Positions 1 through 64,000 of a stretch of DNA of 64,000 nt are shown here, one piece after another. The stretch spans positions 4,712,001 through 4,776,000 of the forward strand of contig NZ_CP040896.1 of NCBI RefSeq assembly GCF_006337165.1. The letters run 5' to 3'. The stretch is from Hymenobacter jejuensis. GTDB lineage: Bacteria; Bacteroidota; Bacteroidia; Cytophagales; Hymenobacteraceae. The notes beneath the pieces were generated by a model that was not told where the DNA came from, did not search any database, and worked only from the letters and a program-made list of their open reading frames with translations. Made by a program: the position numbers and the translations under genes. Each line of letters starts with the position of its first letter. Position 1 is the first letter of the stretch.

Positions 1-1
1 C

Positions 2-427
2 GACTTGCAGGTAAATCTCAAAAACGGCAAAGTATACGTGTCGTTGTCGGAGCAGCTGCTGTTCAAATCAGGCTCTACCAAAGTTGATCCCAAAGGCCAA
101 GAAGCACTCAAGAAACTGGCCACGGCCCTCAAAGGAAACCAAGACGTGAACGTACTGGTGGAAGGCCACACCGATAACGTGCCCATCGCCCGCGGCACCG
201 CCGGTATGCGCGACAACTGGGATCTGAGCGTGCTGCGCGCCACCGAAATCACGCGCATCCTGACGACGGCCGGCTTGCCAGCCAGCCAGGTAACTCCTTC
301 TGGCAGAGCACAATACTTGCCTGTCGCTACCAACGATACGCCCGCCAACAAAGCCCTGAACCGCCGCACCGAAATTATCCTGACGCCCAAGCTCGACGAG
401 CTGTTCCAGATTCTGGAGCAGAACTAG
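2..427 (+). CDS. OmpA-family C-terminal domain, 5' truncated
   Basis: The reading frame is already open at the window start, so only the last 141 residues are present and the N-terminus is missing. The visible part is an OmpA/MotB-like peptidoglycan-binding domain. Residues LLFKSGSTKVDPKG give the typical start of the fold, VEGHTDNVPI is the conserved GHTDN strand that contacts diaminopimelate, and NRRTEIILTPK is the conserved C-terminal NRRVE-type strand. Such proteins sit in the outer membrane or are lipoproteins that tie it to the peptidoglycan; some are flagellar-stator-like or gliding-associated. What precedes the domain (beta barrel, coiled coil or lipoprotein signal) cannot be seen, so the exact family remains open. 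The domain call is secure. Confidence 0.9.
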   Translation, partial: DLQVNLKNGKVYVSLSEQLLFKSGSTKVDPKGQEALKKLATALKGNQDVNVLVEGHTDNVPIARGTAGMRDNWDLSVLRATEITRILTTAGLPASQVTPSGRAQYLPVATNDTPANKALNRRTEIILTPKLDELFQILEQN

Positions 428-527
428 CGCAGGATTTACCAAGAGAAATGGTGAGGAAAACAGCCATCGAGCATGGGCTTTGCGGTTCTTGGCTACCTTA
501 CAGCTTCTCTCCCCTGTAGTTCCTGCA

Positions 528-1262
528 ATGCCTCCGTTGATTTCCTTGGGTGCTGTACTGTTGCTGCTCGGCTTGGGCATGACTTACAGCCTACAAACCG
601 GCAAGCTCACGCGCGCGGGAGCCGGCACTGGTGGGGCGCTCGGGCTATTGATTTTCCTAGGCACCGGTTATACGGGCCTGGGGCTGCTGATTTTGTTTTT
701 CTTGCTGGGCTCAGGCGCGACGGTCTGGCAACGCGCAACCAAGCAACGCTGGGGAGTAGCGGAAGCGCACCACGGCCGGCGCACCGCGGCCCAGGTAGTA
801 GCCAACGCCGGGGTGGCTGGCGCTGCGGCCTTGGTGAGTTGGGTGTTGCCCGCCCATGCTCCACTCTGCCAGCTTCTTTTGGCCGGTAGCCTGGCGGCAG
901 CCACCGCCGACACGCTCTCCTCGGAGCTGGGCACCGTCTACGGCCGCCGGTTTTATAACATCCTGACCTTGCGCCCCGATACGCGCGGCCGCGATGGCGT
1001 AGTCAGCGCCGAAGGCACGCTGTTGGGGTTAACAGGCAGCATCCTCCTAGCGGGTGTGGCCACCTTGGGCTTTGGCTGGCCCCAAGCATACAGCTTCTGG
1101 GTAGTGGCGCTGGCCGGCACGGTGGGCAACCTAGCCGATTCGGTGTTGGGAGCTACGCTCGAGCGGCGTGGCATACTTTCCAACGACGCGGTCAACCTAC
1201 TCAATACTCTTACTGGCGCCGTCACGGCTGCAGTCGGATATGCGCTACTGGGGCTCCCGTAG
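528..1262 (+). CDS. DUF92 family integral membrane protein
   Basis: A 244-residue, very hydrophobic protein with about six membrane segments. It matches the DUF92/TMEM19 family, to which the plant phytyl-phosphate kinase VTE6 belongs. Visible family features are the loop ATADTLSSELGTVYGR (about residues 126-141), the TLRPDTRGRDGVVSAEGT stretch and the NLADSVLGATLERRG stretch with conserved acidic residues. In-frame TTG at 480 would add 16 residues; ATG 528 was chosen because the hydrophobic N-terminus starts there and ATG is the usual start. It is probably a membrane enzyme acting on an isoprenoid or other lipid phosphate, but its substrate in bacteria is not known to me. It follows the OmpA gene by about 100 bases. 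Confidence 0.82.
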   Translation: MPPLISLGAVLLLLGLGMTYSLQTGKLTRAGAGTGGALGLLIFLGTGYTGLGLLILFFLLGSGATVWQRATKQRWGVAEAHHGRRTAAQVVANAGVAGAAALVSWVLPAHAPLCQLLLAGSLAAATADTLSSELGTVYGRRFYNILTLRPDTRGRDGVVSAEGTLLGLTGSILLAGVATLGFGWPQAYSFWVVALAGTVGNLADSVLGATLERRGILSNDAVNLLNTLTGAVTAAVGYALLGLP

Positions 1263-1279
1263 GTTCTGAAACAATGGAT

Positions 1280-1331
1280 GGTCCGCGAGGCATTTCCTGC
1301 CGGTGAAACTAAAACCGGTAGCGCGCGGACC
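1280..1331. repeat. Nested inverted repeat after DUF92 gene
   Basis: GGTCCGCG at 1280-1287 pairs perfectly with CGCGGACC at 1324-1331, and inside it CCGGT (1300-1304) pairs with ACCGG (1314-1318). It lies 18 bases past the DUF92 stop codon. There is no T-run after it, so it is not a standard intrinsic terminator; it may be an mRNA 3'-end structure or a small REP-type element. Confidence 0.4.
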
Positions 1332-1495
1332 GCCCAGCACTATTCTCTTGATTGGCAACAGGTTAGCCAAGTCGCTTCTTGCCGATAGCCGAAGTAATAT
1401 CCTCTGGCTATGGACATAGCACTAGGGTTAAGCGAATTTACCAACCCGCTTTCAGCCAGCCTTCCTACTATCTGCTTCTATTGCTGATGCACCGC

Positions 1496-1618
1496 CTACG
1501 TGCGGAGCCACCAAACCAGACCTGCTCCCAGCATCAGGAAAATAAACAACAGCACCAACGCAGTGCGTACGGTGCCCCACTTGAGACTATACTCAACCCT
1601 TCTTCGCTCGTACCTCAT
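1496..1618 (-). CDS. Possible 40-residue single-pass membrane peptide
   Basis: A short ATG-to-TAG frame. The translated peptide starts MRYERRRVEYSLKW, strongly basic, followed by a hydrophobic stretch TALVLLFIFLMLGAGLVWW (residues 19-37) and ends LRT. This is the layout of a small inner-membrane protein with its N-terminus held in the cytoplasm by positive charge. Codon use in the hydrophobic part (CTG, GTG, TTG, CGC) fits the GC-rich genes nearby. A second frame of similar design lies 73 bases upstream on the same strand. I do not recognise a family; it may instead be a remnant of a decayed gene. Confidence 0.35.
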   Translation of the reverse strand: MRYERRRVEYSLKWGTVRTALVLLFIFLMLGAGLVWWLRT

Positions 1619-1691
1619 ACACAATACTATACAGCGGAATTTCCGAAAAGGTTTGCGGGCCGTTCCTGCTAGTGCCGGGGCCTTTTTTCTT

Positions 1692-1823
1692 CTATTTTTC
1701 GCGCAGCCGCCGCCGCTCCATCAACACAAACAAAACCAGTGCGAGCGCAAATAGAAGGAAGGTTTTCAGCCGCACATCTGCGAGTGAACCTATTTTAACA
1801 AACGTATAAAAGAACCTTTTCAC
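1692..1823 (-). CDS. Possible 43-residue membrane peptide, GTG start
   Basis: A short frame from GTG at 1823 to TAG at 1692. The peptide begins MKRFFYTFVKIGSLADVRLK, then TFLLFALALVLFVLM (residues 21-35) and a very basic tail ERRRLREK. One transmembrane helix is evident. The frame is open for a further 15 codons upstream without an ATG, so it could also be the 3' end of a broken gene. It forms a same-strand pair with the 40-residue peptide at 1496-1618, and both have a basic patch next to one hydrophobic helix. No known family recognised. Confidence 0.3.
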   Translation of the reverse strand: MKRFFYTFVKIGSLADVRLKTFLLFALALVLFVLMERRRLREK

Positions 1824-2095
1824 CGAGTTCGAGTCAACATACCGAGAACATAAGGTAACTCATAAAATCCGAACAAGCCCACATAACTTATTGAATTTAA
1901 ATTGCTTATACATTCACAACCCGCATTAGGCGGTGTGGGCCCTCTGCTTTTCCGCCGCCACGTTGAACAGGGCTGCGAAGCCCTACTGCCAGTAAAATTC
2001 GGCGCGCTTAACCTCTCAGACTTTCTACATAGCGCGAATACCCGGCCACCGAAGCAGTAGTGTGAGCAAGCATGGAGCTAGGCAAACATGAACAG

Positions 2096-2111
2096 TTGTA
2101 CATATGAACAA
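2096..2111. promoter_or_regulatory. Candidate ArsR-type operator
   Basis: TTGTACATATGAACAA is a 16-base palindrome around a central CATATG with only one mismatched pair. It lies directly in front of the ATG at 2112 of the ArsR-family gene. A similar ATGAA...TTCAT inverted repeat occurs at 2484-2499 in front of tauE. Autoregulation through such a site is usual for this family; the assignment here is inference from position and symmetry. Confidence 0.45.
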
Positions 2112-2456
2112 ATGACCATACATTTGCAGCAGAAGATGACACCTCCCATCCCCGCTTCTATCGACCTGAACCTTTCCATTGAAAAGATGGAAAAGGTGGC
2201 CTTCATTCTCAAAACGACGGCCCACCCCACCCGTATTGCCATCGTGCAACTGCTGGCCGCGCAGAAAAGTATGTCGGTCAACGACATCAGCGAAAAGCTG
2301 GGGGTGGAACAAAGCCTAGCCTCGCACCACCTCTCGGGCATGAAGCTCAAAGGCATCCTGAGCAGCCACCGCGACGGCAAAAACGTGTTTTATTCGCTGA
2401 AAATGCGCGAAGTGATCGATGTGATCCAGTGCTTGGCCGCCTGCACATTTCTGTAA
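2112..2456 (+). CDS. ArsR/SmtB-family repressor, probable persulfide sensor
   Basis: A winged-helix regulator of 114 residues. Helix-turn-helix residues MSVNDISEKLGVEQSLASHH and the wing RDGKNVFYSLK are typical of ArsR/SmtB proteins. Metal-binding motifs of the ArsR (CxC) or SmtB type are absent; instead the last helix carries Cys107 and Cys111 (CLAAC). Known relatives BigR, SqrR and YgaV sense reactive sulfur with two cysteines, but the usual one in the alpha-2 region (ILCHL in BigR) is IVQLL here, so the cysteine pair is arranged differently. The adjoining sulfur genes make persulfide sensing the likely role. In-frame ATGs exist at 2088 and 2136; 2112 was chosen because it leaves the palindrome at 2096-2111 outside the coding sequence, but 2088 is possible. 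Confidence 0.85.
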   Translation: MTIHLQQKMTPPIPASIDLNLSIEKMEKVAFILKTTAHPTRIAIVQLLAAQKSMSVNDISEKLGVEQSLASHHLSGMKLKGILSSHRDGKNVFYSLKMREVIDVIQCLAACTFL

Positions 2457-2483
2457 GAAGCAAGGCATTTTTTAGCGCAATAC

Positions 2484-2499
2484 ATGAACACCCATTCAT
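2484..2499. promoter_or_regulatory. Inverted repeat between arsR-type gene and tauE
   Basis: ATGAACACCCATTCAT has 5-base arms ATGAA/TTCAT. It shares the ATGAACA string with two sites at the start of the regulator gene (2088 and 2104), so it may be a second binding site of the same repressor that controls an internal promoter. This is inference only. Confidence 0.3.
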
Positions 2500-2524
2500 A
2501 ATTTCATACGTTCTTCCACCCCGC

Positions 2525-3343
2525 ATGCTTCATTATTTCGGCTACTTCGCCGCCATTTTTATTGGCCTCTCCCTGGGCATCATGGGCGGCGGCGGCTCCA
2601 TCCTGACGGTGCCGGTGCTGGTGTACTTAATGGGCGTGAGCCCGGTGCTGAGCACGGCTTACTCCTTGTTTGTGGTGGGCTCCACGGCGGCGGTGGGGGC
2701 TTCGGGCTACTTCCGCAAAGGAATGGTGTCGGTGAAAACGGCCGTGGTGTTTTTGCTGCCTTCGTTAGCGGCCGTGTTTTTGGTACGCAAAGTCTTGCTG
2801 CCCGCCATCCCGCACGAATTGTTCACAGTAGGTAAGATGGTGTTTACCAAAGACTTGCTGGTGTTGGTGGCCTTCGCCGTGCTGATGGTAGTAGCGGCCA
2901 CCTCCATGATTCGCAGCCAGCAGGCCGAAACGATACTTGATGAAGAGCTGCACCACAAGCACGCCTTCAATTACTTTCTCATCTTGGGCATCGGTCTGGT
3001 GGTGGGTCTGCTCACGGGCTTTGTAGGTGCGGGCGGCGGCTTTCTGATTATTCCGGCCCTGGTGCTGGGCGCGCGGCTGCCCATGAAGCTGGCCGTGGGC
3101 ACATCGCTGGCCATCATTGCCTTAAACTCCCTGATCGGCTTTACGGGCGATCTGAGCGCGGGCACGCCCATCGCCTGGGCGTTTCTGCTGGGTTTTCTGG
3201 CTTTTGCCCTGGGCGGCATTGTGCTGGGCACTTACCTAGCCCGCTTTATTCCAGGGGCTAAGCTCAAGCCGGCTTTCGGCTGGTTCACGCTAGGTATGGG
3301 GACTTTCATCTTACTGCGGGAGCTGGTTTTTATCCATAAGTAA
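2525..3343 (+). CDS. TauE/SafE family sulfite/sulfur-compound exporter
   Basis: A 272-residue membrane protein with about eight transmembrane segments in two repeats. Each repeat carries the family's glycine-rich motif: SLGIMGGGGSILTVPVLVYL near residue 16 and GLLTGFVGAGGGFLIIPALV near residue 160. TauE/SafE proteins export sulfite, sulfoacetate or thiosulfate-type anions through the inner membrane. In the staphylococcal cst operon a TauE protein accompanies a CstB persulfide dioxygenase, and the same pairing occurs here, which suggests export of sulfite made by the downstream enzyme. Upstream in-frame start codons overlap the regulator gene; ATG 2525 fits the start of the first hydrophobic segment. 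Confidence 0.88.
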   Translation: MLHYFGYFAAIFIGLSLGIMGGGGSILTVPVLVYLMGVSPVLSTAYSLFVVGSTAAVGASGYFRKGMVSVKTAVVFLLPSLAAVFLVRKVLLPAIPHELFTVGKMVFTKDLLVLVAFAVLMVVAATSMIRSQQAETILDEELHHKHAFNYFLILGIGLVVGLLTGFVGAGGGFLIIPALVLGARLPMKLAVGTSLAIIALNSLIGFTGDLSAGTPIAWAFLLGFLAFALGGIVLGTYLARFIPGAKLKPAFGWFTLGMGTFILLRELVFIHK

Positions 3344-3397
3344 CTATCTGATTACAAGTTATTTACATAACCAAAACTCTTTACTTCGGAAGTTTCC

Positions 3398-4753
3398 ATG
3401 AAAATCGAACAGTTTGAAGACAAGGGCTTAGCGCATTTTTCCTACGCTATCCTGAGCGAATGCGCCCGCGAAATTGTGCTCATCGACCCGGCCCGTGACC
3501 CGCAGCCGTATTATGACTTTGCAAAGGCCCACGACGCCACCATCATCAGCGTCATCGAGACACACCCGCATGCCGATTTCGTGTCTTCACACCTAGAGAT
3601 TGCCCAGCAGACCGGCGCGACCATTCGCGTGAGCAAGCTGCTCGGAGCTGACTACGCCCACGAACCATTTGACGAGGGCAACGCCTTTACCGTTGGCAAA
3701 CTCACTTTCTGGGCCCTGAATACCCCTGGCCACTCGCCAGACTCGATCAGCATTGTGCTCAGCCGCGAGGGACAGGACGTGGCCGTGTTTACGGGCGATA
3801 CGCTTTTCATCGGGGATGTGGGCCGCCCTGACCTGCGCGAGAAAGCCGGCAACCTGACGGCCAAACGCGAAGAGCTGGCCCGCCAGATGTACCACTCGCT
3901 GCGCGAAAAGCTGATGGTGCTCGAAGCCGACGTGCTGGTGTACCCGGCCCACGGCGCGGGCAGCCTCTGCGGTAAGGCGCTCAGCGGAGCCAACAGCAGC
4001 ACCATCGGGGCCGAAAAAGCCGGCAACTACGCCCTACGTCCGATGAGCGAGGAGGATTTCGTGAAGGAACTGCTGGCCGATCAGCCTTTCATTCCTAAGT
4101 ACTTCGGCTACGACGTGGCCCTCAACAAAGCCGGTGCCCCGGCCTACGCTCCGAGCGTGCAGCAAGTGAAGCGCTTGGCAACTGGCGCGCCCCTGGAGCC
4201 CAGTGTGCTGGTGGTGGACACACGCCCCGAAGCCGAGTTCAAGCAAGGGCACGTGACCGGCGCGCTTAACATTCAGCAAGGCGGCAAATTTGAAACCTGG
4301 CTGGGCTCCATCGTGGGGCCCGAAGAGTCGTTTTATTTAGTAGCGGCTGACGAAAAGAATCTGGAAAATCTGATTCGGAAAACGGCCAAAATCGGCTACG
4401 AGGCCCTGATTAAAGGCGCGCTGATAGGCTCACCTTCGGCCGAAGCCACGCTGCCGCAGCTTGACGTGAACGCCTTCCGTAGGCACCCGGAAAACTATAC
4501 CGTTGTCGACATCCGCAATGCCGCGGAAGCCAAAGCGGAGCCTTTGTTTGAAGGCGCGCTGAACATCCCCTTGCCCGAATTGCGCGAGCGAGCCGGAGAA
4601 ATTCCGGCCGGTAAGCCAGTGGTGGTCCATTGTGCCGGCGGCTACCGCTCCGCCGCCGGTGCTAGCATCGTGGCCCCGGTTCTGCCTGCTACGCGGGTGT
4701 TCGACTTAGGCGAAGCGGTAAAGTCCTTCCAGCCGACTGCGGTCATTTACTAA
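3398..4753 (+). CDS. CstB-like persulfide dioxygenase-rhodanese fusion
   Basis: A 451-residue, three-domain protein. Residues 1-245 form a metallo-beta-lactamase fold with the metal motif THPHADFVSSH (His56, His58, Asp60), FTGDTLFIGDVGRPDL and YPAHGAGSLCGK, as in ETHE1-type persulfide dioxygenases. Residues about 255-350 are a rhodanese-like domain in which the catalytic cysteine is missing (FYLVAADEK), so it should be inactive. Residues about 355-451 form a second rhodanese domain with active Cys412 in HCAGGYRSA. Size and order match staphylococcal CstB (about 444 residues), which oxidises low-molecular-weight persulfides to sulfite and thiosulfate in the cytoplasm. It follows tauE by 54 bases in a probable operon. 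No sulfide:quinone oxidoreductase is present in this window. Confidence 0.88.
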   Translation: MKIEQFEDKGLAHFSYAILSECAREIVLIDPARDPQPYYDFAKAHDATIISVIETHPHADFVSSHLEIAQQTGATIRVSKLLGADYAHEPFDEGNAFTVGKLTFWALNTPGHSPDSISIVLSREGQDVAVFTGDTLFIGDVGRPDLREKAGNLTAKREELARQMYHSLREKLMVLEADVLVYPAHGAGSLCGKALSGANSSTIGAEKAGNYALRPMSEEDFVKELLADQPFIPKYFGYDVALNKAGAPAYAPSVQQVKRLATGAPLEPSVLVVDTRPEAEFKQGHVTGALNIQQGGKFETWLGSIVGPEESFYLVAADEKNLENLIRKTAKIGYEALIKGALIGSPSAEATLPQLDVNAFRRHPENYTVVDIRNAAEAKAEPLFEGALNIPLPELRERAGEIPAGKPVVVHCAGGYRSAAGASIVAPVLPATRVFDLGEAVKSFQPTAVIY

Positions 4754-4795
4754 AGATCTCATTAACTGAGATTTATAAAACGCCATCAGCATACC

Positions 4796-5131
4796 ATGTT
4801 TGACTTTTTGAAATCATCTTCGAATTACCAGAACCTGACACCCGCTCAATTTGCCGAAGGACTGCGTGAACCCGGCGCAGTGCTGCTTGATGTGCGCCGC
4901 CCCGATGAGTTTGCCGCGGGCCATCTGCCGGGCGCCCTCAACCTCGACGTGACGGCCCCGGATTTCGCGCAGCGCGTGGCCGCCCTCGACAAAACCCAGC
5001 CTACTTACGTGTACTGCCGCAGCGGCGCCCGCTCCGCAAACGCCGCAGGCCAGATCGGTTCGGCAGGCTTTGCGCACGTGCGCAATCTGCTCGGGGGCGT
5101 GCTCGACTGGCCCGAACCGCAGGTGCGCTAG
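4796..5131 (+). CDS. Single-domain rhodanese sulfurtransferase
   Basis: A cytoplasmic rhodanese of 111 residues. LLDVRRPDEFAAGHLPGALN is the conserved N-terminal motif, and the catalytic Cys74 lies in the loop YCRSGARS, the six-residue loop typical of sulfane-sulfur transferases of the GlpE/PspE type. The end NLLGGVLDWPEP corresponds to the usual GG...W C-terminus. It is placed 42 bases after the dioxygenase fusion and 33 bases before a YeeE protein, so it most likely passes persulfide sulfur between the transporter and the dioxygenase. It is complete, with no sign of truncation. Confidence 0.9.
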   Translation: MFDFLKSSSNYQNLTPAQFAEGLREPGAVLLDVRRPDEFAAGHLPGALNLDVTAPDFAQRVAALDKTQPTYVYCRSGARSANAAGQIGSAGFAHVRNLLGGVLDWPEPQVR

Positions 5132-5164
5132 CCTCTCCCTATTTCCTTCCCGAATTTCTAGTGC

Positions 5165-5725
5165 ATGCTTGACCTACTCCGCCAGCCGTGGCCTTGGTAC
5201 GTGGCTGGCCCCCTGATCGGGCTGACTGTGCCTGCGCTGCTACTCGTTGGCAACAAAGCGTTGGGTATCAGCAGCTCGCTTCGCCACATGTGCGCGGCCT
5301 GCGTACCGGCCAACATTCCTTTTCTGACTTACAACTGGCGCGCCGAAAGCTGGAACCTGTGGTTTGTGCTCGGCATTGCCCTTGGCGGCTTTGTGGGCTA
5401 CCGCGTGTTGGGGCACCCCGACGTAGTGGCCATTTCGCCCGACACCGTCCGCGACTTGCAAGCGCAAATGCACCTGACCGATTTTTCGGGCCTGCTACCC
5501 AAAGAGCTGTTTGCTATTGAGAACTTAGCCAACTGGAAAGGCTGGGTATTTCTGGTGCTGGGCGGCTTTTTGGTAGGCTTTGGCACGCGCTACGCCGGGG
5601 GCTGCACCTCGGGCCACGCCATTTCGGGACTATCAAATTTGCAGTGGGTGTCGCTGGTAGCCGTGGTTGGTTTCTTCGCGGGCGGTCTGCTGATGACGTG
5701 GGTCATTTATCCGCTGTTATTTTAA
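5165..5725 (+). CDS. YeeE/YedE family sulfur-compound transporter, first half
   Basis: A 186-residue protein with about four to five membrane helices. The motif [16 protein letters not shown] (near residue 140) is the conserved CTSGH signature of YeeE/YedE proteins, which take up thiosulfate through conserved cysteines. A further cysteine pair, MCAACVPAN, lies near residue 43. The next gene encodes a second, shorter YeeE-type protein, so the pair probably acts as two half-transporters, an arrangement common in Bacteroidota and Proteobacteria near ArsR and persulfide dioxygenase genes. The start ATG 5165 has in-phase hydrophobic sequence right after it. Confidence 0.85.
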
Positions 5726-5738
5726 TTCGGGCTGCGCC

Positions 5739-6149
5739 ATGAAAAAGAGTAAGTACTTGACACTGGGCACGTTATTCGGCATTATCCTAACCAAGAGCGA
5801 AGTGATCAGCTGGTTCCGGATTCAGGAGATGTTTCGATTTCAGAGCTTCCATATGTATGGCATAATCGGCTCGGCCATCGTGGTAGGGCTGCTCTCCATT
5901 CAGCTCATCAAGCGCAACCGGCTCAAAACCATCCACGGCGAGCCCATCACCCTCACCAATAAAAAATTCACCCACGGCACCTGGATCGGGGGCCTTATCT
6001 TCGGGTTAGGCTGGGCCCTGACGGGTGCCTGCCCCGGCCCGCTGTTTGCCCAACTCGGCAGCGGTGTGGCCTCGGCCGCCGTGCTGATTGTGGCTGCCCT
6101 GGCGGGCACTTGGACCTACAGCGCCCTGCGCGACAAACTGCCCCTGTAG
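5739..6149 (+). CDS. YeeE/YedE family (DUF6691) membrane protein, second half
   Basis: A 136-residue protein with about four membrane helices, 13 bases downstream of the first YeeE gene. FGLGWALTGACPGPLFAQLGSG near residues 88-110 is the conserved signature of this half, with one cysteine in GACPGP that is expected to hold or relay sulfane sulfur. It is the last gene of the sulfur operon and is followed by a small inverted repeat at 6202-6218 and a convergent gene. Substrate (thiosulfate or another sulfur anion) is inferred from the family. Confidence 0.85.
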   Translation: MKKSKYLTLGTLFGIILTKSEVISWFRIQEMFRFQSFHMYGIIGSAIVVGLLSIQLIKRNRLKTIHGEPITLTNKKFTHGTWIGGLIFGLGWALTGACPGPLFAQLGSGVASAAVLIVAALAGTWTYSALRDKLPL

Positions 6150-6201
6150 CTCCCGACGACAGAGAACACATCATGCAGCAATCCGGGAATTAGCGACCCA
6201 C

Positions 6202-6218
6202 CTATAAATACTTTATAG
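6202..6218. terminator. Small hairpin at convergent gene ends
   Basis: CTATAAA (6202-6208) pairs with TTTATAG (6212-6218) around a 3-base loop. It lies between the stop codons of the sulfur operon and of the oppositely oriented glycosidase-like gene, so it could end transcription from both sides. The stem is short and AT-only, so the call is weak. Confidence 0.3.
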
Positions 6219-6236
6219 TCAATCGCTTATGTAATG

Positions 6237-8378
6237 CTAGGGCATTTTACTTAAGCCCTCCCACTTTACTTTCCAGCTTTTCGGGATGCCGGGGTTAGCT
6301 TCTTTGCAGCCGTCGTAGCCGGCGCACATGAGCGCAACGGCGGTCAGCAATCCACCGTTGCCGGGCAAGTAGATGGGCAGCCGGCCTTCTTGGTAGTTGT
6401 GGCCGCTGGGCAGATAAGTGTTGGTTCGCACTTTCATTAGCAGGGCATCAACGGCTTTGTCGGGCAGGCCGAGGCGGGTGGCGGTCATGGCGGTCATGGG
6501 GAAGTCCCAGCCCCAGGTTTTGTCCCAGCTCCAATCTTTCCAGATCAGGTCGAAGGTGCGGCGCATGATGGCGGCGTCCTGCTGGCCGGTGGCGGGCATC
6601 ATGCCCAGCGCCGCCAGCACCGACGGATGATCGGTTTTGAACTCGGGGTTGGTGTACGAATCCGGAGCGCTTTCGGCGGCCAGGTACACGCCGTCGGCTT
6701 GGGGCAGCTTGGCGAGCTTTTGCAGCACGGCATCCCACTTGGCATTGCGCGCAAGTCCTTGGCGCACACGCCATTGCTGAGCCGTATTCAGGGCCCAATT
6801 CCAATATACCAGCTCAAACGTCGGGTTGAAGGTTTCTTCGGGCTTGAAGCGTTCCTGGGCCGGAATTACGCCTTTGCCAAGTATGTAGCGGTCTTTGTCT
6901 TGCTCGAAAAACGGGAACGACGCCATAAAGTCGGCCGTAGCCGACACGCGGTCTTGGTACAGCTTCAGCGTGGCCGCGTCGGGGTGCGCACGGTAGCATT
7001 CTTCGGCCATATAAATAAAGTGCGGCTCCTGCCAGATCAGAAATGCCCCCACCGACGACGGCCCTTCCTGCCCCCACGGATCGGTCATTTTCTGCCACCG
7101 CAGGCCCTCGTAGCCCTGGCGCTGCGCTATGCCGCGCGCCACAGCCTGCACGTCGGGGCGGGCGTACCACGTCAGGGTTTTTTCGAGCAGCGCGGAGCGG
7201 CCCCACAGCGCAAAATGCGCCGAATGCCACCAGATCATTTCCATGTGCGGCCGCCCATACCAGCTGTTGAACACTAGCCCGGTTTCCTGCGGCGGTACGG
7301 AGCCAGCCCCCTGAAGCTTGGTCAGGTACTGCGATAGCACGATGCGGCGCTCCAACTCTGTGGCACGCGGGTCGGTGGTACCGCCAAAATCTACCGCCCC
7401 GCCGCTTTGCCAGAAGGCCTGCCACTGCTGCTGGCTGTTTTGGCGGGTAGCCGCAAATGCCGGGGCAGCCGCAGGGCGCGGGCGGGGCGAAAAGCGGCAG
7501 CTGACCTCCAGCACCTGCTCGGTTTTGCCTGGCGTCAGGACGAACTCGTGGGCCCGGCCTGCCGCCAGCGTGGCGGTCTGTTGCCAGCTCAGGGCGGCGT
7601 AATATTTGGTGGTATCGAGTTGGTGCACCACCAAGGCAGTGCCTTTCTGCTGCGCTGCAATGGCCGATTTGTGCTGATCGCTGTGGGCGTAGTTGGTGCC
7701 CATATCGGCCCAAGCGGCGGTCGGAAACGGGAAACGCAGTGCCACTTTCAGCCGCCCGGTTTTCAGCAGCGCCGATTCGATGCGCACGGCCACAGCGTCC
7801 TGCTGCTGATGCCCCACAGTCACGACCTCGACAGGCACATTTTCTACCGTGAAGTGACTTTTGATTTCGCCGGTCCACGGGTTGAGTTCCTGCCGGATAT
7901 TGCGGATATCCTTGATCCCGGCCGCCTGCCCGTTCTTTTTCAGGATAACGAACCCCAGGTTGCCCAGCTGCAACCGGTGCGGATTGGCCCGAAAATACTC
8001 CACCGCTTCTTGGTCGCCCGGCGTTTTCACCTGCACCGAATAGCTGACTTTGCGGCCGTTCAGGGTGTACTCGCGCAAGCTTTGGTCAAACTTGTAGCCC
8101 TTTGTGTTCGGAAACGAATGCCAGCCCCACTCCGACTCCGTACCCAGCGGCACGCCCTTCTCGTAGTATGCCGGAAAGGTCTGCAAACCAGTTACATCCA
8201 CAGTAAAAGCAAACGCTCCATTGCCCACCGACAGCGACGACAGCGTATCCGTGGAGGTCAGCACGACTTTGTGCCGCTCCACCAGCGCTTTGCGGTCGAT
8301 GGGTGTGGATTGAGCAGCCAGCGAAAAGCTACCGAAGGTGAGCAGTAGCGGCGAAAGTACTTTCGTAAAGTATTGCAT
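6237..8378 (-). CDS. Secreted six-hairpin glycosidase-like protein
   Basis: A 713-residue protein with a clear signal peptide (first 22 residues, ending SLAAQ). After an N-terminal beta-rich region with SVGNGAFAFTVDVTGLQTF (about residues 50-70), typical of GH65/GH95-like proteins, residues from about 340 onward form a helical (alpha/alpha)6-type domain with many Trp/Glu/Asp motifs such as GRPHMEMIWWHSAHFALWGR, DPWGQEGPSSVG and TWGWDFPMTAMTATRLG. It is expected to act on a polysaccharide or oligosaccharide in the periplasm or outside the cell. I cannot assign the substrate or prove catalytic residues. It stands alone, transcribed toward the sulfur operon, with no SusC/SusD pair nearby. Confidence 0.7.
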   Translation of the reverse strand: MQYFTKVLSPLLLTFGSFSLAAQSTPIDRKALVERHKVVLTSTDTLSSLSVGNGAFAFTVDVTGLQTFPAYYEKGVPLGTESEWGWHSFPNTKGYKFDQSLREYTLNGRKVSYSVQVKTPGDQEAVEYFRANPHRLQLGNLGFVILKKNGQAAGIKDIRNIRQELNPWTGEIKSHFTVENVPVEVVTVGHQQQDAVAVRIESALLKTGRLKVALRFPFPTAAWADMGTNYAHSDQHKSAIAAQQKGTALVVHQLDTTKYYAALSWQQTATLAAGRAHEFVLTPGKTEQVLEVSCRFSPRPRPAAAPAFAATRQNSQQQWQAFWQSGGAVDFGGTTDPRATELERRIVLSQYLTKLQGAGSVPPQETGLVFNSWYGRPHMEMIWWHSAHFALWGRSALLEKTLTWYARPDVQAVARGIAQRQGYEGLRWQKMTDPWGQEGPSSVGAFLIWQEPHFIYMAEECYRAHPDAATLKLYQDRVSATADFMASFPFFEQDKDRYILGKGVIPAQERFKPEETFNPTFELVYWNWALNTAQQWRVRQGLARNAKWDAVLQKLAKLPQADGVYLAAESAPDSYTNPEFKTDHPSVLAALGMMPATGQQDAAIMRRTFDLIWKDWSWDKTWGWDFPMTAMTATRLGLPDKAVDALLMKVRTNTYLPSGHNYQEGRLPIYLPGNGGLLTAVALMCAGYDGCKEANPGIPKSWKVKWEGLSKMP

Positions 8379-8438
8379 TACAATAACTTATCGTTACATC
8401 TATTCTTGTAGCAGAACGACTGGCTGGCAAGTCATTCC

Positions 8439-8789
8439 CTACTTCACGCGAAGGGTCGTGACGTTGCCGGTTTGTTTATCGACTTCGAAGGCGGCGGCAT
8501 TGGGCATGCGCTTCGCCCAATCGGTGCGGGGCACGAGTACCTGCCAATGCGTGTCTACGTCCACGACCCGCGCCGAATCGAGCTGAAAAAGGGCGACGTT
8601 GGGCTCCTTTTGCAGGTAGCGCGCAACGGCGGCGCGGGCTTCGGCTTCGGTAGGAGCACCAGCCGAAACGGCTGCAGGCGCAGAAGGCGGAGTGGATTGA
8701 GCAGACTGGTCGGCCGCGGAGGGCGTTTGCTGGCAACTTGCCAATCCGAAGATTGTCCCGAGCGCCAGCAGCAAGGCGAAAGATTTCAT
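8439..8789 (-). CDS. Small lipoprotein with PepSY-like tail
   Basis: A 116-residue protein with a lipoprotein signal peptide: MKSFALLLALGTIFGLASC, with the lipid-accepting cysteine at residue 19. A Ser/Ala/Pro-rich linker (about residues 20-48) leads to a compact domain (EAEARAAVARYLQKEPN ... TGNVTTLRV) that resembles small PepSY/YpmB-like folds with a closing beta strand. Function is unknown. An ATG three bases earlier (8792) is equally possible. It is 60 bases upstream of, and on the same strand as, the glycosidase-like gene, so the two could share a transcript. Confidence 0.65.
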   Translation of the reverse strand: MKSFALLLALGTIFGLASCQQTPSAADQSAQSTPPSAPAAVSAGAPTEAEARAAVARYLQKEPNVALFQLDSARVVDVDTHWQVLVPRTDWAKRMPNAAAFEVDKQTGNVTTLRVK

Positions 8790-8983
8790 CATGCGGGCAA
8801 AGTACGAAAGGCCAGCCAAGCGGAACAGCGGCCAACTCTAACATTCGCGCCAATGCTTAGTAGTGCACGTAATTTTTTCTAACCGTCGCAACGAAAAACG
8901 ATAGCTTTAGAAGCAGAAATTGCACAGCCGGCGCAGGCAGGCGGCGCAAACTTTCCCGTTCCTTTTGATTGAAATTCTACTTG

Positions 8984-9586
8984 ATGTCTACGTTTTCAGC
9001 CGCCCGCATCTCCGACCTTCGCAAAAGCAAAGGCTTGTCGCAGGAATTGTTGGCCGAAGAATCGGGCGTGAGCCTGCGCACCATCCAGCGCGTGGAGCAG
9101 GGCCACACCATTCCGCGCGGCCACACGGTGCAGGCGCTGGCCGCCGCCCTCGACGTGCCGCTCGAAGCGTTGCAGGCCGCGCCCGAACCCGCGGCCGTGC
9201 CGGCGCCGACTGCTCCGGCCCTGCGCTCCGACCCTGAATTTTTGCAGCTGCTCAACCTGAGCGCCCTGAGCTTTCTGGTCGTGCCGCTGCTCAACTTGGT
9301 GGTGCCGCTGCTGCTGTGGCGGGCCCGTCGCCACGACACAGCGCACGTCGCCGACTTGGGCCGGCGCGTGCTCGGTTTCCAGATTTTGTGGCAAGCCGGG
9401 AGCTTCTTTGCCTTCCTGCTGGCCGTAGTGGGGCAGCTGGTGGCGGCCCGGTATTTTAAGGTAGTTGTGCCGGGGCTTTTTGTGGGCGTGATGGTGGTCA
9501 CGTATGCGCTGAACGCACTTACCATTGGGTACTACGCCCTGCAATTGCGCCGGGGTCGCCTCGACGTCTATCGCATCCGGCTATAG
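8984..9586 (+). CDS. XRE-type HTH fused to membrane domain
   Basis: A 200-residue protein. Residues 1-60 are an XRE/Cro helix-turn-helix (RKSKGLSQELLAEESGVSLRTIQRVEQGH), followed by an Ala/Pro-rich linker (about 65-83) and then three to four hydrophobic segments (from about residue 90) resembling DUF4870 membrane proteins. This HTH-DUF4870 arrangement is known in Bacteroidota; it suggests a membrane-anchored regulator whose DNA-binding head responds to an event in the membrane. Neither target nor signal can be inferred. ATG 8984 was preferred to the ATG 15 bases upstream because MSTFSAARI leads straight into the HTH. Gene stands alone. Confidence 0.8.
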   Translation: MSTFSAARISDLRKSKGLSQELLAEESGVSLRTIQRVEQGHTIPRGHTVQALAAALDVPLEALQAAPEPAAVPAPTAPALRSDPEFLQLLNLSALSFLVVPLLNLVVPLLLWRARRHDTAHVADLGRRVLGFQILWQAGSFFAFLLAVVGQLVAARYFKVVVPGLFVGVMVVTYALNALTIGYYALQLRRGRLDVYRIRL

Positions 9587-9670
9587 ATAATTCATTGATA
9601 CACAAATACTTAACCATAATGGCGGCAAAATGTCGGTAATATGGCGCACGGGCGAGGCAATTGGGGCTCC

Positions 9671-9678
9671 TACTTTTG
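9671..9678 (+). promoter_or_regulatory. Candidate -7 box of the retropepsin-like gene
   Basis: TACTTTTG matches the Bacteroidota -7 consensus TAnnTTTG and lies 31 bases before the ATG at 9710. The -33 TTTG box is not clear at the expected distance (only a TTG about 13 bases upstream), so this is a weak call. Confidence 0.3.
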
Positions 9679-9709
9679 ACGCAATCCTTCACCCCCCGGC
9701 TAGCGCCCT

Positions 9710-10720
9710 ATGAAACTCCTTTTCAAAGTTTTGATTTCCCTGTTGCTGCTCCTCGTTGCGGGCGGCGTTGGTGGCTATTTTTTCTTCCGCAACCAGTTTG
9801 AGCCGGCCCCCAACCAGCTCGTAGTAACGGGGCTACCCGCCTCATGTGACTTCGTCTGGCTGGCCGATACGAAAGCCCAACCCGCCCTGCCCCACGCCGC
9901 GTTGCTCGTGCCTGTACGCATCACCGGTTGCCCGCGCACCTGCTACTTTCAGTTCGATACCGGGGCGCCTTCGTCGGTGCTTTACGCTAATCCGCTGGCG
10001 GCGCTGCGGGCCCGCTACCCAGCTACGCAGCAAGCTCTGCTGCCCCAGGCCGACACGCTGCATAACTTCGATTTTGCGTTAGGCGAGGCTCGAGTGCAGG
10101 CCCGCCGGCTGCGCGTGCTGCGCTACGGCGCTCAGGAATTACCAGCCGATAGCACCGCGCCGGTAATCATTGGTACGCTGGGGGCCGACGTGCTGGACGG
10201 CCGGGCGCTGGTGCTCGATTACGGCCGCCAACAATTCCGCCTCCTTCCGCAAGTGCCCGATAGCCTAGTGCGCCGCGCCGCGTTTGTGCCCCTTGCGTAC
10301 AAAAGTCGTCGGCTCCTGCTGGAAGCCGGGTTGCAAGGCAAAACGGAGCAGTTGCTATTCGACTCCGGCAGCAGTGCTTTTGCCCTCCTGACCAGCAAAA
10401 CGATCTGGCAGGCGCTGGCGAAACCCACCGCCACCGAACGCACCGATGCTGTCAATTCGTGGGGCAAAACCCTGACGAACCACACCATCTCAACGGCGGC
10501 GGCTTTGCAGCTGGGCAATACGGCCGTACCGTTACGCACCGTCACCTATGTTGAAGGCATGAGCCTGTGGCAGAGCACCTTAATGCGCTTCTCGGGCATG
10601 GGCGGCATGCTCGGCAATGAGGTCTTCCGCGACCACACCGTTATTGTGGATGTCCGGGGCGCTCGATTTGGCATTATCCCGCAGCCCGACACCGCAACGC
10701 CAATTTCTGGCGGATCGTAA
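9710..10720 (+). CDS. Membrane-anchored retropepsin-like aspartic protease
   Basis: A 336-residue protein with an N-terminal membrane anchor (residues 5-25), so the body is likely periplasmic. Two D-[ST]-G motifs are present: FDTGAPSSVLY near residue 85 and LFDSGSSAFALL near residue 223. Each is followed about 60-90 residues later by a hydrophobic-hydrophobic-glycine turn (TLGADVLDGR; GMLGNEVFRD), the pattern of clan AA aspartic proteases. Having two motifs in one chain suggests a pepsin-like intramolecular dimer rather than a retropepsin homodimer. Substrate is unknown. A strong bidirectional hairpin follows the gene. Confidence 0.72.
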   Translation: MKLLFKVLISLLLLLVAGGVGGYFFFRNQFEPAPNQLVVTGLPASCDFVWLADTKAQPALPHAALLVPVRITGCPRTCYFQFDTGAPSSVLYANPLAALRARYPATQQALLPQADTLHNFDFALGEARVQARRLRVLRYGAQELPADSTAPVIIGTLGADVLDGRALVLDYGRQQFRLLPQVPDSLVRRAAFVPLAYKSRRLLLEAGLQGKTEQLLFDSGSSAFALLTSKTIWQALAKPTATERTDAVNSWGKTLTNHTISTAAALQLGNTAVPLRTVTYVEGMSLWQSTLMRFSGMGGMLGNEVFRDHTVIVDVRGARFGIIPQPDTATPISGGS

Positions 10721-10733
10721 GTAAGACAAACAG

Positions 10734-10780
10734 AAAAAGAGTTAAGTGGGCGCATTGTGCGGCACCCGCTTAACTCTTTT
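10734..10780. terminator. Strong bidirectional terminator
   Basis: AAAAGAGTTAAG (10735-10746) pairs perfectly with CTTAACTCTTTT (10769-10780); a T-G pair and GGG/CCC extend the stem to about 16 pairs. A-run on one side and T-run on the other let it work for both the protease gene and the convergent universal stress protein gene. Confidence 0.85.
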
Positions 10781-10793
10781 AATTTCTTAGTAG

Positions 10794-11660
10794 TTAGCGT
10801 GTTACCTCAACCGGAGGATGAAAGGTCAGAACCGGTGCTGCGGTTTCCACCGCTACGGCTTCGGCCACGCTGCCTTGCAGAAAATGCCGTAGGCCCGTGT
10901 GGCCATGGCTCAGCATTACAACCAAGTCGGGATGGGCTTGCTCGACGTAGCGCGGAATGCCCGCGCGTACTTTCGGAGCATTGTACACATCGGGTTGATA
11001 TGCAGCTAGTTGATGTCGCTGGGCAAAGGCTTTGATGCGCTCAAGGGCGGCATCGGCCTGTTCGGCGCTCGTCACCACATCGAGCAGATGCAGTTCGGCT
11101 TCGGGGAACGCCGTGCACACCTGCCGCAGGCTGGGCACAGCCAAATCGGCTTCGGCGGCGAAATCGGAAGCGAAAACAATCGAGTGCACGTCGAAATTGG
11201 GCGCCGGATGTTTCACCGTCAGCACCGGGCAAGGCGAAAGCCGCACTAGGCGCTCGGCGTGCGAGTCGGGTGTGAATAAGTGCGTTACGGCGTGGTGCTC
11301 CTGCGCCCCTACCACCACCAAATCGATCTGGTGCTCCTGAATCACCTCCAGAATCGAGTCGTCGACGTGGCCGGTGGCAATGCGATCCTGCACCTGCACC
11401 TCCGGAAACTTGCGGGCCACTTCATACATCAGCTCATGCATGCGCCGCTTGGTCTGTTGCAGCAGCTGCACCATGTACACACCATGCCGCGACGAGCCCC
11501 CCACTATCCCGCCGGTCGTGATCATGCCGGAGGCCGCGGGGGCATCCACCACGTGGAGCAGGGTAATGTGGCCGCCGGTGCGGTGGGCCAACTGCGTAGC
11601 TACTTCAAACGCGTTGTGCGCTTCGGGCGAAAAATCGGTAGGAACAAGGATGTTTTGCAT
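10794..11660 (-). CDS. Tandem universal stress protein
   Basis: A 288-residue cytoplasmic protein made of two UspA domains. Domain 1 (residues 1-150) begins MQNILVPTDFSPEAHNAFEVA and ends SPCPVLTVK. Domain 2 (about 160-288) begins SIVFASDFAAEADLAVPSL and ends AAPVLTFHP. Domain 1 keeps a HAERLVRLSPCPVL end and domain 2 LSHGHTGLRHFLQGSVAEAV, the nucleotide-binding G-2X-G-9X-G(S/T)-type loop found in ATP-binding Usp proteins. Proteins of this kind are induced under stress, often low oxygen. The gene is monocistronic and shares a terminator with the gene on the other strand. Confidence 0.9.
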   Translation of the reverse strand: MQNILVPTDFSPEAHNAFEVATQLAHRTGGHITLLHVVDAPAASGMITTGGIVGGSSRHGVYMVQLLQQTKRRMHELMYEVARKFPEVQVQDRIATGHVDDSILEVIQEHQIDLVVVGAQEHHAVTHLFTPDSHAERLVRLSPCPVLTVKHPAPNFDVHSIVFASDFAAEADLAVPSLRQVCTAFPEAELHLLDVVTSAEQADAALERIKAFAQRHQLAAYQPDVYNAPKVRAGIPRYVEQAHPDLVVMLSHGHTGLRHFLQGSVAEAVAVETAAPVLTFHPPVEVTR

Positions 11661-11957
11661 GGCTGGGGCTGGTATAAAGTAAGCCGTACCCAGGCGGCCT
11701 GCCTCGGTAACGCCGGCAGGATAATTTACGAAAATATTGTTGTAAAACCGTGTTTATATTACTTGTACTGCCGCGACGTTCTTTTCACAGATGCACGGCT
11801 ACTTACCGCTGGGGCGCAAAGGGCTCGGATTTGAAAGCAAACTCGCTGATTACGAAAGCGTTTGCGTAAAGAAAGTCAGCCCTTTCCAAGCAAAGCTGCC
11901 CGGGAATGAGCATTTTTACTAAGTGGCGCCGCACCGGTGCTAAGTAGTTGACGCTCT

Positions 11958-12839
11958 ATGAAAAACAGCCCCAGCTCACCCGACAAAACCCCACTCGAAA
12001 GCCTCGAGCTTTGGGAAGACGACCTGCTGAACCGCTACCCCGACCCGGACGCGATTGCGCAAGGCCGCGATACGGATGCGTACCGCAACTACGTGGAGCC
12101 CACCCGCGATTCGGTGCGGGAGTTTTACCGCCTCAACCACCTGCACCAAACCTACGACTTTGTGCAGGCCAAGCGCCAGGAGTTTCTGGGCTTCGACAAG
12201 CGCGAAATGCCGGTGTGGGATGCGTTTCAGTTTCTGAACCAGCTCGTGGACGACTCGGATCCCGACACCGACCTCGACCAGTTTCAGCACTTGCTGCAAA
12301 CTGCAGAAGCGATTCGGCAGGACGGGCACCCCGACTGGTTTGTGCTGGTGGGGCTGCTGCACGACATGGGCAAGGTGCTGTGCCTGTTTGGCGAAGCGCA
12401 GTGGGCCGTGGTGGGCGACACGTTTCCAGTGGGCTGCGCTTTCTCCGATAAAATCGTGTATGCGGAATTCTTCCAACACAACCCCGACGCGCACGACCCG
12501 CGCTACAACACGCAACTTGGTGTGTACGAGCGACATTGCGGACTGCGCAACGTACACATGTCGTGGGGCCATGACGAATACGTGTACCACATGGTGAAGG
12601 ACTACCTGCCCGAGCCGGCCCTGTACATGCTGCGTTACCACTCCTTTTACCCGCAGCACCGCGAAAACGCCTACGCGCACCTGCTCGACGCCCACGACCG
12701 CGCAATGTTCAAGTGGGTCGATCTGTTTAACCCCTACGACCTCTACTCGAAAAGCCCCACACCGCCCAACTGGTCTGAGCTACGCCCTTATTACGAGGAG
12801 TTGGTTGCCAAGTATTTGCCGCCCACGCTGAAGTTCTAA
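11958..12839 (+). CDS. Inositol oxygenase (MIOX)
   Basis: A 293-residue cytoplasmic di-iron enzyme, the size of eukaryotic MIOX. It cleaves myo-inositol with O2 to D-glucuronate. Family marks are VREFYRLNHLHQTYDFV (about residues 52-68), DPDTDLDQFQHLLQTAEAIR with His111 as a likely iron ligand, GLLHDMGKVL with His135 and Asp136, GHDEYVYHMVKDYLP, RYHSFYPQH and DRAMFKWVDLFNPYDLYSK near the end, which supply the remaining His and Asp ligands. The enzyme is best known from eukaryotes and is found in some Bacteroidota. No inositol uptake or glucuronate-catabolism genes are next to it. The gene is about 300 bases from, and divergent to, the universal stress gene. Confidence 0.9.
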   Translation: MKNSPSSPDKTPLESLELWEDDLLNRYPDPDAIAQGRDTDAYRNYVEPTRDSVREFYRLNHLHQTYDFVQAKRQEFLGFDKREMPVWDAFQFLNQLVDDSDPDTDLDQFQHLLQTAEAIRQDGHPDWFVLVGLLHDMGKVLCLFGEAQWAVVGDTFPVGCAFSDKIVYAEFFQHNPDAHDPRYNTQLGVYERHCGLRNVHMSWGHDEYVYHMVKDYLPEPALYMLRYHSFYPQHRENAYAHLLDAHDRAMFKWVDLFNPYDLYSKSPTPPNWSELRPYYEELVAKYLPPTLKF

Positions 12840-12868
12840 CAGAGCAGATTAAAGCTTTAAAACATTGC

Positions 12869-12899
12869 ATATAACTAATTTACAATCAATTGGTTATAT
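12869..12899. terminator. AT-rich hairpin between convergent genes
   Basis: ATATAACTAATT (12869-12880) pairs with AATTGGTTATAT (12888-12899), with one G-T pair and a 7-base loop TACAATC. It lies between the ends of the inositol oxygenase gene and the histidine kinase gene and could stop transcription from both. The loop resembles the recurring TTGATNNTCAA-type intergenic motif of this window. Confidence 0.5.
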
Positions 12900-12943
12900 A
12901 CATAGTATTATTTTTGAAATGCTGGCGTACCGGCGCAGACTGC

Positions 12944-15148
12944 TTAGTTTCCTTCGGTCGTTTCGGGTTGGGCTTGGTAGCGCAACGGGGCGTTATCCAA
13001 TACGGTCAGAGGCAGGGCGATTGTGAATTCGGTGTACTCACCTTCTTGGCTCTCAACGGTGAGTGAGCCGCCATATCCTTGAGTAACAATGTCATAGCTG
13101 AGCGACAGGCCCAGGCCCGTGCCTTCGCCCGGCGGCTTGGTCGTGAAGAAGGGTTGGAAGATCTTGCGCTGAATGGACTCCGGGATGCCTACGCCGTTGT
13201 CGCGCACCTTGATAAGCACCTGATCGCCAACCCAGTGCGTGCTGATCCGCACCCACGGTTCGTACCCGGCTCCCTCCTGTAGTTTGCGCTGCTCGACGGC
13301 ATAAAATGCATTGGCCAAAATATTAAGCAACACCCGCCCTAGCTCGGCCACGACAATAGGCACGGGCGGAAGGGTCGGTGCCCACTCGGTCCGGACTTCC
13401 ACGGAACACGCTGGGCCGTGGGCGCGCCAGCCGTGATAGGCCAGGCGCAAATACTCGATGCAAACCGTGTTGAGGTTGGTCGGCTGCCGCACGCCGCCCG
13501 GCCGACGGGCGTGTTCGAGCATGCCCCGCACAATGCGCGACGCCTGTTGCCCGTGCTGTTTGATCTTGTAAAGGTTTTGGGTCAGGGAGGCCCACAGGTC
13601 CGTTTCCTGCGCCGGCGCGGCCTCGTTGGCGTGGGCGGCTCGCAGCTCGGCTACCAACTCGGCGCTTACTTCAGAGAAGTTGGTGACGAAGTTGAGCGGG
13701 TTTTGCATTTCGTGGGCAATACCGGCCGTCAGCTCGCCCAGTGACGCCATTTTTTCCTGTTGCACCAACTGCGCCTGCGTGGCTCGAAGCTCGGTAAGGG
13801 CTTGGTGAATCTGGTCGCGCTGGGCCTGCATTTCCTCTTTCTGCTGGCTAAGCAACGCGTTGGCGCGCTGCTTTTGCTGGTTGTTGCGCCACAGCAGCAC
13901 ACTCAAGCCGGCCACAATCGTGAGGGCAGCCAGCGAGCCGAAGAGCAACAGCCGCTGCTGGTTGGCGCGTTGGCGGCTGAGCTGCTCGTTGCGCGTGAGC
14001 AGCCGAATCTGCGATTGCTGCTTGTCGAGCTCGTAGGTGTACTGCAAGGCAGCCGTGCGGCGCAGCAAGTCCTGGCTGTTGAGGCTGTCTTTGTAATCCA
14101 TGAACAGCACATGATAGCGATAGGCCTCAGCGAAACGGCCCAACCGGGCGTTGGCCTCGGCCAGCACTGAGCTGGCATCGCGGCTTACGCTCTTGGTGCC
14201 GTTGCTTTGGCTGGCTTGCAAACTCTTCTGACCGTAAATCAGGGCGCTGTCCGGGCGATCGGTGTGCAGATAGGCCCGCGCCAGGATGAGGTGTGCCCGC
14301 GGCAGGCTCCCGACCGCATCAAGCTTCCGCAACCGCTTCAGACACTGAAATAACCCGGCGAAAGCCTTCGGGTAGTCGCCTATGCGCTCATTGACTTCGG
14401 CAATGGCCAACTGGGCAATGGTGATCCAGCCTTGGTTGCCAGCCTGCTCAGCCAGGGCTAGTTGCTGCTCTTGGTATCGCAGGGCCTCGGGCCATTTCCG
14501 CTGCCGGCCGTACAGCTCGCCCAGCCCCGACAGGCAATGCACGATACCGTCTTGGTCGCCGGCTTGCTGGGCCAGGCGCAGGCCGTGCAGCAGGTATTGC
14601 TCGGCTTTGCCGTATTCGCCTACGGTTAGGCAGGTGTTGCCTAGCTGGCTGTTGAGCAACGTGATCCATTTCTGGCTGTGCAGGGCTGTCGCGATGTGCA
14701 GGCCTTCGAGGCTGTAGGCCATGGCTTGGGAAAACTGCCCCTGCCCCGACACCGCATACGACAAATTATACAGGCACGCGATCTGGCTAAGCTCGTCGCC
14801 GAGCTCCTGAAACAGCTTTTGGGCTTGCTTGGTGTACGTCAGACCCAGCCCGTACTCGTTGCGAAACCGATAGTAAAAGCCCAGCCCCAGCAGCGCCGTG
14901 GCCTCGCCCTCCATGTAGCCCAGCTTGCGCGCCAGGCTCAGGGCCTCTTGGTAAGCCGCCAGACTGCGCTTAGAAGCGTTGGCCCGCAACGCAAAAGCCA
15001 ATTTGTTGAGGAGGTTTACACGTGCCGTATCGGGCTGTGAATTGGCCTGTACAGCCGCTTGCAACCGCTCGGCCGCCGGGTCTTGCGCTCCAATACCTGC
15101 CTGCACAGTCAGGAAGCTAAGCCAGCAAAAGAGCCACAGGGTTTTCAT
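12944..15148 (-). CDS. TPR-containing sensor histidine kinase
   Basis: A 734-residue membrane kinase. A signal peptide (residues 1-21) leads to a periplasmic array of tetratricopeptide repeats (about 25-345; repeated GL..Y/A..L pairs such as LLGLGFYYRFRNEYGLGLTY). One membrane helix follows (about 385-405, LLLFGSLAALTIVAGLSVLLW), then a coiled coil rich in Gln/Arg and a HisKA domain with phospho-acceptor His479 in GIAHEMQNPLNFV. The ATPase domain has an N-box (LLNILANAFYAV), G1 (VRDNGVGIPE) and G2 (GEGTGLGLSLSYDIV). No receiver domain and no adjacent response regulator is present, so it is an orphan kinase in this window. An ATG 24 bases upstream is possible; MKTLWLFC fits a signal peptide better. 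Confidence 0.9.
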   Translation of the reverse strand: MKTLWLFCWLSFLTVQAGIGAQDPAAERLQAAVQANSQPDTARVNLLNKLAFALRANASKRSLAAYQEALSLARKLGYMEGEATALLGLGFYYRFRNEYGLGLTYTKQAQKLFQELGDELSQIACLYNLSYAVSGQGQFSQAMAYSLEGLHIATALHSQKWITLLNSQLGNTCLTVGEYGKAEQYLLHGLRLAQQAGDQDGIVHCLSGLGELYGRQRKWPEALRYQEQQLALAEQAGNQGWITIAQLAIAEVNERIGDYPKAFAGLFQCLKRLRKLDAVGSLPRAHLILARAYLHTDRPDSALIYGQKSLQASQSNGTKSVSRDASSVLAEANARLGRFAEAYRYHVLFMDYKDSLNSQDLLRRTAALQYTYELDKQQSQIRLLTRNEQLSRQRANQQRLLLFGSLAALTIVAGLSVLLWRNNQQKQRANALLSQQKEEMQAQRDQIHQALTELRATQAQLVQQEKMASLGELTAGIAHEMQNPLNFVTNFSEVSAELVAELRAAHANEAAPAQETDLWASLTQNLYKIKQHGQQASRIVRGMLEHARRPGGVRQPTNLNTVCIEYLRLAYHGWRAHGPACSVEVRTEWAPTLPPVPIVVAELGRVLLNILANAFYAVEQRKLQEGAGYEPWVRISTHWVGDQVLIKVRDNGVGIPESIQRKIFQPFFTTKPPGEGTGLGLSLSYDIVTQGYGGSLTVESQEGEYTEFTIALPLTVLDNAPLRYQAQPETTEGN

Positions 15149-15671
15149 AGGGAGCAGCACGTTAGGAGGCAACTCACTAATAAGATATTGATTATAAATT
15201 ATTTGCTAAATAAAAAAAGCTCGGATTGCCGCCCGCGCGCCTACTGCGGAGCTTGGATGCAGAGCCAAAACCCGCGCTCTTGGCCGTCTGCACATAAATT
15301 CGTACTTTCTAATATTCATCTCCCTAACGCACTTTGCCTATGCCCAACTCCTCCTGTGCGCGCTGCTGCTGAGCAGCCGGTTGTGGCGAAGGCAGCGCCG
15401 ATGGGCCCACAACAGTTGGTGCTGCCGGAAAACTACCCTGTTGTGCCGAAAATGCTTCGGTTGGCACCCTTTGTTCTTCCGACAGGCCCTTTGGCCATCT
15501 GGCAGCTAAGATGGCAGGCCGCCTTGCTTGCAACAAGCACTTGCCTACCAGTCCTTTACCCGACCGGGCGGCTACTATGTTGCCAAACGCCGGAACGAGC
15601 CATCGTGTCCGAATAATTCATTCGCCAGATGTATCCGACCCATGCCGCTCACCCCATTCGAATAAATTTTT
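15149..15671. other. Gene-poor spacer, possibly a decayed gene
   Basis: About 520 bases between divergently transcribed genes. Several frames give plausible-looking but short stretches (for example YQSFTRPGGYYVAKR near 15545-15590 and a hydrophobic stretch near 15305-15360) that are interrupted by stops, which could mean a decayed gene. A hairpin with arms GCAGA-GCCAA / TTGGC-TCTGC lies at 15259-15291. I see no intact gene and no RNA gene. Confidence 0.35.
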
Positions 15672-16880
15672 ATGAAAAAATTTATTGGCAATATACCCAC
15701 GGCCCTTAGCGTTCTTTGCGACCAGCCAGCCAGCATCCTACTTTGGCTAAGCATTTTATTATTAGCAAGTTGCAAAGACGGCGCCCAGCACGAGATAGCG
15801 CCCGACACGTACCAACTGGAAGCGCAAAGCGACCTGAAGCTGAAGAAGCCCGACTTGATAGTGAAGCCCGGCAAATCCATTCAGGCGGCCATCGACAAGG
15901 CCGAAGCCGGCGATCTGATCCTGATTTTGCCCGGCACCTACCGCGAATCTTTTCAGGTCAATAAGCCCCATATCAAGATCGTCGGGAGCCCGTTTGTGGT
16001 CATTGAAAACCCCGGCGAGGCCGAGGATGGCATTTTCGTGGGCGGCCGCAGCCCCGAACCCAGCAACGCCGACGGCTTCGAGCTGTACAACGTGACGCTG
16101 CGTGGGTTTGAGGAAAACGGCGTGATCTTAATTCGGGTGAATGACTTTGTGCTCAGCCACGTAACTACCATCAAATGTGGCGAATACGGCCTTTTCCCGC
16201 TGTTCAGCAACGGCGGCCTGATTGAGTTTTGCACGGCTAGCGGCCACACCGATACGGGCATTTACGTGGGCCAGTCGGAGAACATAAAAATGCGCAACAA
16301 CAAGGCTTTTGCGAACGTCAACGGCCTCGAAATCGAAAACTGCTCGCATGTGGTGGCCACCAACAACCAGTGCTACGACAACGTAGCGGGCATATTGGTG
16401 GTGCTGTTGCCGGGCCTACGCGTGACAACTTCCACGGATATAGTGGTGGAAAAGAACCGTGTGTACAAAAACAACCACATCAATTTTGCCGAGCCGGGCG
16501 CGGGCTTTGAAAGCTTTGTACCCAGTGGCTCCGGCATTTTGGTCGTGGGTACCGACGGCACCCGCGTGGCGCAAAACTGGGTGCAGGACAACAATTTCCT
16601 GGGCATTGCGGTAGTCAGCACGAAGCTGCTGGGCGGTTTGGCGGGCTTGCCGGATGAGGCTTTCGCGCTCATCAACCCCGACCCGGATGGCGCGCAGATT
16701 GTCAGAAACCGGTTGGTGCACAACGGCATGGCCCCGCCCGCCGGCATTCCGCTGCCCGGCGTCGACTTGCTCTGGGACGGTACCGGTGCCGACAACTGCT
16801 GGCGCGACAATGCCTACGCCACCAGCTACCCTGCGGCATTGCCGACGTGCGCCTGGAACGCCTACGCCCAAGGGCGGTAA
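15672..16880 (+). CDS. Parallel beta-helix lipoprotein (pectate-lyase-like fold)
   Basis: A 402-residue lipoprotein. A long signal with lipobox LLLASC ends near residue 35. The segment KPGKSIQAAIDKAEAGDLILILPGTYRESF (about residues 66-95) is the characteristic opening of right-handed beta-helix proteins, followed by some ten PbH1-type coils rich in Asn and Gly (for example GIYVGQSENIKMRNNKAFANV and GLEIENCSHVVATNNQCYDNVAGI). This family includes polysaccharide lyases, nitrous-oxide-type NosD proteins and many uncharacterised surface proteins. No lyase catalytic motif could be recognised, so it may bind or degrade a polysaccharide at the cell surface. Gene is monocistronic with a hairpin after it. 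Confidence 0.82.
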   Translation: MKKFIGNIPTALSVLCDQPASILLWLSILLLASCKDGAQHEIAPDTYQLEAQSDLKLKKPDLIVKPGKSIQAAIDKAEAGDLILILPGTYRESFQVNKPHIKIVGSPFVVIENPGEAEDGIFVGGRSPEPSNADGFELYNVTLRGFEENGVILIRVNDFVLSHVTTIKCGEYGLFPLFSNGGLIEFCTASGHTDTGIYVGQSENIKMRNNKAFANVNGLEIENCSHVVATNNQCYDNVAGILVVLLPGLRVTTSTDIVVEKNRVYKNNHINFAEPGAGFESFVPSGSGILVVGTDGTRVAQNWVQDNNFLGIAVVSTKLLGGLAGLPDEAFALINPDPDGAQIVRNRLVHNGMAPPAGIPLPGVDLLWDGTGADNCWRDNAYATSYPAALPTCAWNAYAQGR

Positions 16881-16910
16881 GTCAAAAAGACGCACGACCA
16901 GATGCAAAAC

Positions 16911-16960
16911 GAAAAGGGTGGTTTGAGCTACCACTGGTATGCTCAAATTAACCTTTTTCA
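16911..16960. terminator. Imperfect hairpin after beta-helix gene
   Basis: GTTTGAGC and GCTCAAAT form the core stem, flanked by GAAAAGG on the left and CCTTTTTC on the right, giving a long imperfect hairpin ending in a T-run. It begins 30 bases after the stop codon of the beta-helix lipoprotein gene. Confidence 0.65.
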
Positions 16961-17067
16961 GAAACATTGCAGGTAAACACCTCACTCGCAAGTAGTTGTG
17001 ACAGTATTCGATAGCAAAGCGAACAACCGCCCTAAGCAGGTTGTTTTACCGGCTAGCTTTCAATATT

Positions 17068-18114
17068 ATGTCAACACCACTTGCTGCGCTGCCCCTATCG
17101 GTCCTCGACTTGGCAGCCATTTTAGAAGGAAAAACGCCTGCCGATACATTTCGCAACAGCCTCGATTTGGCACAGCACGCCGAGCAATGGGGCTACAAAC
17201 GCTTTTGGCTGGCCGAGCACCACAACATGGCCAGCATTGCCAGCTCCGCCACGTCCGTCCTGATCGGGTACATCGCCGGGGGCACGTCCACCATTCGGGT
17301 TGGCTCGGGCGGGGTGATGCTGCCCAACCACGCGCCGCTGGTGGTGGCCGAGCAGTTTGGCACCCTAGCCACGCTGTATCCTGGCCGCATCGACCTGGGC
17401 CTGGGCCGCGCGCCCGGAACCGACCAGCTCACGGCCATGGCCCTGCGGCGCGATTTGCAGGGTTCGGTAAACGACTTCCCGCAGAACGTGCAGGAGCTGC
17501 AAGCTTATTTGTCGGCCGAAAACCGTGGCAGTAAAGTACGCGCCATTCCCGGTGAGGGGCTGGACATTCCGATCTGGCTGCTGGGCTCCAGCACGTACAG
17601 CGCGCAATTAGCCGGCATGCTGGGCTTGCGCTTTGCCTTCGCCAGCCATTTCGCACCCACGCATTTGCAGGCGGCGCTGCACCTATACCGGGCTCATTTT
17701 CAGCCTTCTGAATATCTATCGGAGCCGTATGCGGCCGCGTGCGTGAACGTCATTGCCGCCGACACGGATGCCGAAGCCAAACGGCTCACAACCTCTTTTC
17801 ATCAGTTTGCCTTGGGCGTTATCCGCGGTTCGACCAAGCCCTTGCAGGCCCCGGTCGATAGCATGCGCGGCCTCTGGAACGAGATGGAGAAAGAAGCCGT
17901 CGAGCAGATGATGGCCTACTCGTTCGTGGGCGGGCCGGCCACGGTGCAGAAGCAGCTCGAAGCCTTCGTGAAGGGTACCCAGGTAAACGAACTGGTGGTG
18001 GTTTCGCACATCTACGACCACGCAGCGCGCCTCCGTTCTTACGAGATTCTCAAAGATCTTACGAAAGTCGAAACAGCTGCCACAGTGCCCGTTGCCGCGT
18101 CTCAGCTGAACTAG
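17068..18114 (+). CDS. Luciferase-like (LLM class) flavin-dependent oxidoreductase
   Basis: A 348-residue cytoplasmic protein of the bacterial-luciferase-like fold. Recognisable marks are the start [30 protein letters not shown] (the conserved W-x-A-E-H-H), [32 protein letters not shown] and [11 protein letters not shown]. This closely resembles the YhbW/YceB-type subgroup of LLM oxidoreductases, whose physiological substrates are mostly unknown; FMN is the usual cofactor. The start at ATG 17068 gives the canonical [14 protein letters not shown]-terminus; an upstream in-frame TTG-type start would add an atypical segment. It is followed by a perfect 19-base-pair hairpin and therefore probably monocistronic. 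Confidence 0.9.
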
Positions 18115-18117
18115 AAA

Positions 18118-18180
18118 GACATGAAAAACATGCCTAGAAGCATTTGATAATCAAATACTTATAGGCATGTTTTTCATGTC
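18118..18180. terminator. Perfect 19-bp hairpin with palindromic loop
   Basis: Arms 18118-18136 and 18162-18180 are perfectly complementary over 19 bases. The 25-base loop contains ATTTGATAATCAAAT (18142-18156), itself a perfect palindrome. It starts 3 bases after the oxidoreductase stop codon. The right arm includes TTTTT but no T-run follows, so it may act as a bidirectional terminator or as an mRNA end-stabiliser. Confidence 0.75.
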
Positions 18181-18277
18181 TTGATATAAATACAACCTTA
18201 CCGATTTCAGCTTGCCGCTTGGCGAGTCTGTGCAGGATGAATTGCGGCAACGCCAAGGCTCCCTACCTTGTGCTCCT

Positions 18278-20737
18278 ATGCGGACCCTTCTCCTCCTGAC
18301 CCTCGGCCTGCTTACCGCTGCCCCGGTGCTGGCCCAACAACCCAACACCCTTTACCGCGCCACCCAGCGCAAAGTCAACGACTTGGTGCATACCAAGTTG
18401 GATGTGCGCTTCGACTACGCCAAGCGCTACCTCTACGGCAAGGAATGGGTGACGCTCAAGCCCCACGGCTACCCCACCGATTCGCTGCGCCTGGATGCCA
18501 AGGGCATGGATATCAAGGCGATTGCGTTGGTGCAGGGCAATGCATCGCAGCCCCTGAAATACGACTACAATCAGCAGCAACTGCTGGTGCACTTGGGGCG
18601 GATAGTACCGGCCGGCGAGGCGTACACCATCTATATTGAATACACCGCCAAGCCCGACGAGCTCAAGGCCAAAGGCAGCGCGGCCATTACGGGCGCAAAA
18701 GGCCTGTATTTCATCAACCCCGACAGCGCGGTGGCGGGCAAGCCGGTCCAGATTTGGACGCAGGGCGAATCGGAGGCCAACTCGGCCTGGTTTCCGACCA
18801 TCGACAAGCCTAACCAGAAAACGACCTCCGAAATCAGCCTAACCGTGCCGAGCAAGTACGTCACGCTCTCCAACGGCAAGCTGGTGGGCCAAGCGGCAGC
18901 CGGCCCCGGTCTGCGCACCGATACCTGGAAAATGGACGAGCCCCATGCGCCGTATCTGGTCATGATGGCCATCGGCGACTTCCGCATCACCAAGGATACG
19001 TGGCGCGGCAAGGAAGTGGCGTATTACCTCGAACCCCGGTACACGGCCCAGGCCCGGCAGGTTTTTGGCAAGACGCCCCGCATGCTCGAGTTCTTTTCCG
19101 AGCGCCTTGGGGTGGCTTTTCCGTGGAATAAATATTCCCAGGTGGTCGCCCGCGACTACGTGAGTGGGGCCATGGAAAACACCACGGCTTCTCTGTTTGG
19201 TGAGCAGGCCCAGGGCACGGCCCGCGAGCTGCTGGATTGGGAATACGCCGGCGTGGAGCGCGAAATCGCCCACGAGCTGTTTCACCACTGGTTTGGCGAC
19301 TACGTAACGGCCGAAAGCTGGAGCAACCTGACGATGAACGAGTCGTTTGCCAACTTCTGCGAAGTGGTGTGGGCCGAGCACGAATACGGTCCCGACGCCG
19401 GCGCCGCCCAGGCCGAGCGCAGCCAAAGCACTTACCTGCGCACCCCCGCCAACTACACCAAGCCGCTAGTCCGCTTTCACTACGACGACAAAGAGGACAT
19501 GTTCGATGCCGTGACCTACCAAAAGGGCGGCACCATCCTGAACATGCTGCGGCACTACTTGGGCGAGGACGTGTTTTTCAAGGGCTTGCAGCGCTACCTA
19601 ACCCAAAATGCCTTCGGCACCGGCGAACCCCACCAACTGCGGCTGGCCTTGGAAGAAGTTTCGGGCCAGGATCTCAACTGGTTTTTCAATCAGTGGTATT
19701 ACCGCGCCGGCCACCCTACCGTAACCCTTGATTACCAATGGGATGCGACTCGGAAACAGCAAGCCGTGATCGTGCATCAGACGCAGGCCGGCGAGCCGTT
19801 TATCCTGCCGCTTACGGTGGATGTTTATGCCGGAGGGCGCACGCAGCACTACCCTGTCACGCTGCGCCGTGCCGTGGATACGCTTTACTTCCCGTCGGCC
19901 ACTAGGCCTGATCTGGTGAACGTGGACGCCGAAAAAGTGCTGCTTTGGCAAAAGCAGGACAATAAATCGCTGGCAGAATTTGCCTATCAATTTCGCCACG
20001 CGCCCCGCTACCTCGACCGCCGCGAAGCCTTAGCAGCCGCCAAAGCCCAAATAGCCAACCCATTGGCGCAGAAGATTTTAGTAGCGGGTTTGCTCGACAA
20101 GTCGCCCGCGCTGCGCAGCTTGGCCATCGACCAGCTCGACCTTCAGAACTCAGCCCTGCGCAAAGCCGCGGCGCCCGTTTTGGCGAAACTGGCGACCAAC
20201 GATTCGGTGGTGCAGGTGCAGGCGGCGGCCCTGCTGGCATTAGGTACGCTGAAAGAGAAACGCTACGCCAAGCTGTTTGGTAAAGCGCTGGAAAGCAAAT
20301 CGTACCGGGTGCAGGGCGCGGCGTTGCAGGCGATGTTGCCTCTGGATCCGAAGCAGGCGCTAGCGCGCGCGACGGCCTTCGAGGCTGACAACAAGGGCGC
20401 CTTGACGGTTGCTTTGGTGGAAGTGTACGGCCAGGCTGGCGGCCCGGCGAAGTGGCCGCTGGTCATGGCCAAGTTCGACGCGGCCGACGCAAACGGGCGC
20501 TTCAACATGCTGTCGGGATTCGCTGCACTGCTCGGACGCCTCGACGACCCAACGGCTTTACGCCAAGGCATTACGCGCATCAAAGACTTGGCGGTGCGCT
20601 ACAAGCCTTACGGCGTGGATGCCCGCCTCATTGCGTTGCTGCGCGAATTGCAACAGCACCAAGCCACTCGCCCCAATGCGGCCGAAACAACTACGCTAGT
20701 CGAGCAGGCCGTGGCAGAGATTCAGGCGGCCAAGTAG
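18278..20737 (+). CDS. Secreted M1 family aminopeptidase with HEAT-like tail
   Basis: An 819-residue zinc aminopeptidase with a signal peptide (residues 1-20, ending VLAQQ). The N-terminal beta domain is followed by the catalytic domain: GAMENTTASL (the GxMEN exopeptidase motif) and HELFHHWFGDYVT with His332, Glu333 and His336, then Glu355 in MNESFANF, giving HEXXH-x18-E. The last 240 residues are helical and Ala/Leu-rich, resembling HEAT-like repeats (for example VQVQAAALLALGTLKEKRYAKL). It is expected to trim N-terminal residues from peptides in the periplasm or outside. ATG 18278 was chosen because it starts the signal peptide. It heads a run of hydrolase genes on the same strand. Confidence 0.93.
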   Translation: MRTLLLLTLGLLTAAPVLAQQPNTLYRATQRKVNDLVHTKLDVRFDYAKRYLYGKEWVTLKPHGYPTDSLRLDAKGMDIKAIALVQGNASQPLKYDYNQQQLLVHLGRIVPAGEAYTIYIEYTAKPDELKAKGSAAITGAKGLYFINPDSAVAGKPVQIWTQGESEANSAWFPTIDKPNQKTTSEISLTVPSKYVTLSNGKLVGQAAAGPGLRTDTWKMDEPHAPYLVMMAIGDFRITKDTWRGKEVAYYLEPRYTAQARQVFGKTPRMLEFFSERLGVAFPWNKYSQVVARDYVSGAMENTTASLFGEQAQGTARELLDWEYAGVEREIAHELFHHWFGDYVTAESWSNLTMNESFANFCEVVWAEHEYGPDAGAAQAERSQSTYLRTPANYTKPLVRFHYDDKEDMFDAVTYQKGGTILNMLRHYLGEDVFFKGLQRYLTQNAFGTGEPHQLRLALEEVSGQDLNWFFNQWYYRAGHPTVTLDYQWDATRKQQAVIVHQTQAGEPFILPLTVDVYAGGRTQHYPVTLRRAVDTLYFPSATRPDLVNVDAEKVLLWQKQDNKSLAEFAYQFRHAPRYLDRREALAAAKAQIANPLAQKILVAGLLDKSPALRSLAIDQLDLQNSALRKAAAPVLAKLATNDSVVQVQAAALLALGTLKEKRYAKLFGKALESKSYRVQGAALQAMLPLDPKQALARATAFEADNKGALTVALVEVYGQAGGPAKWPLVMAKFDAADANGRFNMLSGFAALLGRLDDPTALRQGITRIKDLAVRYKPYGVDARLIALLRELQQHQATRPNAAETTTLVEQAVAEIQAAK

Positions 20738-20905
20738 CGTAGCGGCGGTTGGGTTTCGGTTAAAAGCAACCTCTGAGGAGCAGTAGGAAACGGTATTATT
20801 TGGGCAATGCACAAACGGGCGATGCCAATCCCAGTGAAACCCAATATATTATCAAGATTATTACAAGCTGCTTCCGGCATTCTGTTTCGCCTAACTCCGC
20901 TTCTC

Positions 20906-22582
20906 ATGACAAAACCCTCTACTTCCTTTCGCCGTCCGCTGTTGTCTGGTGCCGCGGCTTGTATGTTGGGCTTGCTCGCCGTGGCACCCAGCCCAGCAGC
21001 CGCCCAAACCAGCATATCGCCCGCTAAGCTGGAAGCCCTCAAGAAAGAGCTGACCGCCGAAATCGACAAGCAGCAGAAGTCGACGCAGCAGATGGTGGAT
21101 ATGGTCTTCAGCTTTGGCGAGCTGGGCTTTCAGGAAGTAGAAACCTCGCGCTACCTGACCGACATTCTGAAGAAAAACGGCTTCAAAATCGAGCAAGGCA
21201 TTGCAGGTATCCCCACGGCCTGGACGGCCACTTGGGGTTCGGGCAAGCCGCTGATTGCCGTGGGCAGCGACATCGACTGCATTCCCAAGGCCTCGCAAAA
21301 GCCGGGCGTCGCGTACCACGACCCCATTATTGCCGGAGCGCCGGGCCACGGCGAAGGCCACAACTCGGGCGTGCCCCTCAACATCACGGCCGTGCTGGCG
21401 CTCAAGAAAATCATGGAGCGCGAGAAAATTCCCGGCACGCTGATGCTCTGGCCGGGCGTGGCCGAAGAATTGGTGGGCGCGAAAGCCTACTTCGTCCGCG
21501 ATGGCTACTTCAAAAACGTGGATGCCTGCATTTTCACCCACGTCGGCGATAACCTGAGCGTGGCGTACGGCGACGCGGGCAACAACGGGCTGGTTTCGGT
21601 CACGTTCAATTTTGAAGGGGCTGCTGCCCACGCGGCCGGCGCGCCGTGGCGGGGCCGCAGCGCCCTCGACGCCGTGGAATTGATGGACATCGGCTGGAAT
21701 TACCACCGCGAGCACATGGAGGTCACGCAGCGCTCGCACTACGTAATCACCGACGGCGGCGACCAGCCCAACGTCGTGCCCTCGAAGGCGTCGGTGTGGT
21801 ATTATTTCCGCGACCGTACCTACCCCAAGATTCAGCAGATGTACCAAGACGGCATCAAAATGGCCGAAGGCGCTACGCTAATGACCAATACCACAATGAC
21901 TTACGAAGTATTGGGTAGCGCGTGGCCGGGTCATATGAACAAACCGATCGCGGAAGCGATGTACAAAAACATCCAAACGGTGGGGCTGCCCACTTGGAGC
22001 GAGGCCGATCAGATTCTGGCCCGAGCTGCCCAGAAAGAAACCAAAGCGCCCAAAACCGACCGCCGCAACAAGCCCATCGACGGCTTGGCTACCCAGCTGG
22101 ATTCGCTCAAAAAGCCCGAAACGTTCTCCATCGGCGGCGGCTCCGATGACATCGCGGACATCTCCTGGAACGTGCCTACGGTGGTATTGAGCTACCCCGC
22201 CAACATTCCCGGTTTGCCCGGCCACCACTGGGCCAACGCAATTGCCATGGCCACGCCCATCGCCCACAAGGGGGTCACGGCGGGCGCCAAAGCCGAAGCC
22301 CTGACGCTTTTGGACATGCTGGTGAAGCCGGAGATCATCAAGGACGCTTGGACGTATTTCAAGGATGTTCAGACCAAGGAAGTCAAGTACACGCCGCTGG
22401 TTTCCAAGACCGACAAGCCCGCTATCACCCTGAATAAGAGCATCATGGCGGAATACCGGCCGCAGATGAAGAAGTACTACTACAATCCCAGTAAATACAA
22501 AACTTACCTAGAGCAGTTGGGCATCAAGTACCCGACCATCCGCACGGATAACGTGCCAGCCGCTGGTGCCGGCGGCGAATAA
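20906..22582 (+). CDS. Secreted M20D-type amidohydrolase (AbgB-like)
   Basis: A 558-residue protein with a signal peptide (residues 1-28, ending PAAAQ). It resembles the B subunit of p-aminobenzoyl-glutamate hydrolase and related M20D amidohydrolases: VDMVFSFGELGFQEVETSRYL near residue 60, AVGSDIDCIPKASQKPG, GAPGHGEGHNSGVPLN (metal-ligand His), GVAEELVGAKAYFVRDG (Glu-Glu pair), and AAAHAAGAPWRGRSALDAVELMD of the dimerisation domain. VVPSKASVWYYFRDRTY is also conserved. It hydrolyses an amide bond of an N-acyl amino acid or peptide, probably in the periplasm. The N-terminal start at 20906 gives the signal peptide; a 33-residue longer form is less likely. Confidence 0.88.
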   Translation: MTKPSTSFRRPLLSGAAACMLGLLAVAPSPAAAQTSISPAKLEALKKELTAEIDKQQKSTQQMVDMVFSFGELGFQEVETSRYLTDILKKNGFKIEQGIAGIPTAWTATWGSGKPLIAVGSDIDCIPKASQKPGVAYHDPIIAGAPGHGEGHNSGVPLNITAVLALKKIMEREKIPGTLMLWPGVAEELVGAKAYFVRDGYFKNVDACIFTHVGDNLSVAYGDAGNNGLVSVTFNFEGAAAHAAGAPWRGRSALDAVELMDIGWNYHREHMEVTQRSHYVITDGGDQPNVVPSKASVWYYFRDRTYPKIQQMYQDGIKMAEGATLMTNTTMTYEVLGSAWPGHMNKPIAEAMYKNIQTVGLPTWSEADQILARAAQKETKAPKTDRRNKPIDGLATQLDSLKKPETFSIGGGSDDIADISWNVPTVVLSYPANIPGLPGHHWANAIAMATPIAHKGVTAGAKAEALTLLDMLVKPEIIKDAWTYFKDVQTKEVKYTPLVSKTDKPAITLNKSIMAEYRPQMKKYYYNPSKYKTYLEQLGIKYPTIRTDNVPAAGAGGE

Positions 22583-22591
22583 CCTACTCCC

Positions 22592-22620
22592 CCTAACTAT
22601 TTGCTTGTCAAGTAGTTAGG
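22592..22620. terminator. Hairpin after AbgB-like gene
   Basis: CCTAACTA (22592-22599) pairs with TAGTTAGG (22613-22620). The loop contains CTTGTCAAG, a small palindrome related to the TTGATNNTCAA motif found in other hairpin loops of this window. It begins 10 bases after the stop codon. Confidence 0.55.
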
Positions 22621-22706
22621 AGAATACTTTAAATCAACTGGTTATCAAGTACATCTAAAAGCGCCCGCACGACACCGAGCGCTCAACTTGTCACGTATTC
22701 TTCCGC

Positions 22707-24215
22707 ATGAACCAAGTGTACAGAACCACAATTGGCCTGCTGGTGTCGGGCCTGACAATCGCGATGCCGCTGAGCGGATCGGCCCAACAGAAAAAGCCGG
22801 CACCCAAAAAAACAACTTCCGCCGATGCGCGCGACGCCATCCGCGAGAGTGACCTGAAGCGCGATTTGTTTGCGCTGGCCGGCGATCACTACCGCGGCCG
22901 CGAAGGCGGCACGCTCGACGAATTGCGCGCTTCCGCCTGGATTGCCGAGCAGATGCGCGCCATCGGGGCCCAGCCCGCCGGCGACGACGGCACGTATTTC
23001 CAGTTTTTCCACATCCAGCGCACCCGCATCACCAAGGGCAGCCGCCTGAGCATTGGCAGCCACCAGCTCAAGGTGAATGAAGATGCAATCATCACGGTAC
23101 CAGGCATTTCCTCGGTGAATGCACCCATGGTGTTTGTGGGCACCGGCACGCCGGAGGAAGTCGCCAAAGTCGATATCAAAGGCAAAGCCGTGGCGCTGGT
23201 GTTTTCGGGCACGCCACCGGCCAGCACGATTTTTCGCTACTTCCTGAACACGACCATGCGCACCCGCTCGGCCGAGTTGGTGAAGGCTGGCGCGGTGGCC
23301 GTGGTGTACGTATCGGATGCGCGGGCACAGGAGATTTTTAACCGCTGGGGCACCATCTACGAGCGCGGCCGCTACGACCTGCCCGGCGGCCCCAATACCA
23401 AAGTAGCGGAGCAGGCACCAACTATCTGGTTGCCAGAATCCGCGCTTTCTTGGGTGCAGCAGGCCGGACAGCAACTGGTGGCCAACATCAACGTGGAAAG
23501 CTTCAGCTATCCGTCCGTCAACATCGTGGCCAAAGTGCCTGGCACCGATGCCAAGCTGAAGGCCGAAAACGTGCTCTTCAGCACCCACCAAGACCACGAC
23601 GGCGTGCGCCGCGCCGTGGCCGGCGACTCCATCTGGAACGGCGCCGACGACAACGCCACCGGCTGCGCGGGCACGTTGGCCGTGATGCGCGCTTTTGTCA
23701 AAAAGCCCGGCCGCCGCACGGCGCTGTTTGTGTTTCACGGCGCCGAAGAACGGGGTTTGCTCGGCTCGCGGTACTATTCGGCCACGCCGACGGTGCCCAA
23801 AGAATCCATTGTGGCCGTGCTGAACGCTGAGATGATCGGTCGCAACGCGCCCGACAGTGCCGCGCTGCTGGGCTCGCAACGCCCCCACCGCAACTCCCAG
23901 GATTTGGTAAACCTGGCGATGACCGCCAACCAAACCGGCCCGAAGTTTAAGCTCGACACGCTCTGGGACAAGGCCACGCACCCCGAAGGCTGGTATTTCC
24001 GCAGCGACCACTTGCCTTATGCGCGTCTGGGCATCCCCGCGATTTGCTATACCACGCTGTTGCACAAGGACTACCACACGCCCAAAGACGAGCCCGACCG
24101 CATCAACATCGCCAAAATGGCCAACGTCACCCGCTGGATTTACCTCACGGGATGGGCCGTAGCCAACCGCGATCAGCGCCCCACGCCGGACAAAGATTTC
24201 AAGCTGGAACGCTAG
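22707..24215 (+). CDS. Secreted M28 family metallopeptidase
   Basis: A 502-residue protein with a signal peptide (residues 1-26, ending GSAQQ). Zinc ligands fit family M28: His294 and Asp296 in THQDHDG, Asp314/Asp315 in NGADDNATG, the Glu-Glu pair in FHGAEERGLLGS, an Asp in LNAEMIGRNAPDSA and a late His in TLLHKDYHTPKDEPDR. A protease-associated (PA) domain is inserted between about residues 120 and 270. It is expected to act as an aminopeptidase outside the cytoplasm. It ends only 8 bases before the SDR gene, which suggests a shared transcript. Confidence 0.9.
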   Translation: MNQVYRTTIGLLVSGLTIAMPLSGSAQQKKPAPKKTTSADARDAIRESDLKRDLFALAGDHYRGREGGTLDELRASAWIAEQMRAIGAQPAGDDGTYFQFFHIQRTRITKGSRLSIGSHQLKVNEDAIITVPGISSVNAPMVFVGTGTPEEVAKVDIKGKAVALVFSGTPPASTIFRYFLNTTMRTRSAELVKAGAVAVVYVSDARAQEIFNRWGTIYERGRYDLPGGPNTKVAEQAPTIWLPESALSWVQQAGQQLVANINVESFSYPSVNIVAKVPGTDAKLKAENVLFSTHQDHDGVRRAVAGDSIWNGADDNATGCAGTLAVMRAFVKKPGRRTALFVFHGAEERGLLGSRYYSATPTVPKESIVAVLNAEMIGRNAPDSAALLGSQRPHRNSQDLVNLAMTANQTGPKFKLDTLWDKATHPEGWYFRSDHLPYARLGIPAICYTTLLHKDYHTPKDEPDRINIAKMANVTRWIYLTGWAVANRDQRPTPDKDFKLER

Positions 24216-24223
24216 CCAGTCGG

Positions 24224-24961
24224 ATGGAAACCCAACCTCTCAGCGGGAAAGTGGCCTTGGTGACGGGCGCCAGCCGCGGCCTGGGCCACAGTATCGCCCG
24301 CACGCTGGCCCAGGCCGGCGCCACCGTCATCGTCAATTACCACAGCAGCCCGGCAGCAGCCGACGCCGTAGTGCAGGACATTACGCGCCACAAGGGCCAA
24401 GCCTTTGCTATTCAGGCCGATGTAGCCGACACCGCGGCCGTAGAAAGGCTTTTTCGTCAGATTCGGGAACGGGTTGGGGCCGTGGATATTCTGGTGAACA
24501 ACGCAGGAATTGGCGTGCCAAAGCCGTTTCTGGAAGTCACGCTCGACGATTGGCAGCAGGTGCTGCAAACCAACCTGACGTCGGCTTTCCTGGTTAGCCA
24601 AGCCGCGATTCCGGCCATGATGGCCAAACGTTTCGGGCGCCTCATCATGATCTCGTCGACGGCGGCCCAAACGGGTGGCGTCATCGGGCCGCATTACACG
24701 GCTTCCAAAGCAGGCCTGCTTGGGTTGGTGCACTCGTACGCTTCCTTGCTGGCGCAGCACGGCATCACGGCCAACGCGGTGGCACCGGCCCTTATCGAGA
24801 CGGACATGATCAAAGACAACCCCAAGATCACGCCCGATCTGATTCCGATGAAGCGCTTCGGCCAGCCGCAGGAAGTTGCCGACGCGGTGCTCTTGCTGGC
24901 CACCAACGGCTACATCAACGGCCAGACCCTCAACGTGAACGGCGGCTTGTACATGAGCTAG
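24224..24961 (+). CDS. Short-chain dehydrogenase/reductase (FabG-like)
   Basis: A 245-residue cytoplasmic SDR. It has the cofactor-binding TGASRGLG (residues 14-21), NNAGIGVP, and the catalytic Ser in MISSTAAQTGG with Tyr158 and Lys162 in YTASK. The end NGQTLNVNGGLYMS matches 3-oxoacyl-ACP reductase-type SDRs. NADP(H) dependence is likely from the Arg after the glycine motif. It lies 8 bases after the M28 peptidase and 31 bases before an aldo/keto reductase, so these three genes probably form one transcript, but the substrate cannot be deduced. ATG 24224 is the only start that gives the canonical N-terminus. Confidence 0.92.
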   Translation: METQPLSGKVALVTGASRGLGHSIARTLAQAGATVIVNYHSSPAAADAVVQDITRHKGQAFAIQADVADTAAVERLFRQIRERVGAVDILVNNAGIGVPKPFLEVTLDDWQQVLQTNLTSAFLVSQAAIPAMMAKRFGRLIMISSTAAQTGGVIGPHYTASKAGLLGLVHSYASLLAQHGITANAVAPALIETDMIKDNPKITPDLIPMKRFGQPQEVADAVLLLATNGYINGQTLNVNGGLYMS

Positions 24962-24992
24962 CTCCAATTCGCTCGTCATCTACTTCTGCGTC

Positions 24993-25814
24993 ATGCTTAC
25001 CCGCCTCATTCCTTCCAGCCAAGAGCCTCTTCCCATAATCGGCCTCGGCACTTGGCAGACGTTCGATGCTTCCAGCAAAGCCGCTTATCCGCAGCTTTCA
25101 CAAACCCTTGACGTACTGCACGTTGCTGGCGGCTCGGTTATCGATTCGTCGCCGATGTACGGGCGGTCGGAGGAAGTAATCGGTGATCTTACGGCGGACT
25201 TGGCGGCGCGGGATTCGTTTTTTTACGCCACCAAAGTCTGGACGACGGGCCGGCAGGCAGGTATTCAGCAAATGGAAGCCTCGCTGCGCAAAATGCGTCG
25301 CGCCCGCCTCGATCTGATGCAAATCCACAACCTCACGGACTGGAAAACCCACCTCGACACCCTGCGCGATTGGAAGGCCGCGGGCAAAATCCGGTACATC
25401 GGCCTCACGCACTACACCGATTCCATGCACGCCGAGCTGGAGCGCATCCTGCGCAAAGAACCCGTTGACTTTGTGCAGTTTAACTACTCTATCCTGGATC
25501 GCCACGCCGAGAAAAGCCTGTTGCCGGCCGCCGCAGACCGTGGCGTTGCCACGCTCATCAACCGACCTTTTACCGAAGGCAACCTGCTGGCGCGCGTGAA
25601 AGGCAAGGCGTTGCCCGCGTGGGCCAATGAGTTGGGAATCAGCAGCTGGCCGCAGTTTTTCCTGAAATTCATCCTCTCCCACCCGGCCGTTACGTGCATC
25701 ATCCCCGGCACCCGCGACCCAGCGCATTTGGCCGACAACCTGAAAGCAGGCGAAGGCGAGCTGCCCGATGAAAAAACGCGCGAGCGAATGGCAGCATTTG
25801 TATATTCTATATAA
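24993..25814 (+). CDS. Aldo/keto reductase
   Basis: A 273-residue cytoplasmic NADPH-dependent reductase of the (alpha/beta)8-barrel type. The catalytic tetrad is visible: Asp in VIDSSPMYGRSEE with the Tyr of MYG, Lys in YATKVW, and His in DLMQIHNL. The strand KIRYIGLTHY and the C-terminal TCIIPGTRDPAHLADNL, which resembles the cofactor-binding CIIPGTR-type segment, also fit. The protein is about 40-50 residues shorter than typical AKRs, consistent with the small bacterial subgroup. It probably reduces an aldehyde or ketone together with the adjacent SDR. Its stop codon lies inside the stem of the following hairpin. Confidence 0.9.
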   Translation: MLTRLIPSSQEPLPIIGLGTWQTFDASSKAAYPQLSQTLDVLHVAGGSVIDSSPMYGRSEEVIGDLTADLAARDSFFYATKVWTTGRQAGIQQMEASLRKMRRARLDLMQIHNLTDWKTHLDTLRDWKAAGKIRYIGLTHYTDSMHAELERILRKEPVDFVQFNYSILDRHAEKSLLPAAADRGVATLINRPFTEGNLLARVKGKALPAWANELGISSWPQFFLKFILSHPAVTCIIPGTRDPAHLADNLKAGEGELPDEKTRERMAAFVYSI

Positions 25815-25840
25815 TTGATAATCAATCAATTATATAGAAT
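25804..25840. terminator. Perfect 14-bp hairpin overlapping AKR stop codon
   Basis: ATTCTATATAATTG (25804-25817) pairs perfectly with CAATTATATAGAAT (25827-25840), loop ATAATCAAT. The TAA stop (25812-25814) is in the left arm. Across the loop runs the palindrome ATTGATAATCAAT (25814-25826), the motif that also occupies the loop of the 18118-18180 hairpin. Confidence 0.65.
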
Positions 25841-25886
25841 CATTCGGTCTCAAATTTAGAACCTCAAGTTTACTTTCTCGTTCGGC

Positions 25887-27488
25887 ATGAGCAGAATTCT
25901 ACAGTTTCCTGTTTGCTATTTTCTGCTGTTACTCAGCACTTTGGCGCCCAACAGCTACAGCCGTTCACACTCCGCCCCGGCGCTCCTGAAAGAAAAATTT
26001 CCGCTTCTGGAAACGACCATCGCCGACATCCACCAGGCGTTTCGGAAAGGCGATTGCAACTGCGAGCAGCTGGTGACGGAATACCTCCGGCGCATCGCCG
26101 CCTATGACCAACCGACCAAGCTCAACGCCATTATCCTGACCAACCCGCAGGCCCTCACGACGGCCCGGCAGCTGGACGCGGAGTATCAAAAAACCAAAAA
26201 GCTGCGGCCGCTGCATTGTATCCCGCTCATTGTCAAGGACAACTACAACACGGCGGGTCTGCAAACTACGGCGGGCTCGTTGGCCCTCAAAGGCTTTGAA
26301 CCCGCCGAAGACGCCACCGTCGTCAAGTCGTTGAAGGCGGCCGGAGCCATTGTGCTGGCCAAATCCAACATGGCCGAATGGGCCTTTAGCCCAATGGTTT
26401 CGATCAGTTCGATTGCGGGCGAAACGCTCAACCCGTACAACCTGCTGCACGTGCCGGCGGGCTCCAGCGGTGGCACGGCCGCGGCGGTGGCAGCCAATTT
26501 TGGAACGGCAGGACTCGGCAGCGACACCGGCAATTCCATCCGCGGGCCATCGTCGCACAACGCGCTGGTTGGGTTTCGGCCAACGCTGGGGCTGGTCAGC
26601 CGGGCTGGTATTGCGCCGCTGTATTTGCGCAACGACACCGGCGGCCCCATGACCCGCACCGTTGCCGACGCCACGCGGCTGCTGGAAGTGATGGCCGGCT
26701 TCGACCCAGCCGACCCGCTCACCAAGTACAGCGAGGGCAAAATCCCGAAAAGCTACCAGCAGTTTCTCGACAAAAACGGCCTAAAAGGCGCACGCATTGG
26801 GGTGTTGCGCACGCTCAGCGAACGCAACCCCGATCCGCAGGTAAAAGCGCTGTTTGAGCAATCGATCGCCGATTTGAAGAAAGCCGGCGCCGACATCATC
26901 GACCCCATCGAGGTTCCTGACTTCGCCAGCGTAAGCAAGGATCAGTGGTGCTCGGTTTTTCAGCACGACATCAACGAATACCTCGCGTCTTTGGGGCCAA
27001 ACGTGCCGGTTAAGAACTTAAACGAGATCATTGCTTCCGGCAAATTCGCGCCGTACATCGCCGAAAACCTCACCTATCATCAGCAGCACGCCGAGGTGCA
27101 GCAGGGCACTTCCTGCGCCGATGCCTATTCCGATCCCAAGCGCATCGCCTTCCGCAAAGCCATTACCGACGTGATGGACCGCTACAAAGTGAACGCGCTC
27201 ATCTACCCCACCTGGAACAACCCGCCCGCCAAAGTAGGCGATTTCAAAGGCTACAAAGGCGATAACAGTCAGCTTATTGCACCGCATACCGGCCAGCCCG
27301 CTTTTACCGTGCCCATGGGCTTCACCTACGACAATTTGCCGGCCGGGCTGCAATTCTTGGGGCGCCCCTTCGACGAGCCGACGCTTATCAAGTACACCTT
27401 CGCCTACGAACAAGCCACTCACTACCGCCAAGCGCCCAAACTCTTTCCCGCATTGCCTGCTGAGGCGCCGGATAAACAAAAAAGATAG
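25887..27488 (+). CDS. Secreted amidase (amidase-signature family)
   Basis: A 533-residue amidase with an N-terminal signal peptide (about 25 residues). The Ser-cisSer-Lys triad is placed by motifs: Lys117 in IVKDNYNTAG, cis-Ser193 in AGSSGGTAAAV, and the nucleophile Ser217 in SDTGNSIRGPSS. The glycine that usually precedes SIR is Asn here, as in a subgroup of secreted amidases. It hydrolyses an amide, perhaps of a peptide or amino-acid amide, in the periplasm. The gene is the last in the co-directional run that starts at 17068, and its TAG stop is buried in a long hairpin. Confidence 0.9.
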   Translation: MSRILQFPVCYFLLLLSTLAPNSYSRSHSAPALLKEKFPLLETTIADIHQAFRKGDCNCEQLVTEYLRRIAAYDQPTKLNAIILTNPQALTTARQLDAEYQKTKKLRPLHCIPLIVKDNYNTAGLQTTAGSLALKGFEPAEDATVVKSLKAAGAIVLAKSNMAEWAFSPMVSISSIAGETLNPYNLLHVPAGSSGGTAAAVAANFGTAGLGSDTGNSIRGPSSHNALVGFRPTLGLVSRAGIAPLYLRNDTGGPMTRTVADATRLLEVMAGFDPADPLTKYSEGKIPKSYQQFLDKNGLKGARIGVLRTLSERNPDPQVKALFEQSIADLKKAGADIIDPIEVPDFASVSKDQWCSVFQHDINEYLASLGPNVPVKNLNEIIASGKFAPYIAENLTYHQQHAEVQQGTSCADAYSDPKRIAFRKAITDVMDRYKVNALIYPTWNNPPAKVGDFKGYKGDNSQLIAPHTGQPAFTVPMGFTYDNLPAGLQFLGRPFDEPTLIKYTFAYEQATHYRQAPKLFPALPAEAPDKQKR

Positions 27489-27535
27489 CCCTTAAGCAAG
27501 TATTTGATTGTCAATTACTTGCCTAAGGGCTATCT
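27483..27535. terminator. Long hairpin overlapping amidase stop codon
   Basis: AGATAGCCCTTA (27483-27494) pairs with TAAGGGCTATCT (27524-27535); after one mismatch GCAAGTA (27496-27502) pairs with TACTTGC (27516-27522). The loop holds TTGATTGTCAA. The amidase TAG stop at 27486-27488 lies in the stem. It can fold on either strand and so could also serve the convergent esterase gene. Confidence 0.8.
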
Positions 27536-27600
27536 GAAGAGCACGAATGTGCTGTGCAAACGCCGAACGCCGAAGTAACTGCGGCGCAATTAGGTCTGCG

Positions 27601-28326
27601 TTAGGGAGTTGCCGGCACCGGCTGGCGCAACAGCGGCTGCAATACGCCCCAAACGGTGCGGGCGACCAGTCGGTGCCCCGTCGGCGTGGGATGGATGCCG
27701 TCGCGCTGGTTGAAGCGCGCCACCCCACCGACGCCTTCCAGCAGAAATGGGATCAGGGTGAGCTTGTTTTCGCGGGCCAAATCGCCGTAGAGCTTTTTGA
27801 AATCGGCGGCGTAGTCGGCGCCTAAGTTGGGCGGTATCTGCATGCCAGCCAGCACAATACGCGCCTGCGGACTGCGACGGCGCACCGTATCGATGATGGC
27901 TTGCAGGTTGCGGCGGGTCGCGGAAAGTGGCAGGCCGCGCAGGCCGTCGTTGCCACCCAATTCGAGCACAAATACGGCCACGGGGCGGCGCAGCACCCAG
28001 CCCACGCGGCTTCGTCCCCCGGCCGTGGTTTCGCCACTCAGGCCCGCGTTCACGACGGTATAGCCCAAGCCGGCCGAATCAATTTTTTGTCCCACCAACG
28101 CCGGAAAAGCCTGTTCGGGCTCCACGCCGAGGCCAGCCGTGATGCTGTTGCCGAAGAAAAGAATGGTTTGCTTGGCTGAGGCGGACGCCGGCTTCGCAGG
28201 CGGTGGAGCTGCGTTTTCGGCCGGTGCGGTGGCTACATCGGCGGCGGGCTGGGAGCTGTTGCTGCCGCAACTAATGCAAAGGGCGAGCAGCAACCCGCAA
28301 CTAAGTATGGACGGAACTGTTTTCAT
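27601..28326 (-). CDS. SGNH-hydrolase lipoprotein, TesA/arylesterase-like
   Basis: A 241-residue lipoprotein (lipobox-like LCISCGSN, Cys about residue 21). It has the SGNH blocks of TesA: FFGNSITAGLG (block I, with GNS in place of GDS, the Ser still present), NAGLSGETTAGG (block II Gly), LELGGNDGLRG (block III Asn) and RDGIHPTPTGH (block V with catalytic Asp and His). E. coli TesA is a periplasmic thioesterase I/lysophospholipase L1; here the protein is likely anchored in a membrane. It is divergent from ybbA/ybbP-type genes, the same arrangement as tesA-ybbA-ybbP in E. coli. Confidence 0.88.
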   Translation of the reverse strand: MKTVPSILSCGLLLALCISCGSNSSQPAADVATAPAENAAPPPAKPASASAKQTILFFGNSITAGLGVEPEQAFPALVGQKIDSAGLGYTVVNAGLSGETTAGGRSRVGWVLRRPVAVFVLELGGNDGLRGLPLSATRRNLQAIIDTVRRRSPQARIVLAGMQIPPNLGADYAADFKKLYGDLARENKLTLIPFLLEGVGGVARFNQRDGIHPTPTGHRLVARTVWGVLQPLLRQPVPATP

Positions 28327-28476
28327 GCGGACAACGATTTTTTTGGGTATATGCGTAACGGTGGAAAGTATCCCAAAGGTTGAAACGTCTTGTAAGTTAC
28401 CGTTTGATCAACCCGTTATCTCGCTCTTATTCTTTGTTTTAGCGCCGCCTCGCAGCGGTTTATTCCTTCCTGATTC

Positions 28477-29178
28477 GTGCTGAAAGTAGAAAACCTCACC
28501 AAATCATACACCAGCGGCGGCAGGTCCCTGACCGTGCTGGAGTCCGTCAGCTTCGAGCTGCAACCCGGCGACACCTTTTCCATTGTGGGCCCAAGCGGCA
28601 GCGGCAAAACCACGCTTCTGGGCTTGTGCGCCGGCCTCGACCGGGCCTCGTCGGGCAGCGTGTGGCTAAACGGCATTCGGCTCGACGACCTTAGCGAAGA
28701 CCAACGGGCAGCCGTGCGCAACGAACACGTGGGCTTCATCTTTCAGAATTTCCAGTTGCTGCCCACCCTTACTGCCCTCGAGAACGTGCTGGTACCCTTG
28801 GAGTTACGCGGCGTAAAGGGCGGCGCCAACACGGCGCAGGCGCTGCTGGAGCGCGTGGGGTTGGGCGGCCGCGGCCACCACTACCCGACTCAGCTTTCCG
28901 GCGGCGAGCAACAGCGCGTTTCCCTGGCGCGGGCCTTCGCCAATCGGCCCAAAATTCTGTTTGCCGACGAGCCCACCGGCAACCTCGACGCCGATACCAG
29001 CGCCACGGTGGTCGAGTTGCTGTTTGAACTAAACCGCGAGGCCGGCACGACGCTGGTGCTCGTCACGCACGACCTGGAACTGGCCGCCAAAACCCAGCGC
29101 GTCGTGCGCATTAAGGGCGGCTCGGTCGTTTCCGATTCACTTGTCCAGCAGGCGGTTGCGCCCGTTTCGGCCTCATGA
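28477..29178 (+). CDS. ABC transporter ATPase, YbbA/LolD-like
   Basis: A 233-residue ABC ATPase of the MacB/LolD group. Walker A GPSGSGKTTLLG, Q-loop FIFQNFQLLPTLTALENV, signature LSGGEQQRVSLARAF, Walker B ILFADEPTGNLD and the H-loop VTHD are intact. Start is GTG at 28477. The last codons overlap the permease gene by 4 bases (ATGA), so the two are translationally coupled. Divergent transcription from a tesA-like gene makes it the counterpart of E. coli YbbA, which powers a YbbP permease; together these are thought to move lipids or a TesA-related compound, but this is not established. Confidence 0.9.
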   Translation: MLKVENLTKSYTSGGRSLTVLESVSFELQPGDTFSIVGPSGSGKTTLLGLCAGLDRASSGSVWLNGIRLDDLSEDQRAAVRNEHVGFIFQNFQLLPTLTALENVLVPLELRGVKGGANTAQALLERVGLGGRGHHYPTQLSGGEQQRVSLARAFANRPKILFADEPTGNLDADTSATVVELLFELNREAGTTLVLVTHDLELAAKTQRVVRIKGGSVVSDSLVQQAVAPVSAS

Positions 29179-31739
29179 GTAACCTGCCTTCGGCTCGCCC
29201 CGGCGTGGCATGGCTCTGGCGCATGGCCTGGCGCGACAGCCGCCGCAGCCGCTCGCGGTTGCTGCTCTTTATCTCGGCCATTGTGCTGGGAATTGCGGCG
29301 CTGGTGGGCATCAACGGCTTCGGCGACAACCTCGCCCGCAGCATTGATGAACAGGCCCGCGAGCTGCTGGGCGCCGACTTAGTGGTATCGTCGACGCAAC
29401 CCTTCGAACCCGGCCTGCAACCCACGCTGCGCAAGCTGAGCCCGACGCGCAGCAACGAGGTAGCTTTTGCCTCGATGGTGCAATTCCCTAAGGGACAAGG
29501 AGTTCGCTTAGCGCAAATTCGAGCGCTTACGGGCGGCTTTCCTTATTACGGCGACTGGGTGCTGGAGCCCGCAGCAGCGGTGGCGGCCTTCCGGCAAGCG
29601 TCGGCTTCGCAGCAGCGCGTGGCGTTGGTCGATGATGCGCTGTTGGTTCAGTTTGGCGCCCAGCCCGGCGATTCCATTAAAGTTGGGAAGCTGACCTTCC
29701 TGATTGCGGGACGCGTGCGCAAAACACCGGGGCAGTCGGGTTTCAGCGCGGCCGTAGCCCCGACGGTTTTCATTCCGGGTTCTTTGCTCAGCCAAACCGG
29801 TCTGGTGCAGCGCGGTAGCCGTATTCAATACCGCATCTACTACCAGTTTGCAGCAGGCACCGATGTCGATCGCCTCATCAAGCCCCTCGAAGCTCGTTTC
29901 GACAAGGCCAACATCGACACCGATACCGTGGCCAGCCGCAAAAAGCAAACGGGCCGGTCCTTCGCCGACCTGACGCGCTTTCTGAATCTGGTGGCGTTTG
30001 TGGCGCTGCTGCTGGGGTGCGTGGGCGTGGCCAGCGCCGTGAGCCTGTACGTGCGCGAAAAAGTGTCTGCTGTAGCGGTGCTGCGCTGCTTAGGAGCCAG
30101 CGGCCAGCAGGCTTTGCTGATTTATCTGCTCCAAACGGCTCTCATGGGCTTGCTGGGCGCTGTGGTAGGTGCGGCATTGGGCACCGCCGTACAACTACTT
30201 CTGCCCCAGGTGTTTGCCGGATTTTTACCGGTGGCGGTGCGCGTGGCCATTTCGTGGTCGGCGGTGCTGCAAGGCGTGCTGACCGGCGTGCTGGTGGCGG
30301 TGTTGTTTGCGCTGCTGCCTCTGTTGAGCATCCGGCGCGTGTCGCCGTTGCGGACGCTGCGGGCGTCGTTTGAGGAAGACTCCTCCCGCCCCGATCCGCT
30401 GCGCCTGGCGGTGTTCCTGCTGATTGCGGTCTTCATTACGGGCTTCGCGTACCTGCAAACCCGCGAGTGGAAGCAAGCGCTAGGGTTTGCGGCCGGGCTG
30501 GTAGTGGCCTTCGGGGCGCTGGCAGGCTTGGCGCAGGGGTTGCGTCTATTGGTGCGTCGCTACTTCCCTACCTCCTGGAGTTACGTCTGGCGGCAAGGAC
30601 TAGCCAATTTGTATCGCCCTAATAATCAGACCATTACTTTAACTGTTTCGATTGGGCTTGGCGTGTTCCTACTGGCGACGCTGTACATGCTCCAAGGCCT
30701 GCTGCTGGGCCGGGTGCAGTTGGCCGGCGGTGGCCAACAACCCAACTTAGTATTGTTCGACATTCAGCCGGAGCAGCGGGTGGGCGTCAACCAAATCATT
30801 CAGAATCAGCACCTACCGATTTTGCAGCAAGTGCCCGTGGTGACCATGCGGCTGGCGGCCATCAACGGACGCTCGGGGGCCGATTTCCAAAAAGACAGCG
30901 CCCGGGGCGTCCCCAAATGGGCTTTTAGCCGCGAATACCGCGTCACGTACCGCAACAAGCTCATCACGTCGGAGAAGTTGGAAGCCGGGCAGCGCCCAGC
31001 GCTGGCGGCGGATGGAACGCCGCGTATTTCCATTGAAGATGGCTATTTCAAACGCCTCAAGCTCAAGCTCGGCGACACGCTGACGTTTAACGTGCAGGGT
31101 GTGCCCATTAACACCGTCGTCGGCGGCACGCGCATCGTCGACTGGACGCAGATTCAAACCAACTTTTTAGTTGTGTTTCCGAGCGGGGTGTTGGAAGCGG
31201 CACCGCAGTTCTACGCCCTCATGACCCGCGTTCCCAACAACGCCGTACTAGGCTCGGTGCAGCGCGCGCTGGTAAGCCGTTATCCCAACGTGTCGGCCAT
31301 CGACCTAGGCCTGATTCTGCAAACGCTGGACGATATTCTGGGCAAGATATCCTTCGTTATCCGCTTTATGGCCCTGTTCAGCATCGCTACGGGGTTGCTG
31401 GTGCTGGCCAGTTCGGTGGTTGTAAGTCGCTACCAGCGGGTGCAGGAAAGTGTGTTGCTGCGCACGCTGGGCGCCAGCCGGCGCCAAATTCTGCGCATTA
31501 CGTTGGTCGAATACGCGGTATTGGGGCTCTTGGCCGCTTTGGCTGGCTTGGTGCTGGCGAGTGCGGCAGCGTGGGCGCTGGCCTACTGGGTATTTGAGGT
31601 CAATTTTGCTCCCGAGCCGGGGCCACTATTGCTGCTGGCTGCCTTCACAACGATTCTCACCGTCCTGATCGGGTTGCTTAACAGCCGGGAGGTGCTCACG
31701 CGCCCGCCGCTGGAGGTGTTGCGCGGCGAAGCGGGATAA
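29175..31739 (+). CDS. ABC permease, YbbP/FtsX-like
   Basis: An 854-residue permease with two FtsX/MacB-type domains. There are about ten membrane segments: one near residue 30, three at about 270-390, several at about 415-520, and three at about 725-845. Large extracytoplasmic MacB-PCD-like regions lie between them. This length and domain order match YbbP. SIRRVSPLRTLRA after the fourth helix is the conserved coupling segment. Start overlaps the ATPase gene by 4 bases. The stop TAA at 31737 lies within the left arm of a 12-base inverted repeat, as for several genes of this window. Confidence 0.9.
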   Translation: MSNLPSARPGVAWLWRMAWRDSRRSRSRLLLFISAIVLGIAALVGINGFGDNLARSIDEQARELLGADLVVSSTQPFEPGLQPTLRKLSPTRSNEVAFASMVQFPKGQGVRLAQIRALTGGFPYYGDWVLEPAAAVAAFRQASASQQRVALVDDALLVQFGAQPGDSIKVGKLTFLIAGRVRKTPGQSGFSAAVAPTVFIPGSLLSQTGLVQRGSRIQYRIYYQFAAGTDVDRLIKPLEARFDKANIDTDTVASRKKQTGRSFADLTRFLNLVAFVALLLGCVGVASAVSLYVREKVSAVAVLRCLGASGQQALLIYLLQTALMGLLGAVVGAALGTAVQLLLPQVFAGFLPVAVRVAISWSAVLQGVLTGVLVAVLFALLPLLSIRRVSPLRTLRASFEEDSSRPDPLRLAVFLLIAVFITGFAYLQTREWKQALGFAAGLVVAFGALAGLAQGLRLLVRRYFPTSWSYVWRQGLANLYRPNNQTITLTVSIGLGVFLLATLYMLQGLLLGRVQLAGGGQQPNLVLFDIQPEQRVGVNQIIQNQHLPILQQVPVVTMRLAAINGRSGADFQKDSARGVPKWAFSREYRVTYRNKLITSEKLEAGQRPALAADGTPRISIEDGYFKRLKLKLGDTLTFNVQGVPINTVVGGTRIVDWTQIQTNFLVVFPSGVLEAAPQFYALMTRVPNNAVLGSVQRALVSRYPNVSAIDLGLILQTLDDILGKISFVIRFMALFSIATGLLVLASSVVVSRYQRVQESVLLRTLGASRRQILRITLVEYAVLGLLAALAGLVLASAAAWALAYWVFEVNFAPEPGPLLLLAAFTTILTVLIGLLNSREVLTRPPLEVLRGEAG

Positions 31740-31773
31740 ATACGTAGTATTTAAAGTTTTTCTACGTATTTAT
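31736..31773. terminator. Perfect 12-bp hairpin overlapping permease stop codon
   Basis: ATAAATACGTAG (31736-31747) pairs perfectly with CTACGTATTTAT (31762-31773) around a 14-base AT-rich loop. The stop codon at 31737-31739 sits inside the left arm. It is the third hairpin in this window that overlaps a stop codon. Confidence 0.6.
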
Positions 31774-31961
31774 CACCGATAATTTTCGAAGGAATACGGG
31801 TTTACCACCAATTGCGCGTCTTGCTACAACCTTGCGGGTGTGGGGTAGTAAATGACTCAGGTTCGGAGGGCTTCTGAATGTGGCCACATGCCGTGGCTTC
31901 TCACTTAAAAAAAGCGCTGGGAATCGGGTTACTTTCTCCTCACCCTTTAAAGCAACGATAT

Positions 31962-33116
31962 ATGCTAGCAATGAGTTTTCGCGGCCCGCAGCGGGTCCGC
32001 GTACAGCAGAAACCCATGCCCGAGATCAAGCATCCGGAGGATGCAATTGTACGGGTAACGCGCTCCTGCATCTGCGGCTCCGACCTACATTTATACAACG
32101 GCAACGTCCCGGACACCCGCGTAGGCATGACCTTTGGCCACGAATTCATTGGCGAAGTTGTAGAAATCGGCTCGGAAGTTACCAAGCTCAAAGTGGGCGA
32201 CATGGTAATAGTGCCATTTAATGTGGCTTGCGGTCGGTGTCATTTTTGCAAACAAGGCATGTTCGGCAACTGCCACGAAGCCAACCCCGAAGCAACAGCT
32301 GTGGGCGGCTTTTTCGGCTACGCCCACATTGGGGGCGGGTACGACGGCGGTCAGGCCGAATACGCTCGCGTTCCATACGCCAACGTCAGCCCGACGGTGA
32401 TTCCGGAAGGCATGGACCCCGACGACGCGGTGCTGCTCACCGACGTAGTTCCGACAGGCTACCAAGCCGCCGAAATGGCTGGCATTCAGCCCGGTGACAC
32501 GGTCGTGGTGTTCGGTGCTGGCCCGGTGGGCATTATGGCCGCGCGGTGCGCCTGGCTGTTTGGAGCCGGCCGCGTCATCGTGCTTGACGAGTACGACTAC
32601 CGCTTGGAGTTTGTGAAAAACTACGCCAAGTGCGAGGCCTACAATTTCAAAAAGGACATGGAAGATGTAGCCATGTTCATTAAGAAGCAAACCGATTGGA
32701 TGGGTGCCGACTGCTGCATTGATGCCGTGGGCGCGGAAGCTGCCGGCAACGCTGTGCAGACCATCACGGGCCGCAAGCTGCTGCTGCAAGGTGGCTCGGC
32801 TACGGCAATGCACTGGGCCATCAACTCAGTGAAAAAGGGGGGGATTATCTCAGTGGTAGGCGTTTATGGTCCCACGGACAACCTGATTCCACTGGGCAAC
32901 TTCATGAACAAGGGCCTCACCATGCGCGGCAACCAAACCTCCGTGAAGCGCCTGCTGCCCCGTCTTATCGAACACGTGCAAAATGGCACGCTCAATCCGA
33001 AAGGCATCATCACGCACCGTATTCCGTTGGAAGAAGCTGCGGAGGGCTATCGCCTTTTTTCCGATAAGCTCGACAATATCATCAAACCCGTCTTGATTCC
33101 TCCTTCCGCCCGATAA
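31962..33116 (+). CDS. Zinc-dependent alcohol dehydrogenase, FdhA-like
   Basis: A 384-residue medium-chain dehydrogenase. Catalytic zinc ligands are Cys38 (CICGSD) and His60/Glu61 (GHEF); structural zinc is held by CGRCHFCKQGMFGNC. The Rossmann motif is VFGAGPVGIMAA. Length, the GYAHIGGGYDGGQAEYARVPYA loop and GSATAMHWAINSVKKGG match the group related to glutathione-independent formaldehyde dehydrogenase. It may oxidise an alcohol or aldehyde in the cytoplasm with NAD. Two ATGs (31962 and 31971) fit; 31962 gives MLAMSFRGP, the usual N-terminus. It is 11 bases from the next gene, which is probably co-transcribed. Confidence 0.9.
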   Translation: MLAMSFRGPQRVRVQQKPMPEIKHPEDAIVRVTRSCICGSDLHLYNGNVPDTRVGMTFGHEFIGEVVEIGSEVTKLKVGDMVIVPFNVACGRCHFCKQGMFGNCHEANPEATAVGGFFGYAHIGGGYDGGQAEYARVPYANVSPTVIPEGMDPDDAVLLTDVVPTGYQAAEMAGIQPGDTVVVFGAGPVGIMAARCAWLFGAGRVIVLDEYDYRLEFVKNYAKCEAYNFKKDMEDVAMFIKKQTDWMGADCCIDAVGAEAAGNAVQTITGRKLLLQGGSATAMHWAINSVKKGGIISVVGVYGPTDNLIPLGNFMNKGLTMRGNQTSVKRLLPRLIEHVQNGTLNPKGIITHRIPLEEAAEGYRLFSDKLDNIIKPVLIPPSAR

Positions 33117-33127
33117 CCCCCACAACC

Positions 33128-33688
33128 ATGGAACCGACTATCAACAACAGCAAGCCATCTCGCGCGCGCACCAAAACTCCGCCGACTGACCTGCCCGGCT
33201 GGGGCATCGACGCGGACCCCAAAAATGACCCTACCTACCCCATGAAGCAACGCACCGACGCGGAGCAGACGGGCTACAGCTGGGAAAGACCAACTTTGCA
33301 ACAGCCCGACGTCGAGATACTTAAGTCGCTCGAACGGCCCAACCTGACGGCTGTGTTCGGCACGTCTACGCCGCCTAGCGGTTTGAGTGGCATGCTCCGT
33401 CGCCACGCCTACGCCAACTACAGCGAAAACGACAACCGGCACTGGTTCACGCTTGTGCTAGCCGACAAGATCAACGTGGTTGAATGCGTCCTCGACGATT
33501 TGGCCAGCGGCCATGTGCCCAACATCTTCAAGGAGAAAGGCTACAAAGCTTCTTGGCAACACGACCGCAAAGGTCTGATTGTCTCTCTTGGTACTACCCT
33601 AGCGATAACGGCCGGCTTGGCTTACTTGGCGTGGCCTAAGAATAAGCGGGGCAAAAAGCCAAAATCCAGGACCGTCTATCCTTCTTAA
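33128..33688 (+). CDS. Conserved-looking protein of unknown function, partner of the dehydrogenase
   Basis: A 186-residue protein not assigned to any named family. The N-terminal half is polar, with GWGIDADPKNDPTYPMK near residues 24-40, followed by RPTLQQPDVEILKSLERPNLTAVFG. The middle contains GMLRRHAYANYSENDNRHWFTLVLADKINVVECVLDDL and the C-terminus a single hydrophobic segment (TTLAITAGLAYLAWP, about residues 156-170) before a Lys/Arg-rich tail. It therefore looks like a tail-anchored membrane protein. It lies 11 bases after the FdhA-like gene and is followed by an exceptional terminator. I recall similar dehydrogenase/GWG-protein pairs in Bacteroidota; that is memory, not something seen here. 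Confidence 0.75.
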   Translation: MEPTINNSKPSRARTKTPPTDLPGWGIDADPKNDPTYPMKQRTDAEQTGYSWERPTLQQPDVEILKSLERPNLTAVFGTSTPPSGLSGMLRRHAYANYSENDNRHWFTLVLADKINVVECVLDDLASGHVPNIFKEKGYKASWQHDRKGLIVSLGTTLAITAGLAYLAWPKNKRGKKPKSRTVYPS

Positions 33689-33707
33689 ATCGCGATAGCA
33701 ACAACAA

Positions 33708-33773
33708 CAGTACTGGCAACAAAAAGCCCTGCATCCGCAAAGCGTGATGCAGGGCTTTTTGTTGCCAGTACTG
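33708..33773. terminator. Perfect 28-bp inverted repeat terminator
   Basis: Arms 33708-33735 and 33746-33773 are perfectly complementary over 28 bases, with loop CGCAAAGCGT that can pair by a further three bases. The core AAAAAGCCCTG/CAGGGCTTTTT is the same as in terminators at 52146 and 52531. It ends the dehydrogenase-partner transcript. Confidence 0.9.
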
Positions 33774-34330
33774 AATATCTCTAAGGCATCTTGGACCTGA
33801 CGCAGCTAGGAAGAGCTAAAGCCAGAAAACACCTTCAAAACCCGTAATCGGTAGAAGCAATACCAAGTATAGTATTATACTTGAGCTTTAAAGTTCTTTT
33901 GTTGGTATAGTTATAGCTAGTAATGATTCAAAGATTTGTTGTCTACATCAAATTTACGCATAATAATAAGTAAATCAACAACTTACAATAAAAAACATTA
34001 GTAAATATATATACTAAGGTTCAGTAGGCGTCCTAATTTATCAAGCGTCTTAGTCAGCAATGAACAATTTTGTATCTTATCCATTCCAATACAATTCACC
34101 ACATTGGATTGATAGTCAATATACTACAAAATATGTTTTTATACAACTAATTGAAATTCAATATCTTATATAAATGCCGTGCTATCATGATACATCATTT
34201 GTATAAGAGCATAGGTACTAATTACACTTCTAGCCTCGTGGAAAAACAATAAAAAAATACATATTGTAGAAGCAATATTTTGTATGTTTGTCTTTCACCG
34301 TTCCACAACTATTTGCCACAACTCTACCTC
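33774..34330. other. AT-rich gene-free region
   Basis: About 560 bases of strikingly AT-rich sequence, unlike the GC-rich genes on both sides. I see no ORF of coding character. It contains TTGATAGTCAA at 34109-34119, a member of the recurrent intergenic palindrome family, several AT inverted stretches, and a possible -7 box near its right end. Confidence 0.5.
34283..34290 (+). promoter_or_regulatory. Candidate -7 box of the 74-residue orphan gene
   Basis: TATGTTTG matches the TAnnTTTG -7 consensus of Bacteroidota and lies 40 bases upstream of ATG 34331. A TTG occurs 16 bases upstream of it, slightly closer than the usual spacing. Weak but consistent with a monocistronic promoter. Confidence 0.35.
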
Positions 34331-34555
34331 ATGCACCTTACGCAAATTCAGCAGGCGCTAATGCGCCTGGGTTTCAACGTGGACCCTGCCACGAATGTCT
34401 ATTGCCAGGTCACGAACAAAGGAAAGATCAGCGTTCACCGCAGCGACAACAGCCCGACCCGCGGCCTGTTTATTGAAGGGCCGGGCGGCATTGTAGTCGG
34501 CAACCCCGTCAACGAAGACCACATGCACACCATGTTGGTAACGGCCGGGTACTAA
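34331..34555 (+). CDS. Small protein of unknown function (74 residues)
   Basis: Starts MHLTQIQQALMRLGFNVDP and ends HMHTMLVTAGY. The central strand-rich part (VTNKGKISVHRSDNSPTRGLFIEGPGGIVVG) has no membrane segment and no known motif; a small alpha+beta fold is likely. The in-frame start at 34280 would add an unlikely segment, so ATG 34331 was chosen. GC-content returns to gene-like values exactly at this ORF, and a good terminator follows it within 25 bases, both of which support a real single gene. No function can be suggested. Confidence 0.65.
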   Translation: MHLTQIQQALMRLGFNVDPATNVYCQVTNKGKISVHRSDNSPTRGLFIEGPGGIVVGNPVNEDHMHTMLVTAGY

Positions 34556-34577
34556 ATCCGCTCCTGACTTAAACTTC

Positions 34578-34609
34578 ATCCCCAATCCGCTTCGCTGCGA
34601 ATTGGGGAT
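34578..34609. terminator. Intrinsic terminator after the 74-residue gene
   Basis: ATCCCCAAT-CGC pairs with GCG-ATTGGGGAT around a 6-base loop with one mismatch, followed by a T-run (ATTTTTC). Right after it, at 34627-34637, is a perfect copy of the recurrent palindrome TTGATAATCAA. Confidence 0.85.
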
Positions 34610-34664
34610 TTTTCATTTATATCTTATTGATAATCAAGCATATAAACAAGAGCCAATTTTGACA

Positions 34665-35855
34665 CTACGCGAACAGAGTATGCGCCTGTTCGATAAAAAC
34701 CCGGCTGCTCATCCAAGCCATCACCAGCACGACCAACAGGCCGCAAAAAGTCAGGAACAACGGGTGCCGGTACTCGCCTACCACCGATTTGCGGTGGGCC
34801 GCTACCAGCATTGTGCCGAGGGTAATGGGCAAAATAAAGCCGTTGAGCGCTCCAGCAAGAATCAGCAGGCTTACTGGCTTGCCAACTAGCACGAAAATGA
34901 GTGTCGACAACAGGATAAATCCGATGATGATTCGGTTTTCGTTGCGACTGATGCCGGCATGAAAAGACCGGAGAAACGTCACGGAAGTGTAAGCCGACCC
35001 AATCACCGAAGTAATTGCAGCTGAGAACATTACCACTCCGAAAAGTTTATAGCCTATCTGCCCGGCAGCCAACTTAAATACCGAAGCCGTTGGGTTGCCG
35101 GCGTCGATGGCAAGCCCTTGGCTGATCACACCGAGCGAGGCTAAAAACAGAAACACCCGGATAATCGAGGCCACCGTAATGCCCGACGCGGCGCTCGACG
35201 TAACCTGCGGCAAGGCGGCCTGCCCTTTCACGCCCGCATCCAGCAGCCGATGCCCGCCGGCAAACGTGATGTAGCCTCCCACCGTGCCCCCCACCAACGT
35301 GATGATGGACATAAAGTCGATTTTGGTAGGTGCCACCGTGCGCACCAGCGCCTCGCCCACCGGCGGACCCGACGTAACGGCCACATACACAATGCTTATG
35401 ATCATGAGCAGGCCCATGATCTGCGCAAATCGGTCCATGGCTTTGCCGGCTTCCTTCACCAGAAAAATAGCGATGGCCATAGCCGCTGTAAGCAGGGCGC
35501 CCATTTGGGGCGTGATGCCAAACAGCACTTCCAGGCCCAACCCTGCCCCGGCCACATTACCGATATTGAAGGCCAACCCGCCGAGCACAATGAGCACCGC
35601 GATCAAGCTCCCCAGCCCCGGCAGCACAATGTTGGCAATGTCAGGCGCCCGCTTCTCGGCTACGGCGATGATGCGCCAGATATTCAGCTGGACGCCCAAG
35701 TCGATGAGCACGGAGGCCAGAATAACGAAGCCAAAACTGGCCCCCAAGGATTGGGTGAAAACGGTGGTCTGGGTGAGGAAGCCGGGCCCGACTGCCGATG
35801 TCGCCATCAGAAACGCGGCCCCGAGCAGTACGCTCCAATCTTTTCGTTGCTTCAT
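34665..35855 (-). CDS. NRAMP-like transporter of the pxp operon (YcsG-like)
   Basis: A 396-residue membrane protein with about eleven helices and an NRAMP-type fold. The canonical metal-binding DPGN of helix 1 is replaced by [10 protein letters not shown] (near residue 22), and the MPH motif of helix 6 is absent ([19 protein letters not shown]), so it probably does not carry Mn/Fe. In Bacillus subtilis the NRAMP-like YcsG gene sits in the same operon as ycsF-kipI-kipA. Here the gene overlaps pxpA by 4 bases and is last in the operon, so 5-oxoproline uptake is a reasonable inference, not a demonstrated function. Confidence 0.82.
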
Positions 35856-36634
35856 ACGGGCTTTGTAAGCAACGCAGCCTCTAGCACAACTCCTTCATCT
35901 GCAAGCACTTGATTAATTTGCTGGGCAAACGCCAATGCGTGTGCGCCGTCGCCGTGAATGCATACCGTATCGGCCTGAATTGCAAGATCTTCTCCGGGTA
36001 GCGTCCGGACTTTTCCTTCTTTTACCATGCGCACCACCTGCCGGATGGCTTCGTTGGGGTCGGTGATCAGCGCCTGGGGCAACCGGCGCGAAGTCAGCGT
36101 GCCGTTGGGCTGATACGTGCGGTCGGCGAAAACCTCCTGTGCCGTCCGCAGGCCCAGCTTTTGCCCGGCCCTGATCAGTTCGCTGCCGGCCAGCCCATAC
36201 AGCACCAATTCCGGATTGACACGATGCAGGGCTTCCGCAATAGCCTCGGCGAGGGCCGCATTTACGGCGGCCATGTTGTAGAGGGCGCCGTGGGGTTTCA
36301 GGTGGTGCAAAGTGCCGCCTTCGGAGGCTACAAACCCAGCCAATGCCCCTAATTGGTAGACCACCATGTCGAAAGCTTCTTCCGGCGAAACTGCCATTTC
36401 GCGGCGGCCAAACCCCACCAGATCGGGCAGACCAGGGTGCGCCCCGATCGCTACGTTGTGTTGCAGGCACAGTCGCACGGTTTTTTTCATTACGGCTGGG
36501 TCGCCGGCATGGAAGCCGCAGGCAATGTTGGCCGAGGTCACAAAAGGCAGAATAGCCGCGTCGTGCCCAAGCTGGTAAGCACCGTAGCTCTCGCCCATGT
36601 CGCAGTTGAGGTCAACCTGCAAGGGTGGTGTCAT
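35852..36634 (-). CDS. pxpA: 5-oxoprolinase subunit A
   Basis: A 260-residue LamB/YcsF family protein. Characteristic strings are [22 protein letters not shown] at the N-terminus, [41 protein letters not shown] and [18 protein letters not shown], with [12 protein letters not shown] near the end. PxpA with PxpB and PxpC forms the prokaryotic ATP-dependent 5-oxoprolinase that opens the pyroglutamate ring to glutamate. All three are here, overlapping by 4-11 bases in the order B-C-A-carrier on the minus strand. ATG overlap with the end of pxpC implies translational coupling. Confidence 0.95.
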
Positions 36635-37641
36635 GCATTCTCGATTTTAAACTGTAAACTCTTCTTAATCTGCTGAATATCTTGCTCTTGCTTGATGTAC
36701 AGGCACTGTGCATCTTCCAGTGAAATCCTCTGAAACCGGATTTTTTGCCCCAGCGGCACCTGTGCCAAGCGCGAGAAATCGGCCGTAATCACCTGCGCAA
36801 TGCGCGGGTAGCCACCCGTCGTTTGATGGTCGGCTAGCAACGCAATGGGGTGGCCTTCGGGCGGCACCTGAATGGTGCCAAAGGTAACAGCGCTGGATAG
36901 CAGCTCGCGCGGCTCGTCCCGAAACAAGGCCGGCCCTTGCAACCGGTAGCCCATGCGGTCGGAGTCGGAGGTAACGGTGAATTCCTGGTGCCAGAAATCG
37001 TGTTGACTGCTTTCGGTAAACAATTCGTAATCAGGGCCTTGCAAAACCCGAATAACCGGGCTCGCCACGGGCTGCGGGTAGAGCTGCGGGTCGGGAGTCC
37101 ACTTGGCCTGGCCCCAATCTTTGGCGGGGTAAGCGCCAGCTAAGGCCTGCCAGAGCTTGTGCCCTTGCGGCGTAAGGCCAATGCAAGGCAGCAGATCGCC
37201 GGTTTTCAGGGCGCGGCCTCTGAACCCACCGATTTCGGCGCGCAGGTAAGTAGAATAGCTGCCCAGCACCTTCGGAATGGCGAAGCTTCCGGCCACGGCC
37301 AGATACGCCCGGATGCCCGAGCGCGGGGTGCTAAACTCCAGCACACTGCCGCGCCGCACCCACACGGGCCGGGCCATTTTTACGCGCTCGCCGTTGAGCA
37401 CCGGCGACAAATCGGCACCCGTGAGGGCAATCAAATGATCGGCTTCGAAGCGGATGCGGGGGCCTAAGTAAGTGATTTCCAGGCCGGCGCTGTCTTCCGG
37501 GTTGCCCACCAGCAGGTTGGCCACGCGTAGGGCTATGGCATCCATAGCGCCGCTTACCAAAATGCCTTGCTTCTGGTAGCCGTGCCGGCCCAGGTCCTGC
37601 ACCGTAGTCAGCAGCCCCGGGCTAAGAATGTTAAAACTCAT
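36631..37641 (-). CDS. pxpC: 5-oxoprolinase subunit C (KipA-like)
   Basis: A 336-residue biotin-dependent-carboxyltransferase-like protein. It begins [23 protein letters not shown], the family's highly conserved start, and continues with [30 protein letters not shown] and [13 protein letters not shown]. The C-terminal [19 protein letters not shown] is also diagnostic. The longer frame that begins at 37875 lies inside pxpB and was rejected; ATG 37641 overlaps the end of pxpB by 11 bases. It functions with PxpA and PxpB in the cytoplasm in 5-oxoproline hydrolysis. Confidence 0.94.
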
Positions 37642-38374
37642 ACTCGCGGCGGCGTTCGAATTCCTTTTCTGTGATGGCCACAAACCGCACCCGGTCGCCG
37701 GCCTGTAACAAGCTCGGCGACGCAGCCTGCGGTTTGAATAGCTGAAGCGGCGTACGCCCAATAAGCTGCCAGCCGCCGGGCGTCTGAATCGGGTAAACGC
37801 CCGTTTGCAGCCCGCCGATCCCGACCGAGCCGGCAGGCACTTTGGTGCGCGGCTTGTCTTTGCGCGGCACCGCAATCTTCTCGTTCAGCCCACCTATGTA
37901 CGGAAAGCCGGGCGCAAACCCGATCATGTACACCAAGTATTCGCCACGCGTATGCAAACTAATTACTTGTTTAACAGATAGTTGGGCGTAATCTGCTACA
38001 AACTCCAGATCGGGCCCAAACTTGCCGCCGTACCACACCGGAATCTCCACCACTTTGGAGCGCAGCTTCTCCTTCCGAGTTTCGGCTTGGCGCAGCAGAT
38101 CGTGAATAAAGTGCGTTACTTCTTCATACGGATTGTAGCGGCCCGCCTGGCTCAGCACCCACGGATCATAGTAAACCGTGACGCTCGCAAAAGCCGGCAC
38201 ATATTCGATGAGGCCCGGAAAAGGGTGCTCGCGCAGGCAGGCGCTGAAGGCCTGCACCCGCAGGTGCGTCGGTAGCTCAATGGCGTCGCCAAACTGCACC
38301 ACCAGTCCCGAATCGCCCACGGGCGCTAAGTGCGCGGCGGCTGTGCTGCTCGGGTTCCGCTGCGGGTTTTCCAT
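37631..38374 (-). CDS. pxpB: 5-oxoprolinase subunit B (KipI-like)
   Basis: A 247-residue protein of the KipI/allophanate-hydrolase-subunit-1 family. Conserved segments are APVGDSGLVVQFGD (near residue 17), IPVWYGGKFGPDLEFVA, YMIGFAPGFPYIGGLNEKIAVPRK, PAGSVGIGGLQTGVYPIQTPGGWQLIGRTPL and LFKPQ. In B. subtilis KipI also inhibits the kinase KinA, but the conserved role is 5-oxoprolinase with PxpA/PxpC. First gene of a four-gene minus-strand operon; the promoter should lie in the approximately 170-base gap to the divergent M1 peptidase gene. Confidence 0.95.
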   Translation of the reverse strand: MENPQRNPSSTAAAHLAPVGDSGLVVQFGDAIELPTHLRVQAFSACLREHPFPGLIEYVPAFASVTVYYDPWVLSQAGRYNPYEEVTHFIHDLLRQAETRKEKLRSKVVEIPVWYGGKFGPDLEFVADYAQLSVKQVISLHTRGEYLVYMIGFAPGFPYIGGLNEKIAVPRKDKPRTKVPAGSVGIGGLQTGVYPIQTPGGWQLIGRTPLQLFKPQAASPSLLQAGDRVRFVAITEKEFERRREYEF

Positions 38375-38543
38375 TCTTGCGTCCGTTCGGAGTTGGGGTT
38401 AGCTGTGAAAGCTGGCGTTGGTATCTTGGGCCTAAAATAACGAGCAAAAAGCGGCGCACCGACCACCCGACGTGCAGTTTACAAGTATACCACGATTCGA
38501 CACAAAGACTGCACTGCTATTCAGTGATCAACTCCGGTTCAGA

Positions 38544-41129
38544 ATGAAAAACAGCTTATCTGCGTACGCCAAAGCCGGGTTTCTTGGTTTGGCGCTTGGT
38601 ACTGCGGCTTGCAGCAAGAAAATGGTTATAACTGATAATCAGCCTGTTGAAAACGGTGTCTCCAAGGAACTGGCCGACAGCCGCAAGCAACGGATCAGCG
38701 ACATAGCGTATGCGCTTCAGTTTACGGTTCCGGCCCGCAAAGACGACCCAATTCTCGCTTCTGAAACGGTGGCGTTCCGCCTGCACGATATTCAAGCTCC
38801 GGTACAGCTCGATTTTAAGGGAAAAGCTGATCATATTAAGTTGTTGACTATCAATCAGAAGCAAGTTGCTATTGATCACCGCAACGAGCACTTGGTATTG
38901 CCCGCTTCGGCGCTCAAAACCGGCCAAAATGAGGTAAAAATTGACTTTATCGCCGGCAATCTGTCGCTCAACCGCAGCGACGACTACCTCTACACCTTGT
39001 TAGTGCCGGAGCGCGCTCGCACGGTATTTCCCGTTTTCGATCAACCTAACCTGAAAGCGACGTTCCGGCTTTCCTTAACCTTACCGCTTGACTGGCAAGC
39101 CGTTGGGAACGGACCACTGCAAGATTCGGCAGTCGTTGGCAGTACCAAAACGTACCGCTTCGCCCCGTCCGATACGATCAGCACTTACTTGTTTTCGTTT
39201 GTGGCGGGCAAGTTTACGCGGGTTTCCCGCACGATGGCCGGCCGCCAAATGCAATTTTTGCACCGCGAAACCGACCAGGACAAGCTGCGCCTGAGCCTGG
39301 ACCCCATCTTCCAGATTCATGCAGATGCGCTGGCGTTTATGCAGCAGTATACCGGCCTTCCGTATCCGTTCCGCAAATTCGATTTCGTCGCGATTCCTGA
39401 TTTTCAGTACGGCGGCATGGAGCACGTGGGCGCCATCGATTATATGGCCTCCACGCTGTTTTTGGACGAAGGCGCGACGCAGGACCAAAAGATTGCGCGC
39501 TCCAACCTGATCGCCCACGAAACCGCCCACATGTGGTTCGGGGACCTCGTAACCATGCAGTGGTTCAACGACGTGTGGATGAAGGAGGTGTTCGCCAATT
39601 TCATGGCCGACAAAATCACGCAGGTGGCCGTGGCTAATTCCAACTACGACCTCAAGTTCGTCATCGACCATTACCCCGCCGCCTACGGTATCGACCGCAC
39701 CAGCGGGGCCAACGCTATTCGCCAGCCACTCAACAACTTACAAGATGCAGGCTCGCTTTACGGCAACATTATCTACCACAAAGCGCCCATCATGATGCGG
39801 CAGCTGGAACGACTCATGGGCGCGGAGGCCTTTAAGCAAGGCTTGCAGGAATACCTAAAGAAGTACGCGCACGGCAACGCCACCTGGCCCGATCTGATCG
39901 CGATTCTGGATGCCCGCACACCCGCCGATTTGCAGGCCTGGAATCAGGTGTGGGTCAACGAGCCCGGCCGCCCTATCTTCGATTACAGCTTAAAAACGCA
40001 AAGCGGCCACATTACCGAGCTCACCCTCACGCAAAAGGCCGAAGACGGTTCCGACCGAATCTGGCCCCAACTGTTTGAGGTGACCTTGGTGTACCCCAAC
40101 GGCGCTAAAGAGCTAACTGTGAACATGAACAAGCGGCAGGTAACAGTTCCTTCCGCGGCGGGCGCGCCGGCGCCTTCGTACATTTTATTCAACTCGTCGG
40201 GGTTGGGCTACGGCGTTTTCCCGGTCGAAAAGCCCATGGCCGCTGGCATGGCGGCATTGTCAAATCCGGTGGCGCGGGCCTCGGCCTACATCAACCTTTA
40301 CGAAAACATGCTCAACCGCCGGGCTTTGGCTCCGGCGCAGTTGCTGGCCGTGTACCGGCAGGCGCTAACCAGCGAGACCGAAGAACTGAACCTGAAACTG
40401 CTAACCGGGCAAATCAGCGATATCTTCTGGAAGTTTTTGCCGCCGCCCGCTCGCGTAGCACTCGCTCCGAGTCTGGAGAAAGAGCTTTGGCAAACCATGC
40501 AGCAGCAGGCAGCCCCCAACTCCAAGAAGCTGTTATTCAAGGCTTACCAATCCGTGGCGCTGACCGCGGCGGCACAAAGCCAGTTGTATCGGGTGTGGGA
40601 GAAAGAGCAGGCGCCGGCCGGCGTGAAGCTAACGGAGGATGACTACACTGCCCTGGCCTTGGCACTAGCCGTGCGCGATTATGCCGCCGATGGGCAACTC
40701 CTGACCAAGCAATTGGCCCGCATCAAAAACCCCGACCGGCGCAAGCGCATGGAGTTTCTGATGCCCGCACTCTCGGCGGACGAGAAAACCCGCGATGCGT
40801 TTTTTGCTTCGTTGCAGGATGCCCAAAACCGGGAAAAGGAAGCGCGGGTCGTGGCGGCTTTGGGCTACTTGCATCATCCGTTGCGCCTCGCGACTTCCGA
40901 AAAATACCTACCCAAAAGTTTGGCTTTGCTGGAAGAAATTCAGCTGACGGGCGATATTTTCTTTCCGTATTCGTGGCTGCAAGCCACATTTGGGGCTTAC
41001 CAAAGCCCTACGGCAGCCGCTACGGTTCGCACGTTTCTGCAGCAACACCCCGACTACAATCCTAAGCTGCGTGCCAAAATACTACAGGCCACCGATGATC
41101 TTTTCCGTGCCGAAAAACTAATGTTATAG
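38544..41129 (+). CDS. M1 family aminopeptidase, lipoprotein
   Basis: An 861-residue zinc aminopeptidase with a lipoprotein signal (LALGTAAC, lipidated Cys about 24). The catalytic domain shows YGGMEHVGAID (GxMEN-like, with His for Asn) and HETAHMWFGDLVT with His325, Glu326 and His329, then the third ligand Glu in MKEVFANF. Architecture resembles ERAP/PepN-type M1 enzymes with a C-terminal helical domain (about 560-861). It is distinct from the M1 enzyme at 18278, which lacks the lipobox. As a surface or periplasmic lipoprotein it should process peptides taken from outside. It stands alone, divergent from the pxp operon. Confidence 0.92.
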   Translation: MKNSLSAYAKAGFLGLALGTAACSKKMVITDNQPVENGVSKELADSRKQRISDIAYALQFTVPARKDDPILASETVAFRLHDIQAPVQLDFKGKADHIKLLTINQKQVAIDHRNEHLVLPASALKTGQNEVKIDFIAGNLSLNRSDDYLYTLLVPERARTVFPVFDQPNLKATFRLSLTLPLDWQAVGNGPLQDSAVVGSTKTYRFAPSDTISTYLFSFVAGKFTRVSRTMAGRQMQFLHRETDQDKLRLSLDPIFQIHADALAFMQQYTGLPYPFRKFDFVAIPDFQYGGMEHVGAIDYMASTLFLDEGATQDQKIARSNLIAHETAHMWFGDLVTMQWFNDVWMKEVFANFMADKITQVAVANSNYDLKFVIDHYPAAYGIDRTSGANAIRQPLNNLQDAGSLYGNIIYHKAPIMMRQLERLMGAEAFKQGLQEYLKKYAHGNATWPDLIAILDARTPADLQAWNQVWVNEPGRPIFDYSLKTQSGHITELTLTQKAEDGSDRIWPQLFEVTLVYPNGAKELTVNMNKRQVTVPSAAGAPAPSYILFNSSGLGYGVFPVEKPMAAGMAALSNPVARASAYINLYENMLNRRALAPAQLLAVYRQALTSETEELNLKLLTGQISDIFWKFLPPPARVALAPSLEKELWQTMQQQAAPNSKKLLFKAYQSVALTAAAQSQLYRVWEKEQAPAGVKLTEDDYTALALALAVRDYAADGQLLTKQLARIKNPDRRKRMEFLMPALSADEKTRDAFFASLQDAQNREKEARVVAALGYLHHPLRLATSEKYLPKSLALLEEIQLTGDIFFPYSWLQATFGAYQSPTAAATVRTFLQQHPDYNPKLRAKILQATDDLFRAEKLML

Positions 41130-41223
41130 GTAATATAACTGCCAATAATAATTCAGATTACCAGATTTGCATTCAGTCGATAAAACTAAAAAATATACAA
41201 GTAATAAAATTCGCAATTAAATT

Positions 41224-41532
41224 CTAAAGCCGAGCAAACGCCATCTGCTCGACCATTACATCCTGCAAAAATAGCCGAGCGATTCCTATTTGCTCAAAAG
41301 TCAATTCTGGCGACAAAGTCGGTTGTAGAATGTCAATTAAGCTCAACAATTCCGCCTTTGAAAGACTAATGCTTTCCTGACGCTGCAATGTATCGTATAA
41401 CTTTCGCAAATCAGACATAACTTGCTCGTTTTCAATGCTTTGCAGGCCATCCTTGGTATTTACTAAAACTATAGCTTTGCTTATAATCGTTGCATATACC
41501 TTTGGCACATGAAAAATATATCGTTCACTCAT
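41224..41532 (-). CDS. Small AT-rich protein of unknown function (102 residues)
   Basis: A soluble, mostly helical protein, MSERYIFHVPKVYATIISKAI at the start and LFLQDVMVEQMAFARL at the end, without a recognised motif. Its gene is markedly AT-rich compared with its neighbours and lies in an AT-rich stretch (41130-41720), which suggests recent acquisition or a poorly expressed orphan. The ATG start and the absence of other coding frames support a real gene. Function unknown; no toxin, antitoxin or regulatory fold could be recognised. Confidence 0.55.
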   Translation of the reverse strand: MSERYIFHVPKVYATIISKAIVLVNTKDGLQSIENEQVMSDLRKLYDTLQRQESISLSKAELLSLIDILQPTLSPELTFEQIGIARLFLQDVMVEQMAFARL

Positions 41533-41723
41533 AACAATGAGACTTTATAGCAGCACAAACTAGGAGTACGATTGATTTACAATCATTTTTATTTAATACT
41601 CCTATCCGAAAGAATTGTTATCATTATCCTGATAAAAGGCACAAATTATACTAAAGCTCAACAAGTAAAATTAATACATAGGAATGAATCTATTCTTTCT
41701 TACAATTAGCTTACCCTACTTAA

Positions 41724-42272
41724 TTAGTTTGTCGGGTCGTTTAATCCAAACTCCTCTATTACGTGCCACGACCGGCCATCGTGGCGAAAGAGCTGAAAGG
41801 CTCGGACCGAAAATTCCGCTTCGAAATGCCGGGCTGCAAAAAGCGTGCGTAATTCGGGTACTTGTGCCGAAGACAAATCGCGCGTGGCCAAGGTCATGTG
41901 TGGGGTGAAAGGCCGCTTTTCGCGGGGCACCTCGGGCAAATGAGTGGCGCACCATGCCTCAAGCTGCGCCTGAAAAGCCTGTATGCCAGTAGGTTGGTTT
42001 ATCTGCACAAATAAAGTCCGGTCACCGAACCAGGCGAAGTTGCGTAGGCCGACTGCAAATGGCGCCTGCGTAGCCGCAAACGCCGAGAGCGCAGCACGAA
42101 ATTTGATTTCGAATTCTGGTGGCTGCCGCAACGGCGGTATCAGGGTGATGTGCGCGGGCAGCTTCAAAGCGTTACGGCTTCCCGTGAGGCGGTGTACTTC
42201 CTGCTTCAACCCCCACACCTCCGACAAAACCGGCTCCGGCGGCATCACCGCGACGAGATACAAAACATTCAT
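41724..42272 (-). CDS. 2'-5' RNA ligase/phosphodiesterase (2H family)
   Basis: A 182-residue protein of the 2H phosphoesterase superfamily. Both HxT motifs are present: AHITLIPP (about residues 41-48) and PHMTLATRDL (about 124-133), separated by about 80 residues as in LigT/ThpR. Such enzymes act on 2',3'-cyclic phosphates of RNA. Cytoplasmic, single gene. A REP-like 31-base-pair inverted repeat lies just upstream, between this gene and the M28 peptidase gene. Confidence 0.85.
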   Translation of the reverse strand: MNVLYLVAVMPPEPVLSEVWGLKQEVHRLTGSRNALKLPAHITLIPPLRQPPEFEIKFRAALSAFAATQAPFAVGLRNFAWFGDRTLFVQINQPTGIQAFQAQLEAWCATHLPEVPREKRPFTPHMTLATRDLSSAQVPELRTLFAARHFEAEFSVRAFQLFRHDGRSWHVIEEFGLNDPTN

Positions 42273-42354
42273 AGTATTGATAATATATTATGTATCAACA
42301 AGATATATTATTACCGGCATCACCTTCAAGACTCCCACCAGTCGCACAAAAGAG

Positions 42355-42451
42355 CCGGCTGTCATCCTGAGCTTTGCGAAGGACCTCCTCCCGGAACAAC
42401 AATTTGTTCTGGCGAAATAAGGTCCTTCGCAAAGCTCAGGATGACAGCCGG
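42355..42451. repeat. REP-like element, perfect 31-bp inverted repeat
   Basis: The arms 42355-42385 and 42421-42451 are perfectly complementary over 31 bases and contain GTCATCCTGAGCTTTGCGAA. The 35-base loop holds a second small hairpin (GAACAA/TTGTTC at 42394-42409). I recognise this GTCATCCTGAGC string as a common intergenic repeat in Hymenobacter-type genomes; the perfect arms suggest a recent or maintained copy. Confidence 0.85.
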
Positions 42452-42501
42452 GTGAAGTGAGCAGACGGCCAAACAACGACGTAATACTGCCCAAGCAGGT
42501 C

Positions 42502-43896
42502 TTACAGGCCGTATTTGCTGATTAAATAGATCAGGGAGGCCATGCTGGCGCCGCCTAGCTCCAACTCGCGCCGGTTGACTTTGTCGAAGGTATCGGCGGC
42601 AGTGTGGTGGATGTCGAAGTAGCGCTGGTCGTCGCATTCGTAGCCGATGAGGGCCTTCACTTGGCCTTTAAGTGGCCCAATGTCGGTACCGCCGTGGCCA
42701 ACGCTGATTTCCTCGCTGTGGTAGGGCACAAACAGTGGACTCCATTGCTGCACCTTCGCCACCACAGCCGGGTCGCCTTCCACGCCGAAACCGCGCGGTG
42801 TGAACCCGCCCCCATCCGACTCCATAGCGGCCACATGCTTTTCGCCGGCAGCTTTGGCTAGCTCGGCGTACTTGTTGCCGCCGCGGGTACCGTTTTCTTC
42901 GTTCATAAACAGCACCGCCCGCACCGTGCGCTCGGGCCGCAGCCCCGTGGCCTTGAGCAGACGCAGCACTTCCATGCTTTGCACGCAACCCGTGCCATCG
43001 TCGTGGGCACCCTGGGCCAGATCCCACGAGTCGAGGTGGCCACCCACGGTGATGATCTCATCGGGGTACTTCGACCCTTTTATCTCACCAACTACGTTAA
43101 ACGACTTAACCTCAGGCAGTTGCTGACAAGCCATTTCCAGCTCCACGGTCAGGCCGGGGTCGGCTTTGAGCAGGTGGCTCAACTCGTCGGCGCCGTTGGT
43201 GCTGAGAGCCGCGGCAGGCACTTTCGTGACTTTTTCGTCGTAGGCCATGGTGCCCGTGTGCGGAAAATCGTCGTGGGCCAGCGAGAGCGAACGCACCAAC
43301 GCACCCACAGCGCCCTTTTTAGCCGCTTCGATGGCGCCCCGGCGGCGCTGGTCGCCGGCGTCGCCGTAGGCCCGGCCCGTTTCGATGAACGTCGGGTTCA
43401 TGGGGCGGTTGAAGAACACGAATTTGCCCTTCACCTTTTCGGCGGGCATAGCCTCCAGCTCGGCCCAAGTATCAATTTCTACCACGCCGGCCCGCAGCTT
43501 GCCGTTGGTGCCCACCGAGCCACCCAACGCACACACGTTCAGGTCGATGCCTTTGCCTTTGGCTGGTTTGATCTGGGCTTTTTCCTTGGCTCCGCGCACC
43601 CAGTGCGGTACCATTACTTCCTGCAGGTATACGCGGTCGAGTCCGAGCTTTTCCATCGTCACTTTGCCCCAATCGACGGCTTGCTGAGCCTGCGGCGAAC
43701 CACTCAGGCGGCCACCGATCTTACCGGTAAGCTGGCGTAGGTTCTCATAGCTTTCGCCGTGCAACAGGGCCTGGTCGTAAATTTTGCGGATGTTGATGGA
43801 ATCGGTTTTGGCGGTGGTTTGGGCGGCGGCGGGTGCAGTAGCCGAGAGCAGAGCAAAACCTAAAGCAGCCTGCCACCGAGAAAAGAAAGGGATCAT
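42502..43896 (-). CDS. Secreted M28 family carboxypeptidase-like peptidase
   Basis: A 464-residue protein with a signal peptide (residues 1-26, ending AAAQ). It resembles the plasma glutamate carboxypeptidase (PGCP) group of M28: GGHLDSWDLAQGAHDDGTG (two zinc ligands), MNEENGTRGG (Glu pair), AMESDGGGFTP and YFDIHHTAADTFDKVN near the end. A PA-type domain lies between about residues 130 and 240. Probably a periplasmic dipeptidase or carboxypeptidase. The gene is monocistronic. It differs from the M28 enzyme at 22707, which belongs to another subgroup. Confidence 0.92.
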   Translation of the reverse strand: MIPFFSRWQAALGFALLSATAPAAAQTTAKTDSINIRKIYDQALLHGESYENLRQLTGKIGGRLSGSPQAQQAVDWGKVTMEKLGLDRVYLQEVMVPHWVRGAKEKAQIKPAKGKGIDLNVCALGGSVGTNGKLRAGVVEIDTWAELEAMPAEKVKGKFVFFNRPMNPTFIETGRAYGDAGDQRRRGAIEAAKKGAVGALVRSLSLAHDDFPHTGTMAYDEKVTKVPAAALSTNGADELSHLLKADPGLTVELEMACQQLPEVKSFNVVGEIKGSKYPDEIITVGGHLDSWDLAQGAHDDGTGCVQSMEVLRLLKATGLRPERTVRAVLFMNEENGTRGGNKYAELAKAAGEKHVAAMESDGGGFTPRGFGVEGDPAVVAKVQQWSPLFVPYHSEEISVGHGGTDIGPLKGQVKALIGYECDDQRYFDIHHTAADTFDKVNRRELELGGASMASLIYLISKYGL

Positions 43897-43983
43897 ATAG
43901 TAAAAACGTAAAGCGTAAAAGTTGAGGAGCTTTGCCCAGGAATTCAGCCGCCGAAGATAGAGCTACGGGACGCCGGACAAAAC

Positions 43984-44532
43984 TTATTTCTGGCCTGCGC
44001 CATAGCGCGTGGCTTTTGCGGTGCTTGCGCCCTGCGCAGGCACTTTGACTTCGAGCAAATAATTGAATTCGGCATCGCCGATTGTCGGGACTGGGCGCGT
44101 GGCCCCGAGCGCTTCGGCTGTTTCCAGAATGGTGTTGGAATGCCCCACCACCACTACGGTTTTGCCGGCGTAGGTTTGTTTGATCTGGGTGGCCAACTCC
44201 GTGAGCTGCCGCGGATTATACACTTGCGGCGTAAGCTTCAGGGCCGCGGCAAGGGGAGCCACGGTGGCACGTGTGCGGCGGGTATCAGTGGTAAAAATGG
44301 CCGCGACTGGCTTGCTTTTGAGCTTGGCGCGCAAGGCCAGCGCCCGCTGCTCACCGGCCGGCGTGAGGGGTGGATCGTTGGCGGGCTCGGTGCCCTTTTC
44401 GGCGTGGCGCACGATGTAAACGGTTGTTACAGAGCCTTTTGCAAGATCAGCGTTCCCGGATTGCGAAGCGGCACATCCAGTAAAGCACAGGAAAAGACAA
44501 ATGATTGATAACCAACGAAGTGCAGTACACAT
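43984..44532 (-). CDS. Histidine phosphatase family lipoprotein (SixA/PGAM-like)
   Basis: A 182-residue lipoprotein (ICLFLCFTGCAAS, Cys about residue 20). The histidine phosphatase core is clear: VYIVRHAEKGTEP (catalytic RHxE), TPAGEQRALALR, TTDTRRTRATVAPLA and VVVGHSNTI (second catalytic His). Such proteins usually dephosphorylate small phosphorylated molecules or phosphohistidine in proteins; as a lipoprotein it would act on the outside of the inner membrane or in the periplasm. Short genes of this type are common in Bacteroidota and lack a known substrate. Confidence 0.85.
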   Translation of the reverse strand: MCTALRWLSIICLFLCFTGCAASQSGNADLAKGSVTTVYIVRHAEKGTEPANDPPLTPAGEQRALALRAKLKSKPVAAIFTTDTRRTRATVAPLAAALKLTPQVYNPRQLTELATQIKQTYAGKTVVVVGHSNTILETAEALGATRPVPTIGDAEFNYLLEVKVPAQGASTAKATRYGAGQK

Positions 44533-44602
44533 ACAACGAGCAAAAAAGAGGTGTAACGATTCAGGGTGCGGCCAAAGACAAGCCCGATGCTCGGAAGCTG
44601 CT

Positions 44603-45604
44603 TTATTTCAGGCTAAGAATCTGCTTTAACTCGGCGTCGCTGACCGTGAGCAGGCCGACTTTGGGCAGCCGCTCGGTGAGGATGCGCCAGTTAGGCTCTT
44701 CCTTAAAAATCGGGCGGAGCAGCGCCAGCGCAGCAGGCACTTGCTGCTTGTTGGCCAGCGTGATGGCGTGCCAGTATTTCATTTCCAGGTTGTTAGGAAA
44801 CATTTTCTCGGCGGCCTGATATTCCTGAATGGCCTTGGGCATGTCGTTTTTTTCCACGGCCAAATCGCCGGCGTTCATGTGCTCGTAGGCGCGGTGCAGC
44901 TTCAGCAGACGGCGCAGCTCGGTGAGCGGGGCCGCATTGTCGTCCACACGCAAATCGACGAGGCGGTCGGCCCAGGGGCCTTCGGTGGCCTTGCCGCGCA
45001 CCACCAACAGCGCCGCCGATTGCCGGCCGCGAATGTCGCCGCCGGCTGCCTGGGCCGCGTCAAGCGCGGCCAGCACACGCTCAGCCAGGGGCAAACTGGC
45101 GTTTTGCTCGTAAGCTTTGGCCATAGCGGGCCATACTTTGTCATTGAGCATCATGTTGGCCTGCACCGAAAACTCCTTGCCGGCGATGTGCCCGGCCATG
45201 TCGACGCATTTTTTGCCGGTGTGCACGGCCACACGGCCCTGGTTGTCGAGAATGGCGACCTGGCGCACATCACGGCCTTCGTCGTTGGCAAGTAACTCAT
45301 CCAGTGCTTGTTGAGCCGATTTACCGCTTTTCAACAACGCCAACCCGCGCAACCCAAACGACTTGTTGGTAAACGACTGCGTAGCCACGACGCCCACACC
45401 CGCCTCGCCCCACGAAACCGACGTCCCGACCGAAAACCAATGGCTTTGCACGGCCACGGCCATGTCGCCGGTGGCGGGGTCGCGGGCCACGATGGAGAAG
45501 GTATGCGCCAGTGGATCGGTGGTCGAATATACTTGAGCCGCAGCAACTTGGGCCAACCCGAGCAGCAGAACCGCCAAGGCGACCAGAGAGCGTTTTAGAA
45601 ACAT
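44603..45604 (-). CDS. Secreted DUF1028 protein with TPR-like tail
   Basis: A 333-residue protein with a signal peptide (residues 1-23, ending AAAQ). Residues about 33-230 are the DUF1028 domain, an Ntn-hydrolase-like fold: HTFSIVARDPATGDMAVAVQSHWFSVG is diagnostic, with QANMMLNDKVWPAM and GGDIRGRQSAALLVV further along. The last approximately 90 residues resemble tetratricopeptide repeats (AYEHMNAGDLAVEKNDMPKAIQEYQAAEKMFPNN). Enzymatic activity of DUF1028 is unproven to my knowledge. It is transcribed alone, next to a divergent ABC transporter gene. Confidence 0.85.
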   Translation of the reverse strand: MFLKRSLVALAVLLLGLAQVAAAQVYSTTDPLAHTFSIVARDPATGDMAVAVQSHWFSVGTSVSWGEAGVGVVATQSFTNKSFGLRGLALLKSGKSAQQALDELLANDEGRDVRQVAILDNQGRVAVHTGKKCVDMAGHIAGKEFSVQANMMLNDKVWPAMAKAYEQNASLPLAERVLAALDAAQAAGGDIRGRQSAALLVVRGKATEGPWADRLVDLRVDDNAAPLTELRRLLKLHRAYEHMNAGDLAVEKNDMPKAIQEYQAAEKMFPNNLEMKYWHAITLANKQQVPAALALLRPIFKEEPNWRILTERLPKVGLLTVSDAELKQILSLK

Positions 45605-45725
45605 AAAGCAGATAGTTGTTAAGGGAAAGGCGCGTCAAGATAAATCCAAAATGGTGAGCAACTTACCGCCGGGCCAATTTCCCGATTCAGCCCTACCTTT
45701 CCGGCTGCCACTTGTCCTCCTTCGC

Positions 45726-46754
<1,029 letters not shown>

Positions 46755-46848
46755 TTGGCCTTTGGAATTTCGTGGGAACTGTAGCTTTCTGATTGTAGCT
46801 TGAATCGCTTATATAGAATAATCTTGACAACACTAAAAAACATTAGGA

Positions 46849-47217
46849 ATGGGCTTTGTTGAATACATATTCTACTGCAATTATATTCTTTTTGAGAAGT
46901 TAAGGAAAAGCGATTTTCCTGAAATCAAGTCAATTGCTGTAATGGCATCTAGTTTTTGTTGCTTGATCATTACTCTATTATTTTCATTTGGATTGTTTTA
47001 CAAAACGATCCATAATATAGGAGTAAGCTTTATTTTATTGATTATTTTATACATATTTCTATATATTTACATTATAAGACATGATCGATACAAACTAATA
47101 GTAAAACATTATGCAAAAAGAACAAACTCAGCAACACTAGATATATTTTTCTCAATCACAATAACTATGATAAATTATTTTTCAATTGTCATATATGCCT
47201 ATTTTAGATCAATCTAG
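46849..47217 (+). CDS. AT-rich small membrane protein of unknown function
   Basis: A 122-residue protein with three hydrophobic segments (about residues 29-50, 56-76, 98-118). It starts MGFVEYIFYCNYILFEKLRK. The gene is very AT-rich (codons such as ATA, TTA, AAA), opposite to its neighbours. It lies, with the small gene at 47281, inside the osmoprotectant transporter operon, so both were probably acquired. In other Bacteroidota, AT-rich orphan membrane proteins of this size are sometimes immunity proteins of polymorphic toxins, but no toxin gene is in reach. Function is unknown. Confidence 0.6.
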   Translation: MGFVEYIFYCNYILFEKLRKSDFPEIKSIAVMASSFCCLIITLLFSFGLFYKTIHNIGVSFILLIILYIFLYIYIIRHDRYKLIVKHYAKRTNSATLDIFFSITITMINYFSIVIYAYFRSI

Positions 47218-47280
47218 ATACATCCCTGCATTGGCGCGCGTAGGGTTAAGAATGCATTACCTTTTATACTCTTAAACAGA

Positions 47281-47511
47281 ATGCGATTAAAAATAACAGA
47301 AACAGACTTCACAAATACGTTTGATTGGCTCTTTATACTTACTGACGAAAGCGGAAAAGTCTTTTATATAATGGAGCATTTATTTTATAAAAAACATAAT
47401 TTAATTAATCCTATAACTAGAAAAGAATTAGACACTTATGACAAAGGTCAATGGATAACAGCTTTTATTAAAGAAATAGATGGAGTCGAGACTGTAATTA
47501 AAATAGCTTAA
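47281..47511 (+). CDS. AT-rich small soluble protein of unknown function
   Basis: A 76-residue protein (MRLKITETDFTNTFDWLFILTDESG at the start, IDGVETVIKIA at the end) with predicted beta strands and one helix, no cysteines and no membrane segment. Codon use is as AT-rich as that of the gene 63 bases upstream and unlike that of the flanking transporter genes. No family recognised. The two genes make a small island of foreign character. Whether they work together cannot be judged. Confidence 0.5.
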   Translation: MRLKITETDFTNTFDWLFILTDESGKVFYIMEHLFYKKHNLINPITRKELDTYDKGQWITAFIKEIDGVETVIKIA

Positions 47512-47681
47512 CCACTCCCTTGCTGGCACGCTTGCAAAGTAGTACTGATATATCCCAGCCCACTGCCACGACAGCAGGTGCTGTGGCAATAGTCATAACT
47601 CACCGCATTTCCGTTTTAGCAGCTTAATTTTCACCGAGGCAACCAACTTGGCCGTACCCAGATTCAACCCCAAAAAGCCGC

Positions 47682-49244
47682 GTGCAAACCCTCACTGAAC
47701 TCTTTGCCTTCTGGCACGCGCAGGCCGACAAGCTAGCGCAACAAACCGTGCAGCACATTGGCCTCACGGCGGCTTCGCTGCTGCTGGGCGTGCTGGTGGG
47801 CGTGCCGCTGGGGCTGTTTCTGACCCGGAAGCCGCGTTGGGCCCCGGCGGTGCTGGGCCTGACGGGCGTGTTGCAGACCATCCCGAGCATTGCGCTGCTG
47901 GGCTTCCTGATTCCGGCGATGGGCATCGGGCCGAAGCCGGCCATTTTCGCGCTGTTCCTGTATTCGCTGCTCCCGATTGTGCGCAACACGCTGACGGGCG
48001 TGCAGGGCGTGAGTCCGGCCGTAGTGGAAGCGGCTCGCGGTCTGGGACTTACGAACTGGCAGATTCTGAGGCGCGTGGAGCTGCCGCTGGCGCTGCCGGT
48101 GCTATTTGCGGGTATTCGCACGGCCACGGTCATCAATGTGGGTGTAGCAACGCTAGCGGCCTACATCGCAGCGGGCGGGTTGGGCGAGTTCATTTTTGGC
48201 GGCATCGCCCTGAACAACCCCGCCATGATCCTGGCCGGCGCGATTCCGGCTGCGGCGCTGGCCTTGGTTTTCGATGCGGCGCTGGCGGGCTTGCAGCGCC
48301 TTTCGGTGCGACGGCTGGTGCGCGTGGGCGCGGTGCTGCTGGTGGCGTTGCCGGTGTTGGCGGGCCTGTATTTGTTGCCGCGCGCAACCAGCAAGCTGTT
48401 GGCGGGGTTTAGTCCGGAATTTGTAGGCCGCGCCGACGGGTTGCCGGGCCTGCGCCAGACGTACGGCTTAAAGCCCACGAACGTAATCCTGGCCCCGGCC
48501 CTCGTGTACGAAGCCGCTCGCCACCGCGACGTCGACCTGATCGACGGCTATTCCACCGACGGCCGCATCAAGGCCTATCACCTGCGCGTGCTCCGCGACG
48601 ACCGCCGGGCGTTTCCGCCGTATTTCGCTGCTCCCGTGGTGCGCCCGCAGGTGCTGGCCGATCATCCCGAATTGCGTGCGGTGCTGGAAATGCTGGCCGG
48701 CCAAATCAACGATTCGGTGATGACGGATCTGAATTACCAGGTCGATTACCTCCACCACGAACCGCGTGCCGTAGCGCTGGCTTTTTTGCGCCAGAGGGGG
48801 CTATGGCGCGCGCCGCAGCCAATAAGCGGACCTGCTATCGTGTTGGGTTCCAAGATCTTTGCCGAGCAATACATTCTGGCTGAGATGTACGCGGCCCTTA
48901 TTCGCGGCTACACGTCGCTCGATGTAAAAACCAAAACCGGCCTGGGCGGCACCAACATTTGCTTCGAAGCGCTGCGCACCGGCGCCATCGACCTCTATCC
49001 CGAATATACGGGCACGGGGCTGCTGGTGCTGCTTCAGCCCTCGCCCGCAACGCTCGACTCGCTGGGTGGCGATCCGCAGGCGGTGTATCGCTATGTGCAG
49101 CAACGCTTTCGGCAACGTTTTGATTTAGAATGGCTTACGCCGTTGGGTTTTAACAACACCTACGCGTTATTGATGCGTCAGCAGCAGGCTGCACAATTGG
49201 GCATCGGCTCAATTTCGGAGTTGGGCGCGTATCTGAAGCAATAG
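47682..49244 (+). CDS. Osmoprotectant ABC permease fused to permuted substrate-binding domain
   Basis: A 520-residue protein, GTG start. Residues about 1-205 form the permease with six membrane helices and the coupling motif EAARGLGLTNWQILRRVELP. One more helix (about 212-230) anchors an external substrate-binding region of about 285 residues. In OsmF/OpuCC-type binding proteins the order is GSK..TEQ, YPEYTG, NNT, then ERADGLP, YGTDG, APVVR. Here the order is FVGRADGLPGL, YSTDGRIKAY, APVVRPQVL, LNYQVD first, followed by LGSKIFAEQYILAEMY, YPEYTGTG, FNNTYALL. The C-terminal half thus precedes the N-terminal half. The chain ends (SISELGAYLKQ) at the natural junction. It should work with the ATPase at 45726. 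Confidence 0.88.
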   Translation: MQTLTELFAFWHAQADKLAQQTVQHIGLTAASLLLGVLVGVPLGLFLTRKPRWAPAVLGLTGVLQTIPSIALLGFLIPAMGIGPKPAIFALFLYSLLPIVRNTLTGVQGVSPAVVEAARGLGLTNWQILRRVELPLALPVLFAGIRTATVINVGVATLAAYIAAGGLGEFIFGGIALNNPAMILAGAIPAAALALVFDAALAGLQRLSVRRLVRVGAVLLVALPVLAGLYLLPRATSKLLAGFSPEFVGRADGLPGLRQTYGLKPTNVILAPALVYEAARHRDVDLIDGYSTDGRIKAYHLRVLRDDRRAFPPYFAAPVVRPQVLADHPELRAVLEMLAGQINDSVMTDLNYQVDYLHHEPRAVALAFLRQRGLWRAPQPISGPAIVLGSKIFAEQYILAEMYAALIRGYTSLDVKTKTGLGGTNICFEALRTGAIDLYPEYTGTGLLVLLQPSPATLDSLGGDPQAVYRYVQQRFRQRFDLEWLTPLGFNNTYALLMRQQQAAQLGIGSISELGAYLKQ

Positions 49245-49403
49245 GACCACTGCGCAAGCTTTGTAGTCAGCTGTCCCTCAACGAGCTATGCAAGCTGCTG
49301 GAAATGAACACTAAGTCCGTGCTAGGGATTGCCCTTCATCCCCTCTTCACAGCTGCTATGCGTATGTTGTGGTGAAAACCCGTATCAATCCCCTCGCTTT
49401 GCT

Positions 49404-50099
49404 ATGCACGTCCTGATTGTTGAAGACGAAAAAAGCCTGCACCAAGAGGTGCGGCAGTTCCTGACGCAAGCGCAATACCTCTGCGACTCGGCCTATACGC
49501 ACGCTGAGGCTTCGGAAAAGATTTTTGTGAACAGCTATGATTTCGTGTTGCTCGACTTGGGCCTGCCCGACGGCGATGGCTTAAGTCTGCTGCGGGAAGC
49601 CCGCGAAAACGAAAACCAGGACGCCTCTTTCATCATCCTTACCGCCCGCGGTGCCCTCGACGACCGCATCAAAGGCCTCGATCTAGGCGCCGACGACTAC
49701 CTACCTAAGCCCTTCTCCCTCTTGGAGTTACTGAGCCGGATGCAGGCTATCACGCGCCGCAAATTCGGACTAAAGCGGCAGGAAATGACGTTCGGCCAGG
49801 GCTTCCACTTGGATGTCACGGGCCGCACCCTGCGCCACGAAGGCAACGAAGTCGTGCTCACAAAAAAGGAGTTTGACCTGCTACACTACTTGCTGCTGCA
49901 CAAAAACCGCGTGCTCACGCGCCTTCAGCTTGGCGAACACCTCTGGGGCAACGTGCTCGAAGACGACTCGGACTCCAATTACATCGACGTGCACATCAAA
50001 AATATCCGCAAAAAACTCAGCCAATACGCGCCCACCGACTTCCTGGAAACCGTGCGCGGCATCGGTTACCGGGTAGTGCAGCCGGAGAATCAAAGCTGA
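49404..50099 (+). CDS. OmpR/PhoB-family response regulator
   Basis: A 231-residue response regulator. The receiver domain (1-120) has the acidic pair in IVEDEKSL, phosphoacceptor Asp51 in FVLLDLGLPDGDGLSLL, the conserved Thr in IILTARGALDDR and Lys in DYLPKPFSLLELL. The C-terminal winged-helix domain (about 128-230) shows LTKKEFDLLHYLLLHKNRVLTR and DVHIKNIRKKL. It pairs with the kinase at 50423, but the two genes are separated by 320 bases of repeats instead of the usual short gap. ATG 49404 gives the canonical MHVLIVEDE start. Confidence 0.93.
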   Translation: MHVLIVEDEKSLHQEVRQFLTQAQYLCDSAYTHAEASEKIFVNSYDFVLLDLGLPDGDGLSLLREARENENQDASFIILTARGALDDRIKGLDLGADDYLPKPFSLLELLSRMQAITRRKFGLKRQEMTFGQGFHLDVTGRTLRHEGNEVVLTKKEFDLLHYLLLHKNRVLTRLQLGEHLWGNVLEDDSDSNYIDVHIKNIRKKLSQYAPTDFLETVRGIGYRVVQPENQS

Positions 50100-50422
50100 A
50101 AAGCAAACCGCGCGGAAATTAGAATTCCCCTCCTTTTTTCAAGGAGGGGTGCCCGCAAGGCGAGGTGGTAACGGCGTTGTTTGGTTGTTTAGCTGCTTCC
50201 CAATGAAAGTGGTCATGCAGAGCGAGCGCGAAGCATCTCTCCCGCTTCGTTGAGTTACTAATTAGCAGAGGTGCTACGCTGCGCATGACCTCCTACGGTT
50301 TATTACTCATACTAAATAACATCAGCAACGAGCCAACCACCCCAGCGGCAGCTTCGCTGCCGCGTCCCCTCCTCGGCTGAGGAGGGGAGTTTCTTTTATA
50401 TAACCATTTAGTAACCAACACA
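50100..50422. repeat. REP mosaic between response regulator and kinase
   Basis: Three repeat units fill this gap. Unit 1, 50121-50169, has CCCCTCCTT/AAGGAGGGG (50127-50149) followed by TGCCCGCAAGGCGAGGTGG. Unit 2, 50211-50290, has the imperfect inverted repeat GTCATGC..AGCG / CGCTGCGCATGAC. Unit 3, 50331-50390, has CCACCCCAGCGGCAGC, GCTGCCGC and CCCCTCCTC/GAGGAGGGG (50366-50387), and appears to be an inverted relative of unit 1. No gene is seen. The kinase's TTG start follows directly. Confidence 0.75.
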
Positions 50423-51751
50423 TTGCGTCTCGAAGCAAAACAGGCTCTTTTCAATGCGCTTTCGAAGCTGCTGCTGGTGCTGACGGGCGCGTTGGTGATT
50501 CCGCCGGTGGTGAGCCGGGTGGCGGTGGGGCACACGGACCAGCGGCTGTACGAGAAGCAGGCCGAGGTGCTCAACCTCATCAAGCGCGACGGCATCACGG
50601 CGTTTGTGCGCGAAGAGCAAGACGAAACCTACGCCGATTACAACCTGCTCAAGCAGGAATACATCACCCTTTCGCCGCTGCCCACGGCCAAAGCGCCCGA
50701 TCAGGCTGTCCACATCTTCAACGAGCCGCGGCAGGTGGGCAACGAGATCGAAGATTTCCGGATTTTGAGCTCCGAGTTTCGGGCCAAAGGCCGCCCCTAC
50801 CGCCTGGAAATCGGGAGCAGCCTGGCCACGGTGGAGCTGCTCACGGCCACGCTCCGGCACATGGCGTTGTGGGTGCTCATTGTGGGGGCGCTGCTGACGG
50901 TGATCACCGACGCGGCTTTTTCGCACTACCTGCTCAGCCCATTGCGCCGCCTGATTTCGCAAAAGCTTCAGGGCGTACACCACCCGTCGGCCTTTCCGTT
51001 CGAGTCCATTCCGACTACTACCACCGACTTCCGGCGCCTCGACGACAGCCTTAACGAGATGATGCGCACGATTCAGTCGGCGTTTGAAAAGGAGCGCGAA
51101 TTCATGTCCAACGTTTCGCATGAGTTGCTTACGCCGGTGAGCATCCTGCAATCGCGGTTTGAGAACATGCTGCAAGACCCCGAGCTGGGCCACGCGCACT
51201 CGCTCAAAATCGTGGATTCGCAGAAGACGCTTTACCGCCTGCGCAATACGGTCAAAACCCTGCTGCTCATCGCCAACATCGAAAACGAGCAATATCTGCG
51301 CGACGAGTCGGTATCGTTGGCGGCGGTGCTGGCCGACGTCACCAACGAGCTGGAAGACCGTCTGGCCCAGCGCGAACTAAAGCTGCTGGTCGACCTGAAA
51401 CCCGATTACGTGCTGACGGCGGCCAACCGCACGCTGCTGTTTACGCTGCTCTTCAACCTGATCAGCAACGCCATCAAATACAACCATTGGGGCGGCAGCA
51501 TTACCATTCAGGGCGCCATGCAGGCCAAGGGCTACTTGCTCAGCGTCACAGACAGCGGGCCAGGCATTGCGCCCGAGCATCTGCCGCACCTCTTCGATCG
51601 GTTTCGGCGGTTCAATTCGGGGGCGGCTTCGCCGGAAGGTTATGGCCTGGGCCTGCCCATCGCCAAGACCATTGCCGAGTTTCACAAAGCTGTACTGAGC
51701 GTGGAATCGGTGCTGGGCAAAGGGACTACGTTTAAGCTTTTATTTACCTGA
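50423..51751 (+). CDS. Sensor histidine kinase
   Basis: A 442-residue kinase with a TTG start at 50423. An N-terminal membrane helix (about residues 13-31) and a second (about 150-170) bracket a periplasmic sensor region of 115 residues. HAMP-like residues follow; the HisKA domain has phosphoacceptor His233 in MSNVSHELLTPVSILQ, the ATPase domain NLISNAIKYNHWGG (N-box), VTDSGPGIAPEHLPHLFDRF and GYGLGLPIAKTIAEFH (G boxes). Its partner is the response regulator at 49404. The signal sensed is unknown. Confidence 0.92.
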   Translation: MRLEAKQALFNALSKLLLVLTGALVIPPVVSRVAVGHTDQRLYEKQAEVLNLIKRDGITAFVREEQDETYADYNLLKQEYITLSPLPTAKAPDQAVHIFNEPRQVGNEIEDFRILSSEFRAKGRPYRLEIGSSLATVELLTATLRHMALWVLIVGALLTVITDAAFSHYLLSPLRRLISQKLQGVHHPSAFPFESIPTTTTDFRRLDDSLNEMMRTIQSAFEKEREFMSNVSHELLTPVSILQSRFENMLQDPELGHAHSLKIVDSQKTLYRLRNTVKTLLLIANIENEQYLRDESVSLAAVLADVTNELEDRLAQRELKLLVDLKPDYVLTAANRTLLFTLLFNLISNAIKYNHWGGSITIQGAMQAKGYLLSVTDSGPGIAPEHLPHLFDRFRRFNSGAASPEGYGLGLPIAKTIAEFHKAVLSVESVLGKGTTFKLLFT

Positions 51752-51840
51752 CTGACAAGCCGTAACCTCACTTATTCTTCATAATGGAGGAGCTATCTTG
51801 AGGCTATATTTCCTTTCCTTCCATCCTATTTTCCCACCCC

Positions 51841-52119
51841 ATGAAAAAGTCCATCGTTCTGCTCGCCGCCCTTACTTTGTCGCTGGCTGGCTTCGCTCAA
51901 ACCACGCAGTCCAAAACTGCTTCTACTTCGACTTCTTCCTCGGCAAATGGCACCCAGAAAACGGCCACCCAGACCAAGGAAATGAAAACGCCCAGCGGCC
52001 AGACCAAGTCGTCGTCGATGACCAAAACTTCGACCAAGCCCGTGATGAAGCATGCCGGCACGGCGCACGCGCACAAGAAGGTAACCGCCGTCAAGACCAC
52101 TACGAAGCAGGGCATGTAA
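51841..52119 (+). CDS. Small secreted Ser/Thr/Lys-rich protein
   Basis: A 92-residue protein with a signal peptide (MKKSIVLLAALTLSLAGFAQ) and a mature part that is low-complexity, dominated by Thr, Ser, Lys and Gln, with a His-rich stretch (MKHAGTAHAHKK) near the end. It is probably disordered and positively charged. It is monocistronic, followed by a strong terminator. I do not recognise a family. Periplasmic or cell-surface polycation-like role is possible but unsupported. Confidence 0.6.
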   Translation: MKKSIVLLAALTLSLAGFAQTTQSKTASTSTSSSANGTQKTATQTKEMKTPSGQTKSSSMTKTSTKPVMKHAGTAHAHKKVTAVKTTTKQGM

Positions 52120-52145
52120 CCCTCGCTTTTGCGTTGCCAACTATA

Positions 52146-52176
52146 CAAAAGCCCTGATGCACAATCAGGGCTTTTG
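52146..52176. terminator. Terminator, 13-bp perfect stem
   Basis: CAAAAGCCCTGAT (52146-52158) pairs perfectly with ATCAGGGCTTTTG (52164-52176). It shares the AAAAGCCCTG foot with terminators at 33708 and 52531. A copy of TTGATTATCAA (52192-52202) follows 15 bases on. Confidence 0.9.
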
Positions 52177-52302
52177 TAGTTACACAATTACTTGATTATC
52201 AATATATTATAAAATAATATCCTTTTCATTTATCCCCGATATTTCACATCGCCTTCATCTTCCGAAGGCTAGCTTAGAGGCGCAATCTGCTTTATGCTTT
52301 TC

Positions 52303-52518
52303 ATGAGAAAACTCCCCCTCCTGCTTGGGGTGCTGGCACTCGGAATTTTCCTGGTGCTCGCGGCGCTCCTGTACCCGCGAACCCACCCGCCCACGGCCAA
52401 GGCATTCGTGCCGGTGGTCCGTAAATCGGCCCGGACCGCAGGAGAGCCCAAACGTGTGTTGGCTGTTCATACTTCCCCCACCCGCAAAGCCTCCACCAAA
52501 TCCACCCGTGCCCGATAG
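52303..52518 (+). CDS. Small membrane-anchored basic protein
   Basis: A 71-residue protein: MRKLPLLLGVLALGIFLVLAALL forms one membrane helix, followed by a basic, Pro/Lys/Arg-rich tail ending STKSTRAR. An ATG three codons earlier (52294) is possible. It is monocistronic with a strong terminator right after it, like the gene before it. No family recognised; coding status rests on the hydrophobic N-terminus, codon use and the terminator. Confidence 0.5.
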   Translation: MRKLPLLLGVLALGIFLVLAALLYPRTHPPTAKAFVPVVRKSARTAGEPKRVLAVHTSPTRKASTKSTRAR

Positions 52519-52530
52519 AAGTCCTAACGC

Positions 52531-52562
52531 AAAAAGCCCTGGCAGCACTGCCAGGGCTTTTT
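52531..52562. terminator. Terminator, 15-bp perfect stem
   Basis: AAAAAGCCCTGGCAG (52531-52545) pairs perfectly with CTGCCAGGGCTTTTT (52548-52562) around a 2-base gap, ending in a T-run. It can also serve the convergent surE gene. Confidence 0.9.
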
Positions 52563-52587
52563 TGTGCTCGTCGAACTACGCAGGAGC

Positions 52588-53472
52588 TTATTTTTTCGGA
52601 GCCTTTTCGCGGCCTGGATTTGCTGGTGACGCGCTCCCGATGCGGGGAGCATGCGCATCCGCCACGCGGGTTTCGTAGCCGCCGCTCAAGCTCAAATCCC
52701 AGTTTTCGTTCATCTGAGCCATGCCGTGCAACGCTGTGAGGTCAAACTGGCAAGGCACCACCGAAATGTAGTTGTTGGCCAGCGCCCACTCGTCGGTGTC
52801 GTTGCCTTGGTCTTCGTTTACGAAATTTCCGATAAGCCAGTAATACGGGCGCTTGTGCGGATCGTGGCGTAAGTCAAACTTTTCCTGCCACTTGGCGCGC
52901 GCCTGCCGGCACAAGCGAGCGCCGGCAATGGGCTGATCAGATATCTTGGGAATATTGATATTCAGGGCCGTACCGAACGGAACGCCGTGCTCCAAGGCTT
53001 GGCGCGTGAGGTGCTCAATCCACTTTTCGGTGTGCGAAAAATCGATGAGGTGGCCGTAGTCGCAGAGCGAAAACCCGATGGCCGGCAGCCCCTCAATGGC
53101 CGCCTCGATGGCCGCCGACATGGTACCCGAATACAGCACGTTCACCGACGAGTTGGAGCCGTGGTTGATGCCCGACACCACCAGATCAGGGCGTCGGTCG
53201 CGGAGCACCACATTCTTGGCCAGTTTCACGCAGTCGGCGGGCGTGCCGCTGCACTCGTAGGCCTCAATGCCTTCGAAGATGGTGCTGGGGTCGAGGCGCA
53301 GGGGCTCGCCAATCGTAATGGCGTGGCCCATACCCGATTGCGGCGAATTGGGCGCCACTACCACCACTTCCCCAATGCGCTTCATCACGCGCACCAGCGT
53401 GGCAATACCGGGGGCCGTGATGCCGTCGTCGTTGGAAATCAGAATCAGCGGTTTGCGAGTTTTAGCAGTCAC
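52588..53472 (-). CDS. surE: 5'/3'-nucleotidase SurE
   Basis: A 294-residue enzyme of the SurE family. The metal-binding NDDG (Asp15, Asp16), SGMGHAITIGEPL, SGTPADCVKLA, VSGINHGSNSSVNVLYSGTMSAAIE and GVPFGTALNINIPK are all conserved. It dephosphorylates nucleoside 5'- and 3'-monophosphates and is linked to stationary-phase survival. The C-terminal 40 residues are a poorly conserved extension rich in Ala/Pro/Lys. It is transcribed convergently with the 71-residue gene, sharing its terminator. Confidence 0.94.
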   Translation of the reverse strand: MTAKTRKPLILISNDDGITAPGIATLVRVMKRIGEVVVVAPNSPQSGMGHAITIGEPLRLDPSTIFEGIEAYECSGTPADCVKLAKNVVLRDRRPDLVVSGINHGSNSSVNVLYSGTMSAAIEAAIEGLPAIGFSLCDYGHLIDFSHTEKWIEHLTRQALEHGVPFGTALNINIPKISDQPIAGARLCRQARAKWQEKFDLRHDPHKRPYYWLIGNFVNEDQGNDTDEWALANNYISVVPCQFDLTALHGMAQMNENWDLSLSGGYETRVADAHAPRIGSASPANPGREKAPKK

Positions 53473-53577
53473 GGGCAGCTTGTTTTGAGGTGAAAAGGCA
53501 CGGCAAAGGTACGCAAGCCCACGGCAACGGTTGAGCGGCCTAAATGGCTTTCTGAACGGTGTGGGCGTGGCTTGCGT

Positions 53578-54264
53578 ATGAAAGCGCCTATGCAGTGTCT
53601 ATCACCTACTTACCGCGCCACAGCCTGGGCGGCATTTCTTGCGTGCGGCCTCGCGGCCTGCGACTCGCCCACCGGCCGTACGCCGGCTTCTTCGGGCAGT
53701 GCCGGAACGCCTTTCGAGGCGGGCAACACGGCTACCGATCCGGCCGCAGCCGCGCAACGCTTGGCAGCCAACGCCAACGTGCCCGATTCACTGCACCTGA
53801 TTAGTCCGGGGCGGGTAGGCCGCTTACGTCTCAACCAAACCGAGAAAGGCCTGCTGGCTCTCGTTCCGGTCAGTCAACTGACCAAGACCAGTTATCAGTA
53901 CCAAGGCGCTACCTACCCAGCCTACGAAATGCGCGACGCCCAAGAGCCGAGCGCTCCGCCAACCATCCTGGAAATGGATGGATCCGAAAAAGAAGGCTAC
54001 CGGCTACGGCGCATCCGCATTCGTGACCCTCAGTACCGCACGGCGGAGGGCATTGGGGTAGGCTCGCCCTTCGGAGCAGCCCGGCAAACGTACGGCCTCA
54101 CCCGGGTTCGCTTCAACGAGCAGGATTATGTAGCCATTTCGGGCACCATGCGTATCGGCTGGATTCTGGACGAGAAATCATTGCCTGCCAAGCACTCCAG
54201 CGATATGAGCTCCGCGGATATTCCGCCCGCTACCCGCATTACAGGCGTAATCGTCGTCCGATGA
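53578..54264 (+). CDS. Lipoprotein of unknown function
   Basis: A 228-residue lipoprotein with lipobox GLAAC (Cys about residue 28) and a following Ser/Gly/Pro-rich linker. The mature part includes HLISPGRVGRLRLNQTEKGLLALVP and YRTAEGIGVGSPFGAARQTYGLTRVRFNEQDYV, a repeat-like small beta fold, with a conserved-looking GIGVGSPF-x-x-ARQTYG segment. The segment resembles that seen in proteins that bind or sense envelope ligands, but I cannot name a family. Start ATG 53578; a TTG two codons earlier is possible. It is a single gene. Confidence 0.65.
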   Translation: MKAPMQCLSPTYRATAWAAFLACGLAACDSPTGRTPASSGSAGTPFEAGNTATDPAAAAQRLAANANVPDSLHLISPGRVGRLRLNQTEKGLLALVPVSQLTKTSYQYQGATYPAYEMRDAQEPSAPPTILEMDGSEKEGYRLRRIRIRDPQYRTAEGIGVGSPFGAARQTYGLTRVRFNEQDYVAISGTMRIGWILDEKSLPAKHSSDMSSADIPPATRITGVIVVR

Positions 54265-54372
54265 TAGATAGGTTTTGCAGCATTTGTGTACTTTGGCAAT
54301 TACAATAGCCTAAGAATACTCCAATATTCACTTCGCCCTAGCCGCTGCTTTACTTCTTTCCCACTTTTGCCT

Positions 54373-54807
54373 ATGATACTGTTCGAAAACCGGTACCGCA
54401 CTCACGATCTGGGTTTGTTGCTGTTGCGTGTAGGAATTGGCATCATGTTCACGATTCACGGCTACCCGAAACTGATCGGGGGACCCACGATGTGGGCGCA
54501 GATTGGCACGTCGATGAAGCTGATTGGGTTGGATTTTGCCCCGGCCATGTGGGGTTTCTTGGCCGCCGTGGCCGAGGCCGTAGGTGGGCAATTGCTCGCA
54601 CTGGGCCTGTTTTTTCGAATCGCCTGCGCCTTTCTGCTCGGCACCATGATTATGGCTACCATTACACACCTGAGCAAGGGCGACGATTTCAACACCTATT
54701 CCCACGCCTTGGAAGCGGCCTTTTTGTTCCTGGGGCTCTTGTTGGCAGGTCCCGGCAAATACAGCCTCGACCAAATGCTGTTCCCAGGTCCGCGCCGCTT
54801 GTATTAG
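54373..54807 (+). CDS. DoxX family membrane protein
   Basis: A 144-residue protein with four membrane helices. LLLRVGIGIMFTIHGYPKLIGGP (about residues 16-38) is the diagnostic DoxX start, and HLSKGDDFNTYSHALEAAFLFLGLLLAGPGKYSLD is its C-terminal half. DoxX proteins are known as subunits of a thiosulfate:quinone oxidoreductase in archaea and as oxidative-stress-linked proteins in bacteria; no link to the sulfur operon at 2-6 kb can be shown. ATG 54373 was chosen over an in-frame start that would add a 29-residue unlikely leader. Confidence 0.88.
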   Translation: MILFENRYRTHDLGLLLLRVGIGIMFTIHGYPKLIGGPTMWAQIGTSMKLIGLDFAPAMWGFLAAVAEAVGGQLLALGLFFRIACAFLLGTMIMATITHLSKGDDFNTYSHALEAAFLFLGLLLAGPGKYSLDQMLFPGPRRLY

Positions 54808-54979
54808 TCTGGTAATCAAGAACTTACTCAAAAGGGTAACTCTGAACTATTCGTCCGTTGCGGCGAAGCATAATTCGCTGATTAGCTGGCAGTTGCGCTT
54901 ACTTAGGCAAACAGCCTAACATCTTGTGCCAACTTGCCGGTCGAACTTTGTGTGGTGGGGCGCTTACCTTTAGCCCACT

Positions 54980-56731
54980 ATGTTCGCGTTTCTGCTCTCT
55001 TCGCTCCTCTTTGCTGCACCTGCTACCGACTGGCGCACGCCTTTCGAAAAAGGCGACGGCAACACCACCGCTACCTACGCCGAGTGCATTGCCTATTACC
55101 AGCGCCTCGATGCCGCTTATCCCGAAATCACGATGCGGGAAGTGGGGCCAACCGACATTGGACAACCTCTGCACGAAGTTGTGATCTCGCTCGACGGCGA
55201 CGCTGACCCTGTTTCGGTGCGCCGCAAAAACCGACGCATCCTCCTGATTCAGAATGGCATACACCCCGGCGAGCCGGAAGGCATTGATGCGTCGATGATG
55301 CTGGCGCGCGACTACGTGCAGAAGAAGGAGTTGCGCCGCCAACTCGAAGACGTGACGCTGGTTATCATTCCGGCCTATAACATCGACGGCATGCTGAATC
55401 GCTCCGCAACGAGCCGAGCCAACCAAAACGGCCCGCGCGAGTACGGTTTTCGTGGCAACGCCCGCAACCTCGACCTAAACCGCGACTACATCAAGCAGGA
55501 TTCGCGCAATGCCCGCTCCTTCGCCCAGCTTTTCCAGCGCTGGCAGCCCGATGTATTCGTGGATACGCACACTTCCGATGGTGCTGATTATCAGTACACC
55601 ATGACGCTCATCGACACGCAGAAGGATAAGCTGCATCCGGCCTTAAGCCAGTACATGCAGCAGCACCTGCTCCCGACGCTGTACGCGGGCATGGAGAAAA
55701 AGAAGTGGCCGCTGACGCCCTACGTCGATTTTGAAGGCCGCACGCCGGAAAGCGGGCTGCACGGCTTTCTGGAAACGCCGCGCTACTCGACGGGCTATAC
55801 CACGTTGTTCAATACGATTGGGTTCATGACCGAAACGCATATGTGGAAAGCATTTGCGCCGCGCGTGCACACCACCTACGCTTTTCTGGATTTGCTCGTC
55901 CACACCGTTCACCGCGACGCCGCCCAGATTGCACAGGCGCATAACACTGCTAATCAACAAGTTCTGACCCAAGCCGAATTTCCATTGAGTTGGGAGCTCG
56001 ATACAACAGCCGCTGACAAGGTCAATTTTCGTGGGTATGAGGGGCGCACCAAAACCAGCGAAGTCAGTGGCTTGCCGCGTCTGTATTACGACCGAAAGGC
56101 GCCGTTTACGCGGCCAGTAAAGTTTTTTAACACCTATCGCCCGACGGCTACGGCGCAGCGGCCGGCGGCCTACCTCATCCCACAGGCGTGGGCCGACGTG
56201 CTGGATCGCTTGCGCTCGTCGAATGTGCAGCTCCAACGCCTTACCCGCGACACTGTGCTAACGGCCGAAGTCTATTACATCGACGATTACAAAACCGGGG
56301 CGCGCCCCTACGAAGGCCATTACCTGCACAGTCAGGTAAAGCTGCGGACAGAACAGCAGCAACTTACTCTCCGGAAAGGCGATTTTGTGGCGTGGCTCAA
56401 CCAGCCCGCGGCCCGTTACCTCATCGAAACGCTGGAGCCCCAAGCCACCGACTCGTTCTTTGCCTGGGGATTTTTCGACAGCATTTTGCAGCAGAAGGAA
56501 TACTTCTCCGACTACGTTTTTGAAGATTTGGCTGCCGACTTGCTGCGCCGCGACCCGAACCTTCGGCAGCAGCTCGAAGCCCGCCGCCAAGCCGATCCCG
56601 CCTTCGCCAAAAGCGCCCAAGCCCAACTCGATTTTGTGTACCGCCACTCGCCCTACTACGAAAAGTCACATTTGCGGTACCCAGTAGTGCGCTGGCAAAA
56701 TGGCGTACTACCAGCTTCACCAGAGAATTAA
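54980..56731 (+). CDS. Secreted M14 family zinc carboxypeptidase-like protein
   Basis: A 583-residue protein with a signal peptide (MFAFLLSSLLFAAPA). Zinc ligands of M14 are visible: His95 and Glu98 in QNGIHPGEPEG and His197 in VDTHTSDGAD. ARNLDLNRDYIK (about residue 165) contains the Asn-Arg substrate-binding pair of the M14 family. The catalytic Glu is likely in TETHMWKAF. The C-terminal approximately 230 residues are a separate domain without recognised features. It should remove C-terminal residues from peptides or amidated substrates in the periplasm. It is a single gene after a DoxX gene. Confidence 0.88.
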   Translation: MFAFLLSSLLFAAPATDWRTPFEKGDGNTTATYAECIAYYQRLDAAYPEITMREVGPTDIGQPLHEVVISLDGDADPVSVRRKNRRILLIQNGIHPGEPEGIDASMMLARDYVQKKELRRQLEDVTLVIIPAYNIDGMLNRSATSRANQNGPREYGFRGNARNLDLNRDYIKQDSRNARSFAQLFQRWQPDVFVDTHTSDGADYQYTMTLIDTQKDKLHPALSQYMQQHLLPTLYAGMEKKKWPLTPYVDFEGRTPESGLHGFLETPRYSTGYTTLFNTIGFMTETHMWKAFAPRVHTTYAFLDLLVHTVHRDAAQIAQAHNTANQQVLTQAEFPLSWELDTTAADKVNFRGYEGRTKTSEVSGLPRLYYDRKAPFTRPVKFFNTYRPTATAQRPAAYLIPQAWADVLDRLRSSNVQLQRLTRDTVLTAEVYYIDDYKTGARPYEGHYLHSQVKLRTEQQQLTLRKGDFVAWLNQPAARYLIETLEPQATDSFFAWGFFDSILQQKEYFSDYVFEDLAADLLRRDPNLRQQLEARRQADPAFAKSAQAQLDFVYRHSPYYEKSHLRYPVVRWQNGVLPASPEN

Positions 56732-56861
56732 TTATTAATACGTAATATATTGTTAATCAAATTATTATAAGCCCAATTAGTAAATCATCAATTTCTCCAA
56801 GAAGTTATCAAGCATAATTTCAAAACTCACTGAGTTGCAATTTTCCACTCTCACTCAATAA

Positions 56862-57764
56862 ATGGCTGCTGTTCTCGAACTCGAAAATCTGACGAAGCAC
56901 TACGGGCCTACAACGGCGTTGCGGGGCCTCAATCTGCAAGTCGAAGCCGGCAGCGTGTACGGGTTGCTGGGGCCCAACGGCAGCGGCAAGACCACTACGT
57001 TGGGCATTGCGCTGGGCGTGTTGCGGGCTTCGGCGGGCACGGTGCGTTGGTTTGGGCAAGCGCCCACGCCCGCCAGCCGGCGCCGGATTGGGGCCTTGCT
57101 CGAAACGCCTAATTTCTTTCCTTACCTCTCGGCCCGGCAAAATCTATTGCTCGCCGCCGAGGTAAAAGGGGCCGATGCGAAAAGCGTTGACGAAGCCCTG
57201 GAAGCCGTGGATCTTGCTCAGCGTCAGCGCGATGCCTTTTCGGGTTTTTCGCTGGGCATGAAACAACGCTTGGCGCTGGCGTCCACGCTGCTGGGCAACC
57301 CGGAAGTACTCGTGCTCGATGAGCCCACCAACGGCCTCGACCCACAAGGCATTGCCGAAGTCCGGACGCTGGTGCAGCGCCTCGCTCAGCAAGGCAAAAC
57401 CATCCTGTTGGCCAGCCATTTGCTCGACGAAATCGAGAAGGTGTGCACGCACGTAGCAGTGCTCCAACGCGGCGAATTACGCGCTGCCGGCCCCGTAAGC
57501 AGCATTCTCAACGCTACTGACCGGGTGTTGCTGCGGCCGTCCTCCGCCGCAGCCCTCCCCGAATTGCAGCAGGCGCTCAGCCACATTCCGTGGGTGTCGG
57601 ACATCAAGCCTGCCCCCGACGGCAGCGTGAGCGTGGTGTTGGCGGCCGGCCTTAGTCCCGCCGAGCTGAACCGGGCTTTGTTTGCCCATAACGTAGCCGT
57701 CGCCGGTTTAGAGATGCGCCACCGCAGCCTGGAAGCGCAATTCCTGGAGCTTACGGGCAAATAA
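56862..57764 (+). CDS. ABC-2 type transporter ATPase
   Basis: A 300-residue ATPase of the CcmA/NatA group. Walker A GPNGSGKTTTLGIALG, Q-loop GALLETPNFFPYLSARQNL, signature FSGFSLGMKQRLALASTLL (with SLGMKQR, the usual exporter variant), Walker B VLVLDEPTNGLDPQG and H-loop LASHLL are intact. The C-terminal 90 residues have a regulatory-type tail. It is followed after 75 bases by its permease gene. Antibiotic, ion or lipid export is possible; nothing narrows the substrate. Confidence 0.92.
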   Translation: MAAVLELENLTKHYGPTTALRGLNLQVEAGSVYGLLGPNGSGKTTTLGIALGVLRASAGTVRWFGQAPTPASRRRIGALLETPNFFPYLSARQNLLLAAEVKGADAKSVDEALEAVDLAQRQRDAFSGFSLGMKQRLALASTLLGNPEVLVLDEPTNGLDPQGIAEVRTLVQRLAQQGKTILLASHLLDEIEKVCTHVAVLQRGELRAAGPVSSILNATDRVLLRPSSAAALPELQQALSHIPWVSDIKPAPDGSVSVVLAAGLSPAELNRALFAHNVAVAGLEMRHRSLEAQFLELTGK

Positions 57765-57785
57765 CACCCTTAACACAACTTATTA

Positions 57786-57817
57786 ACAATCAATCATTTA
57801 TGAATATGATTGATTGT
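57786..57817. repeat. Hairpin between exporter ATPase and permease genes
   Basis: ACAATCAATCAT (57786-57797) pairs perfectly with ATGATTGATTGT (57806-57817), 8-base loop. It sits in the intercistronic gap, so rather than a terminator it may set the ratio of the two subunits. Its presence also argues that the permease starts at ATG 57840, not at GTG 57816 or TTG 57810 inside the stem. Confidence 0.6.
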
Positions 57818-57839
57818 GCTCAAATTTTACTTCTCCGAA

Positions 57840-58601
57840 ATGCTTCGCGCTGAATTACGCAAACTCCTTCCCTACCGCACTGCCTGGGTTATTTTGGTGC
57901 TATACGCGGTGTTGCTGGCCATTTTTGTTTCGGTAGGCGGAAACGTCGTGATCAACGGGCAACGCGTGGGCCAGACGCTGTATGCGTTTCCGGCAGTATG
58001 GAGCAAGCTGTCGTACGCGGCCAGCTATTTTAACATGCTGCTGAGCATCTTGCTCATCATTCTGATTACCGACGAATTTCAGTTCCGCACTTTCCGGCAG
58101 CAGGTCATTAACGGCGCGTCGCACCTCGACTTGATTCAGGGAAAAATGGCCGTATCGGCGCTGCTAACGCTATTCGGAACGACGGCTGTGCTCATCATTG
58201 GGTTTTACTTCGGCCTGACGCGGGCGCCGGAAACGGCCGCCGCAGCTACTACCAACCTGAGCGCCGTGGCTTTATACGCCGTGCAGGCGCTGGGGTATTT
58301 GGCGCTGGCGGCGCTGCTGGCCTTCCTGATCCGCCGGAGCGGAGCGGCCATTCTGCTGTTTTTGCTGTATTCCTGGGTGGTCGAACCGCTCATCCGGTTC
58401 TCGCTGCCCGACGAGCTGGACCGCTTTTTCCCGATGAAGATCCTGGCCAGTCTCACGCCTACGCCGGGCCAGGAAATGCTCGACACCGTGACCGGCCCCA
58501 ACGGCTCGTTTACGGCCACGGAAGCCTTGCCCTTCGCAATCGGCTACATCGGACTTTTCTGGCTGCTCAGCTACGCTTTGCTACGCAACCGCGACTTATA
58601 A
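57840..58601 (+). CDS. ABC-2 type transporter permease
   Basis: A 253-residue permease with six membrane segments (about residues 22-40, 65-85, 103-125, 145-165, 170-190, 227-250). It starts MLRAELRKLLPYRTAW. The sequence is of the ABC-2 type that pairs with NatA-like ATPases. ITDEFQFRTFRQQVINGASHLDLIQGK in the first loop is the typical coupling segment. The ATPase gene lies directly upstream. Earlier starts at 57810 (TTG) or 57816 (GTG) are possible but lie in the hairpin. Confidence 0.85.
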   Translation: MLRAELRKLLPYRTAWVILVLYAVLLAIFVSVGGNVVINGQRVGQTLYAFPAVWSKLSYAASYFNMLLSILLIILITDEFQFRTFRQQVINGASHLDLIQGKMAVSALLTLFGTTAVLIIGFYFGLTRAPETAAAATTNLSAVALYAVQALGYLALAALLAFLIRRSGAAILLFLLYSWVVEPLIRFSLPDELDRFFPMKILASLTPTPGQEMLDTVTGPNGSFTATEALPFAIGYIGLFWLLSYALLRNRDL

Positions 58602-58645
58602 TAGCTTATTAAACAATAGTTTACCTTAGCCATCGCGTTGCACCG

Positions 58646-59467
58646 CTATTGAGGCTTAGCCAGCGAATTGGCATAATTGACCAGGAAAGCAAGCTCGCGG
58701 GCGTTGGTGTAGCTGAGCTTGTTTTCCTTGGCGTACTGCTCAATCTGGTGGGCCTGTTTGGGGAAAGCGGCCAGCAAATCCTTCTTCGGATTGCGCAGCG
58801 GCAATACATTTCCCTGCGGGGTCCCGAGGTAGAAATTGTCCTTTATTTCGGTGTAATACCCCGTCGAACGCGGCATTCCGTATGGGTAAGCGCCGCCGTA
58901 GCCGTACCCATAGCCGTATGGGCTGCCGTAGGAAACCGGGCGCTGTACCAGGGCCTCGCGCCGCAACAGAATCGTAGGCCCGTTGCTGAGTTGCTCGAAG
59001 AAAGCCGGTGATTTGAAGTCGCTGTAATCGTTGTCGTGGTTCCAGCGATACGTGCGAAACACGCGCACCAAGCTGGTATCGGGCTGCTCGCGGTGGCGGG
59101 GCGGCGGCATGTTGTAGAAAGCCGGGTTGCCGTAGTAATACCCGCGCCGGGCGTCGTAAAAGTCGTCGTAGTAATACGAATCGCGGCGCCGGTCGAGGCG
59201 CTCCCCTTTCACAGCAAAGCTCTGGATGGCCACCGCCGACAAGGTGCTGACCGTGTTGTTGGGCATCGTCACGAGCACTACATCTTCCGTGCGATGCAGC
59301 GAAATGGGGCCTTCGATGGTATCACCCGTAGCAAGCAGCACGGTACCGCCGGCAAAGTTCTGCACATAGCTGCCAGCCGAGCGCTGTGCCTCAGCCGTGG
59401 CTGGGCCAACGAGGCTCAACAACAGCACCGCAAAGCCAATGGATAGGGCGGAACGCAGATTTTTCAT
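58646..59467 (-). CDS. Secreted Tyr/Gly-rich protein of unknown function
   Basis: A 273-residue protein with a signal peptide (residues 1-27, ending AEAQ). The first mature part has NFAGGTVLLATGDTIEGPISLHRTEDVVLV, a beta-sandwich-like strand set; the middle is rich in Tyr and Arg (YYYDDFYDARRGYYYGN) and in Tyr/Gly (YGSPYGYGYGYGG), and the last 70 residues are helical and Lys-rich (FPKQAHQIEQYAKENKLSY). Similar proteins occur in Hymenobacter-like organisms near adhesion or matrix genes, but I do not recognise a function. It is transcribed alone, upstream of the ribBA gene. Confidence 0.65.
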   Translation of the reverse strand: MKNLRSALSIGFAVLLLSLVGPATAEAQRSAGSYVQNFAGGTVLLATGDTIEGPISLHRTEDVVLVTMPNNTVSTLSAVAIQSFAVKGERLDRRRDSYYYDDFYDARRGYYYGNPAFYNMPPPRHREQPDTSLVRVFRTYRWNHDNDYSDFKSPAFFEQLSNGPTILLRREALVQRPVSYGSPYGYGYGYGGAYPYGMPRSTGYYTEIKDNFYLGTPQGNVLPLRNPKKDLLAAFPKQAHQIEQYAKENKLSYTNARELAFLVNYANSLAKPQ

Positions 59468-59513
59468 AGCTAAGGAAAGATAATCCAAATACGCGTACCG
59501 CCCGCATCCGTTC

Positions 59514-60761
59514 CTAGGATTCTTTTTCGGCCGTATTGGAGGCTGCTATTACGGGCCGCATCTTGCTCAGGATGGTGTGGCCGAGCTTGTCGCGCTTGGT
59601 GGTAAGGTATGTCTCGTTGTGCTCGTTGGGCTCGATCTCAATAGGCACAGTATCAACTACTTCCAGGCCGTAGCCCAACAGGCCGGTCCGCTTGCGTGGG
59701 TTATTGGTGAGCAGGCGCATTTTGGTGATGCCCAAATCACGCAGAATTTGCGCGCCCACGCCGTAGTCGCGCTCGTCCATACCGAAGCCTAACTCCAGGT
59801 TGGCTTCCACGGTATCGCGGCCTTGCTCCTGTAACTTGTAGGCTTTCAGCTTATTAAGCAAACCAATACCACGGCCTTCCTGGTTCATGTACACAATCAC
59901 GCCTTTGCCTTCGCGTTCTACCTGCAACATGGCGCGGTGCAATTGCGGGCCGCAGTCGCAGCGGCAAGAGCCGAAGATGTCGCCCGTGACGCAGCTGGAG
60001 TGTACGCGCACCAAGATGGGCTCTCCGGTCGAAACATCACCCTTTACCAAAGCTAAGTGCTGGGCATTGTTGGAGCGTTGGGTAAACGCAACCAACTCAA
60101 AATCACCAAATTCAGTTGGGAGCTGCACCGAAATCTCGCGGGTGATGAGGCTCTCCTGCTTGAGGCGGTACTTGATCAGATCCTGCACCGAAATCAGCTT
60201 GAGATCCCAGCGCTTGGCTACTATTTCCAGGTCGGGAAGGCGGGCCATTTCGCCATCTTCTTTCAGAATTTCGACCAGCACGCCAGCCGGCTCAAAACCA
60301 GCCAGCCGGGCTAAATCTACGGCGGCTTCGGTGTGTCCGGCGCGGCGCAATACACCTTCTTTGCGGGCCTTCAGCGGGAAAATATGGCCGGGACGGCCCA
60401 GCTCTTCCGGCTTGGTAGTTGGGTCGATGAGGGCCAGAATGGTTTTGCTGCGATCAGAAGCCGAGATGCCGGTAGTAACGCCATTTTTCAGCAGGTCGAC
60501 CGAAACCGTGAAGGGGGTCGCGTGCAGGGCCGTGTTGCGGCCTACCATCAGCTCCAACCCCAGTTCTTCGCAACGATCTTCGACGAGCGGAGCGCACACC
60601 AGACCGCGGCCGTGGGTGGCCATGAAATTGACGATTTCGGGAGTTGCGCAACGGGCTGCGCAGATGAAATCGCCTTCGTTTTCGCGGTCTTCGTCGTCGA
60701 CGACGATCACAACTTTGCCGGCCCGAATATCGGCAATAGCGTCTTCTATGGAATCAAGCAT
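59514..60761 (-). CDS. ribBA: Bifunctional DHBP synthase / GTP cyclohydrolase II
   Basis: A 415-residue riboflavin-biosynthesis enzyme. Residues 1-205 are 3,4-dihydroxy-2-butanone-4-phosphate synthase: [36 protein letters not shown] and HTEAAVDLA. Residues 206-400 are GTP cyclohydrolase II with the zinc site [18 protein letters not shown] and [14 protein letters not shown], where the Arg and Tyr are expected in catalysis. The C-terminus after DKLGH is variable. No FMN riboswitch-like sequence was found in the 127 bases upstream. ATG 60761 chosen; an upstream in-frame start is not conserved. Confidence 0.96.
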
Positions 60762-60888
60762 GGAATTTTGAGCAAATATTATGTACAACCGCGTACGAAG
60801 GTGCGAAGTTACGCGGTTCCGATTTCTCGCGGGGGTTTTGCTGATTTGCCCATCTTGGGCTGGCTTTCGCGGGAAACGTCTGCCGCCG

Positions 60889-62058
60889 TTATTTTCGAAA
60901 CAGCGCGTCGAGCCGGGAAGTGGCCGCGTCCCAATTGTAGTGCTCGCTCACGAAGGCCAGCCCGCGGCGCGCAAGCGCGTCGGCGTGGGCCGATTTGCTC
61001 AGCAGCTCGCTGATGCTGGCGGCCAGCTCCGCCGCCGACTGCGCCACGAGCAAATGCTCACCGGGCGTGCCCCGCAACGCGTTGTTGGCCAAGGGAGTAG
61101 TCACGCACGGCAGGCGCATGGCCATCGCTTCCAACAATTTGTTTTGCAGGCCCGTTCCGGTACGCATCGGGGCCACAAACACCCGCGCTGTGGCGTACGC
61201 TTCGCGGATATCAGCCAACCAGCCGCTTATGGTAACGCATTCAGAAGCAAGGGCTTGCACACGAGCCGCGGGCGTAGTGCCGGCAATGAGCAGCCGCGCC
61301 CGCGGGTGAGCACGGCGAACCAGCGGCAGAATTTCCTCCGCCAGAAAAACGGCCGCATCCACGTTGGGATGGTAGCTCATGTTGCCACAGAACAGCAGCT
61401 CGTACTCCTTCCGAACCTGCACGGGTCGGAAAAAGCGGGTGTCTATGCCATTGAGTACCACATGGATATCCTCCCGGCGCGGGTGGTCGATGAGTTCGCG
61501 GTCTTGCGTGGAAATGATGGTATGGTGTCGAAACCACTCGAAAGCCGCGGCTTCGTAAGCGCGCAGGCGGGCAGCTTCCAGCGCAAAGACGGGCCGTTGC
61601 CAAGCCGGTGCTTTTTCAGCCCGCCGCTCCATTCCCTTCGAAAACACATCCATGTAATCGAGGGTCATGGGCACCTGGCCGGCTATCGGGCGCAGGTATT
61701 CAGCCATTCTAATGAGCTGGCAGTAAATATGTTCGGGCTGAAACTGTCGGCGCACCTCGTCCAGCTTGTCTTGCGCCGCTTTGTCGTAGAAATACCCCAC
61801 CTGAAATGGCCGCCCCGTAGCCAGCGCCCGCGCCATGTTGCGGGCAATGCCTGGCCGCCGGAGCCGATGCACATGCAAGCCGCCCGCACAGAGCGGCTCT
61901 ACGGCCTCGTAGGCGCTCTGCGGAACATCTTCGTCGGTGAGGGCAAACAGGCAGATTTCGTGGTGGCGGGCCAGGTACCGCAGCTGATGAAACGCACGTA
62001 GCTTGTCGCCTTTGTCGAGGGGATACGGAAACCGAGACAACAGTACGAGCAGCTTCAT
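60889..62058 (-). CDS. GT4-type glycosyltransferase
   Basis: A 389-residue glycosyltransferase of the GT-B fold. Starts [25 protein letters not shown], a glycine-rich acceptor-side loop; the donor domain contains [27 protein letters not shown] and the family motif [21 protein letters not shown] (E-x7-E-like region). This subgroup resembles glycosyltransferases associated with exopolysaccharide or PEP-CTERM/XrtA loci. The next gene upstream is a similar glycosyltransferase, ending 10 bases before this one, so both are likely co-transcribed. Acceptor and donor sugars unknown. Confidence 0.9.
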
Positions 62059-62067
62059 AGGGCAAAC

Positions 62068-63285
62068 TTACGCGCTTTCGGGGCGGGCGCGCACAATCTG
62101 ATATAGGGTCTGGAAACGCTCGACCACACGCTGGTTATCGTAAAGGCGGCAGATGGTTTGGCGGGCCGCCTTGCCCATGTGCGGCACGCTGATTTCGCCC
62201 CGGTAATAGCGGGTAATGCGGTCGACCCATTCGCTGGGCTCGTCGCAAAGGATGATGTCGTGGTTGTTGCGCACATGAATCCCCTCCGAGCCTAACCCTG
62301 TGCTAATGATGCACTTACCCATCGCCATGCCCTCAATAATCTTGACGCGCATGCCGCCGCCCGACAGCAGTGGCACCAGCATCACCTCGTATTGCTGCAT
62401 AAAATCGGCGGCCGATTCGACGAAGCCGTGCACGATCACGTTGGCGTGGTCTAGGTGCTTTAGGCGCTCCGGCGTGTCTTTGCCGGCAATGTGCAGCTCC
62501 AGATCGGGCATTTTCTCGTGGACTTCCGGCCACACATTCGCTAGAAACCAATCGAGGCCCTCCAGATTGGGCAGCCAGTTCAGGGAGCCAATCATAAATA
62601 GGGTGCGGGGCTTGGGGCAACGCTTAGGATGGGGCTGAAACCGCTCCAGATCGACGCCTGCCGGGATAAACACCACCGGCTCGGGGCAGCCCAACGCGCG
62701 CAGCCGCCGCTGATCGGGCTCGGTGATGGCCGCAAGGGCATCGAACTCCGGCAGATAGTCGAACTCGAAGCGCTTTAAGCCTTTTGCTAAGTATTTCATA
62801 TACAATGACTTAGCAATATTGGTTTCGCGCTGGGCAAGCATTTCCCAAATCGTGTATTCAACGTTGTGCGCCCGCAGCACGACGGGCACATGCGGCGCCG
62901 CTTTCCGCACCACTTTCAGGTACCAAGCCACCAAGGTTCCCTCGATCTGGACCACATCTACGCGCTCAGTTTGCAGAATATGTGCTAGCGCATCAGCCAG
63001 CGCCGGGCTGATAAAGCGCTCGACGTTGTACGGTATCTTGCTCACCAACAAGTTTTTCAGCGCTTTCACCGGCGACAGGCTCGTATCGACGGGCACCGTT
63101 ACGAGGCGCACATTGGGCAGGTGGTCGAGCACGTTACCGTCTTGCCAGTGCTTGGGCGTGTTGGCGGCCAGCACCGTCACCCGATGGCCGGCTCGTGCTA
63201 GTCCGGCCGTTACGTCGTACATGGCGATGGCCCCACCGTCGTGAGGCGGAAACGGAACGCGCGGACAGAGCTGGAGAATGTGCAC
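62068..63285 (-). CDS. GT4-type glycosyltransferase (second of a pair)
   Basis: A glycosyltransferase of the GT-B fold. The N-terminus is VHILQLCPRVPFPPHDGGAIAMY, and the donor domain contains LFMIGSLNWLPNLEGLDWFLANVWP, GFVESAADFMQQYEVMLVPLLSGGGMRVKIIEGMAMGKCIISTG. GTG 63285 gives 405 residues; a TTG at 63327 would give 419. GTG was preferred because it starts the conserved MHILQLCPR motif and a -7-like box (TAGTTTTG) lies upstream of the TTG. It precedes the glycosyltransferase at 60889-62058 by 9 bases. Two consecutive GT4 genes suggest a glycan assembly module, but no polymerase or flippase gene is next to them. Confidence 0.88.
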   Translation of the reverse strand: MHILQLCPRVPFPPHDGGAIAMYDVTAGLARAGHRVTVLAANTPKHWQDGNVLDHLPNVRLVTVPVDTSLSPVKALKNLLVSKIPYNVERFISPALADALAHILQTERVDVVQIEGTLVAWYLKVVRKAAPHVPVVLRAHNVEYTIWEMLAQRETNIAKSLYMKYLAKGLKRFEFDYLPEFDALAAITEPDQRRLRALGCPEPVVFIPAGVDLERFQPHPKRCPKPRTLFMIGSLNWLPNLEGLDWFLANVWPEVHEKMPDLELHIAGKDTPERLKHLDHANVIVHGFVESAADFMQQYEVMLVPLLSGGGMRVKIIEGMAMGKCIISTGLGSEGIHVRNNHDIILCDEPSEWVDRITRYYRGEISVPHMGKAARQTICRLYDNQRVVERFQTLYQIVRARPESA

Positions 63286-63327
63286 GGAGGGCGGGAAAAC
63301 GGGCTTTTTGGAGCGAAAGAGCAACAA

Positions 63328-63335
63328 AACTACAA
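63328..63335 (-). promoter_or_regulatory. Candidate -7 box of the glycosyltransferase pair
   Basis: On the minus strand the string is TAGTTTTG, matching TAnnTTTG. It would place transcription start near 63322 and make the GTG at 63285 the start codon of the glycosyltransferase, with a leader of about 35 bases. No -33 box is evident. Confidence 0.3.
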
Positions 63336-63376
63336 ATAAGAACGCAGCATCACTCCTCAGTCCGAAGCGCTACCGT

Positions 63377-64000
63377 TTAGGCCCGAAACTGAGTGACCAG
63401 GGTGGCAATTTGGGCTTCTGTACCCAACAGCAACAGGACGTCGCCGGGGGCAGGGCGCGTGTCGGCGCTGGGGCTGATTTCAAATTCGCCGGAGAAATGC
63501 TTCAGGCCAATAACCGTAGCGCCCGTACGCGAGCGCACATCCAGCTCGCGGATGCTGCGGCCCTGTAATTCGCGGCGCAACTCCTTGAAGCTCAGCTCTT
63601 CCAAACGAAGCTTGTTCGGGCCTAAGCCGTTGATCATCTCCAGAAAGCGAATCACTTCGGGGCGCATCACCAGGTTGGCCATGTGCGAGCCCCCGATTTC
63701 GTCGGGCATCACTACCGAGTCGGCACCGGCGCGCAGCAGCTTGCTTTCGCTGGTTTTGAGGCTGGCCCGCGCAATGATTTTGATGTTGGGGTTCAGCTCG
63801 CGGGCCGTGAGGGCCACGAATACATTGTCGGCGTCTTTGGGCAAAGCCGTGATCAGGGCTCGCGCCCGCTCCACGCCCGCCATCAGCAGGGTTTCGTCGG
63901 AAGTGGCGTCGCCAAACACAGAAGGCAGGCTCCTTTCGCCGTTTTCGCTGGCGGCACGCAACAGGTCCTGATTTTGCTCGACCACCACTACCCGCGCCCC
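63377..64000 (-). CDS. TrkA-type potassium channel/transport regulatory protein, truncated
   Basis: The frame runs off the window end, so only the last about 207 residues are visible, starting in GARVVVVEQNQDLL. The visible part is a TrkA-N Rossmann domain (VFGDATSDETLLMAGVERARALITALPKDADNVFVALTAREL) followed by a TrkA-C (RCK_C) domain from about residue 130 (RSIRELDVRSRTGATVIGLKHFSGEFEISPSADTRPAPGDVLLLLG). This suits a K+ channel with RCK domains or a TrkA subunit; the N-terminal membrane part, if any, is outside the window. It is the first gene before, and on the same strand as, the glycosyltransferases. Confidence 0.85.
   Translation of the reverse strand, partial: GARVVVVEQNQDLLRAASENGERSLPSVFGDATSDETLLMAGVERARALITALPKDADNVFVALTARELNPNIKIIARASLKTSESKLLRAGADSVVMPDEIGGSHMANLVMRPEVIRFLEMINGLGPNKLRLEELSFKELRRELQGRSIRELDVRSRTGATVIGLKHFSGEFEISPSADTRPAPGDVLLLLGTEAQIATLVTQFRA

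Follow-up and report, generated by a model that had tools for sequence, protein, structure and literature searches.

A pxpBCA operon with an Nramp-related carrier of the YcsG/PxpT group in Hymenobacter jejuensis, probably a unit for the uptake and use of 5-oxoproline

Nramp-related carriers encoded together with the genes for 5-oxoprolinase are already known from Bacillus and Corynebacterium. The pxpTABC operon of C. glutamicum combines such a carrier, PxpT, with pxpABC; an in-frame deletion of pxpT is reported to abolish growth on 5-oxoproline and a plasmid copy to restore it, PxpT is described as a YcsG homologue at 50% identity, and a divergent GntR-type 5-oxoproline sensor, PxpR, is encoded beside the operon (PMC13274462). 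For B. subtilis, with the operon pxpA-ycsG-ycsI-pxpB-pxpC-kipR, it has been reported that YcsG overexpression raised cell Mn, that several attempts at a mntH mntA ycsG triple mutant failed and that the promoter of pxpA is a binding target of both MntR and AhrC, and YcsG was renamed MntG as a Mn importer (PMC10448178). The mum operon of Acinetobacter baumannii likewise contains an Nramp-type carrier, MumT, reported as a Mn importer that raises cell Mn, together with allophanate-hydrolase-type genes and a biotin carboxylase (PMC5050338). What the YcsG/PxpT/MntG group transports is disputed in print, between 5-oxoproline (from growth genetics) and Mn2+ (from cell metal content).

The window examined here is a stretch of 64,000 nucleotides from H. 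jejuensis (contig NZ_CP040896.1, positions 4,712,001 to 4,776,000). The comparisons described below establish computationally the identity of its pxp genes, the operon layout, the predicted fold of the carrier and the metal motifs missing from it, and the linkage and co-occurrence of the carrier with pxpA. Four genes on the minus strand follow each other in the order pxpB, pxpC, pxpA and carrier, with successive overlaps of 11, 4 and 4 bases; the overlaps of 4-11 bases described in a sequence-only reading of this DNA are thus borne out by the coordinates. The order differs from that in C. glutamicum, where the carrier comes first and is followed by A, B and C (PMC13274462), and from that in B. 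subtilis, where ycsI and kipR are extra. The genes and the region upstream of them are:

34665..35855, minus strand: carrier, Nramp-related, YcsG/PxpT group, 396 aa; 4-base overlap with pxpA; Pfam Nramp 73.5 bits
35852..36634, minus strand: pxpA, 5-oxoprolinase subunit A (LamB/YcsF), 260 aa; 4-base overlap with pxpC; Pfam PF03746 349.7 bits
36631..37641, minus strand: pxpC, 5-oxoprolinase subunit C (CT_A_B), 336 aa; 11-base overlap with pxpB; Pfam PF02626 317.7 bits
37631..38374, minus strand: pxpB, 5-oxoprolinase subunit B (CT_C_D), 247 aa; Pfam PF02682 247.9 bits; TIGR00370 246.5, above the cut-off of 145.6
38375..38543, no strand assigned: intergenic, presumably holding the promoters of both the pxp operon and the divergent M1 peptidase; no MntR-like palindrome
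38544..41129, plus strand: divergent M1 metallo-aminopeptidase, with GGMEH and HETAH motifs and a lipoprotein-like start (by eye)

All three subunits of PxpABC are present in open, full-length frames, with the equivalog cut-offs for PxpA and PxpC unreached. Among the NCBIfam models, pxpC passed the domain model TIGR00724 (340.6 against a cut-off of 230.2) and fell below the PxpC equivalog NF045499 (307.5 bits against 500), and pxpA passed two subfamily models, including NF003814 (368.5 against 226), and fell below all three equivalog cut-offs (for example NF003813, 377.6 against 392). The start of pxpC is an ATG (MSFNILSPG); the mechanical ORF begins farther upstream, at a TTG. No biotin carboxylase was found among the flanking genes tested, which leaves a plain pxpBCA set, differs from the published description of the mum operon, by which MumT was compared (PMC5050338), and led us to reject a urea amidolyase or another biotin-dependent enzyme. 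A pyroglutamyl peptidase of family C15, a candidate source of 5-oxoproline, was not found in the genome. No regulator, PxpR or other, was recognised in the genes directly flanking the operon, in contrast to C. glutamicum (PMC13274462), and the earlier description of the locus as a "self-contained" salvage unit is in this respect loose.

The carrier scores above the cut-off of the broad Pfam Nramp model (29.8 bits) and fails both NCBIfam models for metal Nramps (NF001923, 32.3 of 430 bits; NF037982, 23 of 50 bits). Three of its segments bear on the question of substrate:

35763..35792, minus strand: TM1 break [10 protein letters not shown], residues 22-31, in place of DPGN; from the alignment with the MntH of the same genome and from the model, whose helix breaks at 22-23
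35250..35291, minus strand: TM6 break [14 protein letters not shown], residues 189-202, with GGY in place of MPH; from the same alignment and a helix break at 193 in the model
35007..35021, minus strand: TM8 segment A279-A-I-T282-S283, candidate Na2-type sodium site; from the NSS TM8 profile

In the alignment with the canonical MntH that the genome also encodes, GPGF lies under DPGN (without gaps in TM1) and GGY under MPH. In TM3, the canonical ACDLAEV aligns with AFNIGNV, so that Asn replaces the Glu. The absence of DPGN and MPH, as first read from the sequence, is accordingly confirmed; none of DPGN, MPH, the TM3 Glu and a passing score in the curated models is found in the carrier, and the metal-ligand places of TM1, TM3 and TM6 are occupied by Gly, Phe, Asn, Gly and Tyr. 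The TM1 Asp, described in one study as conserved throughout SLC11 (PMC8806188), is missing. Residues G23, P24, G25 and F26 and G193, G194 and Y195 are invariant in 104 of 104 relatives, 80 of them from named genomes and 24 from others, and a chance resemblance of motifs can be rejected on the constancy of GPGF and GGY. Also conserved in all 104 are D52, D141 and H202, all three outside the canonical metal site as aligned. The Nramp-related Mg2+ transporter EleNRMT resembles the carrier in having the Nramp fold without canonical DPGN and MPH; it differs in that it retains the Asp of TM1, where the Hymenobacter carrier has Gly, and has a DxxG-TxxA/T site (PMC8806188). An assignment to the NRMT magnesium transporters was rejected on the GxxF in TM1 and GGY in TM6 as compared with the 7qia segment, and on the lack of an M-box (control by which is a trait of some NRMT members) in 33500-39500.

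The carrier belongs to a known kind: it is a YcsG orthologue and a PxpT homologue. Its identity to the YcsG copy of B. tequilensis (L093), a member of the B. subtilis group, is 63%; GPGF, GGY and the fold are common to the carrier and YcsG, and the carrier groups with the YcsG-group sequences at an identity above the level of about 50% taken for the YcsG/PxpT clade. We refer to this group as class I; its 25 rows, YcsG-group sequences included, lie on one side of a branch with 100/100 support, and more distant pxp-linked carriers form a separate clade, class II, with 98/98. The class II carriers of Bacteroidota agree with the Hymenobacter carrier in lying usually beside pxpA, in having Gly for the TM1 Asp and in a [ST]S pair in TM8, and differ in their motifs (GPGT and TTVVPYN), in the order carrier-A-B-C and in an identity of about 25%. 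An AlphaFold2 model of the carrier (pLDDT 86.4) superimposes on 9a52, itself an integrative model of YCSG, with Z 57.0 (rmsd 2.5, 396 aligned), on DraNramp with Z 43.5 (rmsd 2.6, 384 aligned) and on EleNRMT with Z 41.1 (rmsd 2.9, 376 aligned). Foldseek listed 9a52 although phmmer gave 0 matches at 0.01 for the carrier against PDB sequences.

The carrier and the pxp genes are tightly linked. For 77 of 80 relatives from named genomes, at least one pxp gene lies in the fetched stretch, which reached up to 5 kb to either side; these 80 were the best among at least 579 relatives found. Within the genus, 12 of 24 genomes have the carrier, and the same 12 have pxpA (Fisher 7e-7, for genomes that are not independent). 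Class I carriers are present in 12 of 296 Bacteroidota genomes sampled, 11 of them among the 57 with pxpA; 10 of the 12 keep a canonical MntH, and no other Nramp was found in the class I genomes G163 and G329. Genome G034 has a class I carrier without pxpA, and in G312 the two are 119 kb apart. An Nramp-related gene adjoins 40 of the 57 pxpA genes in the same sample (10 of class I, 30 of class II; 34 recognised from coordinates and 6 after the locus was fetched). At 2 of the 57 an MFS permease occupies the slot of the carrier, in the order B-C-MFS-A, its best NCBIfam model being the aromatic acid/H+ symport family at a score below the cut-off of that model; at 2 more, both from a single genus, pxpC is followed on its strand by an MFS gene, and at 13 the few ORFs inspected on each side include no Nramp-related gene and no MFS gene. 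The linkage of class II is incomplete, as G319 lacks a pxpA match and G114 and G231 have pxpA elsewhere; in the phylum of Tolumonas, two of three class II loci (L217 and L219) are without a pxp gene and L218 has one. A first count of co-occurrence (a carrier match in 59 of 296 genomes, both genes in 47) was set aside because the 59 include other Nramps; at least 5 of its 12 carrier matches without pxpA score as canonical Nramp, at 378.9-398.8 bits.

By analogy with its relatives, we consider it probable (at about 0.72) that the four genes constitute a unit for the uptake and use of 5-oxoproline (pyroglutamate). The carrier, with its LeuT fold, would bring 5-oxoproline across the inner membrane, binding it at the GPG and GGY breaks of TM1 and TM6, and PxpABC would open the ring with ATP to yield glutamate. 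Of the earlier proposal, a 5-oxoprolinase operon with a dedicated, motif-less Nramp-fold carrier holds, and 5-oxoproline uptake stands as its most likely function from the pxpT genetics of C. glutamicum. To the published evidence the present comparison adds, from another phylum, the co-occurrence with pxpA, the replacement by MFS permeases, a second pxp-linked class and the lack of an MntR-like box, all of which favour 5-oxoproline.

The sequence-only reading had named Mn transport as a result that would speak against it, and such a result exists in part for an orthologue, since YcsG of B. subtilis was renamed as a Mn importer. An import of Mn2+ of the MntG or MumT type, for example to supply a metal-dependent 5-oxoproline step, would be in keeping with YcsG/MntG overexpression and MntR binding (PMC10448178), with the MumT data (PMC5050338) and with the similarity of the model to DraNramp; the residues at the aligned metal-ligand places, the ability of MFS permeases to fill the slot and the presence elsewhere in the genome of a canonical MntH with an MntR-like box that the pxp operon lacks nevertheless make it unlikely, and the B. 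subtilis data as reported are cell Mn contents and genetics rather than transport by the purified protein (PMC10448178). Co-transport of 5-oxoproline and a divalent cation, or transport of a metal complex of 5-oxoproline, would reconcile the two sets of phenotypes (PMC13274462; PMC10448178), would accord with the C. glutamicum authors' leaving metal transport by PxpT possible (PMC13274462), and might employ D52, D141 and H202 as ligands; the position of all three away from the aligned metal site leaves us doubting it strongly. We regard it as quite improbable that the carrier moves some other small organic acid or a lactam which is formed or consumed alongside 5-oxoproline, or that it exports 5-oxoproline, since C. 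glutamicum does not grow on external 5-oxoproline without PxpT (PMC13274462) and the set here is a plain pxpBCA. Such a role might be entertained on the grounds that KipI/KipA-type subunits occur in other enzymes as well (urea carboxylase matches), that G034 has its carrier without pxpA, and that a biotin carboxylase is part of one class I operon (L214), the order of which matches that of mum (PMC5050338).

If the carrier does import 5-oxoproline, uptake might be driven by Na+ at a Na2-type site formed by the Thr/Ser-Ser pair of TM8, a coupling at which this pair hints and which we propose tentatively. The NSS TM8 profile, run over all ungapped windows of the carrier, gave its best score at the TM8 segment (17.8, against 11.5 at the next place), with T282-S283 in register with NSS in a register check on this short ungapped match; position 282 is T in 87 and S in 17 of 104 relatives, and position 283 is S in all 104. 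This reading depends on short ungapped class I matches, because HHalign gave no significant link between class I and the NSS transporters (probability 0.35%) and the profile favours a different register in class II. A point against the proposed uptake is that in LeuT the carboxylate is bound by backbone NH groups, of which P24 of the carrier removes one.

The further suggestion that the carrier has lost metal transport is not supported, and probably has the direction wrong. Published rooted trees place the Nramp-related proteins as a paraphyletic group outside the canonical Nramps (PMC12873925; see also PMC4072509), so that it is more likely that the metal site was gained later than that it was lost here. 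In our own tree, for which NSS and a single APC protein served as the root, class I branches first; the tree was not used for polarity because in it the APC row groups with class I under a long-branch warning. If the site is of an older, amino-acid type, the group would mark a step from carriers of organic solutes to metal Nramps. One might go further and speculate, with little confidence in the whole, that carriers with Gly in TM1, class I and class II alike, are Na+-driven 5-oxoproline carriers that keep an older LeuT-type site, that metal Nramps later descended from carriers of this kind, and that in Hymenobacter and its kin the adjoining exported M1 peptidase frees pyroglutamate from the blocked N-termini of exported Bacteroidota proteins, completing a pathway of release, uptake and use.

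The regions upstream of mntH and of the pxp operon in this genome differ. The mntH gene is preceded by an MntR-like box, TTTAG-N6-CTAAA, and such a box is absent at the pxp promoter, where the best match has 4 mismatches and is at background level; MntR control has been reported in B. subtilis (PMC10448178). In 15 relatives, the sequence ahead of pxpB showed no enrichment of the box (best match with one mismatch in 1, two in 1, and three or four in 13). A 12-base stretch common to the mntH and pxp upstream regions, with one mismatch, was discarded as being about what chance would give by our own estimate and not a full palindrome. No conserved block appeared in an upstream alignment of seven loci, and Rfam matches in 33500-39500 were all below gathering, with no Mn or Mg riboswitch among them. 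On the other side of the intergenic region, the M1 peptidase gave 170.1 bits with Peptidase_M1, scored on the longer mechanical ORF 38472-41126; by adjacency and co-occurrence, a divergent M1 aminopeptidase is a recurrent neighbour of pxpB.

The operon examined here lies in a 5.09 Mb single-contig genome, assigned to the Bacteroidota by its relatives, and runs on the minus strand from pxpB through pxpC and pxpA to the gene of an Nramp-fold carrier (34665..35855, 396 aa), with successive overlaps of 11, 4 and 4 bases. All four products received clear Pfam family assignments, and PxpA and PxpC scored above the broader NCBIfam models and below the equivalog cut-offs. ORF and family checks bore out the coordinates, gene order, overlaps and motifs of the sequence-only reading in full; the operon is a new member of an already known kind. 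In one genome of the same genus pxpA is broken into two frames (G010:C1:3059231-3059946, part of locus L221), through either an error of sequencing or recent pseudogenization.

The carrier matches the broad Pfam Nramp model with 73.5 bits and falls below the cut-off of the curated metal-Nramp models of NCBIfam; the sole other Nramp gene in the genome encodes a canonical MntH (443.8 bits) with DPGN and MPH. When the carrier is aligned with this MntH, without gaps in TM1, GPGF occupies the place of DPGN, GGY that of MPH in TM6, and Asn that of the canonical Glu in TM3. A genome scan found at least 579 relatives, the best 80 of which were retained and extend to the Bacillota; GPGF and GGY are invariant across 104 sequences of the YcsG-like carriers (class I), made up of these 80 and of 24 from further genomes. 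The closest relative among the matches listed is the Hymenobacter cavernae carrier (79% identity). On sequence comparison the carrier is an orthologue of YcsG, because it is 63% identical to the copy of B. tequilensis, of the B. subtilis group, which sits in a YcsG-type operon. That operon reads pxpA-ycsG-ycsI-pxpB-pxpC plus a kipR-like gene, names which we assign on the assumption of the known B. subtilis order. Other proteins related to Nramp, which carry GTGS, GPGS or GPGA in TM1, occur at L134:15819-17072 (+), near 438 (-) in L145, and in L216 and L220; they are 25-31% identical to L040, and none directly adjoins pxp genes.

In the AlphaFold2 model of the carrier (pLDDT 86.4, pTM 0.85) the TM1 helix is interrupted at residues 22-23 and that of TM6 at 193, the positions of the GPGF and GGY motifs.

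Structural matches of the carrier model
9a52, integrative model of YCSG (best match): Z 57.0, rmsd 2.5, 396 aligned
DraNramp: Z 43.5, rmsd 2.6, 384 aligned
EleNRMT: Z 41.1, rmsd 2.9, 376 aligned
AdiC, amino-acid carrier (lower): Z 33.3, rmsd 3.7, 362 aligned
MhsT, amino-acid carrier (lower): Z 30.9, rmsd 3.2, 359 aligned

The worth of the finding lies in the unsettled cargo of such carriers and in the direction of their evolution. In the sequence-only reading the carrier had lost metal transport and served 5-oxoproline uptake. That cargo agrees with a report, based on in-frame deletion and complementation, that PxpT, the YcsG homologue of C. glutamicum, is required for growth on 5-oxoproline (PMC13274462), and conflicts with one in which YcsG was renamed MntG, its overexpression raising cell Mn and its promoter being bound by MntR; several trials at a triple Mn-importer mutant are there described as unsuccessful (PMC10448178). 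Mn import has also been reported for the MumT carrier of A. baumannii (PMC5050338). Locus L214 (genome G383, drawn from the phylum of a Tolumonas genome) holds a class I carrier, PxpA, a YcsI-like frame recognised by eye, a fused PxpBC and a biotin carboxylase, in the same gene order as that published for mum. By this analogy we infer that MumT would be a class I carrier, and the "urea" operon of A. baumannii may be related to the 5-oxoprolinase operon.

The company that the carrier keeps bears on the same question. Of the 24 other genomes of the genus, 12 have both the carrier and pxpA and 12 have neither. Among 296 Bacteroidota genomes pxpA was found in 57 and the class I carrier in 12, 11 of which have pxpA. 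Coordinates put an Nramp-related gene no more than 3.5 kb from pxpA in 34 of the 57 cases, and fetching the region added 6 (40/57 in total). Ten of these neighbours are class I and 30 belong to class II (14 called by motif, 8 by BLAST label after fetching and 8 by position only, these last matching the window carrier weakly), a well-separated second clade (98/98) of ~25% identity with the motifs GPGT and TTVVPYN. Two of the 57 loci, each in a separate family, have an MFS permease in the position expected for the Nramp-type carrier.

MFS permeases in the carrier slot
L128:4635-5873 (+), between pxpC and pxpA
L148:4435-5676 (+), between pxpC and pxpA

Their best model is the aromatic acid/H+ symport family, below its cut-off, and they are possibly a different 5-oxoproline permease. 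Two more of the 57, from a single genus, have an MFS gene after pxpC on the same strand, in one case beyond a small opposite ORF. An organic substrate fits better than Mn, since an unrelated permease can occupy the slot. The remaining 13 showed neither an Nramp-type nor an MFS gene among the few flanking ORFs examined on each side; they include an aquaporin-type gene (L150) and a 5-TM protein without a Pfam match (L129). The association is not strict: class I carrier and pxpA lie 119 kb apart in G312, G114 and G231 have class II with pxpA elsewhere in the genome, and no pxpA match was found in the genomes G034 (class I) and G319 (class II). The G034 carrier (L151) adjoins an ORF resembling, by eye, a phosphoesterase. 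In the Tolumonas phylum 9 of 200 genomes match, and at least one pxp gene accompanies class I in 5/5 fetched loci and class II in 1/3.

A perfect TTTAG-N6-CTAAA palindrome, presumably a box of the MntR/DtxR type, lies upstream of canonical mntH in 5 of 14 regions scanned and is a candidate MntR box of the lineage; it is missing from the other nine, including that of G184 of the same order.

Palindromes upstream of mntH (genome, locus)
this genome, L001
G110, L178
G034, L196
G286, L165
H. cavernae, L174

The pxp promoter lacks it, the best match having four mismatches, the commonest background value, and upstream of pxp in 15 relatives a one-mismatch match was found in 1. An Rfam scan gave no Mn- or Mg-sensing riboswitch. 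Canonical MntH is kept in 10 of the 12 class I genomes of the Bacteroidota sample; in G163 and G329, both with class I, no further Nramp was detected.

As to direction, a loss of metal transport is the less likely course, because Nramp-related proteins, a paraphyletic assemblage in whose "G-motif 3" group a 2026 preprint places MntG, branch outside the canonical Nramps in every tree sampled there (PMC12873925); the sequence-only reading probably had it the wrong way round. Our own outgroup tree was set aside as evidence of polarity on account of a long-branch warning.

According to Bozzi and colleagues, main-chain carbonyls and a pair of consecutive Ser/Thr residues in TM8 make up the Na2 site, of which metal Nramps possibly keep a remnant (PMC6398981). 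When NSS transporter profiles were slid ungapped along each carrier group, the GPGF segment of class I ranked first for TM1 (19.2 vs next 7.5) and A279-A-I-T282-S283 first for TM8 (17.8 vs next 11.5), a register that held on checking; residue 282 is Thr in 87 and Ser in 17 of the 104 sequences, and 283 is Ser in all 104. The corresponding places of canonical Nramps scored 1.1 (third) and 5.8 (first). Class II placed second for TM1 (8.8), and its best TM8 match lay four positions out of register (10.2 vs 8.1). The TM6 profile barely ranked class I TM6 first (4.5 vs 4.4) and fitted canonical Nramps better (11.6). Coupling of the carrier to Na+ is put forward as a proposal only, because whole-profile HHalign of class I to NSS was not significant.

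Beyond pxpB a divergent gene (38544-41129, +) encodes an M1 aminopeptidase that begins like a lipoprotein and has the motif GGMEH, where most M1 aminopeptidases have GAMEN. That it releases pyroglutamate is a testable guess, made because most exported proteins of Bacteroidota are reported to be pyroglutamate-capped (PMC10653852) and a C15 pyroglutamyl peptidase had no match in this genome; our literature search found no paper joining a pyroglutamyl aminopeptidase with a 5-oxoprolinase operon. M1 homologues were absent from 42 other fetched loci and present in 1 of 7 class I loci of other families in the phylum, there at the opposite end, downstream of the carrier (L236:2-1219, -). Five other window neighbours, taken as controls, had matches in 0 of 35 loci, the shorter of which miss some of their places. 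Among 15 loci from Hymenobacter, Pontibacter and Rufibacter, M1 divergently adjoins pxpB in 12; a second, same-genus set, which may overlap the first, shows this arrangement in 9 of 13 loci. Among 24 same-genus genomes 11 have M1 and pxpA, 1 pxpA only, 3 M1 only and 9 neither (Fisher 0.003, which, like the values for carrier and pxpA, is not a true probability, the genomes being related), and in 3 of the 11 the two genes lie apart.
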